A stretch of DNA of 32,703 nt from Gemmatimonadaceae bacterium (GTDB taxonomy: Bacteria; Gemmatimonadota; Gemmatimonadetes; Gemmatimonadales; Gemmatimonadaceae). The stretch is from assembly GCA_035606695.1 (NCBI GenBank), contig DATNEW010000038.1, positions 1 through 32,703 of the forward strand. Reading direction: 5' to 3'. Under the pieces are notes generated by a model. The model had not been told where the DNA came from. It did not search any database and was given only the letters and a program-made list of their open reading frames with translations. Shown here in pieces: positions 1 through 32,703 of this stretch; within the stretch, counting starts at the first letter, position 1; each line of letters begins with the position of its first letter. The position numbers were made by a program, and so were the translations under genes.

Positions 1-320
1 TTCTGGCCGCGATCGCGATCCCGAAGTTCGCGAACACGAAGTCGAAGGCGTACATCACCGCCATGAAGTCGGATCTGCGTAACCTCGTGACGGCCGAAGA
101 GGCGTTCTTCTCGGATTCGTCGAAGTACACGGCGACGATCAGCGCGCTCTAGTACCAGAGCTCGACCGGCGTGAACTCGCCGACGATCACGACGGGCGCT
201 GGGTACTGGTCGGCCACGACGTCGCACACGCAGTTGGCCGGCACGACGTGCGGTATCGGCATCAACACGTCGAACCCGACGGTTCCGACCGCCGCGGAAG
301 GCGAGCCGGCTTGTAAGTAA
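1..320 (+). pseudogene. Type IV pilin-like protein, 5' end missing, interrupted by an in-frame TAG
   Basis: The reading frame beginning at base 3 gives LAAIAIPKFANTKSKAY, which is the end of the conserved hydrophobic N-terminal helix of type IV pilins/pseudopilins. The globular part begins at AEEAFFSDSSKYTATISAL. The frame then meets TAG at 150-152 and resumes without shift (YQSSTGVNSPTITTGAGYW) to TAA at 318-320. The second part carries a cysteine pair (TTCGIGI and EGEPACK) typical of the C-terminal disulfide loop of these pilins. The methylation site lies before the window. A perfect terminator follows 26 bp after TAA, so TAA looks like the original stop. A nonsense mutation or a base error is the simplest reading; suppression of the amber codon cannot be excluded. 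Pilin family identity is fairly secure, functional status is not. Confidence 0.7.
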
Positions 321-346
321 GCGGGTTTAGAGAACTCGAACTACGG

Positions 347-377
347 ACGGGGGCGCTTCGGCGCCCCCGTTCTTTTT
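347..377 (+). terminator. Rho-independent terminator of the pilin gene
   Basis: A perfect 10-bp stem (ACGGGGGCGC at 347-356 with GCGCCCCCGT at 361-370) closes a TTCG tetraloop and is followed by TCTTTTT. It lies 26 bp after the pilin TAA. Confidence 0.9.
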
Positions 378-593
378 ACCACGGACGAACGTCGGACAAC
401 GGCGGACAGGCACGGAGACGGCGTTTGAAGTTCCGCGGTGTCATTCCGAGCGCGGCGAGGAATCTTCCGCCTCTGCAGAGTGACCGGCCCTCCGCGGCGG
501 ACGCAAGATCCCTCGCTCACGCTCGGGATGACTGGTGTCCCTGCAACGCCGTCTCTCTGCCGATCCGGGGCCGTCCGACGTTCGTCCGTGGTA
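377..593. repeat. Palindromic MITE-like intergenic element
   Basis: Bases 377-397 and 573-593 are a perfect 21-bp inverted repeat. Inside them the arms 440-466 and 505-532 are a second, imperfect inverted repeat, reading GTCATTCCGAGCG...AATCTT against AAGATCCCTCGC...GGGATGAC. The inner part is related to the repeat family in the pyrimidine operon (GTCATCC...GGATGAC). The element spans the gap between the pilin terminator and the hydrolase start. Open frames read through it but look like translated repeat, not protein. Confidence 0.75.
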
Positions 594-608
594 ATAGGTT
601 TCAGTCTC

Positions 609-1505
609 ATGATCCCTGCTCCACGCGACTCCGGCTTCACGTCAACGACCGACGTCCCTCTGTACTATGCCATCTACGGTCCGGCCAACTCCGCGCGCGT
701 CCTCGTTCTCCATGGTGGCCCCGGCGCCCACCACGACTATCTGCTGCCGCAACTGCTTCAGCTCGCCGATACGCGCGAGCTCGTTTTCTACGATCAGCGC
801 GGCGGCGGCAAGTCGAAGACGGACGATCGCGCGCCGATCACCTGGCGCACGCACGTCGCTGATCTCGACCGCGTCGTCGAGGAGCTCGCGCTCGAGCCGC
901 TCGACATCATCGGATACTCATGGGGCGGATTGCTCGCGATGCTCTACGCCATCGAAGCCGCGGCGGGACGTACGACGCATCGCCCCACGCGCCTCGTGCT
1001 GATCGATCCGGCGCCGGTGAATCGCGTGCTTCGCGACACGTTCGAGCGAGAATTCTCGCGACGCAACACCGACGCCGATGTCGCGCGGCTGCGCGCGGAG
1101 CTGGCGGCATCCGGCCTGCGCGAACGCGATCCCGACGCCTACCGTCAACGCGCCTTCGAGCTCAGCGTGGCCGGCTACTTCGCCGACCCCTCGGCCGCGC
1201 ACGGCCTCACGCCCTTTCGCGTGACCGGCCGCGTGCAGCAATCCGTCTGGGACAGCCTCGGCGACTTCGATCTGCTCGCGCCGGGGCAGCTGGATTCGGT
1301 GACGGTGCCGACGTTGATTCTGCATGGGCGGCAGGACCCCATTCCCGTGGAATCGTCCGAGGCCGCGGCACGCACGATGAAGGCGGCGGAACTGGTGCGG
1401 ATCGACGGAGCGGGCCACGTTCCTTACGTCGAGCGGCCGGACGCGCTTTTTCCGCCGATCCGTCATTTCCTCGATTCCACGCGAATTTCACCGGTTGCTG
1501 GATGA
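609..1505 (+). CDS. Alpha/beta hydrolase, proline iminopeptidase-like
   Basis: This 298-residue protein belongs to the alpha/beta hydrolase fold, closest in pattern to prolyl iminopeptidases (S33). Visible motifs are HGGPG at about 35-39 (oxyanion region), DQRGGGKS at 62-69, the nucleophile elbow GYSWGG with Ser104, the acid in HGRQDPIP (about Asp243) and GAGHVPYVERPD with catalytic His near 270. I start at the ATG at 609. The frame is open further upstream, but that part is the translated palindromic repeat, so the longer start is unlikely. Without a clear cap-domain match the substrate is open: an aminopeptidase or a general esterase/hydrolase are both possible. No signal peptide is visible, so it is probably cytoplasmic. 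It stands alone behind the repeat element. Confidence 0.85.
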   Translation: MIPAPRDSGFTSTTDVPLYYAIYGPANSARVLVLHGGPGAHHDYLLPQLLQLADTRELVFYDQRGGGKSKTDDRAPITWRTHVADLDRVVEELALEPLDIIGYSWGGLLAMLYAIEAAAGRTTHRPTRLVLIDPAPVNRVLRDTFEREFSRRNTDADVARLRAELAASGLRERDPDAYRQRAFELSVAGYFADPSAAHGLTPFRVTGRVQQSVWDSLGDFDLLAPGQLDSVTVPTLILHGRQDPIPVESSEAAARTMKAAELVRIDGAGHVPYVERPDALFPPIRHFLDSTRISPVAG

Positions 1506-1549
1506 GGCTGCGCTTGCCAGCCTCGCCCATCGTCCGCTAGCGATTGTCT

Positions 1550-2002
1550 ATGGCGTCACCCGACCGCGCACAACCGTACATCGCCACGATCGAGCACCAG
1601 GGGCACAAATACGCCGTCTCGGTGCGCATCGCGTTCGACGGAATCGAGTTCGTCGGACGTCTCTGGTTCGCTGAAGAAGAATGGGATGACGCCGGCTTGC
1701 CCGATCGCGCCGCCATCGCCGGCCGCTCGCGCGAGGAAGTTCTGGAGCGCGCGCGGCGCTTCACGCCGCAGGAGCTGGGACAGCGCCACCGTCGCGCACT
1801 GGCCGAGAAGCGTCGGTTCATCCAGCTGCGTCGAGTGACCGACGACGTGCTCGCGAAGATTCGCTACATGAATCAGATCGCGATCTCCATGCGCGACGGC
1901 TTGCTCGACGCCGACGGCGCGCGCCAGGAGCTGGATCTGACGGAGAAGCAGCTGCACGACTGTATTTCGCGCTTGCGGCACAGCGCTGGCGTCGAGGAGT
2001 AG
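1550..2002 (+). CDS. Unknown conserved-looking protein
   Basis: I do not recognise this 150-residue protein. It starts at ATG 1550 (an in-frame TTG lies two codons earlier). The N-terminal half (YIATIEHQGHKYAVSVRIAFDGIEFVGRLWFAEEEW) looks like a small beta-rich domain. The C-terminal half is charged and helical (EEVLERARRFTPQELGQRHRRALAEKRRF and a final helical stretch ending SRLRHSAGVEE). No cysteine-metal motif, signal peptide or membrane segment is seen. It lies 44 bp after the hydrolase and 41 bp before the PolX-like gene on the same strand, so co-transcription is likely. Codon use matches its neighbours, which supports a real gene. Function unknown. Confidence 0.65.
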   Translation: MASPDRAQPYIATIEHQGHKYAVSVRIAFDGIEFVGRLWFAEEEWDDAGLPDRAAIAGRSREEVLERARRFTPQELGQRHRRALAEKRRFIQLRRVTDDVLAKIRYMNQIAISMRDGLLDADGARQELDLTEKQLHDCISRLRHSAGVEE

Positions 2003-2043
2003 CGCGAACTGTTCTCGCGCGACTCTCGCCAGTCTCTTCGAAC

Positions 2044-3774
2044 ATGGATTCTCGTACCGCCGCGCACGTCCTCTCGCAAATCGCCGCGTATCTCGAGTTG
2101 AAGGGCGAGAACACCTTCAAGTGCCGCGCCTACGTCGGCGCCGCGAAGGGACTCCTCACGCTCGGCGCCGATGATCTCGCGCCGCTGTATGAAAGCGGCG
2201 AGCTTGCCGGCGTGCGCGGTCTCGGGCCGGCGACGCTTGCCGTCGTGCGCGATTTAGTCGAGACGGGCGAGTCGCGCTACCTCGAGCAATTGCGCGAGTC
2301 CATGCCCGAGGGATTGCTCGAGATGCTCGACGTCCCGGGCATGACGCCGGCGAAGATTCACCGTGTGTACGAGGAGCTGCAGATTCAGACGGTCGAAGAG
2401 CTCGAGGCCGCGGCAACCGACGGTCGCCTGGCGAAGCTCACCAAGTTTGGACCCAAGACGGCGGCGAAAATTCTCAAGGGCATCGCCACCGCGCGCGAGC
2501 GTGGGACGCTGCGGCTGTATCATCACGCGGTCGTCGAGGCGCGCCAGCTTCTCGACGCGGTCCGCGGCCACCCCGACGTGACGCGCGCCGAGCTGGCGGG
2601 CGCGATTCGCCGCAAGGTCGAGGTGGCGTCGAGCGCGGACATCGTCGCGGCATGCGCGCGCGATCCCGCCGCGGTCGCGCAGTCGTTCGCACGACTCTCC
2701 GGCGTGCGCGAGTCGAACGGCGACGGGGCTCGCGTGTCGGTGCATTTCGTCGATGGAGCGCGGCTGGAATTGCATTGCGTGACGCCCGAGCATTTCGGTG
2801 TGGCACTGTGGCGCGCGACGGGAAATGCCGAGCATGTGGCCGAGGTGACGTCGGCCCTCGACGCGCGCGGCATCACGATCGACGGCGAGCGTTTGGTCGA
2901 CGCGCACGGCCGCGAGATGACGATCGCGGACGAAACCGCCGTGTACCGCGCGGCCGGGCTGGGGTACATCGAGCCCGAGCTGCGCGAGGGAACCGGCGAG
3001 GTCGCCGCCGCGAAGAACGGTACGTTGCCGACTCTGCTCGACGACGGCGACATTCGCGGTGTGCTGCACTGCCACTCGTACTACTCGGACGGCAAGGCGT
3101 CGATCGCGGAGATGGCGCGCGCGGCGAAGGATCGCGGATGGAGCTACCTCGGCATTACAGATCACTCACAAGCGGCCTTCTACGCGGGCGGTCTGTCGCG
3201 CGAAAAGGTTCGGCAGCAGCACGGCGAGATCGACGAGGTGAACGCGACGCTCGACGGGTTCCGGGTGCTCAAGGGGATCGAAGCCGACATTCTCGCCGAC
3301 GGCCAGCTCGACTACGGCGACGAGCTGCTCGACGAGTTTGATTTCGTGGTGGGCTCGATCCATTCGCGGTTCTCGATGGAACAGCGTGCGATGACCGACC
3401 GCGTATTGCGCGCCCTCGACGATCCTCGATTGACGATTCTGGCGCATCCGACGGGACGCCTGCTGCTGCACCGCGAGCCGTATGGCCTCGACGTCAACGC
3501 GGTGCTCGAGAAGGCGCGCGAGGTGGGAATCGCGGTCGAGCTCAACGCCGATCCGCATCGGCTCGACCTGGACTGGCGGCATCTGCGCCGCGCGAAGGAG
3601 CTTGGCGTGCCGGTGGAAATCGGGCCGGACGCCCATTCGACGAAAGGGCTCGACTACATGCACCTGGGCGTCGGCATCGCGCGCAAAGGGTGGCTCGAGC
3701 CGGGCGACGTGTTGAACACCCGGGACGCGAACGCCATCGTCGCCTTTGCGCGTGCGCGCCGAAACACTAAATAA
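2044..3774 (+). CDS. polX: PolX-family protein with helix-hairpin-helix motifs, degenerate polymerase core and intact PHP domain
   Basis: The 576 residues match the length and order of bacterial PolX: N-terminal helical 8-kDa-like domain, two HhH motifs (VRGLGPATLAVV at 57-68, TKFGPKTAAKIL at 133-144), nucleotidyltransferase core, and C-terminal PHP domain. The PHP metal site looks complete: LHCHSYYSDG (His342, His344), ITDHS (His374), GIEAD (Glu413), GSIHS (His440), LAHPTG (His468), IGPDAH (Asp529, His531). That predicts 3'-5' exonuclease or phosphoesterase activity. The polymerase site is altered. The usual GS-x-RR is GAIRR (186-190), the usual D-x-D is S197-A-D199, and the third catalytic Asp is Glu242. 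The protein may have lost polymerisation while keeping the nuclease. It lies 9 bp before endonuclease III, fitting a base-excision-repair role. Confidence 0.88.
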   Translation: MDSRTAAHVLSQIAAYLELKGENTFKCRAYVGAAKGLLTLGADDLAPLYESGELAGVRGLGPATLAVVRDLVETGESRYLEQLRESMPEGLLEMLDVPGMTPAKIHRVYEELQIQTVEELEAAATDGRLAKLTKFGPKTAAKILKGIATARERGTLRLYHHAVVEARQLLDAVRGHPDVTRAELAGAIRRKVEVASSADIVAACARDPAAVAQSFARLSGVRESNGDGARVSVHFVDGARLELHCVTPEHFGVALWRATGNAEHVAEVTSALDARGITIDGERLVDAHGREMTIADETAVYRAAGLGYIEPELREGTGEVAAAKNGTLPTLLDDGDIRGVLHCHSYYSDGKASIAEMARAAKDRGWSYLGITDHSQAAFYAGGLSREKVRQQHGEIDEVNATLDGFRVLKGIEADILADGQLDYGDELLDEFDFVVGSIHSRFSMEQRAMTDRVLRALDDPRLTILAHPTGRLLLHREPYGLDVNAVLEKAREVGIAVELNADPHRLDLDWRHLRRAKELGVPVEIGPDAHSTKGLDYMHLGVGIARKGWLEPGDVLNTRDANAIVAFARARRNTK

Positions 3775-3783
3775 AAAATACTA

Positions 3784-4446
3784 ATGGCCACCCCGAAGCG
3801 GCCGCGCGCCAGAAAGCCGACGCCCGACTACGCGCGCGAGATCTACGATCGGCTCGCGCTGCACTATCCGGACGCGCGATGCGCGCTCGAGTACTCGACG
3901 CCGTTTCAGCTGCTCGTCGCGACGATTCTGAGCGCCCAATGCACCGACAAGCGGGTGAACATGGTCACGCCCGCGTTGTTCAAGAAGTATAAAACGCCGG
4001 CGGCGCTCGCGGCGGCGAATCCCGAGGAGCTCGAGGCGCTCATCAAATCCACGGGCTTCTTTCGCAACAAGACCAAGAGCCTGCTCGGCATGTCGCACGC
4101 GGTGGCCGAGCGGCACGGCGGCGCGGTGCCGCGGGAGATGGACGCGCTGGTGAAGCTCCCGGGCGTCGGACGAAAGACGGCGAACGTCGTGCTGGGAAAC
4201 GCCTACGACATCAACGAAGGCGTCGTCGTCGATACGCACGTTGGACGCGTGAGCGCGCGGCTCGGACTCACGAAGCAAACGGATCCCGTGAAGGTCGAGC
4301 AGGATTTGGCGAAGCTCTTTCCGCGCGACCGCTGGACGATGCTCGCGCACCTGCTCATCGAGCATGGGCGCCAAATCTGCGAAGCGCGCCGTCCCAAGTG
4401 CGAGATTTGTTTCCTCAATGACCTTTGCCCGTCTTCCCGGGTATAG
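3784..4446 (+). CDS. nth: Endonuclease III, DNA glycosylase/AP lyase
   Basis: This 220-residue protein has the usual length of endonuclease III. It removes oxidised pyrimidines and cleaves the abasic site. The HhH-GPD core is clear: LPGVGRKTANVVLG carries the catalytic Lys131, and VDTHVGRV the catalytic Asp150. The C-terminal iron-sulfur loop has exact spacing C-x6-C-x2-C-x5-C (Cys199, 206, 209, 215). The ATG at 3784 follows the PolX-like stop by 9 bp, so the two repair genes are probably one transcript. Residues 1-13 are a basic extension (KRPRARKPTP). Identification is firm. Confidence 0.95.
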   Translation: MATPKRPRARKPTPDYAREIYDRLALHYPDARCALEYSTPFQLLVATILSAQCTDKRVNMVTPALFKKYKTPAALAAANPEELEALIKSTGFFRNKTKSLLGMSHAVAERHGGAVPREMDALVKLPGVGRKTANVVLGNAYDINEGVVVDTHVGRVSARLGLTKQTDPVKVEQDLAKLFPRDRWTMLAHLLIEHGRQICEARRPKCEICFLNDLCPSSRV

Positions 4447-4484
4447 CGTTTCCCACCTCCGAACGAACGAAGGATTGCTCATAC

Positions 4485-4976
4485 ATGCAATTGAAAGTCG
4501 TCGCACTGCTTGTGACCGCGATCACCGTCGCGGCCTGCGCCAAGTCTGCTCCGGAGACCGAGCCCGCGCCGGACATCGTCGTGCAGCCCGCGACGAACGT
4601 CCGGGTTGCGCCGGGCGACGAGCCGGTCGCGCCTGGAGATTGTGTCGAGGCGGTGCGTCGCGCGGTCGCGAAGCCGGATCTCGCCGTCGATCGAATTCCG
4701 GCGCCGGTTCTCGCGAAGCCGGCGGCGCTGCAGCGTCCGCCGCGCACGGCGCTGCGTAAGGACGGCAGCGCGGACGTGAAGGTCGACGTCCTCATCGATA
4801 CGCTCGGCAAAGCCGACATGTCGACGTTCAAGGTCGTGACGACCTCGAGCAAATGGCTCGCCGACAACGTCAAGGGCGTGATCGGCAAATGGAAGTTCGA
4901 GCCCGCCCAGCTCGCGGGCTGCAAGGTCCCGCGCGTGTACCATTTCATGGCGTCGGCGCCGGCACGGAAGAAGTAG
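4485..4976 (+). CDS. Lipoprotein with TonB C-terminal-like domain
   Basis: This 163-residue protein starts at the ATG at 4485, which gives a clean lipoprotein signal (MQLKVVALLVTAITVAACAKS, lipidated Cys18). The frame is open 20 codons further up, but that part overlaps the end of nth. A GAAGGA ribosome site lies before the chosen start. Residues 20-60 are a Pro/Ala/Glu-rich linker. Residues about 95-158 (DGSADVKVDVLIDTLGKADM...VKGVIGKWKFEPAQLAGCKVP) follow the TonB-C pattern: beta strands, then a helix, then W-K-F-x-P-A. There is no transmembrane anchor of the TonB kind, so it is probably a membrane-bound lipoprotein that uses the fold for binding rather than energy transfer. Two further cysteines (CVEAV, GCKVP) could form a disulfide. 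Confidence 0.75.
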   Translation: MQLKVVALLVTAITVAACAKSAPETEPAPDIVVQPATNVRVAPGDEPVAPGDCVEAVRRAVAKPDLAVDRIPAPVLAKPAALQRPPRTALRKDGSADVKVDVLIDTLGKADMSTFKVVTTSSKWLADNVKGVIGKWKFEPAQLAGCKVPRVYHFMASAPARKK

Positions 4977-5008
4977 CGGGCGCCACCACGCCCGCATAGC
5001 TTTCGCGC

Positions 5009-5470
5009 ATGTCAAAGACCGCCACCTTCGAAACGAACAAGGGCCAGATCGTCGCCGACCTGTACGACAAGGAAGCACCAAAGACGGTCGAGAATTTCGA
5101 GAAGCTCGCCAACGAGGGCTTCTACGACGGCGTGAAGTTCCACCGCGTGATTCCAGACTTCGTCGTCCAGGGCGGTGACCCGCTGTCGCGCGACCTGCCT
5201 CCCGGCGATCCGCGCATCGGTACCGGCGGCCCCGGCTGGAAGATCAAGTGCGAGACCGCCGGCAATCCGCACAAGCACGAAGTCGGTTCTCTCTCGATGG
5301 CCCATGCCGGCAAGGATACCGGCGGCAGCCAGTTCTTCATGGTGTTGAGCGAGGCCAACACGCGCCATCTGAACGGCGTGCACACCGTGTTCGGCAAGAT
5401 CACGAAGGGCCTCGACGTCATGAAGCAGATCACGAAGAATGACGTCATGAACTCCGTCCGCGTTTCCTGA
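5009..5470 (+). CDS. Cyclophilin-type peptidyl-prolyl cis-trans isomerase
   Basis: This 153-residue single-domain cyclophilin accelerates proline isomerisation. It shows [14 protein letters not shown] at 44-57 with catalytic Arg46, then [16 protein letters not shown] and [14 protein letters not shown]. The tryptophan that binds cyclosporin in the human enzyme is His in TRHLNGVH, as in many bacterial forms. No signal peptide is visible, so it is cytoplasmic. The stop at 5468-5470 is 2 bp before the next small gene, indicating coupling. Confidence 0.93.
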
Positions 5471-5472
5471 CA

Positions 5473-5643
5473 ATGGCTCACGAACACGACACTCACGTGC
5501 ACGCGCACGGCTCCGACCGGAAAGCGGCATTCCTCGGTCTCATCATCGGCGTCATCGTCCTCTTCGCGATCGTTCGCACGATCATCGCCCTGACGAACGC
5601 CAGATACTCGCACGAGCGCCCGGCCGCCGAAGCCACCAAGTAG
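5473..5643 (+). CDS. Small single-span membrane protein
   Basis: A 56-codon frame starts 2 bp after the cyclophilin stop. Residues 1-17 are His/Asp-rich (MAHEHDTHVHAHGSDRK), 18-40 form one hydrophobic span (AAFLGLIIGVIVLFAIVRTI), and the end is short and polar. I do not know the family. The tight spacing, the clear membrane span and a stop just before the next promoter region support a real gene. The His-rich front could bind metal; that is speculation. Confidence 0.6.
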   Translation: MAHEHDTHVHAHGSDRKAAFLGLIIGVIVLFAIVRTIIALTNARYSHERPAAEATK

Positions 5644-5698
5644 GCCGTTCCAGCACCTTCTCCCTTGCCGGGGGCGAGTACGGCGCGCAAGATAGCGC

Positions 5699-7159
5699 AT
5701 GAAATACTCGGCCCTCCGTAACTACGTCGGCGGCGACTTCGTGACGCCCGCCGCCGACCGCCCGTTCCTCGACGTCTACAATCCCGCCAGCGGCGCCGTG
5801 ATCTCGCGCGTGCCGATGTCCGCCGCGGCCGACGTCGATGCCGCGGTGAAAGCCGCGCAGGCCGCATTGCCCGCCTGGTCCGCGACGCCGATCAAGGAAC
5901 GCGTTCAGGTTTTTTATCGATACAAGACGCTTCTCGAGCAGCACATCGACGAGCTCGCGGCGCTCGTCACCGAAGAGAACGGCAAGATCGAAAGCGAAGC
6001 GCGCGCCGAGATACTGAAGTCGGCGGAGCTGACGGAGTTCGCGTGTTCGCTGCCGCAGATCATCACCGGCGAGGTGCTCGAGGTGAGCCGCGGCGTCGAG
6101 TGTCGCGTCGAGCGATATCCCGTCGGTGTCGTCGCGTCGATCACGCCATTCAACTTTCCGAATATGGTCCCCAACTGGTCGATCCCGAACGCGGTCGCCT
6201 TGGGCAATTGCATGATTCTCAAGCCGTCCGAGCTCGTGCCGATCAGCGCGGGACGGATCGCCGAGTTGCTGAAGGAGGCGGGGTTGCCCGCGGGCGTGCT
6301 GCAGGTGGTGCATGGCGGCCAGGACGCGGTCGAAGCGATTTGCGATCATCCGGGCATCGCGGCGGTGTCCTTCGTAGGCTCCACGCGCGTCGCAAAGATC
6401 GTCTACAAGCGCGCCACCGCGAACCTCAAGCGCTGTCTCGCGCTTGGCGGCGCGAAGAATCATCTCATCGTGATGCCCGATGCGGATCGCGAGATGGCGG
6501 CGACGAACATCGTCGCGTCGATGTCGGGCTGCGCGGGCCAACGCTGCATGGCGGCGTCGGTGATGGTCGGCGTGTCGAAGGTGGATCACATCATTGAGCG
6601 CATGGTTGAAGTCGCGAGCGCGATGGTGCCGGGCAAGGACATCGGACCGGTGATCACCGCGGCGGCGCGCGAGCGGATTTCGCGCTACATCGACGAAGCG
6701 GAAGCGGCGGGCGCGAAGGTGCTCGTCGACGGACGCAAGACGGTGGTGCCGGGACGCGAAAGCGGCTTCTATCTCGGTCCGACGATCATCGACTACGTGA
6801 CGCCGGACATGCGCATCGCGCAGGAAGAAGTCTTCGGGCCGGTGTTGGTGATCGTGCGCGCGCGTGACGTGGACGAGGCGCTGCACGTCGAGAACGCATC
6901 GCCGTACGGGAACGCGGCGTCGGTGTTCACCGAGAGCGGCGGTGTCGCGCGGTACGTGATGGAGCACGCGAGCGCGGGCATGGTCGGCGTGAACGTCGGC
7001 GTGCCGGTGCCGCGCGAGCCGTTTTCGTTCGGCGGTTGGAACGAGTCGAAGTTCGGGGTTGGGGATATTACCGGCCGCGGCTCGATCGAGTTCTGGACGC
7101 AGGCGAAGAAGATGACGACGAAGTGGAACAAAGAGGCGGGAGTGAACTGGATGTCGTAA
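5699..7159 (+). CDS. mmsA: Methylmalonate/malonate-semialdehyde dehydrogenase (CoA-acylating)
   Basis: This 486-residue aldehyde dehydrogenase has the usual length of MmsA/IolA. It oxidises malonate semialdehyde to acetyl-CoA, or methylmalonate semialdehyde to propionyl-CoA, using NAD and CoA with loss of CO2. Evidence: TPFNFPNMVPNWSIPNA (147-163), NAD-binding SFVGSTR, GGAKNHLIVMPDAD in place of the usual ELGGK glutamate motif (a hallmark of this subgroup), and catalytic Cys283 in GQRCMA. It opens the pyrimidine-catabolism cluster and would handle its last step. A 10-bp inverted repeat lies between its stop and preA. The name fits the family and the neighbours. Confidence 0.92.
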   Translation: MKYSALRNYVGGDFVTPAADRPFLDVYNPASGAVISRVPMSAAADVDAAVKAAQAALPAWSATPIKERVQVFYRYKTLLEQHIDELAALVTEENGKIESEARAEILKSAELTEFACSLPQIITGEVLEVSRGVECRVERYPVGVVASITPFNFPNMVPNWSIPNAVALGNCMILKPSELVPISAGRIAELLKEAGLPAGVLQVVHGGQDAVEAICDHPGIAAVSFVGSTRVAKIVYKRATANLKRCLALGGAKNHLIVMPDADREMAATNIVASMSGCAGQRCMAASVMVGVSKVDHIIERMVEVASAMVPGKDIGPVITAAARERISRYIDEAEAAGAKVLVDGRKTVVPGRESGFYLGPTIIDYVTPDMRIAQEEVFGPVLVIVRARDVDEALHVENASPYGNAASVFTESGGVARYVMEHASAGMVGVNVGVPVPREPFSFGGWNESKFGVGDITGRGSIEFWTQAKKMTTKWNKEAGVNWMS

Positions 7160-7163
7160 ACCT

Positions 7164-7196
7164 GCTGTCATCCCGAGCGAAGCGAAGGATGACAGC
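7164..7196. repeat. Short palindromic repeat, family 1, between mmsA and preA
   Basis: GCTGTCATCC (7164-7173) and GGATGACAGC (7187-7196) form a perfect 10-bp inverted repeat around CGAGCGAAGCGAA. It is the smallest member of the GTCATCC...GGATGAC family seen across this operon. It sits 4 bp after the mmsA stop and 12 bp before the preA start, so any hairpin would be in the leader of preA. Confidence 0.75.
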
Positions 7197-7208
7197 TCCG
7201 GAGGCACC

Positions 7209-8339
7209 ATGGCTACACGTGCGGTCACGTTCACCGGCATCAAGTTCGAAAACCCGTTCCTGCTCTCCTCCGCCCCACCGACGGAGAGCGAGTCGAACAT
7301 CTTGCGCGCCTTCGACGCGGGCTGGGGCGGCGTGGTCGTGAAGACGATCGGCCTGCACCCCGTCGTGAACGTCGTCGGCGCGCGGACGAAATTCTTCCGC
7401 ACGACGCCCGACGACAATCAGGTGTCGATGAAGAAGCGCTCCGGTGCGGCGCTGCACGGCTCGTGGAATTGGGAGCTGATCTCCGACAAGAGCCTCGACT
7501 GGTGGGTGGCGCGCATTCGCCGGATCAAGGAAGTGCATCCGACCAAGGTGGTGATTGCGTCGATCATGGCCGGCTCCGGCAGCGACAAGGAGCTGCGCGC
7601 ATGGCAGACGCTCACCGAAGCCGTGCAGGACGCCGGCGCCGACGGCATCGAGACCAACTTCTCGTGTCCGCACATGGACCGCAAGGACATGGGCTCGAAC
7701 ATCGGCAAGAACACCGGGCTCTGCTCCGTCGTAACGGAGGCGGTGAAGGAAGTCGCCAAGATTCCGGTGTGGACGAAACTGACGCCGGCGACGAACGACA
7801 TCGTCGAAGAAGCCGGCGCATGCTTCCGCGGCGGAGCGGATGCGATCGTCTCGTCGAATACGTTCCCGTCGCTGCCCCTGATCGACCCCGAGACGCTCGA
7901 GTTCGAGATCAACGTCGACGGACTCGTGTCGAGTGGCGGTCTGGGTGGGCCGGCGATTCTCCCGATGTCGCTGGCGAACATGGCGCGCATGTGCCAGGCA
8001 TTCCCGGACCACGCGTTCTCGGGGATCGGCGGCGTGAGCGATTTCTCACAAGCGGCGTCGTACTTCCTGCTCGGGTGCGGCACCGTGCAAGTCTGCACGG
8101 CCGCGATGCTCGATTCCGCGGTCGGTCCGAATGTGATCAAGCGATTGAACGCCGGACTCGATCAGTTCCTCGAGCGGCATGGGTATTCGTGTATTGAGGA
8201 TTTCCGCGGGTCGCGCCGGGACAGAGTCGTGTTGCAGTCACAGATCCGGCGGCCGGACGGGGAGGGGTATCAGGGGGGCGAGGTGGTGGAGGGCTATGCG
8301 GCGCCGCTCACCGAGCAGCCGGCAACTTTGTCATCCTGA
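7209..8339 (+). CDS. preA: Dihydropyrimidine dehydrogenase, PreA-type catalytic subunit without ferredoxin domain
   Basis: This FMN-barrel protein (376 residues) reduces uracil/thymine to the dihydro form. It matches the dihydroorotate-dehydrogenase-like domain of dihydropyrimidine dehydrogenase: NPFLLSSAPPT at the start, NFSCPHMDRKDMG with catalytic Cys153, WTKLTPATNDI, GGADAIVSSNTF, GGLGGPAILPMSL and FSGIGGVSDF. E. coli PreA is longer and ends in two 4Fe-4S motifs. None is present here: the tail is RDRVVLQSQIRRPDGEGYQGG and more. No PreT partner lies in the window. The ATG at 7209 follows CGGAGG. The last codons and stop (TCA TCC TGA) belong to a family-1 repeat. It could also work on a related substrate, but the neighbours support pyrimidine reduction. 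Confidence 0.87.
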   Translation: MATRAVTFTGIKFENPFLLSSAPPTESESNILRAFDAGWGGVVVKTIGLHPVVNVVGARTKFFRTTPDDNQVSMKKRSGAALHGSWNWELISDKSLDWWVARIRRIKEVHPTKVVIASIMAGSGSDKELRAWQTLTEAVQDAGADGIETNFSCPHMDRKDMGSNIGKNTGLCSVVTEAVKEVAKIPVWTKLTPATNDIVEEAGACFRGGADAIVSSNTFPSLPLIDPETLEFEINVDGLVSSGGLGGPAILPMSLANMARMCQAFPDHAFSGIGGVSDFSQAASYFLLGCGTVQVCTAAMLDSAVGPNVIKRLNAGLDQFLERHGYSCIEDFRGSRRDRVVLQSQIRRPDGEGYQGGEVVEGYAAPLTEQPATLSS

Positions 8340-8460
8340 GGCGCGAAGCGGCGTGCGGCCGGCATCCTCGCGAGTCCTGGCGCAGGATGCAGCGTGCGGC
8401 CGTCATCCTCGCGAGTCCTGGCGCAGGATGCGGCGTGCGGCCGTCATCCTCGCGAGTCCT
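8331..8460. repeat. 41-bp tandem repeat, about 2.7 units, made of family-1 half sites
   Basis: Units start at 8351, 8392 and 8433. The first two are 41 bp each, built on GCGTGCGGCC, G(G/T)CATCCTCGCGAGTCC and TGGCGCAGGATGC. The third runs to 8460 and then continues into the left arm of the GIY-YIG unit. A further half site GTCATCCTGA at 8330-8339 supplies the preA stop codon. The array has no spacers and is not CRISPR-like. Confidence 0.8.
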
Positions 8461-8924
8461 CGCGCAGCGAGGGCGAGTCGAGGATCTGCTCTTGGGTCAC
8501 GCCGTTACTCAAACCATTCGTTCGCCAGATCGTCCCACGCCGGATTCGTACGTTCGATCAACGCGATCTTCTGCGCCCGCAACATGTGCTTGATCTGTTT
8601 TTCGCGGATGATGGCGAACATTGCTTCGTCGAAAACTTCGTAGTATACCAGTCGGTTGATCTTGTAACGCGATGTGAACGTGCAAAGACCATTTCGATGT
8701 TCCCACATGCGCCGCAGCAGATCATTGGAAATGCCGTTATACAAGTTTCGTGATTTGCTGGCGAGAATGTAAGCGTAGTATTGGCGCATGATCCGAACGC
8801 TATGACGCGTCTCGTGCGCGCCTGAAACCTTTTCATTGCGAGTCGGGGCAAAATGCGTGACCTCAAAGCAGATCCTCGACTTCCCTCCCCGTCGCTTCGC
8901 GAAGGGTCGGGTCGCGAGGATGAC
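8443..8924. mobile_element. Palindrome-bounded unit carrying a GIY-YIG nuclease gene
   Basis: The left arm (8443-8500) starts GTCATCCTCGCGA; the right arm (8857-8924) ends TCGCGAGGATGAC, its exact inverse. The inner ends of the arms, 8477-8500 and 8857-8880, are inverted repeats identical at 21 of 24 positions. The nuclease gene fills the middle, with its stop codon 4 bp from the left arm. Two shorter family members with the same arms but no gene lie at 10289-10419 and 13364-13475. The layout is like an autonomous unit and its gene-less derivatives. Mobility itself is inferred. Confidence 0.55.
8505..8789 (-). CDS. Single-domain GIY-YIG nuclease
   Basis: This 94-residue protein is one GIY-YIG domain and little else. 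YYAYILASKSRNLYNGISNDL at the start holds the two-strand motif (the second half reads YNG rather than YIG). LLRRMWEHRNG has the catalytic-region arginine, and RLVYYE and AIIREKQIKHM complete the family pattern. I start at the ATG at 8789 (MRQYYAYIL); the same frame is open far upstream, but that part is antisense to repeat and aminotransferase sequence. The gene runs against the pyrimidine operon and separates preA from the aminotransferase. It lies between the arms of a palindromic repeat. Small proteins of this class are widespread and of unclear role; DNA cutting linked to repeat spread is one possibility. Confidence 0.85.
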   Translation of the reverse strand: MRQYYAYILASKSRNLYNGISNDLLRRMWEHRNGLCTFTSRYKINRLVYYEVFDEAMFAIIREKQIKHMLRAQKIALIERTNPAWDDLANEWFE

Positions 8925-8957
8925 GGTCTCTCTTCTCCACCGCTGCGCGGGAGGACG

Positions 8958-10307
8958 ATGGTCATGCCTCCCTGCCCCCACACCCCCCGCCCCTACACCG
9001 GTCCCTCGCGCGACGAGATCATCGCGATGCGCCGGCACTACACCAACCCGACCATCTTCACGCTCTACGCCGAGCCGCTGCTGATCGTCGAGGGATTCAT
9101 GCAGTACCTGTTCGACGAGACCGGACGGCGCTATCTCGACTTCTTCGCCGGCATCGTCACCGTCTCCGTCGGCCACTGCCACCCGCACGTCGTGCGCGCG
9201 GTGCAGGAACAGTCGGCGACGCTGCAGCACACGACGACCATCTATCTGCACCCGAACTTCGCGGTGTTCGCCAAGCGGCTCGCGTCGAAGATGCCGAAGG
9301 GCTCCGGACTCGAGGTCACCTACTTCACGAACAGCGGCAGCGAGGCGAACGATCTCGCGGTGACCATGGCCCGTCTGCACACCGGCCACACCGACGTCAT
9401 CGCGGTGCGCAACGGCTATCACGGCGGCAGTCCGAGCGCGATGGGCCTCACGTCACACAACACGTGGAAGTTTCCCGTCGGCGGTGACGGACACGTGCAT
9501 CATGCCATCAATCCCGATCCGTACCGCAGCCCCTTCACCGGGACGCCTGAAGAGATCGCGACGAAGAGCGTTGCCGACATTCGCGACGTCATCCGCTACT
9601 CGACGCCCGGCAACGTCGCGGCGTTCATCGCCGAGCCAATTCAGGGCGTCGGTGGCGCGACGCGCGGGGCGCGCAACTATCTGCGCGAGGCATACGCCGT
9701 CGTTCGCGAGCACGGTGGGCTCTGCATCGCCGACGAAGTGCAGACGGGCTTCGGCCGCACCGGCGAACATTTCTGGGGTTTCGAGAACTTTGATGTCGTG
9801 CCGGATTTCGTCACGATGGCGAAGGGCATCGGCAACGGCGCTCCACTCGCCGCGGTAACGACGCGCATGGACATCGCGCGGACGCTCGCGCAGCGGCTGC
9901 ACTTCAATACGTATGGCGGTAATCCCGTCTCGATGGCCGCCGGCCTCGCGGTGCTCGACGTCATCGAGCGTGAGGAGATTCAACGCAACGCGCGCGAGCG
10001 CGGCGCGGAGGTGCGCGCGGGACTCGAGCGGCTGCAACGCGCGCATCCTCTGATCGGCGACGTTCGCGGCATGGGCTTGATGCTCGGCGTCGAGCTGGTG
10101 AGCGATCGGGCGGCGAAGACGCCGGCGAAGAAACAGGCGGTCGAGGTGCTCGAGGCGTCGCGCGAGCTCGGGCTCCTGCTCGGAAAGGGCGGGCTGGACG
10201 GAAACGTGCTGCGCATCAAGCCGCCGATGTGCATCACGGCGGCGGACGTGGAATTTGCGATTGATGTGTTGGATGAGGCGTTGCGGCGGTCATCCTCGCG
10301 ACCCTGA
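8958..10307 (+). CDS. Class III PLP aminotransferase, AGXT2-like (beta-alanine/beta-aminoisobutyrate aminotransferase)
   Basis: This 449-residue fold-type I aminotransferase would move the amino group of beta-alanine or beta-aminoisobutyrate to pyruvate or glyoxylate, giving the semialdehyde used by MmsA. Visible motifs: [32 protein letters not shown] (phosphate contacts), [22 protein letters not shown] with the pyridine-binding Asp, and MAKGIGNG with Lys289 for PLP. I start at ATG 8958 with GGGAGGA just before it; the frame is open further up but that part is family-1 repeat. The last six residues and the stop come from the next repeat copy. The acceptor (pyruvate or glyoxylate) cannot be told from sequence. 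Ornithine/acetylornithine-type use is less likely in this setting. Confidence 0.87.
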
Positions 10308-10419
10308 GCGTAGCGAAGGAGAGACGAGGATCTGCTCTCGAGTCACGTTGATTGGCCGATCCCGAAGGACGTTCATAGAAGCAGATCCTCGACTCGCCCG
10401 TCGGGCTCGCGAGGATGAC
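10289..10419. repeat. Palindromic repeat, family 1, between the aminotransferase and dihydropyrimidinase
   Basis: GTCATCCTCGCGA (10289-10301) pairs with TCGCGAGGATGAC (10407-10419). The left arm (10289-10346) is 58 bp, the same length as the left arm of the GIY-YIG unit, and ends in ACGAGGATCTGCTCTCGAGT. The inner right arm starts AGCAGATCCTCGAC at 10380. A 33-bp spacer replaces the nuclease gene. Its left edge forms the 3' end of the aminotransferase gene. Confidence 0.8.
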
Positions 10420-10433
10420 ACTCGGAGGGAAGA

Positions 10434-11906
10434 ATGCACTTCGACACCATCATCAAATCCGGCAACGTCGTCACCCCCGCCGGCACCTTCACCGGCGACG
10501 TCGGCATCACCGGCGAGAAGATCTCCGCGCTCGGCGCCGACCTCGGCACGGACGCCGGCAAGGTCATCGACGCCTCCGGCCACCATGTGATCCCCGGCGT
10601 GCTCGACGTCCACGTCCATCTCGAGCTGCCGTTCTGCGGCACCGTCTCCGCGGATGACTACCGCAGCGGCACCCGCGCCGGCGCACGCGGCGGCGTCACG
10701 ACGCTCATCGACTTCGCGATCCCGCCCGCCGGCGGCACGCTCAACGACGCCGCCGACCTCTGGATGAAGAAGGCGGAAGGCAAGTCGCTGATCGATTATA
10801 CATTTCATATATGCATCACTAAATATCAGGATCAGAAAGACCAGATTCGCGGCATGGTCGAGCGCGGCTTCCCGACCTTCAAGGAATTCATGATCTATGA
10901 ATCCGAGGGATGGCAGTCCGACGACCGCGCGCTCTTCGGCACGCTCGAGCGCATGCGCGAGTACGGCGCCATGCTGCTCGTTCATGCCGAATCGGCGCGC
11001 GTGCTCGACGAGCTGATCGCGCGCCATCACACACCCGAGCTCATGCGCGAATACGGCGCACGCCTGCACGCCATCACCCGCCCCAACTTCGTCGAGGCCG
11101 AGGCGATCCAGCGCGCCGTGCAGTGGAGTGAGGCGACCGGCGGACAGCTCTACATCGTCCATATGTCGACGGGCGAAGGCGCCGACATCATCCGCGCCGC
11201 GCAGACGCGCGGCGTGCCGGTCATCGCGGAAACGTGCGTGCAGTATCTCGTGCTCGACGATTCGGTATTCGCGCGCGACGACGGCCACCTGTTCGCCTGC
11301 TGTCCGCAGCTCAAGAAGCCGAAGGACGTCGAGCGCCTGTGGGCCGGCCTCAAGCACGGCGAAGTATCCGTCATCTCCACCGACACGTGCACGTTCACGC
11401 GCGAACAGAAGGCGATGTGGGAAGGCGACTGGACGAAGATTCCCATGGGCATGCCCGGCCTCGAAACACTCATGCCGCTCACCTACACGCGCGGCGTACT
11501 CGGCGGACGTCTCTCGCTCGAGGAGATGTGCATGAAGCTGAGCACGAATCCGGCGCGCATCATGGGGTTGTATCCGAGAAAGGGCGCGATTCAGATTGGG
11601 GCCGACGCGGATCTCGCGATCATTCATCCGACGAAGACGATGACCGTCCGTCCGTCGTCGATGGAGACGAATGCCGATTGGTCGCCGTACGAAGGGTGGA
11701 ATCTCGCCGGCTTCTCCCGCACCACGCTTTCGCGCGGCGACGTCATCGTCGACGACTACAAGGTCGTCGGTGAGGCGGGCCGAGGACGTTGGCTGCCGCG
11801 AACGAGCGCGGGTCTCGCGGCGCCGGCCGAGCGCAGTCGGATCGCCGCATCGGCGGCGGCGCTGCGCTTCGCCGCTGACGCCGAGCAGTTGGTGCAGGCG
11901 TCATGA
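10434..11906 (+). CDS. hydA: Dihydropyrimidinase
   Basis: This 490-residue amidohydrolase opens dihydrouracil/dihydrothymine to the N-carbamoyl amino acid. The two-metal site is visible: DVHVHLE (His60, His62), the carboxylated lysine in TFKEFM (Lys150), LVHAE (His184), IVHMS (His243) and the Asp in STDTCTF (Asp317). The length and the late NPARIMGLYPRKGAIQIGADADLAI segment fit the hydantoinase/dihydropyrimidinase family. GGAGGGAAG precedes the ATG. The gene ends in ATGA, overlapping the transporter start by 4 bp, so the two are translationally coupled. A D-hydantoinase would look alike, but the cluster supports dihydropyrimidinase. Confidence 0.93.
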   Translation: MHFDTIIKSGNVVTPAGTFTGDVGITGEKISALGADLGTDAGKVIDASGHHVIPGVLDVHVHLELPFCGTVSADDYRSGTRAGARGGVTTLIDFAIPPAGGTLNDAADLWMKKAEGKSLIDYTFHICITKYQDQKDQIRGMVERGFPTFKEFMIYESEGWQSDDRALFGTLERMREYGAMLLVHAESARVLDELIARHHTPELMREYGARLHAITRPNFVEAEAIQRAVQWSEATGGQLYIVHMSTGEGADIIRAAQTRGVPVIAETCVQYLVLDDSVFARDDGHLFACCPQLKKPKDVERLWAGLKHGEVSVISTDTCTFTREQKAMWEGDWTKIPMGMPGLETLMPLTYTRGVLGGRLSLEEMCMKLSTNPARIMGLYPRKGAIQIGADADLAIIHPTKTMTVRPSSMETNADWSPYEGWNLAGFSRTTLSRGDVIVDDYKVVGEAGRGRWLPRTSAGLAAPAERSRIAASAAALRFAADAEQLVQAS

Positions 11907-13414
11907 GCCGGCAGATCGAGCGGCCGGATGGTCGTGTCGAACTCGTGGACACCGCGCGCGTCGACGCGAGCCCGCTGTCGAATCACGATCTCGCGCCCGT
12001 GCCGCTCGGCGCCCGAGACTGGAGCACGTACAACTACGCGGCGCTGTGGATCAGCATGGCGCACTGCATTCCGACCTACATGCTCGCGTCTGGGCTGCTC
12101 GCCGCGGGCATGAGTTGGTCGCAGGCGATCATTACAATTCTCTTGGGGAATAGTATCGTTCTGATACCAATTCTCCTCAACTCGCATCCCGGCACCAAGT
12201 ACGGCATTCCGTTCCCCGTCTTCGCGCGCGCGTCGTACGGCACCATCGGCTCCAATCTCCCCGCGTTGATGCGCGCGCTCGTCGCGTGCGGATGGTTCGG
12301 CATTCAGGCGTGGATCGGCGGCGAGGCGCTGAACACGTTCTTCGGCGTCGTCGTTCCCGGATGGGAGCATCTCCTTCCCGGCAGCGTGGACGGACACACG
12401 ACAACGGCGTGGATCTCGTTCCTGCTCTTCTGGGGCATGAACGTGTGGGTCATCGTGCGCGGGATGGATCTCCTGCGCCGCGTTGAAAATTGGGCGGCGC
12501 CGTTCGTACTCGTCATGGCCGCGGTGCTCCTGGTGTGGGCGATTCGCGAAGCGCACGGTGTCGGTCCGTTGCTGCGCGATCACGGCAAGTTTCACAGTTT
12601 CGGCGAATTCCTGCCGGTGTTCGTTCCGTCGCTCACGGCGATGATCGGCTACTGGGCGACGCTCTCGCTCAACATGCCGGACTTCACGCGATTCGGCCGC
12701 AGCCAACGCGATCAGGCGCTCGGCCAGATCGTCGCGCTGCCGACGACGATGACGGTCTTCGCGGCGATGGGCGTGCTCATCACGAGCGCCACGGTGATCA
12801 TCTACGGCGAAGCGATCTGGGACCCGGTGAAGCTCGTCGCGAAGTTCCACGCGCCGTTGGTCGTCGCACTGTCGATGTTCACCGTCGTGATCGCGACGCT
12901 GGCCGTGAACATCGCCGCGAACGTCGTCTCGCCCGCGAACGATTTCGCGAACGTGTTTCCGAAGGCGATCAACTTTCGCCGCGGCGGATTGCTCACCGGC
13001 GTGCTCGGGATCGCGATGATGCCGTGGCGTCTCCTCGCCGATCCCTCGGGATACATCTTCAACTGGCTCCTCGGCTACTCGGGCGGTCTCGGCTCGATCG
13101 CCGGCGTGCTGATCGCGGACTACTGGCTCGTGCGGAAGACTCGGCTCGAGTTAGAGGATTTGTATCTTCCCGACGGCGTGTACCGCTACCACAATGGGTG
13201 GAACTGGAACGCCGTCGTCGCGACGATTCTGGGCTGCGCGCTCGCGTGGGGCGGGCTCGTGATTCCCGTGCTCAAGCCGTTGTATTCGTATGCGTGGTTC
13301 GTGGGGTTCATCGTGGCGGGAGGAGCGTATTACGCCACAAGTGTTCTCTTCTCGGCCGACATCGTCATCCTCGCGACCGAGCGGAGCGAGGGAGACGAGG
13401 ATCTGCTTTCGTGA
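11903..13414 (+). CDS. NCS1-family nucleobase:cation symporter
   Basis: This 503-residue protein has about twelve hydrophobic spans and the NCS1 signature: LGARDWSTYNYAALWISMAHCI near 33-54, LNSHPGTKYGIPFPVFARASYG, CGWFGIQAWIGGEALN and GYWATLSLNMPDFTRFGRSQ. NCS1 proteins carry uracil, allantoin, hydantoins or related rings with Na+ or H+. Its place between dihydropyrimidinase and beta-ureidopropionase suggests uracil/thymine or dihydropyrimidine uptake. The ATG overlaps the hydA stop (ATGA). About the last 16 residues (VILATERSEGDEDLLS) are encoded by a palindromic repeat, so the original C-terminus was probably replaced. Confidence 0.92.
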   Translation: MSRQIERPDGRVELVDTARVDASPLSNHDLAPVPLGARDWSTYNYAALWISMAHCIPTYMLASGLLAAGMSWSQAIITILLGNSIVLIPILLNSHPGTKYGIPFPVFARASYGTIGSNLPALMRALVACGWFGIQAWIGGEALNTFFGVVVPGWEHLLPGSVDGHTTTAWISFLLFWGMNVWVIVRGMDLLRRVENWAAPFVLVMAAVLLVWAIREAHGVGPLLRDHGKFHSFGEFLPVFVPSLTAMIGYWATLSLNMPDFTRFGRSQRDQALGQIVALPTTMTVFAAMGVLITSATVIIYGEAIWDPVKLVAKFHAPLVVALSMFTVVIATLAVNIAANVVSPANDFANVFPKAINFRRGGLLTGVLGIAMMPWRLLADPSGYIFNWLLGYSGGLGSIAGVLIADYWLVRKTRLELEDLYLPDGVYRYHNGWNWNAVVATILGCALAWGGLVIPVLKPLYSYAWFVGFIVAGGAYYATSVLFSADIVILATERSEGDEDLLS

Positions 13415-13475
13415 TCGCCGCTGGATAGTGTGACCCAAGAGCAGATCCTCGACTCGCTACGCTCGCGAGGATGAC
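13364..13475. repeat. Palindromic repeat, family 1, between the transporter and beta-ureidopropionase
   Basis: GTCATCCTCGCGA (13364-13376) pairs with TCGCGAGGATGAC (13463-13475). Bases 13430-13453 are identical, all 24, to the reverse complement of 8477-8500 in the GIY-YIG unit. Only a short spacer lies in the middle. The transporter reads into it and stops at 13414. The next gene's GGAG ribosome site starts 4 bp after it. Confidence 0.82.
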
Positions 13476-13487
13476 TACTGGAGACTT

Positions 13488-14357
13488 ATGCCCCGACTCG
13501 TCAAAGCCGGCCTCATTCAGGCCACGCACGCCTGCTCGACCGCCGAGAAGCTCGACACCATTCGCGACGCGAACGTCGAGAAGCACGTCGCGCTCATCGA
13601 ACAGGCCGCGCGCGAAGGCGTGCAGATCCTGTGCATGCAGGAGATCTTCACCGGCCCATACTTTTGCGCCGAGCAATCGACGCGCTGGTATGAATCGACG
13701 GAGCGCATTCCCGACGGGCCGACGACGAAGCTCATGCAGGAGCTCGCGAAGAAGCACCGCATGGTGATCGTCGTGCCGCTGTACGAAGAGGAAACGACCG
13801 GCGTCTACTACAACACCGCCGCCGTGATCGACGCCGACGGCACCTACCTCGGCAAGTATCGCAAGAACCACATTCCGCATACCGCGCCGGGCTTCTGGGA
13901 AAAGTTCTACTTCAAGCCCGGCAACCTTGGCTACCCGGTATTCAAGACGAAGTACGCGGACGTCGGCGTGTATATCTGCTACGACCGCCATTTCCCTGAG
14001 GGCGCGCGCGAGCTCGGCCTCAATGGCGCCGAGATCGTGTTCAATCCGTCGGCGACCGTCGCGGGCTTATCAGAATACTTATGGAAGCTCGAGCAGCCGG
14101 CGCACGCGGTCGCGAACGCGTTTTTCGTGGGCGCCATCAATCGCGTCGGCTACGAGGCGCCGTGGAACATCGGCGAGTTCTATGGGCAGAGCTACTTCTG
14201 CGATCCGCGCGGCCAGTTCGTGGCGAGCGCGTCGCGCGACAGGACGGAGCTCGTCACCGCCGAGTTGGATCTCGACAAGATCCGCGAAGTGCGGAATGTG
14301 TGGCAGTTCTACCGGGATCGTAGACCAGAGACGTATGGTGGGCTGGTCAAGTTGTAG
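13488..14357 (+). CDS. Beta-ureidopropionase (N-carbamoyl-beta-alanine amidohydrolase), nitrilase superfamily
   Basis: This 289-residue CN-hydrolase cleaves N-carbamoyl-beta-alanine to beta-alanine, CO2 and ammonia. The catalytic triad is visible: Glu52 in MQEIF, Lys126 in YRKNHIP, and Cys164 in YICYDRHFPEGAR. KNHIPHTAPGFWEKFYF matches the beta-ureidopropionase/N-carbamoylputrescine branch. N-carbamoylputrescine amidase is the main alternative; the pyrimidine genes upstream argue against it. The ATG at 13488 follows CTGGAGACTT. A long imperfect palindrome comes after the stop, between this gene and the oppositely directed ATPase. Confidence 0.9.
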   Translation: MPRLVKAGLIQATHACSTAEKLDTIRDANVEKHVALIEQAAREGVQILCMQEIFTGPYFCAEQSTRWYESTERIPDGPTTKLMQELAKKHRMVIVVPLYEEETTGVYYNTAAVIDADGTYLGKYRKNHIPHTAPGFWEKFYFKPGNLGYPVFKTKYADVGVYICYDRHFPEGARELGLNGAEIVFNPSATVAGLSEYLWKLEQPAHAVANAFFVGAINRVGYEAPWNIGEFYGQSYFCDPRGQFVASASRDRTELVTAELDLDKIREVRNVWQFYRDRRPETYGGLVKL

Positions 14358-14375
14358 TGGCCATCAAAAAAAATG

Positions 14376-14484
14376 ACAACGACAAGATCAGACCAAATCG
14401 GACAAAATCTGTTGTTCCGTCTTCGGTGAAGCATTCTCGCGGGCTGGACAGATCCGGTCATATGTTGTCTGATCTTGTCGTCGT
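14376..14484. repeat. Imperfect palindromic element between convergent genes
   Basis: Bases 14376-14393 (ACAACGACAAGATCAGAC) and 14467-14484 (GTCTGATCTTGTCGTCGT) are inverted repeats matching at 17 of 18 positions, with weaker pairing further in. The arms are not related to family 1. It lies between the converging ends of the beta-ureidopropionase and ATPase genes, so it may also act as a two-way terminator; a run of A at 14366-14373 stands just before it. Confidence 0.65.
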
Positions 14485-14510
14485 GTTGCGGTTAGGCCCC
14501 GATCACCCTC

Positions 14511-15311
14511 CTACAGATACCGCAGAAACCTCTCCCGCCCATTCAAGAAGTCGCGCGTCACCACCACGTGGTCCAGCTCCTCATACTCGACCCGCGCGAT
14601 AGACCCTCCATCGAACGAGTAGATGCTGGCCCCGGGATACCCGAGCAGAATGGGCGAATGCGTCGCGATGATGAACTGCGCGTTGTCCTGAATCATGTCG
14701 CCGATCATCGAGATCAACGCCAGTTGACTCTGCGGCGACAGCGGCGCCTCGGGTTCATCGAGCAGATACAAACCGTCCGGCACGAATCGCGAACGAAAGA
14801 GCTTGAGAAAGCTCTGGCCGTGTGAGTTCGCGTCGAGATTGACGCCGTACCGCTGCTCCATCTCCATCAGCGATCGCATCGCCGGCAAACGCGCGAGAGT
14901 CCTCGCATGCGCCGATCGATTCGCGAATTCGGTCTCGATCTCTTCGAGCCGTCCCAACATTTCCGCCCGCAACCTGGACAGCGCCTTCGCGAATCCGAAA
15001 AAGTCCTCGGCGCGCAGGAAGAAGCCACGGCGAACGCGGCGGTTCCACACGAGCTTGATCGCGCTGCCGAGCTCGCGTTGCGCGTTGAGGGTCGGATCGC
15101 TGTCGAGGCTCTCGCTGCCGATCGTCGGCAGCCCGGCGGCCGCGGCAATTCCCTCGAGCAGCGTCGACTTGCCGGAGCCGTTTTCGCCCACCAGAAACGT
15201 GACCGTCGCGCTCGCCTCCAACGCGCGCAGATTGCGAATGACGGGCACGTTGAACGGGAAACGGTCGCCCGCAATGGCGCCTCGCGGCTCGATCGATCGC
15301 AAATGCGGCAT
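14511..15311 (-). CDS. AAA-type ATPase of the SMC/ABC-like class
   Basis: This 266-residue protein has VGENGSGKST (Walker A, 41-50), a Walker B with LYLLDEPEAPLS (Asp185, Glu186) and a switch region IIATHSPIL. A helical, charged middle (105-150) stands in for the coiled coil of larger relatives. This is the compact ATPase type related to RecF/ABC heads, often annotated as a predicted ATPase. There is no nuclease (TOPRIM) domain and no partner gene beside it, so an OLD-like or toxin role is not supported. It is divergent from the sensor kinase, with fewer than 100 bp between the starts. Role unknown. Confidence 0.82.
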   Translation of the reverse strand: MPHLRSIEPRGAIAGDRFPFNVPVIRNLRALEASATVTFLVGENGSGKSTLLEGIAAAAGLPTIGSESLDSDPTLNAQRELGSAIKLVWNRRVRRGFFLRAEDFFGFAKALSRLRAEMLGRLEEIETEFANRSAHARTLARLPAMRSLMEMEQRYGVNLDANSHGQSFLKLFRSRFVPDGLYLLDEPEAPLSPQSQLALISMIGDMIQDNAQFIIATHSPILLGYPGASIYSFDGGSIARVEYEELDHVVVTRDFLNGRERFLRYL

Positions 15312-15394
15312 TGCCGTATCCTATTTCGCCGGCGAGTCGTCAAACAGGGTCCATAAGAACTCATGTTTCGCCCTCCCCCCCACCGCCGCCCCGC

Positions 15395-16510
15395 TTGAGC
15401 GAAGACCGTTATCGCTCCGTCGTCGACAATTCGCCGTACGGCATCTATCGCGTCACATACGATGGCCAGTTCATCACCGTGAACCCGGCCCTCTGTAAGA
15501 TCGTCGGCTACACCGCGGATGAGCTCTTTGCCGCGGGAATCGCCGCGCTGTATGTGAACGCGCACGAGCGGCACCGGTGGGTGTCCGCGTTCGATGCTCG
15601 GCCGCACGGCACGCCCGTGGATGTGCCGTGGCGCCGCAAGGACGGCAACATCATCATGACGCGCGTGTGGGTGTACGCCGACCGGGACGAGCAGGGGCGC
15701 ATCGTCTACTTCGACGGCTACGTCGAAGACGTCACGCCGCAGCGCGCGACCGAGCAAGCGCTGCGTCAGGCCGAGAAGCTCGCGGCGCTCGGCCAGCTCG
15801 TGTCGGGGGTCGCGCACGAGTTGAACAACCCGCTTTCGGCGATCCTTCTCTTCACGGAGGATCTGCTGTCCGTGGAGCGGCCGGACGACGAGTCCGAGGC
15901 GCTGACGATCATCGCGCAGCAGGCGAAGCGGTCGCGAGCCATCGTGCGCGATCTGCTGACCTTTGTGCGCAGAGGCGAGGTAACGCGCGCACCCGTTGCC
16001 GCACGCGTACTCCTCGAGCACGTGAGTCGGGCATTGCTGCCGCAGCTCGGCGAGCTTGGCGTGGAGCTCCGTCTCGAGACGAACGGCGAGTTGTTGCACG
16101 TCGATCAGGCGGCGATGGAGCAGGTGCTGACGAATCTCGTCGTCAACGCGGCGCAGGCGACCGGCGGCAACGGCAGCGTATGCGTTCGCGTGCGATCCGA
16201 GGCAACCATGCACCTGATCGAAGTCGAGGACGACGGCCCGGGCATCCCTCCGGATGTGCTCCCGCGGATCTTCGAGCCGTTCTTCACGACGAAGCCGTCG
16301 GGACAAGGGACGGGACTCGGCCTCTCGGTGACGATGGGTATCGTGCAACAGCACGGCGGAACGATCGTGGCCGAGAATCGCTGTCCTGTGAGTGACGGCG
16401 GTAGTGGCGCGCGGTTCACCGTGCGTCTGCCGGCTCCTGCGCGCGCTGTCGCCATCGCGGATCAGGCGATTGCGGAAGATGCAATCGCGGACGGCCAGTC
16501 CGCCGCCTGA
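15395..16510 (+). CDS. PAS-domain sensor histidine kinase
   Basis: About 371 residues: a PAS domain (RYRSVVDNSPYGIYRVTYDGQF, about 5-115), a dimerisation helix with SGVAHELNNPLSAI (phospho-acceptor His141), then a HATPase domain with N-box NLVVNAAQA, G1 DDGPGIP, FEPFFTTK and G2 GTGLGLS. No membrane span is seen, so it is a soluble kinase. No response regulator lies in the window. The start is uncertain. TTG 15395 begins just before the PAS domain. An in-frame TTG at 15311 would overlap the ATPase start. An ATG at 15363 is out of frame by one base across a run of seven C (15375-15381). The HATPase ends cleanly before an Ala/Asp-rich tail. Confidence 0.85.
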   Translation: MSEDRYRSVVDNSPYGIYRVTYDGQFITVNPALCKIVGYTADELFAAGIAALYVNAHERHRWVSAFDARPHGTPVDVPWRRKDGNIIMTRVWVYADRDEQGRIVYFDGYVEDVTPQRATEQALRQAEKLAALGQLVSGVAHELNNPLSAILLFTEDLLSVERPDDESEALTIIAQQAKRSRAIVRDLLTFVRRGEVTRAPVAARVLLEHVSRALLPQLGELGVELRLETNGELLHVDQAAMEQVLTNLVVNAAQATGGNGSVCVRVRSEATMHLIEVEDDGPGIPPDVLPRIFEPFFTTKPSGQGTGLGLSVTMGIVQQHGGTIVAENRCPVSDGGSGARFTVRLPAPARAVAIADQAIAEDAIADGQSAA

Positions 16511-16571
16511 TCGGCGAGTCGCGACGTTCAGACGTTCAACGGCAGCGTTGGCTGTCTGTATATTGGGGACC

Positions 16572-17225
16572 ATGTCCAACACCGCATCTTCCTCCCTGCC
16601 ATCGCGGGCGGACGCGCTTGCCTTGATGCACGAGTACACCGCCAGCGAGTCGCTCAGAAAGCACATGCTGACGGTGGAAGCCGCGATGCGCGCGTATGCG
16701 TCACACTTCGGTGAAGATCCCGAGCGCTGGGGACTGGCGGGTCTGATCCACGACTTCGACTACGAACGCTTTCCAAACAACGCGCACTCGGCGACGGAGG
16801 AGCATCCCTCGGAAGGCGTGCGCATTCTGCGCGAGCGTGGATGGCCCGACGACATCCTGCAGGCGATTCTCGGGCACGCGGCATACACCAACGTGCCGCG
16901 CACGACGCGCATGGCGCAGGCGTTGTTCGCGGTGGACGAGCTGTCGGGCCTCATCACGGCGACGGCGCTCGTCAAACCGACCCGCAGCATCTTCGACGTT
17001 GACGCGAAGTCCGTGCGGAAAAAGATGAAAGACAAGGCGTTCGCGAAGGGAGTGAATCGCGATGACGTCATGGTGGGTGCGCAGGAATTGGGTGTCTCCG
17101 ATGACATGGAACGACACATCCAGTTCGTCATCGACGCCATGAAAGGCGTCGCGGACGCGATCGGGCTGGCTGGCGTGCAGCCGGCAAGTGACCCTGCCGC
17201 GACCGCGGGCGAGCCGGGCCGTTGA
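16572..17225 (+). CDS. HD-domain (HDIG-type) phosphohydrolase
   Basis: The 217-residue protein carries an HD domain: LRKHMLTVE (His31), GLIHDFDYERFP (His60-Asp61), EEHPSEG, ILGHAAYTN (His102) and ALFAVDELSG with the closing Asp. This set binds metal and cleaves phosphate esters, often nucleotides. I start at ATG 16572; the frame is open to 16392 but that part overlaps the kinase gene. The remaining C-terminal half (KSVRKKMKDKAFAKGVNRDDV...) matches the small HDIG hydrolases often annotated as hydrolases of unknown substrate. It follows the kinase by 61 bp on the same strand. Confidence 0.83.
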   Translation: MSNTASSSLPSRADALALMHEYTASESLRKHMLTVEAAMRAYASHFGEDPERWGLAGLIHDFDYERFPNNAHSATEEHPSEGVRILRERGWPDDILQAILGHAAYTNVPRTTRMAQALFAVDELSGLITATALVKPTRSIFDVDAKSVRKKMKDKAFAKGVNRDDVMVGAQELGVSDDMERHIQFVIDAMKGVADAIGLAGVQPASDPAATAGEPGR

Positions 17226-17237
17226 CGATCAACGCTC

Positions 17238-17891
17238 ATGGCGGGTCGTCCGTTAATGAGAGTGGACACCGGCCACGCCTCGATGACGGCTGTTTTTGCT
17301 GCGACAACACTCGAACTGCCGTTCCGTATGCCGTCACCTAGTACGTCCGGCGACGCCAGAGCGGACGAACGGGCGCTTGTCGTCGCTGCGCAGCGCGGAG
17401 AATCGGAAGCTTTCGCGAGTCTCGTGCGGCAGCATCAGCGTCGAGCGTACGCCGTGTGTCGCGCGATCGTGCTCACGCACGAGGACGCGGAGGACGCGGT
17501 GCAGGAAGGATTTCTTCACGCCTTCAAGGCACTGGACCGGTTCCTTCCCGATCAACCGTTCGGCGCGTGGCTGTACCGCATCATGGCCAATGCGTCGCTG
17601 GATCTGGTGCGGCGGCGGAAGGTTCGCGATGCGGACGAGCTGCCGGATACGGTTCCCATGCCGTTTCGGGATCCGGGCGAGTCAGACGAGCTTCGGCGGC
17701 GCTTGAACCAGGCGCTCACGAAGTTGTCCGAACGCCAGCGCGCGGTGATCGTGTTGCACGACGTTGAAGGATTTACTCACGGAGAAATTGGTGGCATGCT
17801 GGGGATTCCAGAGGGCACGGCCCGCTCGGATCTCCATCATGCGAGAGCGGCGCTGAGGCGCCTGTTGCAGGACGTTCGGAGCGATTTGTGA
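17238..17891 (+). CDS. ECF-type RNA polymerase sigma factor
   Basis: Sigma-70 region 2 (FASLVRQHQRRAYAVCRAIVLTHEDAEDAVQEGFLHAFKALDRF, with AWLYRIMANASLDLVRRRK) and region 4 (LTKLSERQRAVIVLHDVEGFTHGEIGGMLGIPEGTARSDLHHAR) are both clear, with no region 3. The length is usual for extracytoplasmic-function factors. The start is not settled: ATG codons at 17238, 17256, 17283 and 17328 are all in frame, and none has a strong ribosome site; conserved sequence begins only after 17328. The stop is 7 bp before a small membrane protein, the usual place of an anti-sigma factor. The factor probably drives the efflux genes that follow, perhaps as an envelope-stress response. Confidence 0.9.
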   Translation: MAGRPLMRVDTGHASMTAVFAATTLELPFRMPSPSTSGDARADERALVVAAQRGESEAFASLVRQHQRRAYAVCRAIVLTHEDAEDAVQEGFLHAFKALDRFLPDQPFGAWLYRIMANASLDLVRRRKVRDADELPDTVPMPFRDPGESDELRRRLNQALTKLSERQRAVIVLHDVEGFTHGEIGGMLGIPEGTARSDLHHARAALRRLLQDVRSDL

Positions 17892-17898
17892 GGACCCC

Positions 17899-18303
17899 AT
17901 GAGCGATATTCGACTCTTCAACTACGATGACGACGAGGTGACCGGCGGGCTTCGCTCGCTGTATGCCGCCCCGTCGGGCGATGCGTATTGGAACGAGCTC
18001 GAAGCGCGCATCATGGCGCGCGTCGCCGACGTCGACATCGGCTGGTGGACGGAGCTCGATCGCTGGGTGCGCCCGGCGCTCGCCGCCGCCGCCGTGCTGC
18101 TGATCGCGGCCGGCATCGCGATGTTCCGCGCGCATCAGGTGGAAAACGAGATCGCCGCCGACAGCATGTTGTCGTCCCCCGCCGTACCGGTGTCAAGCGC
18201 CGTGCGTCCGTCGCTCGACGACGACCGCAGTGCACGTATTCGTTACCTCTTCGGCTGTTCCAGCCAGGATGCCTCATGCAGCGCTCCAAACAGCAAGCGC
18301 TGA
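17899..18303 (+). CDS. Single-span membrane protein, candidate anti-sigma factor
   Basis: This 134-residue protein starts 7 bp after the sigma gene, with GAGGA before its ATG. Residues 1-55 are cytoplasmic in character (YDDDEVTGGLRSLYAAPSGDAYWNELEARIMARV), about 58-78 is one membrane span (RPALAAAAVLLIAAGIAMF), and the rest would be periplasmic. No zinc-finger HxxxCxxC of classical anti-sigma factors is present. Place and topology suggest an anti-sigma role; the sequence alone does not prove it. The end of the gene overlaps the next start by 28 bp. Confidence 0.65.
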   Translation: MSDIRLFNYDDDEVTGGLRSLYAAPSGDAYWNELEARIMARVADVDIGWWTELDRWVRPALAAAAVLLIAAGIAMFRAHQVENEIAADSMLSSPAVPVSSAVRPSLDDDRSARIRYLFGCSSQDASCSAPNSKR

Positions 18304-18668
18304 TGTTCCTGTTGGGCGCCGTGCTCGTCGGCGGCGCGCTCGGCATGTCCGCCGACCGGTACATCGCGCACGACAAGTTTGCCTCGCAGTTCGGACCGCG
18401 CGTCAAGTTCTACGACGAGATGGGTCTGAACGAGACGCAGCGCAACACGCTCGACTCGCTGGCGTTTCAGCAGGACTGCGCCATTCGCACGTTGCTCGCG
18501 CCGCAGAAGCCGGCGCTCGATTCGATCAAGGCGCGGTTCCATCGCCAGGGTGATGCCGTCTTCACCGCGGAACAACGCGCGAAGCTGGATGTACGTCGCA
18601 AGGAAACCAAGGCTCGGCACGATGCCGAGCAGTCCAAGGAGCCCAAGAGAACATGCGCAGGAAACTGA
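18276..18668 (+). CDS. Spy/CpxP-like periplasmic protein
   Basis: The 130-residue product has a signal or anchor segment (QALMFLLGAVLVGGALGMSADRY) and a helical, charged body with two LTxxQ-like motifs: MGLNETQRNTLDSL and FTAEQRAKLDVRRKE. That pattern is shared by Spy, CpxP and heavy-metal sensors, which bind unfolded proteins or metal in the periplasm. It starts inside the end of the anti-sigma candidate (28-bp overlap) and overlaps the TolC gene by 16 bp. So five genes from the sigma factor onward look like one operon. It may sense envelope stress for the sigma pair. Confidence 0.72.
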   Translation: MQRSKQQALMFLLGAVLVGGALGMSADRYIAHDKFASQFGPRVKFYDEMGLNETQRNTLDSLAFQQDCAIRTLLAPQKPALDSIKARFHRQGDAVFTAEQRAKLDVRRKETKARHDAEQSKEPKRTCAGN

Positions 18669-19975
18669 TTGTTGTTTCGCTGCTCGCGGCGCCGATGATG
18701 CTTGGCGCGCAGCAGATGACCGATACCACGTTCCATACAATCTCGCTCGCGGATGCACTGCGGTTGGCGACCGAGAACAACGTTTCGAACATCACGGCGG
18801 CAAACTCCGTCCGGCTGGCGAACAACAGCGTGCGTTCGGCGCGGGCGGAGTGGTATCCCAGTTTGTCGGCGAGCACGAACCAGAGTATCAACCAGGGCGA
18901 TCGTCTCGGGCCGAGCAACAACCTGATCCCGATCGCCTCGAAGTGGGCATACACGACATCGTTACAGTCGGCGATGACGGTGTACGACGGTGGCCGTACG
19001 CGTGCCGACGTGCGCACGCAGCAGTCCAACGTCGCGCAGCAGCAGGCGAACCAGATCAACACAGAGTTCAACATCTCGTTCAACGTCAAGCAAGCGTATA
19101 ACGCCGCGCTTGCCGCACGTGAGAGCGAAGCGGCGGCGCGAGCGCAGCTCGCGACCGCGCAGCTCCAGCTCCAGACCTCGATCGCCAAGGTGAATGCCGG
19201 CGCCGCCACGGTGTCCGATTCGCTTCGCGGCATCGTCGCCGTGGGCAACGCGCAGCTGGCGTTGCTCCAGGCGCAAAGCAATCTGCGAACGCAGAGCGCC
19301 AACCTCACGCGCTTCGTCGGCACGAACTACTTCGTCACCGCGGATCCGGCTGACACCACTGACCACTCGATGGCGCCGGTCGACAGTGCGACCATCATGG
19401 CGATGGCGCTGAACGGCCCGACGATTCGCGCCGCGGACGCGGCGGTCAATTCCGCGAACGCAGCAGAGCGCTCGGCCAAGGCCGCGTATTTTCCGCAGAT
19501 CAGCCTGAGCGGTTCCATCGGTGGCAGTGGAACGAACGCGTTCTATGGTGTGCCGGGCCTTCGCGGCGACAATGTATTCCCCTACAGCAAGTCGCTCGGC
19601 ATTCAGGCCTCGCTGCCGATCTTCAACCGGTATCAGCGCGAGAACTCGATCGCTTCCGCCCAGATCTCGTACGACAACGCTCAGGCTCTGGCGCGCGACG
19701 CGCGTCTCGCCGCGCAGCAGAACGTCGTCACCGGCTTCGCCGCCCTCCGCAACGCCGAAGAGTCGATTCGCGTGAATCAGACCAACGTGCAGGCGAGTCA
19801 GGAAGATCTTCGCGTCGTGCAGCAGCGCTACAATCTCGGCGCAAGCACGCTGCTCGACGTGCTGACCTCGCAGCAGGCGCTGGCAACGGCGCAGCAGCAG
19901 CTGATTCAGGCGCGCTTGAATTACCGCAACGCGCGGGCGCAGCTCGAGCAGGCGATCGGGCAGAATTTGCCATAG
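18653..19975 (+). CDS. TolC-family outer membrane efflux protein
   Basis: This 440-residue protein has a signal peptide (MRRKLIVVSLLAAPMMLGAQQ) and the repeated helical pattern of outer-membrane efflux channels: SLADALRLATENN, SVRSARAEWYPSLSASTNQS, VKQAYNAALAARESEAAARAQL, and in the second half AYFPQISLSGSIGGS, LGIQASLPIFNRYQRENS and LRVVQQRYNLGASTLLDVLTSQQAL. It forms the trimeric tunnel that joins the adaptor and transporter encoded next. The start lies inside the Spy-like gene. Membership of the TolC family is firm, the cargo is unknown. Confidence 0.92.
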   Translation: MRRKLIVVSLLAAPMMLGAQQMTDTTFHTISLADALRLATENNVSNITAANSVRLANNSVRSARAEWYPSLSASTNQSINQGDRLGPSNNLIPIASKWAYTTSLQSAMTVYDGGRTRADVRTQQSNVAQQQANQINTEFNISFNVKQAYNAALAARESEAAARAQLATAQLQLQTSIAKVNAGAATVSDSLRGIVAVGNAQLALLQAQSNLRTQSANLTRFVGTNYFVTADPADTTDHSMAPVDSATIMAMALNGPTIRAADAAVNSANAAERSAKAAYFPQISLSGSIGGSGTNAFYGVPGLRGDNVFPYSKSLGIQASLPIFNRYQRENSIASAQISYDNAQALARDARLAAQQNVVTGFAALRNAEESIRVNQTNVQASQEDLRVVQQRYNLGASTLLDVLTSQQALATAQQQLIQARLNYRNARAQLEQAIGQNLP

Positions 19976-19977
19976 TG

Positions 19978-20110
19978 CGCTGGGCGTTGGGCGCTGGGCG
20001 GTGGTCCTGAAGGGCGAAGGGCGACGGAGAACATTCCCGTCGCCCCTCGTTCGTTACGCCCATTCGCCCACACGTCCATACGCCCATACGCCCATACGCC
20101 CGCATCACCC
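19978..20110. repeat. Palindromic repeat, family 2, with CCCATACG tandem arms
   Basis: A hairpin GGGCGACGG (20019-20027)/CCGTCGCCC (20037-20045) is flanked on the left by GGGCGTT/GGGCGCT-type heptamers and on the right by repeated CGCCCATA units (about 20055-20106). The same hairpin core and heptamer arms recur at 23411-23522. It lies just after the TolC stop and before the adaptor, so it may weaken read-through between the two. Confidence 0.7.
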
Positions 20111-20197
20111 AGCACTTGTCCCCCTTCAGGCGTAGAATTAGCAGCAAGTCCGACCATCCGCGGCCTGACACCCGGCCGCTTCCAGGAGACCCACCCA

Positions 20198-22180
20198 GTG
20201 AAACGTTATCTCGGAGCCGCGTTGCTCCTCGCCGCGGCCGGCGTGGCAACCGCGTGCGCCAAGAAGCAGCAGGCGCCCACCGTGCAGGTCGCCGTCGTGT
20301 CCTACCGCGACATCATCGTCGATGCACAGGCGAACGGCGTCATCGAGCCGCTCGTCGTCACCGACGTGAAGTCGAAGGCCGGCGGCATGATCACCAAGAT
20401 GCCCGTCGAGACCGGCACGCACGTCAACCCCGGCGACCTCATCGTCCAGATCGATACGCGCGACGTCCAGAACCGCTTCGACCAGGCGCAGGCGCAGCTC
20501 GTCGCCGCGCAGGCCAAGCTCGACGTCGCCGAGCAGGACAAGAAGCGCAATGAAGAGATGTTCAAGGCGCGCGTGATCACGCCGCAGGAATACGAGCAGG
20601 TCGCGGTGAATTATGAGAACGCGAAATCCGGCGTCGTCTCGGCCAAGGCCAACCTCGACATCGCCAAGCAGGCGCTCGAGGAAGCCACCGTGCGCGCGCC
20701 GGGCGAAGGCGTCATCATCACGAAGAACGTCGCGGTCGGCACCGTGATCGCGTCGGCCACCGGCTCGGTGAGCGGCGGCACGACGATCGTGCAGATGGCC
20801 GACCTGAGCATCGTGCGCATTCGCGCGTACTTCAACGAGAGCGACATCGGCAACATTCATCCGGGCCAGCCGGCCAACGTGACGGTCGATGCCTATCCGG
20901 ATCGCCGCTTCACCGGCTCCGTCGAGAAGATCGAACCGCAGGCCATCGTTCAGCAGAACGTGACGATGTTCCCGGTGCTCGTGAATCTGCAGAACCAGGA
21001 AGGCCTGCTTCGTCCCGGCATGAACGGCACGGTCGCGGTGTTGATCGATGAGCGCGACAACGTGCTCGCGATTCCGAACGACGCGATCAAGAATCCGCGC
21101 GAAGCGGTGACGACCGGCGCGATGCTCGGGCTTGCGGCGGACACGGTCAACAACGAGCTCAAGGCGCAGGGCTACAATCCCGGCGCGCGCGGCGGATTCG
21201 GCGGCCGTAACGGGCAGGGTGGTCAGGGCCGTCGTAACGGCGGTGCGAACGGCGGTGGCGCAGCAGCTGGACCGACCGGTGGACCAACTGGTGGCTCAAC
21301 TGGAGGCACCGCCGGCGGCGAAGTCTCGCTCATGGACGCCGGCGTCGCGCAGCAGGGTGGCGCGCAGGGCGGCCAGGGTGGTTTCGGTCAAGGCGGCTTC
21401 GGCGGCGGCATGCAGGTGTCGGACGCTGACTGCAAGAAGATCGACGACGCGCTCAAAGCGCATCCCGCCGAGAAGAAGCAGCTCGATGATCTGCGGGCGA
21501 AGCAGCGCGCGCTGATGCCCGCCGGATTCGGCGGCGGAGCGAACGGCGGCGGCGGATTCAATCGCCGCGGTCGCGATTCGACCGGCGGTGCGGCGCGCCG
21601 CGCTGGTGGCGACAGCACGCGTCGTCGCGACGGTGGTAATAATGGCGGCAACAACGGCGCCAACGGTGGCGGTGGCCAGAATGGCGGCCGTCGCGGCAGT
21701 CCGGAGATGCAGGCCATCGGTCAGCAGATGCGCGACATCTACACGAAGCTCAATCTCGATGCGCGCACGGCCGGCGCTTGCGCGCGTCGCGCACAGGGCG
21801 GCGCTCAACGCGCGCAGGGTGGCACGCAGGGCGGCGCGAACCAAGGTGGAAACCGCGGCGGTCAGTTGACGCCGTCGCCGGAGCTCGGCTCGCGTCCGGT
21901 GCGTCCGCGCGCTGGCCTCGTATTCGTGACCGACAGCTCGAAGACGCAATTCCATCCGCGCATCGTACAGCTGGGTCAGGGCAATCTCGATTACACCGAA
22001 GTGGTGAGCGGTCTCAAGCCCGGCGAACGCGTCGTCATGCTAGGCGCGCTGGCGCTGCAGGCGCAGCGGCAGCAGCAGCAGGATCGCCTGCGGCAGAACG
22101 CCAGCCCGCTTGGTGGACAGCCGGGCCCCGGCGGCGGCGGTCCGCCGCGCGGCGGCGGTGGCGGCGGCAGAGGGCGTTAA
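20198..22180 (+). CDS. MacA/HlyD-type periplasmic adaptor with large Gly/Asn-rich insertion
   Basis: The 660-residue product is far longer than usual adaptors (about 370-420). It has a possible lipoprotein signal (GVATAC, Cys20), a lipoyl domain (VKSKAGGMITKMPVETGTHVNPGDLIVQID), a coiled-coil hairpin (about 88-165), the second lipoyl half, and a beta-barrel (VRIRAYFNESDIGNIHPGQPANV). Residues about 310-570 are an insertion of low-complexity G/N/Q/R sequence. It carries two short helical islands with single cysteines (DADCKKIDDALKAHPAEKKQL, Cys412; MQAIGQQMRDIYTKLNLDAR before Cys528). The membrane-proximal domain then resumes (GLVFVTDSSKTQFHPRIVQLG). The start is GTG with AGGAGA before it. The permease follows 4 bp after the stop. 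Confidence 0.88.
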   Translation: MKRYLGAALLLAAAGVATACAKKQQAPTVQVAVVSYRDIIVDAQANGVIEPLVVTDVKSKAGGMITKMPVETGTHVNPGDLIVQIDTRDVQNRFDQAQAQLVAAQAKLDVAEQDKKRNEEMFKARVITPQEYEQVAVNYENAKSGVVSAKANLDIAKQALEEATVRAPGEGVIITKNVAVGTVIASATGSVSGGTTIVQMADLSIVRIRAYFNESDIGNIHPGQPANVTVDAYPDRRFTGSVEKIEPQAIVQQNVTMFPVLVNLQNQEGLLRPGMNGTVAVLIDERDNVLAIPNDAIKNPREAVTTGAMLGLAADTVNNELKAQGYNPGARGGFGGRNGQGGQGRRNGGANGGGAAAGPTGGPTGGSTGGTAGGEVSLMDAGVAQQGGAQGGQGGFGQGGFGGGMQVSDADCKKIDDALKAHPAEKKQLDDLRAKQRALMPAGFGGGANGGGGFNRRGRDSTGGAARRAGGDSTRRRDGGNNGGNNGANGGGGQNGGRRGSPEMQAIGQQMRDIYTKLNLDARTAGACARRAQGGAQRAQGGTQGGANQGGNRGGQLTPSPELGSRPVRPRAGLVFVTDSSKTQFHPRIVQLGQGNLDYTEVVSGLKPGERVVMLGALALQAQRQQQQDRLRQNASPLGGQPGPGGGGPPRGGGGGGRGR

Positions 22181-22184
22181 TTAA

Positions 22185-23405
22185 ATGCTCATTGGAGAAA
22201 TCATAAGCGTCGCGCTCGGGGCGCTGCGGGCGAACAAGCTTCGGTCGCTGCTCACGATGCTCGGCATCGTGATCGGCGTCGGCGCCGTCATCGCGGTCGT
22301 GGCGCTCGGCACGGGCGCGCAGCAGGCGGTGAAGGATCGCATCGCGGCGCTCGGCACCACGCTGTTGACGGTGAGCCCCGGCCAGCAGCGCGGCCAGGGC
22401 GTCGCGATCGCCGGCGCGCAGCAGAAGCTGATCATCGACGACGCGAAGGCCATCGACGAGCGCGCGACGCACGTCATCGCCGTGCAGCCCGAAATGCGCT
22501 CGCAGCAGCAGATCGTGTGGGGCAACAAGAACGCGAGCACGCAGATCATCGGGACCACGCCCAACTATCTCGAGGTGCGCAAGTACGCGATGGCCTACGG
22601 CCGCATGTTCACGGCAGCCGACGACGAAGGACGCCAGCGCGTCGCGGTCCTGGGCTCGGCGGTCGTCGACAACCTTGGGGTCACGAACCCCGAAGCGCTC
22701 GTCGGAGAGTCGGTGCGCATTCGCGGCACGCAGTTCACCGTCGTGGGCGTGATGAAGTCCAAGGGCCAGGCCAACGCGTTCCAGAATCCGGACGATGAAA
22801 TCCTGGTGCCGATCCAGACCGCGCGCTTCCGCGTGAACGGATCCGATCGGTTGCAGTCGATCAGCGCGCTCGCCGAGTCGGAAGACGCGATTCCCGACGC
22901 GATGGCCGACATCCAGCGCGTGATCCGCCGCCAGCACAAGATCCGCCAGGGCGCGCCGGACGATTTCCAGATTCGTAATCAGTCCGACATTCTCGCGACG
23001 ACGCAGGAAACGACGGAAGTGATGACGTACCTGCTGTCGGGCATCGCCGCGGTGTCGCTGCTCGTCGGCGGCATCGGCATCATGAACATCATGCTCGTGT
23101 CGGTCACCGAGCGCACGCGCGAGATCGGCATTCGGAAAGCGCTTGGCGCGACGCGCTTCAACATCCTGCTGCAGTTCCTCATCGAGGCCGTGGTGCTCTG
23201 CGTGCTCGGCGGGCTGGTGGGAATCGGCCTGGGCGCGGGCGGCGCCGCGGTGATGAGCCGGACCGCCGGCTGGTCGACGCAGATTTCGACGACGGCAATC
23301 GTCATGGCCTTCGCGTTCTCGGCGTTCGTCGGTGTGGCGTTCGGCGTGTGGCCGGCGCGCCGCGCGGCGGTACTCGATCCGATCGTCGCGCTGAGATACG
23401 AATAG
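22185..23405 (+). CDS. MacB-like ABC transporter permease
   Basis: These 406 residues have the FtsX/MacB layout. There is a first membrane span (LLTMLGIVIGVGAVIAVVALG), a periplasmic MacB core domain (TTLLTVSPGQQRGQG to about residue 245), then three spans including VSLLVGGIGIMNIMLVSVTERTREIGIRKALGA and WPARRAAVLDPIVALRYE. E. coli MacB carries its ATPase in the same chain; here no Walker motifs are present and no ATPase gene lies beside it. With the adaptor (4 bp upstream) and TolC it should form a tripartite efflux pump once an ATPase is supplied from elsewhere. Substrate unknown. Confidence 0.9.
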   Translation: MLIGEIISVALGALRANKLRSLLTMLGIVIGVGAVIAVVALGTGAQQAVKDRIAALGTTLLTVSPGQQRGQGVAIAGAQQKLIIDDAKAIDERATHVIAVQPEMRSQQQIVWGNKNASTQIIGTTPNYLEVRKYAMAYGRMFTAADDEGRQRVAVLGSAVVDNLGVTNPEALVGESVRIRGTQFTVVGVMKSKGQANAFQNPDDEILVPIQTARFRVNGSDRLQSISALAESEDAIPDAMADIQRVIRRQHKIRQGAPDDFQIRNQSDILATTQETTEVMTYLLSGIAAVSLLVGGIGIMNIMLVSVTERTREIGIRKALGATRFNILLQFLIEAVVLCVLGGLVGIGLGAGGAAVMSRTAGWSTQISTTAIVMAFAFSAFVGVAFGVWPARRAAVLDPIVALRYE

Positions 23406-23410
23406 CTTTG

Positions 23411-23522
23411 CGGTGGGCGGTGGGCGGTGGGCGCTGGGCGATGGGCGTGAACAGCAACGGGCGACGGAATCCTCTCCGTCGCCCGTTGCCGTTCCGCCCC
23501 GACGCCCCGACGCCCCGACGCC
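23411..23522. repeat. Palindromic repeat, family 2, between convergent genes
   Basis: A perfect 15-bp inverted repeat (GCAACGGGCGACGGA at 23454-23468 and its inverse at 23475-23489) is flanked by GGTGGGC-type heptamers on the left (23411-23449) and CGCCCCGA units on the right (about 23494-23522). It shares the hairpin core of 20019-20045. It ends directly at the stop codon of the TonB-type gene on the other strand and could terminate both transcripts. Confidence 0.75.
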
Positions 23523-24233
23523 TCACTTCAATCGAAACTCGAACGGCATCTGCGCCACAGCCGGTACATGACGCCCGTCAGCTTCCGCGGGCCGGAAACG
23601 AAAGCGGCTCAGCGCGTCGCGCACCGCCGCCGTGAACTGGTCGTGCGTGGACGCGATGACCTTTATAGAACTCATATCGATGCGCCCGGTCGTGTCGACG
23701 ACGAACTGCACGAGCACCGAGCCCTCGACGCCCGCGTTGCGCAGCCGCTCGGGATAGCGCGGTATCGCCGACGAAACGATCCGCATGAGCAGGTCGCGGC
23801 CGCGCCATTCGTCGATCTGCGGGCCGCCGCCGGGACTCCCACGGCCGCCGACACCATCGTAGAGCCGCGAGACATTCCCGCAGTCCGCGCACCCCGTCAC
23901 CGGCGGATTCGACGCCAGGAACAGCGCCGCGTTCGTGCCGATCGCCGGCACAAATTTGTCCGCGGGCAACTGGATGCTCGGCATCTCGAAGCCCGTCGTG
24001 TGCGGAAGCCGAGGGAGAATGTCGATCACCGCGTGATGGATGATCGGCGGCGGCGTCACGGGCGCCGCGAGCCTCACCCACCGCGGCTTGAGTAGTTCGT
24101 TTCGCGCCAGATGCCCGTGCGCCGCGGTGGCCGTGACCGCACCAATGATGGCGACATGCGCCGCGACGCTCAGCGCCGCGCTGCCGGTTCGCTTCTGCTT
24201 GCGCGCGCGCGATTCGATCAGAACTCCGAACAT
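23523..24233 (-). CDS. TonB-family protein
   Basis: The 236-residue product begins MFGVLIESRARKQKRTGSAA at ATG 24233, with AGGAGG 4 bp before it; the frame is open 23 codons further but lacks a ribosome site. One membrane span follows (LSVAAHVAIIGAVTATAAHG, about 21-40), then a proline-rich part (APVTPPPIIHHAV). The C-terminal TonB domain is IPRYPERLRNAGVEGSVLVQFVVDTTGRIDMSSIKVI...FRFRPAEADGRHVP. TonB passes the proton gradient to outer-membrane receptors; short single-TonB proteins like this may instead belong to a sensor-type group. No ExbB/ExbD gene is close by. Two cysteines (GCADCGN) lie in the linker. Confidence 0.85.
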   Translation of the reverse strand: MFGVLIESRARKQKRTGSAALSVAAHVAIIGAVTATAAHGHLARNELLKPRWVRLAAPVTPPPIIHHAVIDILPRLPHTTGFEMPSIQLPADKFVPAIGTNAALFLASNPPVTGCADCGNVSRLYDGVGGRGSPGGGPQIDEWRGRDLLMRIVSSAIPRYPERLRNAGVEGSVLVQFVVDTTGRIDMSSIKVIASTHDQFTAAVRDALSRFRFRPAEADGRHVPAVAQMPFEFRLK

Positions 24234-24412
24234 GACGCCTCCTCCGAAATGAATTCCGTGAGTGCGGGCGACGCCGATGTCGCTCCAACGCCAGCTTATC
24301 ACGCCGAGGTTGTGTGGCGGTTGCGGGCGCGTGAGCGGCCGGTGAGCCGTTCGTGAGGAGCACGCTGCGGTTCGATTAGCGAATCATGAAGACGACTCGC
24401 CGTCGGCGAATG

Positions 24413-24451
24413 CGAACGAGGCCCGGCGTCTGTGACGCCGAGCCTCGTTCG
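24413..24451 (-). terminator. Hairpin after csbD
   Basis: Bases 24413-24430 and 24434-24451 form an 18-bp inverted repeat with one mismatch around a TGT loop. It lies 30 bp past the csbD stop and just before the TonB-type promoter region. There is no T-run, so it is a likely but not certain terminator. Confidence 0.55.
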
Positions 24452-24480
24452 ATGTTCGTATTCTGGTCTCGAGTCGAGCC

Positions 24481-24675
24481 CTAGCGATCCAGGTCCTGCT
24501 CGGCCTCGCCGATCTTGCGCTGGGCTTTGCCCTCGAGGTCCTTGGCTTTGCCCTTGAGCTGCTCGCTCGTGTCGCCGGTCAGCCCGCCGACCGCGTCGCG
24601 TACGTGCCCTTCGGCCTGCTTGCCGGCGCCCTTGATCTGGTTCTCGAGACCATCGGTGTTGAGATCGTCCGCCAT
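24481..24675 (-). CDS. CsbD-family stress protein
   Basis: The 64-residue hydrophilic product reads MADDLNTDGLENQIKGAGKQAEG, then VRDAVGGLTGDTSEQLKGKA and KAQRKIGEAEQDL, which is the CsbD pattern of repeated G-K-x-K/A helices. CsbD proteins are made in stress and stationary phase; the biochemical role is not known. GGGGGAAG precedes the ATG at 24675. Its promoter region is cut off from padR by the 4-kb insertion that starts 126 bp upstream. Confidence 0.9.
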   Translation of the reverse strand: MADDLNTDGLENQIKGAGKQAEGHVRDAVGGLTGDTSEQLKGKAKDLEGKAQRKIGEAEQDLDR

Positions 24676-24790
24676 GTGCTTCCCCCTGAGTGGTTTGCTG
24701 ATCCGAGGCCAAGCGCCTCGGCGCCTCTCAAAAAGGCAATGGACGTACCCATCGGCGCGGGACTCTCGCCGGATCGATGGATCGATATTG

Positions 24791-24800
24791 CGCTACTGCC
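24791..24800. repeat. Left copy of the 10-bp direct repeat CGCTACTGCC flanking the 4-kb element
   Basis: CGCTACTGCC occurs here and at 28792-28801, exactly outside the terminal inverted repeats. This is the pattern of a target-site duplication. Confidence 0.75.
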
Positions 24801-24801
24801 G

Positions 24802-24863
24802 GCTTTGCACATAAAACCGGGCTGAGCGGCTGATTTATGGGCAGGTAGTTCGTTTTATGTGCA
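24802..24863. repeat. Left end: terminal inverted repeat and TTTATGTGCA boxes
   Basis: TGCACATAAA (minus orientation) lies at 24806-24815 in the terminal repeat. TTTATGGGCA (one change) lies at 24834-24843 and TTTATGTGCA at 24854-24863, 20 bp apart. Such spaced boxes would suit binding by a transposase or recombinase. Confidence 0.7.
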
Positions 24864-24979
24864 GAGGCCAAGCGGAGGCACGCCGCAAAGCGGCGATTGC
24901 GGTGGAAAAATCGTGTCACCCTGTCCTAGCTTAGATCTAGAGTCCCTTCAGGGCGGGGTGGTGCATGGGCGGGGTGGTA

Positions 24980-25186
24980 ATGGATACAACCGATGTGAAG
25001 TCGCCAGAGGCAGTCGAAGAAGGTCCGGTGAAAACGACGGCGCCGCAGGTTGCAACGACTCCCGCTGGCGAAATGGTTTATGAGTTGGTGCGTCCGCTCG
25101 GTGACAGCCAGCGCTCGCACGCGGCGCGCCACACTGGCGGAGCAACGGCCGCAAACGATTCGCTCATTTCCGTCAGTAACACGTAG
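24980..25186 (+). CDS. Doubtful small protein
   Basis: A 68-codon frame (MDTTDVKSPEAVEEGPVKTT...) starts after GGGGTGG near the left end of the element. The first half reads like a normal acidic protein. The second half overlaps, in antisense, the C-terminal part of the minus-strand gene at 25078-25335 and looks less natural. Only one of the two is likely real in the overlap, and I favour the other. No family recognised. Confidence 0.25.
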   Translation: MDTTDVKSPEAVEEGPVKTTAPQVATTPAGEMVYELVRPLGDSQRSHAARHTGGATAANDSLISVSNT

Positions 25187-25335
25187 CCGCAACCCGGACA
25201 CGCGAACTCAATGTTGCCGCGATCCTTCTCGTCCTTTGGCTTGAAGGTACCGACGTAGACTCTGGTTGGTTTGTCACCGATTCCGGCTACCGGCTGGAGT
25301 TCACGCCGTTCTGGCCGCACATGCGCCTCACACAT
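25078..25335 (-). CDS. Small unknown protein with a CPGCG motif
   Basis: An 85-residue frame starts at ATG 25335, 50 bp after the transposase stop on the same strand. It has a charged front (MCEAHVRPERRELQPVAGIGDK), then GTFKPKDEKDRGNIEFACPGCGYVLL and VAPPVWRAACERWL. The CPGCG pair resembles half of a zinc ribbon, with further cysteines at Cys2 and AACER. I do not recognise the family. The natural composition supports a gene. Confidence 0.5.
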   Translation of the reverse strand: MCEAHVRPERRELQPVAGIGDKPTRVYVGTFKPKDEKDRGNIEFACPGCGYVLLTEMSESFAAVAPPVWRAACERWLSPSGRTNS

Positions 25336-25384
25336 GAGAGAGTTGTAAAGCTGCGCGTTTTCCGGCCAATCCGCTAGGCTGGGG

Positions 25385-26671
25385 CTATGCAGCCGCATCG
25401 AACCCTGGCACCGACACGCCAAGTTCAAAGGTTGAGTGAACGACGCACACGATGTTGTACGCGATCACTTTGAGTAGTAGTTCGTTGATCTGCGCCGGCC
25501 GGGTCTTGCTCCGCAACGTGTCGCCGAACACGCGCTTGATCGCGGAGAACGTCGATTCGACGTTGCTCCGCGCGTGGTAGTGCGCGAGGAAGTCATCGCG
25601 ACGAAGGTTGTATAAGTGGTACAGCCAGCGCCACGCCGTGCTGTCACGCTGCGCGCCGGGATTCTGCCACACGCGCATCGCTGAAGCCTGCGCGGTCGAA
25701 CGCAACGCGATGTAGGGCGTCGCGCCCACCGCCGCAGCGAGGGCCACGTTTTTGCGCGAACCGTATGCCTTGTCGGCGACGATCTCCTTCATGTGGAAGC
25801 GTTCAGCGCCAGCGAGCACCAGCGGGCTGAATTGCGGAGCGTCATTCGCGTTCCGCTCCGTCACGCGCGCTGCGCCAATCACGTTCGTTTTCACGCCCAC
25901 GAGCGCGTGCAGTTTGATCCAATCATGCGACTCCAACTCCATGCCGCCGTACTTGCTCGTGAAGTGGCGATAGAAGTTCGTCGTTCCGAAGCCTGTCGAA
26001 TCGACGGCGAACGTCTCTTCGACGACGCCGAGCGGAAGGGCGCTCGCCGTCACGAGGTCATAGAGGATCGGAGTCAGTGCCGCGTCCTCGATGGTCTTGA
26101 GGACCGTGTTGAAGTGCCAGGGCCGACTCAGGTAGCCCGCCTCGTGAGCCTCGCGGAGATCCGTCATGAAGCGACGGCTACTCATGGTCGAGTAGACCTT
26201 GAACGTCGCGGCGAACAGCGCCTCATTGAGCGGCACGCGTGGGCGTCCGCGCGTCTGTGTCGGTGCTGGGACGTTCGCGCACAGATCGCGTAGCAAGCGG
26301 CAGAACAGCGCTTTCTCTTGCGTCTGCGCCTTGTTGTACGCGGGCCAGTTCTGCGGATAGGTGATGCGGACCTTTGCGGTCTCAGTCACCGTTTCCGTCA
26401 CGTGCACGTTGCCGTCCGTCGATTCAGTCACGGTCTGGCGCTGAATCACGAACTCGACGGCGAAACAGTGCTTGCACTTCATGCCCCGCAGCTCGTAGTC
26501 GGGGCAGGTGCAGCGCGGGCCGGTGGCGTCCATGCAGACGCGGTAGTGGCCCTTCGTGCTTTGCGACGGGACGATCCAATCGTCTCCGCGCTTTTCGATG
26601 CGCGCACGCACGGCGATTTCCTTGCCGCGCGCCTCCCGCACAACATCCAGCGTTCTCGTGTTCATGACCAA
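25385..26671 (-). CDS. DDE transposase with N-terminal SWIM zinc finger
   Basis: This 428-residue protein has a SWIM-type zinc motif at the front (CTCPDYELRGMKCKHC: Cys54, Cys56, Cys66, His68) and a DDE transposase core behind. Catalytic candidates are Asp224 (FAVDSTGFGT), Asp300 (EIVADKAYGS) and Glu372 (NVESTFSAIKRVFG), an order and spacing like IS4/IS5-type DDE_Tnp_1 enzymes. The frame is complete, with no stop or shift. Its own terminal repeats are not apparent close to the gene, so it either moves the larger 24801-28791 element or has ends I could not spot. A palindrome (26696-26721) lies just upstream and may hold its promoter or operator. Confidence 0.85.
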   Translation of the reverse strand: MVMNTRTLDVVREARGKEIAVRARIEKRGDDWIVPSQSTKGHYRVCMDATGPRCTCPDYELRGMKCKHCFAVEFVIQRQTVTESTDGNVHVTETVTETAKVRITYPQNWPAYNKAQTQEKALFCRLLRDLCANVPAPTQTRGRPRVPLNEALFAATFKVYSTMSSRRFMTDLREAHEAGYLSRPWHFNTVLKTIEDAALTPILYDLVTASALPLGVVEETFAVDSTGFGTTNFYRHFTSKYGGMELESHDWIKLHALVGVKTNVIGAARVTERNANDAPQFSPLVLAGAERFHMKEIVADKAYGSRKNVALAAAVGATPYIALRSTAQASAMRVWQNPGAQRDSTAWRWLYHLYNLRRDDFLAHYHARSNVESTFSAIKRVFGDTLRSKTRPAQINELLLKVIAYNIVCVVHSTFELGVSVPGFDAAA

Positions 26672-26672
26672 T

Positions 26673-26721
26673 GTCCGGTTTCAGTCCGGACACCAATATA
26701 CGTGAGCGCTTACGTATATTC
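26673..26721. promoter_or_regulatory. Two inverted repeats upstream of the transposase
   Basis: TGTCCGG (26673-26679)/CCGGACA (26687-26693) sits directly before the transposase ATG and could hide its ribosome site. AATATACGT (26696-26704)/ACGTATATT (26713-26721) is a perfect 9-bp inverted repeat with an 8-bp spacer and is A/T-rich, as expected of an operator or promoter. Function inferred from place only. Confidence 0.45.
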
Positions 26722-26857
26722 AACGGGCAATTTGTGCCGCACAGCGTCATCATTGGGTGCACCTTCGGTGGGCCGTCGATCCGCGAAGGTGTTGACCATC
26801 GTAGCCACCAGATGCTATGATGTGGTCAGCCCCCCGCGTTGTCGGCGGCAAAGGGTT

Positions 26858-26950
26858 TGGCGGAAGCGGAGGGAATCGCACCCCCGACCGTGTTCGAGGC
26901 ACGGTGCTTCGGTTTATCAGACCGGCGCTTTACTTCTCAGCCACGCTTCC
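26858..26950 (-). tRNA. tRNA-like gene: serine-type body with GAU (isoleucine) anticodon
   Basis: Read on the minus strand the 93 bases fold as a class II tRNA: acceptor GGAAGCG/CGCTTCC, D-stem GCT/AGC, anticodon stem CCGGT/ACCGA (first pair C-A), loop CTGATAA, a long variable arm ACCGTG/CACGGT, T-stem GGGGG/CCCTC, discriminator G and encoded CCA. The long variable arm with G at the discriminator is what seryl-tRNA synthetase uses, yet the anticodon reads GAU. The D-loop lacks the usual GG pair and the T-loop has G instead of T at position 55, so the elbow contact is weakened. It may be a decaying gene or an unusual tRNA carried by the element. Confidence 0.6.
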
Positions 26951-26964
26951 AGATTTTGACTTTT

Positions 26965-27010
26965 CAGAAACGGCCATCTCGTTCTCAGGCGGGTGGCCGT
27001 TCTGCTTTTC
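26965..27010. other. Stem-loop beside the tRNA-like gene
   Basis: CAGAAACGGCCATC and GGTGGCCGTTCTG pair almost fully around a short loop and are followed by CTTTTC. It lies just upstream of the tRNA-like gene (minus strand). It may be a weak terminator for plus-strand transcripts or a processing signal. Confidence 0.35.
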
Positions 27011-27090
27011 AGTGACTTAGCTGGTGGTATAATCCCCGAAATCGAGTTCCCCTTACGCTTGATCCGCATCGCCGATTCGATGCGCGGAAC

Positions 27091-27137
27091 AAAAAAGCGC
27101 GGGACCGCCACTCCGATTCGGAGTCGCTGTCCCGCGC
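27091..27137 (-). terminator. Intrinsic terminator of the small two-gene operon
   Basis: On the minus strand GCGCGGGAC pairs with GTCCCGCGC (27129-27137 and 27097-27105) with further pairing inside (ACTCCG/CGGAGT), followed by TTTTTT. It lies about 90 bp past the stop of the gene at 27229. Confidence 0.85.
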
Positions 27138-27228
27138 GTTCGCGGTACTCAGGATTGTGCGGGCGAGGTGGCGCCCGATACAAACTTAGGTCAGGTGGTC
27201 ACACATGATCAAACGTGACGCGTGTTTG

Positions 27229-27474
27229 TCATTTCGATTCTGGACTGTTCGTCGGGCGCACTAAGTGCTCGAATCTCGTCGTGTACGCGGCGAGATCCTC
27301 GGCCGTTGGCACGCGACCAAGCACGAGATCGTCGGCCTCAACGCCATCCGCGTCCGTCAGCGAGCGCAACTCTTCATTGAGCGCCTTGGCGCTGGGGCCG
27401 AATTGCGACCGCCATTTCAATTCGAGGCGCGCCAGCTCTGCCGCTTCTTCCGGAGTGCGTTCGATGCGCGTCAC
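27229..27474 (-). CDS. Small acidic protein, second gene of a two-gene operon
   Basis: I start at GTG 27474, which overlaps the TGA of the upstream gene (GTGA), giving 81 residues: VTRIERTPEEAAELARLELKW, then QFGPSAKALNEELRSLTDADG and a Leu/Asp-rich end. A GTG at 27501 would add nine residues. I do not recognise the family. Helical, acidic in the second half, without membrane span. The coupled start with a small basic partner is reminiscent of antitoxin/toxin pairs, but no toxin fold is visible, so this is only a suggestion. Confidence 0.6.
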   Translation of the reverse strand: MTRIERTPEEAAELARLELKWRSQFGPSAKALNEELRSLTDADGVEADDLVLGRVPTAEDLAAYTTRFEHLVRPTNSPESK

Positions 27475-27668
27475 GACGTTTCCCGCTCGCGTTTCGCCCA
27501 CCTAGCCATGACGGCCTTGCGCGCCGATTCGCTGCGCTCTTCTGGCGTCATCTTCGCCGCGCGAGCCTTGCCGCCCTTGAGACCACCCTTTCGGCCCAGC
27601 GCGACGGCGGCGGGGTCCTTTCGTTTCTTGGGCGGCGTCGCCGCCGTGCGTGAGCGCTTCGGTGTCAT
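27471..27668 (-). CDS. Small basic KGG/GGKARA-type protein
   Basis: A 65-residue product from ATG 27668: MTPKRSRTAATPPKKRKDPA, then ALGRKGGLKGGKARAAKMTPEERSE and ARKAVMARWAKRERETS. The GGKARA...MTPEERSE...ARKAVMARW pattern is common in small basic proteins of unknown role, often near mobile elements, and could bind DNA or RNA. The frame is open 25 codons further, but that stretch overlaps the lipoprotein gene. The stop overlaps the next start by 4 bp. Confidence 0.65.
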   Translation of the reverse strand: MTPKRSRTAATPPKKRKDPAAVALGRKGGLKGGKARAAKMTPEERSESARKAVMARWAKRERETS

Positions 27669-27715
27669 GGCAACAAGATGCGCGTGTGTGGCAACACTGC
27701 ACAAGCGAAAACGTG

Positions 27716-28408
27716 CTAGCGCTTGGTTGCCTCGGCCCGACACTGCGCGATGGCAACAGTCTTGTCGAATCGCACAGCGGATGATTCGTAGTGACAGTAC
27801 CGCGCGACCGCACAGGCCGACCGTGCGGCATTTGGCGCATACACTTCCGCGTCAGTTCGATCACGACTGACGATGGCCGCGTCCTGTTGCGCACATTTTG
27901 ACTCCATGGTGACGGCTCGTGGTTCGGCCGTTCCGAGACGATTCTCAGCTAGCTCACGAGTTTGGGACTCTAGCGTCGATTCCCACTTCCCGGTCGTCGA
28001 GCAGTCCACGTGCGCGTTGGTGAACATTCCAGAAACGTTGCCGCGCCACTGCGCGGTAACTCGCACGGTAGAATGAGCGCTATCCCCCCGAACCAAGACG
28101 TTGTAAACGACGCTTTCGAGAACGCCGCGTGATCCGTCGGCTGCTCGACCGCAATTGGCGAGATCGGTAGCCTCCGACAACGCGTACGGCACATTCAGCG
28201 GATCGGTCGCGATGAATCCCGAAGCGCGGTCTATGGTCTTAATCGGAATGTTATTCGCCGCGAAAATGTCGATAACGGCATTCCAGGTCTTGTTTGACGA
28301 CGCGGCAATGTCCATCGAGGGGCGTGGCGCGGCAGGCGGCGGCAAGGTTGGCACGCACGCCGTCACACACGTAGTCAATAGCGCGACGGAAAGGGAGGCG
28401 CGGCTCAT
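27716..28408 (-). CDS. Predicted lipoprotein of unknown function
   Basis: The 230-residue product starts with a lipoprotein signal (MSRASLSVALLTTCVTACVP, probable lipidated Cys18) and a proline linker. A domain NKTWNAVIDIFAANNIPIKTIDRASGFIATDPL follows, a pattern of mixed helix and strand seen in small outer-membrane lipoproteins with BamC-like folds. The second half has several cysteines (NCGRAAD, VDCSTTG, KCAQQ, SACAVARYC, AQCRAE), possibly forming disulfides. Composition is visibly less GC-rich than the core genes, in line with transfer. It is divergent from the XRE regulator, with an inverted repeat between the two starts. Confidence 0.68.
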   Translation of the reverse strand: MSRASLSVALLTTCVTACVPTLPPPAAPRPSMDIAASSNKTWNAVIDIFAANNIPIKTIDRASGFIATDPLNVPYALSEATDLANCGRAADGSRGVLESVVYNVLVRGDSAHSTVRVTAQWRGNVSGMFTNAHVDCSTTGKWESTLESQTRELAENRLGTAEPRAVTMESKCAQQDAAIVSRDRTDAEVYAPNAARSACAVARYCHYESSAVRFDKTVAIAQCRAEATKR

Positions 28409-28436
28409 CCAGCGATGTCTCCAATAGACTGTGCTC

Positions 28437-28459
28437 CCGATAGATTGTAGAGCTATCGG
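28437..28459. promoter_or_regulatory. Inverted repeat, candidate operator of the XRE regulator
   Basis: CCGATAG (28437-28443) and CTATCGG (28453-28459) are a perfect 7-bp inverted repeat, 9-bp spacer, between the divergent lipoprotein and XRE genes and 24 bp before the XRE start. Such sites are usual for small HTH repressors acting on their own promoter. Confidence 0.5.
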
Positions 28460-28482
28460 AGTCAGCCCGCCAGCGTTCGGAC

Positions 28483-28710
28483 ATGCGCTACCCCGAGGCG
28501 TTTGGCCGAACCGTGCGGCGGCTCCGCGAAGAACGACAAGTCTCTCAGGAAGCGTTCGCGGCGGACGCTGGAATCAGCCGCACCTACATGAGCGAGATCG
28601 AACGCGGCGTGACGACCGTTTCACTCGACACAATTGCGAAGCTGGCCAAGGCGCTCGACATCAGCATGGCGACGCTCATGAAATACATGGAGGACTCCGA
28701 CCGGCGGTGA
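28483..28710 (+). CDS. XRE-family HTH regulator
   Basis: The 75-residue protein is one HTH_3 domain: FGRTVRRLREERQVSQEAFA, AADAGISRTYMSEIERG (recognition helix) and VSLDTIAKLAKALDISMATLM. Nothing else is fused. It may repress its own and the lipoprotein's transcription through the inverted repeat at 28437-28459. It is the last gene before the right end of the element. Confidence 0.9.
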   Translation: MRYPEAFGRTVRRLREERQVSQEAFAADAGISRTYMSEIERGVTTVSLDTIAKLAKALDISMATLMKYMEDSDRR

Positions 28711-28739
28711 CGGCCCGGCCCGCTGGGACTCCTAGGGAC

Positions 28740-28791
28740 TTTATGTGCAGCCCGCCTGTTTTATGTGCAGACGGGCTTTTATGTGCAAAGC
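28740..28791. repeat. Right end: three TTTATGTGCA boxes and terminal inverted repeat
   Basis: TTTATGTGCA occurs at 28740-28749, 28760-28769 and 28778-28787, that is 20 and 18 bp apart. The last lies in the terminal inverted repeat 28777-28791. GCCCGCCTG and CAGACGGGC around the middle box can form a hairpin followed by TTTT, possibly stopping XRE transcripts at the border. Confidence 0.75.
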
Positions 28792-28801
28792 CGCTACTGC
28801 C
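28792..28801. repeat. Right copy of the 10-bp direct repeat CGCTACTGCC
   Basis: Identical to 24791-24800; it adjoins the right terminal inverted repeat. Read with the left copy it looks like a target-site duplication. Confidence 0.75.
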
Positions 28802-28806
28802 TCTTG

Positions 28807-28856
28807 CGAAGATATATCGCCCGTTATATCGTTGACCCAACTCCGATATATCTTCG
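28807..28856 (+). promoter_or_regulatory. PadR operator/promoter region
   Basis: CGAAGATATATCG (28807-28819) and CGATATATCTTCG (28844-28856) are a perfect 13-bp inverted repeat around a further ATATCG half site at 28826-28831, 10 bp before the padR start. PadR proteins commonly bind such A/T-rich dyads at their own promoters. Confidence 0.7.
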
Positions 28857-28865
28857 AGGTGGCAC

Positions 28866-29444
28866 ATGCACGGCGATCCGACATTCTTCGGCTTCAACTG
28901 TGACACGCGCGGCCGCTGGCGCTGGGGCGGCTTTGGCGACTGGGCGGGCGAGGGACCGCGACGCTGGCACGGCCGCGCCGCGCGGTTCTTCGAGCAGGGC
29001 GATCTCAAATACGTGATCCTGCGCCTGCTCGAGGAGAAGCCGCGGCACGGCTACGAGATCATCAAGGACCTGGAGAGTCGGTTTGGCGGGTCATACGCGC
29101 CGAGTCCGGGGACTGTCTACCCGACGTTGACGATGCTCGAGGACCTGGGCTTCGCGCGCGTGGTGCCGGAGGATGGCGGGAAAAAGATCTACGAGATCAC
29201 GGATGAGGGGCGGAAGCATCTGGCGGAGCACAGTACGACGGTGGACGACATCTTCGAGCGGATCGCGCGGTTCGTGGAGGGTTTTACGGACGAACCGATG
29301 ACCGAGCTAAACAAGTCGTTTCAGCGACTTGCTCGCGCCACCTACAAGACAGCTACGGCACATATAGCGGATAAGGATCGCATCAATCGCATTCGCGAGA
29401 TCATCCAACGTGCCGTCGACGAGATCGACGCCATCGCCAAGTAA
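28866..29444 (+). CDS. PadR-family transcriptional regulator
   Basis: The 192-residue protein has an Arg/Trp/Gly-rich front (RGRWRWGGFGDWAGEG), a PadR winged helix (DLKYVILRLLEEKPRHGYEIIKDLESRFGGSYAPSPGTVYPTLTMLEDLGFARVV) and a C-terminal helical dimer arm (FERIARFVEGFTDEPM to the end). PadR proteins mostly repress efflux or stress genes. GAGGTGG precedes the ATG. The dyad at 28807-28856 points to autoregulation. The inserted element ends about 65 bp before its start, leaving this operator intact. Confidence 0.92.
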   Translation: MHGDPTFFGFNCDTRGRWRWGGFGDWAGEGPRRWHGRAARFFEQGDLKYVILRLLEEKPRHGYEIIKDLESRFGGSYAPSPGTVYPTLTMLEDLGFARVVPEDGGKKIYEITDEGRKHLAEHSTTVDDIFERIARFVEGFTDEPMTELNKSFQRLARATYKTATAHIADKDRINRIREIIQRAVDEIDAIAK

Positions 29445-29509
29445 GCGGCTCGAAGGGCGGGAGTCGCGCGCGCCCTCCATTGCGGGCACACAAAGCGCTA
29501 GGTTCAACA

Positions 29510-29542
29510 CGGGTCGCGGAGCTCATCCGCGACCCGTTTTTT
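29510..29542 (+). terminator. Rho-independent terminator after padR
   Basis: Perfect 10-bp stem CGGGTCGCGG/CCGCGACCCG (29510-29519, 29527-29536), 7-base loop, followed by TTTTTT. Confidence 0.92.
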
Positions 29543-29638
29543 GCTTGTTCCTGCGTATCGCCGGAGCAGTAGCGGTCGTCTCTTGTCGTCTTTCCGGCAC
29601 TCATGCAATCCAGGCGGGGCGACCCCGCAGTATCCTAG

Positions 29639-31726
29639 ATGAAAGCACAACCACGTCGCGCCACGGATTCGTCAGGCGAGCCTCCACCCGCAAGGGTGGA
29701 CATGACCTCGCAGTCCGGACCCGCTCGCGTTCTTCCGGCCAACGCTACGAACACCAGCGGTTTCCACGCCGCGGTGCCGCCTCAGCGGCACCACATCGAC
29801 CAGCATCCAACCGGCAAGCGGCTCGCGTTTCTGTCGCTGACTGCCCTCGGCATCGTCTACGGCGACATCGGCACCAGCCCGCTGTACGCGCTGCAGCAGT
29901 GCTTCATGGCCAAGAGCGGCCTCGTTCCGAACATCGAGAACGTCTACGGCGTCCTCTCCTTGATCGTCTGGCTGCTCGTGCTCGTCGTCGCGGTCAAGTA
30001 CATCGCGTTCATCATGCGCGCCGACAACCGCGGCGAAGGCGGCATTCTCGCGCTGATGGCGCTCATCCTTCAGCAGGAGCGCCGCAGCAGCGATACCCGC
30101 CGGCGGGTGATTCTCATCTCGCTCGGCCTCTTCGGCGCGGCGCTGCTGTACGGCGACGGCATCATCACTCCGGCGATGTCGGTGCTCTCCGCCGTGGAAG
30201 GCCTCAAGGTCGTGGCGCCGGCGCTCAATCCGTACACCGTCGTCACGCTCGCCGCGATCATTCTCTTCATCCTGTTCGCGGTGCAGCGGTTCGGAACGGG
30301 CCGCGTGGGCACGGCGTTCGGCCCCATCATGTCGCTGTGGTTCGTGACGATCGCGGTGCTCGGCGCCGTCGAGATCGTTCGCGAGCCGAGGATTCTCTTC
30401 GCGCTGAACCCGTGGCACGGGGTGCGGTTCTTCATGGCCAACGGCCGGGTGGGTTTTCTCGCCCTCGGTGCCGTGGTGCTGGCGGTGACGGGCGCGGAAG
30501 CGCTCTACGCGGACATGGGCCACTTCGGCAAGCGGCCGATCCGCTTCGCCTGGTTCAGCCTCGTGCTGCCGGCGCTCCTCGTCAACTATCTCGGGCAGGG
30601 CGCGCTGCTCCTGCGCGACGCGTCGGCGGTGTCGAACCCGTTCTTCCTGCTCGCGCCGCGCGCGATTCTCCTTCCGCTCGTCGTGCTCGCGACGCTCGCC
30701 GCGGTGATCGCGTCCCAGGCGTTGATCTCGGGCGCGTTCTCGCTCACGCAGCAGGCCGTGCAGCTCGGCTACTCGCCGCGTGTCACCATTCTGCACACAT
30801 CGGCCACGGAATCGGGACAGATCTTCATTCCCGAAGTCAGCAAGCTGATGATGGTCGGGTGTCTGCTGCTCGTCATCGCGTTCCAGAGCTCCGAGCGGCT
30901 GGGCGCCGCGTATGGCATCGCCGTCACGGGGACGATGGCGATTACCTCTCTGCTCTTCTCGGTGGTCGCGCGCGCGCGATGGAACTGGTCGCTGGCGCAC
31001 GTCATACCGATCACGGTCGGCTTCTTCGCGATCGACATCGCGCTCTTCTCGGCGAACATCATCAAGATCGAATATGGCGGCTGGGTGCCGCTCGCGATCG
31101 CGATCGTCGTCTATACGCTGCTCAGCACGTGGAAGAAGGGCCGCATTCTGCTCAACAAGGCGCTGCATGCCGGCGCCTTGCCGCTCGACTTGTTCCTGGG
31201 CGACGTCGCGCGGAAGAAACCGCCGCGCGTACCCGGCACCGCGGTGTTCATGACGTCATCGAACGACGGGGTGCCCGTGGTGTTGCTGCATCATCTCAAG
31301 CACAACAAGGTCCTGCACGAGCAAGTGATTCTGATGTCGGTCGTGACCGCGGACATTCCCGAGATCAAGTCGAACGACCGCGTGACGACGGAAGGACTCG
31401 AGCACGGATTCTTCCGCGTCACGGCCCGCTACGGCTTCATGGAGACGCCGAACGTGCCGGAGATCCTGCATCGCGCGCGCGAGGCGGGGATCAAGGCCAA
31501 GCCAAACGAGACGACGTTCTATCTTGGGCGCGAGCGGATCATTCTCGCCACGGGCGAACGTCGTCCGGGCACGCGGCGCGCGCCGGACGACGTGGTGGTA
31601 CCCCGCATGTGGCGGTGGCGGAAAAAGCTCTTCGTGGTGATGTCGCGCAACGCGCGCTCGGCGACGGAGTTCTTCGGTATTCCGCCCAACCGCGTCGTCG
31701 AGTTGGGTGCGCAGGTGGAGTTCTAA
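29639..31726 (+). CDS. kup: Kup-family potassium uptake transporter
   Basis: This 695-residue protein has the length and motifs of Kup: LGIVYGDIGTSPLYAL (70-85), MRADNRGEGGILALMAL, ALLYGDGIITPAMSVLSAVEG, GAEALYADMGHFGKRPI and SQALISGAFSLTQQAVQLGY. It has about twelve membrane spans and a C-terminal cytoplasmic domain (VPGTAVFMTSSNDGVPVVLLHHLKHNK). It takes up K+ with protons. The N-terminal 55 residues are a poorly conserved Pro/Ser-rich tail; an ATG at 29702 would shorten it by 21 residues. It ends 4 bp before the convergent PDZ gene, with no terminator visible in the gap. Confidence 0.95.
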   Translation: MKAQPRRATDSSGEPPPARVDMTSQSGPARVLPANATNTSGFHAAVPPQRHHIDQHPTGKRLAFLSLTALGIVYGDIGTSPLYALQQCFMAKSGLVPNIENVYGVLSLIVWLLVLVVAVKYIAFIMRADNRGEGGILALMALILQQERRSSDTRRRVILISLGLFGAALLYGDGIITPAMSVLSAVEGLKVVAPALNPYTVVTLAAIILFILFAVQRFGTGRVGTAFGPIMSLWFVTIAVLGAVEIVREPRILFALNPWHGVRFFMANGRVGFLALGAVVLAVTGAEALYADMGHFGKRPIRFAWFSLVLPALLVNYLGQGALLLRDASAVSNPFFLLAPRAILLPLVVLATLAAVIASQALISGAFSLTQQAVQLGYSPRVTILHTSATESGQIFIPEVSKLMMVGCLLLVIAFQSSERLGAAYGIAVTGTMAITSLLFSVVARARWNWSLAHVIPITVGFFAIDIALFSANIIKIEYGGWVPLAIAIVVYTLLSTWKKGRILLNKALHAGALPLDLFLGDVARKKPPRVPGTAVFMTSSNDGVPVVLLHHLKHNKVLHEQVILMSVVTADIPEIKSNDRVTTEGLEHGFFRVTARYGFMETPNVPEILHRAREAGIKAKPNETTFYLGRERIILATGERRPGTRRAPDDVVVPRMWRWRKKLFVVMSRNARSATEFFGIPPNRVVELGAQVEF

Positions 31727-31730
31727 CCCT

Positions 31731-32702
31731 TCACCACTCGACCCGCCCTCCGCCGATTCGCGCGAAGCCACGCCCGACCTGGTCGAGCAGCCGCCCGACG
31801 TTCGGAATTTCGTTCTGCAGCTCGACGCGTCCCATCAGCGGCATCATCGACGGATAGCTGTCGTCGCGCGTGATCACCATCGTCCGCCCGTGGCGCGGGA
31901 GATCGCTGGCGCGCACCGTCTTTACTTTCAAGTTCTTGTATTGTCCGTTGAAGTAGAGGCGAAGCTCCACGTCGTCGCCCGGCTTGACCTTGTTGAGCTC
32001 GCGCTCGAGACGCCCGGTGTTCGTCGAGCTGAAGGCATAGAAGCCCTCGTCTTCGTTGCGCGTCCGGCTCGCCCGAAGATCGACGCCGTTGATCGACGCG
32101 ATGCGGCTTCCCTCTTCGATCCCCGCCTTCGCCGCCGGACTGTTGTCGTCGACGCCGAGCACGAGCACGCCGATCGAGTCGCGAGAGGTGCCGGTCGTCG
32201 CGATCTGAAGACCGAGCGTCGCGCGCTCGTCGTCGGCCCGGCGGATGTATGCTTGCCGCAGGTCCTCCGACGATATCGTCTTCACCTTCACCGACTTGGT
32301 CTGGCCGCCCGACACGACGCGCAGGTCCACCTCGTCGCCCGGATGGAGCTTTCCGATCTCGCGCGAGAGACGGCGGCTCATGGCGTCCGCCATCTCGTAA
32401 TCGCCGACGTCGGCCGCGGCGAGCTTGAGGCTCACGCCGTTGATCGACGCAATGCGATCTCCCTCCTGAATGCCGGCCTTCTCCGCCGGACTTCCGTCGC
32501 GCACGGCGCTGACGAGCACCCCGAGCGTGTCACGATTCGTGGCGCCGGCGTTCGTCGTCACGCCGATCACCGCGCGTGGATCCTCGAGCTTGCGATAGAC
32601 CGTGGGCGCGGACGCAATTCGAACGGCGCCCGGCATCTGTGCCGAAACCGACGTCGCCAACGCGCCGGCAAAGACCGTCGGCAGCAGTGCAAATACTCGC
32701 AT
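31731..32702 (-). CDS. Secreted protein with two PDZ domains
   Basis: A 323-residue frame runs from the ATG at 32702, at the window edge, so the true start might lie outside. It begins with a signal peptide (MRVFALLPTVFAGALATSVSAQ). Two PDZ domains follow: GVLVSAVRDGSPAEKAGIQEGDRIASINGV (about 60-140) and GVLVLGVDDNSPAAKAGIEEGSRIASINGVDL (about 170-265). No protease domain of HtrA type is present. It probably binds C-termini of envelope proteins or serves as a scaffold; targets unknown. Confidence 0.85.
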   Translation of the reverse strand: MRVFALLPTVFAGALATSVSAQMPGAVRIASAPTVYRKLEDPRAVIGVTTNAGATNRDTLGVLVSAVRDGSPAEKAGIQEGDRIASINGVSLKLAAADVGDYEMADAMSRRLSREIGKLHPGDEVDLRVVSGGQTKSVKVKTISSEDLRQAYIRRADDERATLGLQIATTGTSRDSIGVLVLGVDDNSPAAKAGIEEGSRIASINGVDLRASRTRNEDEGFYAFSSTNTGRLERELNKVKPGDDVELRLYFNGQYKNLKVKTVRASDLPRHGRTMVITRDDSYPSMMPLMGRVELQNEIPNVGRLLDQVGRGFARIGGGRVEW

Positions 32703-32703
32703 A

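Follow-up and report, generated by a model that had tools for sequence, protein, structure and literature searches.

Ssn (site-specific single-stranded nuclease) is reportedly a widespread family of GIY-YIG nucleases that cut single-stranded DNA at genomic repeats and, in meningococci, affect transformation (Chenal et al., Nat Commun 2025). GIY-YIG enzymes are hydrolases.

A class of palindromic repeats, the CGTC REPs, bears on the locus described here. In Di Nocera et al. 2013 (PMC3733652) these REPs are described as carrying an unpaired CGTC (or TGTC/CCTC) at one end, a stem of 8–9 bp that starts from complementary AT, a loop of 4–5 nt and a tail that is mostly CCA; they occur in many copies, mainly as inverted dimers with GTC outward, and include Neisseria dRS3 and Rickettsia RPE-4 and RPE-6. 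According to the same survey they ‘apparently lack a dedicated transposase’. GTAG-type REPs are spread by RAYTs (PMC3116915, PMC3733652). Our literature search found no paper linking GIY-YIG with REPs.

The DNA analysed, called the window below, is a stretch of 32,703 nt, contig 38 of a 5.9-Mb Gemmatimonadaceae genome. An earlier note, made from the letters of the window, had singled out a GIY-YIG gene packed between the arms of a palindromic repeat, with gene-less relatives nearby. The features are as follows.

440..532, unstranded: REP dimer of the TCCGA/CCCGA classes (the classes of the contig 15 nuclease), inside another repeat
8331..8442, + strand: degenerate REP fragments in a 41-bp tandem array (repeat family D3) adjoining the nuclease unit
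8443..8924 (482 bp), unstranded: unit of REP, GIY-YIG gene and REP, with GTC at each outer end
8443..8489, + strand: REP 3′ of the nuclease gene, GTC-ATCCTCG..CGAGGAT-CTGC
8490..8506, + strand: inner-end sequence TCTTGGGTCACGCCGTT, also in the spacers of gene-less REP dimers
8505..8789, − strand: gene of a single-domain GIY-YIG nuclease, 94 aa (PF01541, alignments, AlphaFold2, Foldseek)
8851..8867, − strand: inner-end sequence TTTGAGGTCACGCATTT, related to the opposite inner end TCTTGGGTCACGCCGTT
8868..8924, − strand: REP 5′ of the nuclease gene
10289..10419, unstranded: gene-less REP dimer, 45-bp spacer
13364..13475, unstranded: gene-less REP dimer with a 34-bp spacer; a genome of the same genus lacks a REP in the corresponding gene interval

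The arms 8443-8500 and 8857-8924 are inverted copies, as had been claimed: their local alignment score is 66, while the maximum in 1000 shuffles was 30. The nuclease coding sequence fills 285 of the 356 bp that separate them and is the only recognised gene within the unit. As either ‘arm’ alone is a full hairpin, that is, a REP, we describe the unit as REP-gene-REP. CGTC stands at both outer ends, the tag being GTC and not GTAG; the stem starts with AT (ATCCTCG/CGAGGAT), the tail is CTGC, and the interior is long and variable and forms a hairpin of its own with a variable inner stem. The outer ends of homologous units elsewhere fall at the same point as in the window unit.

The open reading frame matches PF01541 with E-value 6.7e-10 as a single GIY-YIG domain, in agreement with the one-domain enzyme described earlier. 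Residues Y7, Y17, R27, E63 and N82, which we take to be the GIY-YIG active site, are invariant in alignments of 28 relatives and intact in the window protein. An AlphaFold2 model (pLDDT 92.8) found its best Foldseek matches in UPF0213 and SLX1; the nearest solved structures are UPF0213 proteins (1zg2, 1ywl), equal to the window protein in fold and length. Searches of the window protein against NCBIfam and PADLOC gave no match, and PADLOC matched a few relatives weakly. A homologue from Neisseria gonorrhoeae aligns over the whole domain with 44% identity; we assume it to be identical with the published Ssn protein. Its gene is located inside an array of GTCATTCCCGCG..GGGAATC repeats. In three loci (L031, L040, L049) the 3′ end of the nuclease reading frame runs into the downstream REP, the protein ending in ..ADPSLRSG or similar. 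On plasmid p1 of Planktothrix agardhii (L218) a member of this nuclease gene family, accompanied by its REPs, has an MmeI-type restriction-modification gene on one side and DISARM drmA on the other.

We counted REPs in the window's own genome by pattern matching. The strict pattern GTCATCCTCGCGA-N5..35-CGAGGATCTGC has 25 exact copies and none in the reversed control, and a looser REP pattern has 149 copies; the gene-less copies reported at 10289-10419 and 13364-13475 are real, and their relatives exceed those that had been noted. The 24-nt match reported between the nuclease unit and the second dimer extends to 28 nt, a perfect inverted match of 8473-8500 with 13430-13457. We extracted 11 gene-less dimers with a modal spacer of 23 bp, the GTC-outward polarity of all 11 following from the construction of the search. 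Compared with the inner ends of the nuclease unit (TCTTGGGTCACGCCGTT), their spacer ends agree at a mean of 9.4 of 20 positions versus 5.8 in shuffles, and ∼17 nt of internal sequence is common to the dimers and the unit. A search of Rfam found no credible RNA family at the repeats.

The relation of an autonomous element to its derivatives, suggested in the earlier note, is borne out by this common internal sequence and by a REP number that tracks the nuclease in two families (see below). ‘MITE-like’ describes the dimers well in that ends and sub-terminal sequence are kept; the strict sense of the term does not apply, since no target-site duplication was detected at the nuclease unit or at own-genome dimers and a GIY-YIG enzyme is a hydrolase, not a transposase. 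A classical MITE transposon, with neither target-site duplication nor transposase in the unit, is not supported. Likewise, the comparison drawn earlier with REP sequences and their RAYT enzymes holds as a good analogy, although the repeats are of CGTC type, not GTAG type, and the genome has no Y1 transposase. That RAYTs do spread GTAG-type REPs (PMC3116915, PMC3733652) gives some ground for supposing that a RAYT or other transposase spreads the REPs here as well, the GIY-YIG gene being a passenger. We find this scarcely credible: a PF01797 search of this genome gave no match to a Y1/RAYT transposase, a search of the family's 118 genomes found no Y1_Tnp in 10 of the 14 that are rich in REPs, and CGTC repeats are described as having no association with transposase genes in Di Nocera 2013 (PMC3733652). 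Absent from this genome and most REP-rich ones among the 118, RAYT as the mobiliser is largely refuted.

The same genome carries a second short GIY-YIG gene, a close relative of the window nuclease, on contig 15 between inverted REPs. These REPs belong to the related CCCGA and TCCGA classes, whose stem differs from that of the REPs at the window nuclease. About 100 REPs of CCCGA/CCTGA classes are present in the genome; therefore two nucleases and two REP sets coexist in it. The two further GIY-YIG genes of the genome are longer-frame, and at L029, the sole one of these two with flanks read, a REP pair is absent.

Other repeats were seen in the window. Positions 376-594 belong to a second, unrelated palindromic family of ∼215-bp elements with inverted ends of ∼49 nt (TTACCACGGACGAACGTCGGACAACGGCGG...), which has ∼105 BLAST matches in the genome, many of them paired 170–240 bp apart. 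The nine other copies that were read mostly have a central hairpin of the ACCCTCGGGA..TCCCGAGGGT type; in the window copy the centre is the REP dimer 440-532 instead, as if the hairpin had been replaced. A 37-nt inverted repeat (ACAACGACAAGATCAGACCAAATCGGACAAAATCTGT) at 14376-14484 has five partial copies elsewhere in the genome, and two related G-rich intergenic runs (GGGCGCTGGGCG...GGGCGACGGA) at 19977-20028 and 23417-23468, 3.4 kb apart, have an inverted partner at 23466-23507.

Within the window's family a homologue of the nuclease was found in 19 of 118 genomes, scattered in 11 of 35 genera, and most of the 19 have REP-like hairpins close by. A scan of named genomes, built on a four-row alignment, returned 80 close relatives from phyla that include Proteobacteria, Chloroflexi, Acidobacteria, Bacteroidetes, Cyanobacteria, Firmicutes, Planctomycetes, Verrucomicrobia and candidate phyla. 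The question raised earlier, whether such genes lie between such arms more often than by chance, was addressed in 68 loci with full flanks by a strict detector (a GTC tag, an exact 5-bp stem starting with AT, then C, facing inward), with random positions in the same loci as control. Hairpins were present on both sides of 26 genes (38%, versus 0.1% in the control) and on at least one side of 49 (72%, versus 3.5%). Of 21 misses read by eye, the majority had either an imperfect stem or a variant hairpin such as GTCGTCC..GGACCC. With a relaxed hairpin detector the contrast was far smaller (44 of 68 loci on at least one side, versus 42% in the control), and because it was too noisy the strict detector was chosen. 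Both arms of one gene had the same three variable stem bases (the core) in 16 of the 26 genes, with 3.8 expected. In the relatives the base preceding GTC is T in 77 cases, C in 20 and another base in 8, and after AT they divide into CT and CC.

The association is specific to this clade of GIY-YIG genes. We compared 20 close with 20 distant short GIY-YIG genes of the same genome set: at least one REP was present at all 20 close genes and at 1 of 20 distant ones, and REPs on both sides at 15 and 0, respectively, so that arms around other GIY-YIG genes with no relation to local repeats, which the earlier note had named as evidence against itself, were not what we found. These results, together with the reversed-genome, shuffle and random-position controls, refute the idea that the arms arose by chance or local duplication with no relation to the nuclease, the probability of which we put at practically nil.

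Repeat type is predicted by the protein tree. Across a tree of 66 proteins we counted 7 changes of the base after ATC (19 expected), 10 of stem bases 4–5 (21 expected) and 31 of the stem core (43 expected), with P<0.0005 in each case. Host relatedness may contribute in part to this coupling, but in three genomes of the window's family the proteins fall among proteobacterial ones and the REPs are similar too. Since the REPs are intergenic and form strong hairpins, one might think of RNA-level hairpins (terminators or mRNA stabilisers), at which nuclease genes land as safe or fragile intergenic sites. We consider this very unlikely, for it leaves unexplained the fixed outward orientation of GTC, the coupling of the protein lineage to stem and tail, and why other GIY-YIG genes in these genomes are without REPs.

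The number of REPs follows the presence of the nuclease, and the independence of the two that would have told against the earlier note was not seen. In the 118 genomes of the family the median number of REPs of the counted class is 36 with the nuclease and 1 without; at least 20 REPs were found in 11 of 19 nuclease-positive versus 3 of 99 nuclease-negative genomes (Fisher p 2e-8), and a within-genus permutation over these genomes gave p 0.001. The link recurs in a second family of the same order (p 2e-5; within-genus p 0.014). There are exceptions: five genomes (G020, G041, G046, G203, G236) have many REPs and no nuclease, and some nuclease-positive genomes have few REPs of the counted class. 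The correlation leaves the direction free, as REP-rich genomes could simply retain the nuclease.

With respect to movement, we compared pairs of nuclease genes at unrelated positions for the ends of their common DNA. In L116/L125 and L090/L094, for which flanking DNA was available, homology ends 0–4 bp from the REP outer ends on both sides; in L097/L126, L066/L094 and pairs in G136 and G137 it stops within 0–4 bp on one side, the other end being inside or short of the REP. Homology of L060/L085 extends 9–14 bp past the REPs, L113/L118 had no usable REP call, and the other homology blocks overrun or fall short of the REP end by 9–63 bp overall.

Loci with and without the repeat, a comparison proposed earlier, are found on Sphingobium plasmids. 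The fnrL-fixJ interval contains REP-gene-REP in one clade (support 100/100); in two siblings it contains just a palindrome that joins the outer half of one REP to that of the other, and in one sibling and both outgroups neither unit nor palindrome. Parsimony favours a gain of the REP-bordered unit. This fused palindrome could represent the target before insertion, or could have resulted from deletion across an 8-bp direct repeat. At L226 (Sphingobium TomTYG73) the nuclease gene carries a one-base deletion (alignment A3, column 342), and it is unannotated; this is a decaying copy, the REPs around it being still intact.

In a same-genus genome, G042, REP, nuclease and aminotransferase are all missing from the place at which the window carries them, and there is no REP at the position of the 13364 dimer; with a divergence of 15–20% this comparison is supporting only. 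The class-III aminotransferase gene (8955-10307) has the nuclease unit on one side and a REP dimer on the other; in G042, which is without it, the flanking genes adjoin in the same operon. The segment 8955-10307 is a possible REP-bounded cassette. An NCS1-type transporter gene (11903-13414), beside a REP dimer, has 50% amino acid identity to the syntenic G042 gene, its neighbours having 85–92%, and has likely been replaced.

The main rival keeps recognition of the REPs by the nuclease and denies that it spreads them: the enzyme would recognise and cut the REPs, the repeats would be cellular marks (for DNA uptake or recombination control), and the gene would be gained and lost by inter-repeat recombination. 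A meningococcal homologue reportedly acts on repeated sites and modulates transformation, the gonococcal gene sits inside its own repeat array, and the fused palindrome of the two Sphingobium plasmids is what inter-repeat recombination or slippage would leave. Passive marks, however, would not predict a REP number that rises with the nuclease even inside genera, nor an internal sequence common to dimers and unit, and we regard this explanation as rather unlikely.

We think it probable, though well short of certain, that the locus is a selfish unit bounded by REPs, whose Ssn-like nuclease recognises and cuts them and which host repair spreads together with gene-less dimers. The nuclease would recognise a hairpin (fixed GTC-AT ... 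AT-C, with a lineage-specific stem) that flanks the nuclease gene and also occurs dispersed over the genome. It may cut or nick the REP, most likely when exposed as a single-stranded hairpin, a state in which it could be met at replication forks or during uptake. Such cleavage would be the cause of spread: host repair or recombination across repeats would copy the REP-gene-REP unit to new intergenic sites, and gene-less REP-spacer-REP dimers would be copied in trans to such sites. As GIY-YIG enzymes are hydrolases, the host would have to provide the chemistry of insertion. The association, its orientation, its specificity for one clade, the link of protein lineage to repeat type, a REP number that follows the nuclease and the gain of a REP-bordered unit are direct results; cleavage, the form of the DNA that is cut and the step from cleavage to spread are inferred, as is the suggestion of the earlier note that the nuclease may cut at, or spread, these palindromes. 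The same pairing in many phyla suggests that such nucleases act on, and probably help spread, CGTC-type repeats. More tentatively, and somewhat less likely than not, dispersed GTC-AT...AT-C repeats across bacteria (CGTC REPs, dRS3, RPE-4/6) might be mainly non-autonomous derivatives of REP-bounded GIY-YIG units; these would then form a broad class of selfish element, enzyme and hairpin co-diversifying, and a hydrolytic nuclease with host repair taking the place of a transposase.

These data assign a partner enzyme to the CGTC REPs: it is specific, is found in many phyla, co-evolves with the repeat and correlates with its dose. If the nuclease drives the spread, a hydrolase of 94 residues with its own presumed recognition site on either side would be acting as an unusual replicator, and the varied cognate hairpins would give a catalogue of predicted specificities.

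The window repeats share with CGTC REPs, as characterised in PMC3733652, the C before GTC at both outer ends, the stem from AT, inverted dimers and high copy number; they differ in the long variable inner hairpin in place of a 4–5 nt loop, in the tail CTGC instead of CCA, and in the dedicated enzyme linked to them. As in REPINs and RAYTs (PMC3116915, PMC2817692), inverted REP pairs form the dispersed unit, one enzyme gene is flanked by the same REPs, and few enzymes accompany many REPs; RAYTs are Y1/HuH tyrosine transposases of GTAG-tagged REPs, while here a GIY-YIG nuclease goes with CGTC/TGTC-tagged REPs. A classical TIR transposon with MITEs is resembled in that the dimers keep the ends and sub-terminal sequence of the nuclease unit; unlike it, the unit has no target-site duplication and no DDE or other transposase. 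With GIY-YIG homing endonucleases, free-standing or intronic, the unit has in common a mobile nuclease gene flanked by a putative recognition sequence, and copying via repair would resemble homing; in contrast to them there is no intron or single fixed target gene, the putative target being a dispersed hairpin. Distant short GIY-YIG genes, presumably UPF0213-type, differ from the window family in being REP-flanked in just 1 of 20 cases.

Ssn is similar in that it, too, is a small enzyme of one GIY-YIG domain whose cognate sequences recur in the genome, and the window protein, with its intact active-site residues and homology to the Neisseria protein, is Ssn-like. The window system differs in the CCTCG stem class, the CTGC tail and a cleavage that is putative; its gene is strictly framed by one REP per side, and gene-less derivatives exist. 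If Ssn is as Chenal et al. reportedly describe it, substrate recognition here is already of the Ssn kind, and the repeat-bounded mobile unit with its gene-less derivatives may be the new part.

Follow-up and report, generated by a model that had tools for sequence, protein, structure and literature searches.

A serine-type tRNA body with an isoleucine GAU anticodon inside a transposon of a Gemmatimonadaceae bacterium

Here we describe a bacterial tRNA gene whose body and anticodon point to different amino acids. The window, i.e., the whole stretch of DNA that was analysed, is an entire contig of 32.7 kb (32,703 nucleotides) from a 5.9 Mb draft genome, and it contains a single tRNA gene, on the minus strand, called by ARAGORN as a tRNA-Ile with a GAT anticodon at position 33. 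In our best explanation, held with middling confidence and drawn from sequence comparison, this gene would derive from a tRNA-Ser whose anticodon was changed to GAU, would travel as cargo of a recently inserted IS5-group-like transposon, and would encode a weakly active or decaying missense tRNA. The observation reported in an earlier note on this DNA is confirmed and the inference attached to it was half right: what stands is a serine-type body, an isoleucine anticodon, a location within a mobile element and, judging from its identity elements, a molecule that would be chargeable in principle.

26858-26950, minus strand: class II Ser-type tRNA gene (ARAGORN; Rfam RF00005, 54.7 bits; position-by-position reading)
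26916-26918, minus strand: anticodon GAU (position-by-position reading)
26858-26860, minus strand: encoded CCA (position-by-position reading)

The acceptor stem of the molecule (GGAAGCG/CGCTTCC) is paired at all seven positions and its T stem (GGGGG/CCCTC) at all five, with one G-U pair, the acceptor arrangement being by sequence 7/5. U8 and G13-A22 are present, the variable region comprises 23 nt including a 6-bp stem, and G73 is followed by the encoded CCA. The anticodon stem (CCGGT/ACCGA) is paired at four of its five positions, and the loop that it closes, CTGATAA, presents the GAU anticodon together with A37; our reading agrees here with the discriminator, CCA, loop and anticodon given in the earlier note. 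The C-A pair noticed in the anticodon stem corresponds to C27-A43, and the elbow is weak as had been claimed: the D loop is only 7 nt long (AGAAGTA) and has no GG, with A18 in place of G18 and G19 present, and the T loop (TGCGATT) reads T54-G55-C56. Altogether, 25 of the 26 stem pairs are intact. Folded on its own, the tRNA has an ordinary energy (z -0.88), which was set aside as evidence.

The gene scores 54.7 bits (E 2.6e-9) with Rfam RF00005, above the gathering threshold of 29 bits. Throughout the host genome the same model gave 49 matches of 46.8-75 bits, among which the class II tRNAs span 46.8-61.4 bits, a range that includes the window tRNA, and the four long-arm tRNA-Ser genes span 55.6-61.2 bits. 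The score of the window tRNA is thus in line with that of a functional class II tRNA and, by this measure, the gene is no low-scoring pseudogene, so the low covariance score that had been proposed as a sign against the earlier reading was not found.

When the gene was globally aligned with 47 other host tRNAs, its four nearest neighbours were precisely the four long-arm tRNA-Ser genes, which, together with the 6-bp variable stem, bears out the earlier assignment to a class II body of the serine type. Serine identity resides mainly in the variable arm, the anticodon playing no part, and G1-C72 and G2-C71 are conserved in most bacterial tRNA-Ser (PMC9976931). The window tRNA retains both pairs as well as G73, and it shares with the canonical molecule the long arm, G13-A22 and the closest identity. 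Unlike the canonical tRNA-Ser, it carries GAU, which reads neither UCN nor AGY, a 7-nt D loop without GG, and G55; furthermore, it encodes CCA, as just 2 of the 47 other host tRNAs do, a rarity that hints at a foreign source. The determinants of isoleucine identity are the anticodon, a strong one, A73, C4-G69 and C29-G41 (PMC9976931), and those lying outside the anticodon are missing here, where G73, A4-U69 and G29-C41 are found. With the class I tRNA-Ile(GAU) of the host, the window tRNA has in common the loop CTGATAA, whereas body, variable arm, discriminator and acceptor sequence differ; because of this identical loop, partial charging with isoleucine is possible. The claim that seryl-tRNA synthetase ignores the anticodon is upheld by the published rule (PMC9976931), and this enzyme could charge the window tRNA if the RNA is active.

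If the window tRNA is made and matures, seryl-tRNA synthetase could charge it, and serine would then be inserted infrequently at AUC and AUU codons. Without the G18-Psi55 contact, with a D loop this short and with C27 facing A43, the tRNA would be expected to be unstable and inefficient, which may explain why a missense tRNA is tolerated. The host possesses a normal class I tRNA-Ile(GAU), and its tRNA-Ser genes, four of them with long arms, form a complete set; there is therefore no decoding gap to fill, and the host would have no need of the window tRNA, for which weak activity or decay appears most likely. Recoding within the element itself was considered and rejected: the 13 ATC codons of its transposase correspond to isoleucine or other residues in three aligned homologues, never to serine, and nothing in the element thus points to a need for serine at AUC. 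The special purpose suggested in the earlier note was tested in this one way and was not supported. In the literature, we found no paper on serine insertion at isoleucine codons through such a tRNA.

This combination recalls the allo-tRNAs, class II molecules with SerRS-type identity elements and non-serine anticodons (Mukai et al., 2017, reviewed in PMC7609411), among which isoleucine anticodons (UAU) are some of the commonest and of which one degenerate member overlaps a transposon-related ORF (PMC7609411). The window tRNA resembles them in joining serine identity elements to a non-serine anticodon. However, allo-tRNAs are defined by a 12-bp acceptor branch with 8/4 or 9/3 acceptor/T arms (PMC7609411), and here the arms are the ordinary 7/5 and the anticodon is GAU; the window tRNA may thus act like an allo-tRNA without being one.

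The gene lies within an element of 3,992 bp whose 16-bp inverted repeats match perfectly and which is flanked by a direct repeat of 9 bp; this substantiates the earlier statement that the gene belongs to mobile DNA:

24801-28792: transposon carrying the tRNA, 3,992 bp (16/16 terminal inverted repeats, 9-bp target duplication, synteny break in the congeners G001-G005)
24792-24800, plus strand: left target-site duplication GCTACTGCC (only two copies of the 9-mer in the window)
28793-28801, plus strand: right target-site duplication GCTACTGCC (the second of these two copies)
24801-24816, plus strand: left terminal inverted repeat GGCTTTGCACATAAAA (perfect 16-bp match to the right end)
28777-28792, minus strand: right terminal inverted repeat TTTTATGTGCAAAGCC (perfect 16-bp match to the left end)
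24834 (one mismatch), 24854, 28740 and 28760: additional TTTATGTGCA repeats near both ends
25078-25428, minus strand: small ORF with a cysteine-rich motif, cargo (one homologue in 179 family genomes; no significant family)
25385-26671, minus strand: full-length transposase of 428 aa, DDE_Tnp_1, IS5/IS1182-like (Pfam PF01609, 3e-20)
27229-27501, minus strand: hypothetical ORF, cargo (no family found)
27471-27743, minus strand: hypothetical Ala/Lys-rich ORF, cargo (no family found)
27716-28408, minus strand: hypothetical lipoprotein-like ORF (homologues elsewhere in the phylum, in 13 of 200 genomes, its own included)
28483-28710, plus strand: XRE-type helix-turn-helix regulator of 75 aa (Pfam HTH_3, 5e-15)

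The DDE_Tnp_1 transposase, the terminal inverted repeats and the target duplication liken the element to the IS5/IS1182 group. It differs from these transposons in falling below the NCBIfam cut-offs (116.6 bits for IS5_2, under the equivalog cut-off of 140), in its size of 4 kb with cargo, and in its subterminal TTTATGTGCA repeats, a double end repeat found in the window alone among 395 genomes of the phylum. A possible N-terminal SWIM zinc finger of the transposase scores 18.3 bits, under its cut-off of 19.6. A near-perfect inverted repeat of 23 bp with a 1-nt gap, forming a hairpin, lies within the transposon at 27094-27140, where it separates the tRNA from the following ORF.

In five congeners (G001-G005), the flanks are common to all at about 70-85% identity and some 4.1 kb are missing at the site; this synteny also led us to reject the possibility of a contaminant contig. 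The element occurs at a single locus in the genome, and its perfect ends suggest a recent insertion, so that most of the odd features of the tRNA probably predate it. Another region of the window, 5643-14520, likewise has no DNA similarity to the syntenic loci of the congeners; its ORFs, judged by eye, include a dehydrogenase, a dihydropyrimidinase-like protein, a transporter and an amidohydrolase, and it is possibly a catabolic island.

The search for relatives, which the earlier note had proposed among related elements or as intact copies with a serine anticodon, returned none: no DNA relative of the tRNA was found in 59 relatives, no match over the full length in records of phages or plasmids, and no intact relative with a normal serine anticodon, and in viral contigs a pattern meant to catch relatives with G55 matched by chance only. 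The whole element was not found in plasmids. Close relatives of the transposase are rare, carriage by related transposons was discarded after two transposase homologues (L051, L052) proved to be without a tRNA, and no comparable tRNA lies near the homologues of the lipoprotein-like ORF.

In order of likelihood, missense cargo that is weakly active or in decay ranks first and a plain pseudogene second. The latter, possible but doubtful, would be a piece of a foreign tRNA-Ser that the transposon picked up and that drifts untranscribed. The near-universal positions 18 and 55 are indeed changed, the molecule showing A18-G19 and T54-G55-C56 where G18-G19 and T54-Psi55-C56 are expected, so that A would face G at the 18-55 contact of the elbow; this A18/G55 combination is unique among the host tRNAs, and the window tRNA alone is without the TTCRA T loop found in all 47 others. 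The shortened D loop, the broken 27-43 pair, the lack of a promoter-like site directly upstream on the minus strand, and the empty searches just described (the 59 relatives, full-length phage and plasmid matches, G55 viral relatives) also fit a pseudogene. Nevertheless, its Rfam score is on par with that of functional class II tRNAs of the host, the encoded CCA and G73 are kept, and the perfect element ends imply recent movement. Moreover, the stems have stayed paired although two invariant loop sites are changed, and this speaks against simple decay, in the leading reading as well as in this one: if loops and stems decayed equally, the rough probability of a single broken pair out of 26 would be about 0.009 at a per-site rate of 2/13, and 0.15 at 1/13, so that the stems appear more intact than neutral drift would roughly predict, a suggestive result. 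To call the gene a fossil, as had been ventured, is consequently too strong, given the 25 intact pairs, the perfect ends and the open frame of the transposase.

Serine-like bodies with GAU also exist in phages. A motif for this combination, applied to IMG/VR and to 395 genomes of the phylum and followed by an ARAGORN filter, yielded 17 distinct class II GAU tRNAs: that of the window, one from a bacterium of the same family, and 15 from phages; each count is one of distinct sequences and is no measure of how many independent events occurred, and the defects seen may be biased by the filter. Control motifs gave no distinct sequence for GAC, GTC and GGT, and 55 for GTT. The GTT cases, which are common in tRNA-rich phages and lie nearly all in tRNA arrays and with G73 (viral loci L246-L316, e.g., L249, L251, L284), may be asparagine tRNAs with long arms, which means that in phages a long arm alone is no proof of serine identity and calls for caution with the window tRNA too. 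In the bacterial case (L206) the 2-71 pair is broken. A Ser-like GAU tRNA of a bacterium of the same family (L232:7801-7887, on contig C14 of G017) is near a contig end, has no CCA and carries a 2-71 mismatch. As for the 15 phage sequences, six come from multi-tRNA contigs and have A73, and nine are the sole tRNA in the fetched stretch, although another could exist elsewhere on the contig. In eight of these nine, the 1-72 and 2-71 pairs are both broken, by base changes that differ between groups, with the remaining cloverleaf essentially intact; they reside in contigs of tailed phages or prophages:

L061:5170-5257
L094:9450-9537
L197:6919-7006
L078:7263-7352
L181:1814-1903
L202:1117-1204
L195:3775-3862
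L093:1120-1211

Both pairs are kept in the ninth (L189), as in the window tRNA. The phage molecules (e.g., L061, L078, L093, L189) share with the latter the Ser-like body, GAU, their condition of sole tRNA and a setting in mobile DNA; they differ from it in a normal elbow (GG, TTCGA), in the unpaired 1-72 and 2-71 of most of them, and in belonging to tailed phages rather than to a transposon. The phage pattern suggests, as far as sequence can indicate, selection against charging and a function other than ordinary decoding.

These phage tRNAs bear on a quite unlikely account of the window gene, namely a tRNA-like RNA with a non-decoding job on mobile elements, e.g., a decoy for toxins that cut or modify tRNAs, in which case they would be its relatives in kind. 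The recurrence of GAU in 15 distinct phage sequences, against none for three control anticodons, and the loss of pairs that would disfavour serine charging speak for it. However, the window tRNA keeps a chargeable acceptor end, unlike the phage group, to which it has no close sequence relation, and in the element, a generic XRE regulator aside, no toxin or defence gene was recognised. Least probable of all, and very unlikely, is that isoleucyl-tRNA synthetase recognises the GAU loop and charges the class II body, which would then work as an isoleucine tRNA: this loop, identical to that of the host tRNA-Ile, holds a strong isoleucine determinant (PMC9976931), and tRNA-rich phages do carry class II GAU tRNAs with an Ile-type A73, but the other isoleucine determinants are replaced, the full set of serine acceptor elements is present, and the host already has a normal tRNA-Ile.

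The host genome also contains a mirror case, a class I body of 72 nt with a serine GCT anticodon (L345:6682-6753; host contig C9:212181-212252), whose anticodon stem is poorly paired, which is missing from the five congeners and which lies about 0.76 kb downstream of a Gabija GajA-GajB pair.

More surprising as a lead than the window gene itself are the GAU tRNAs that recur in phages. It is conceivable, though we think it rather unlikely, that mobile elements repeatedly carry Ser-type GAU tRNA bodies as a distinct functional class, for a controlled misreading of AUC and AUU or, in those with an unpaired acceptor end, as tRNA mimics that carry no amino acid, the window gene being a chargeable, transposon-borne member. 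Natural tRNAs in which body and anticodon disagree constitute rare tests of the strictness of the genetic code, and a transposon that takes a potential Ile-to-Ser missense tRNA from genome to genome would carry a source of mistranslation with it.
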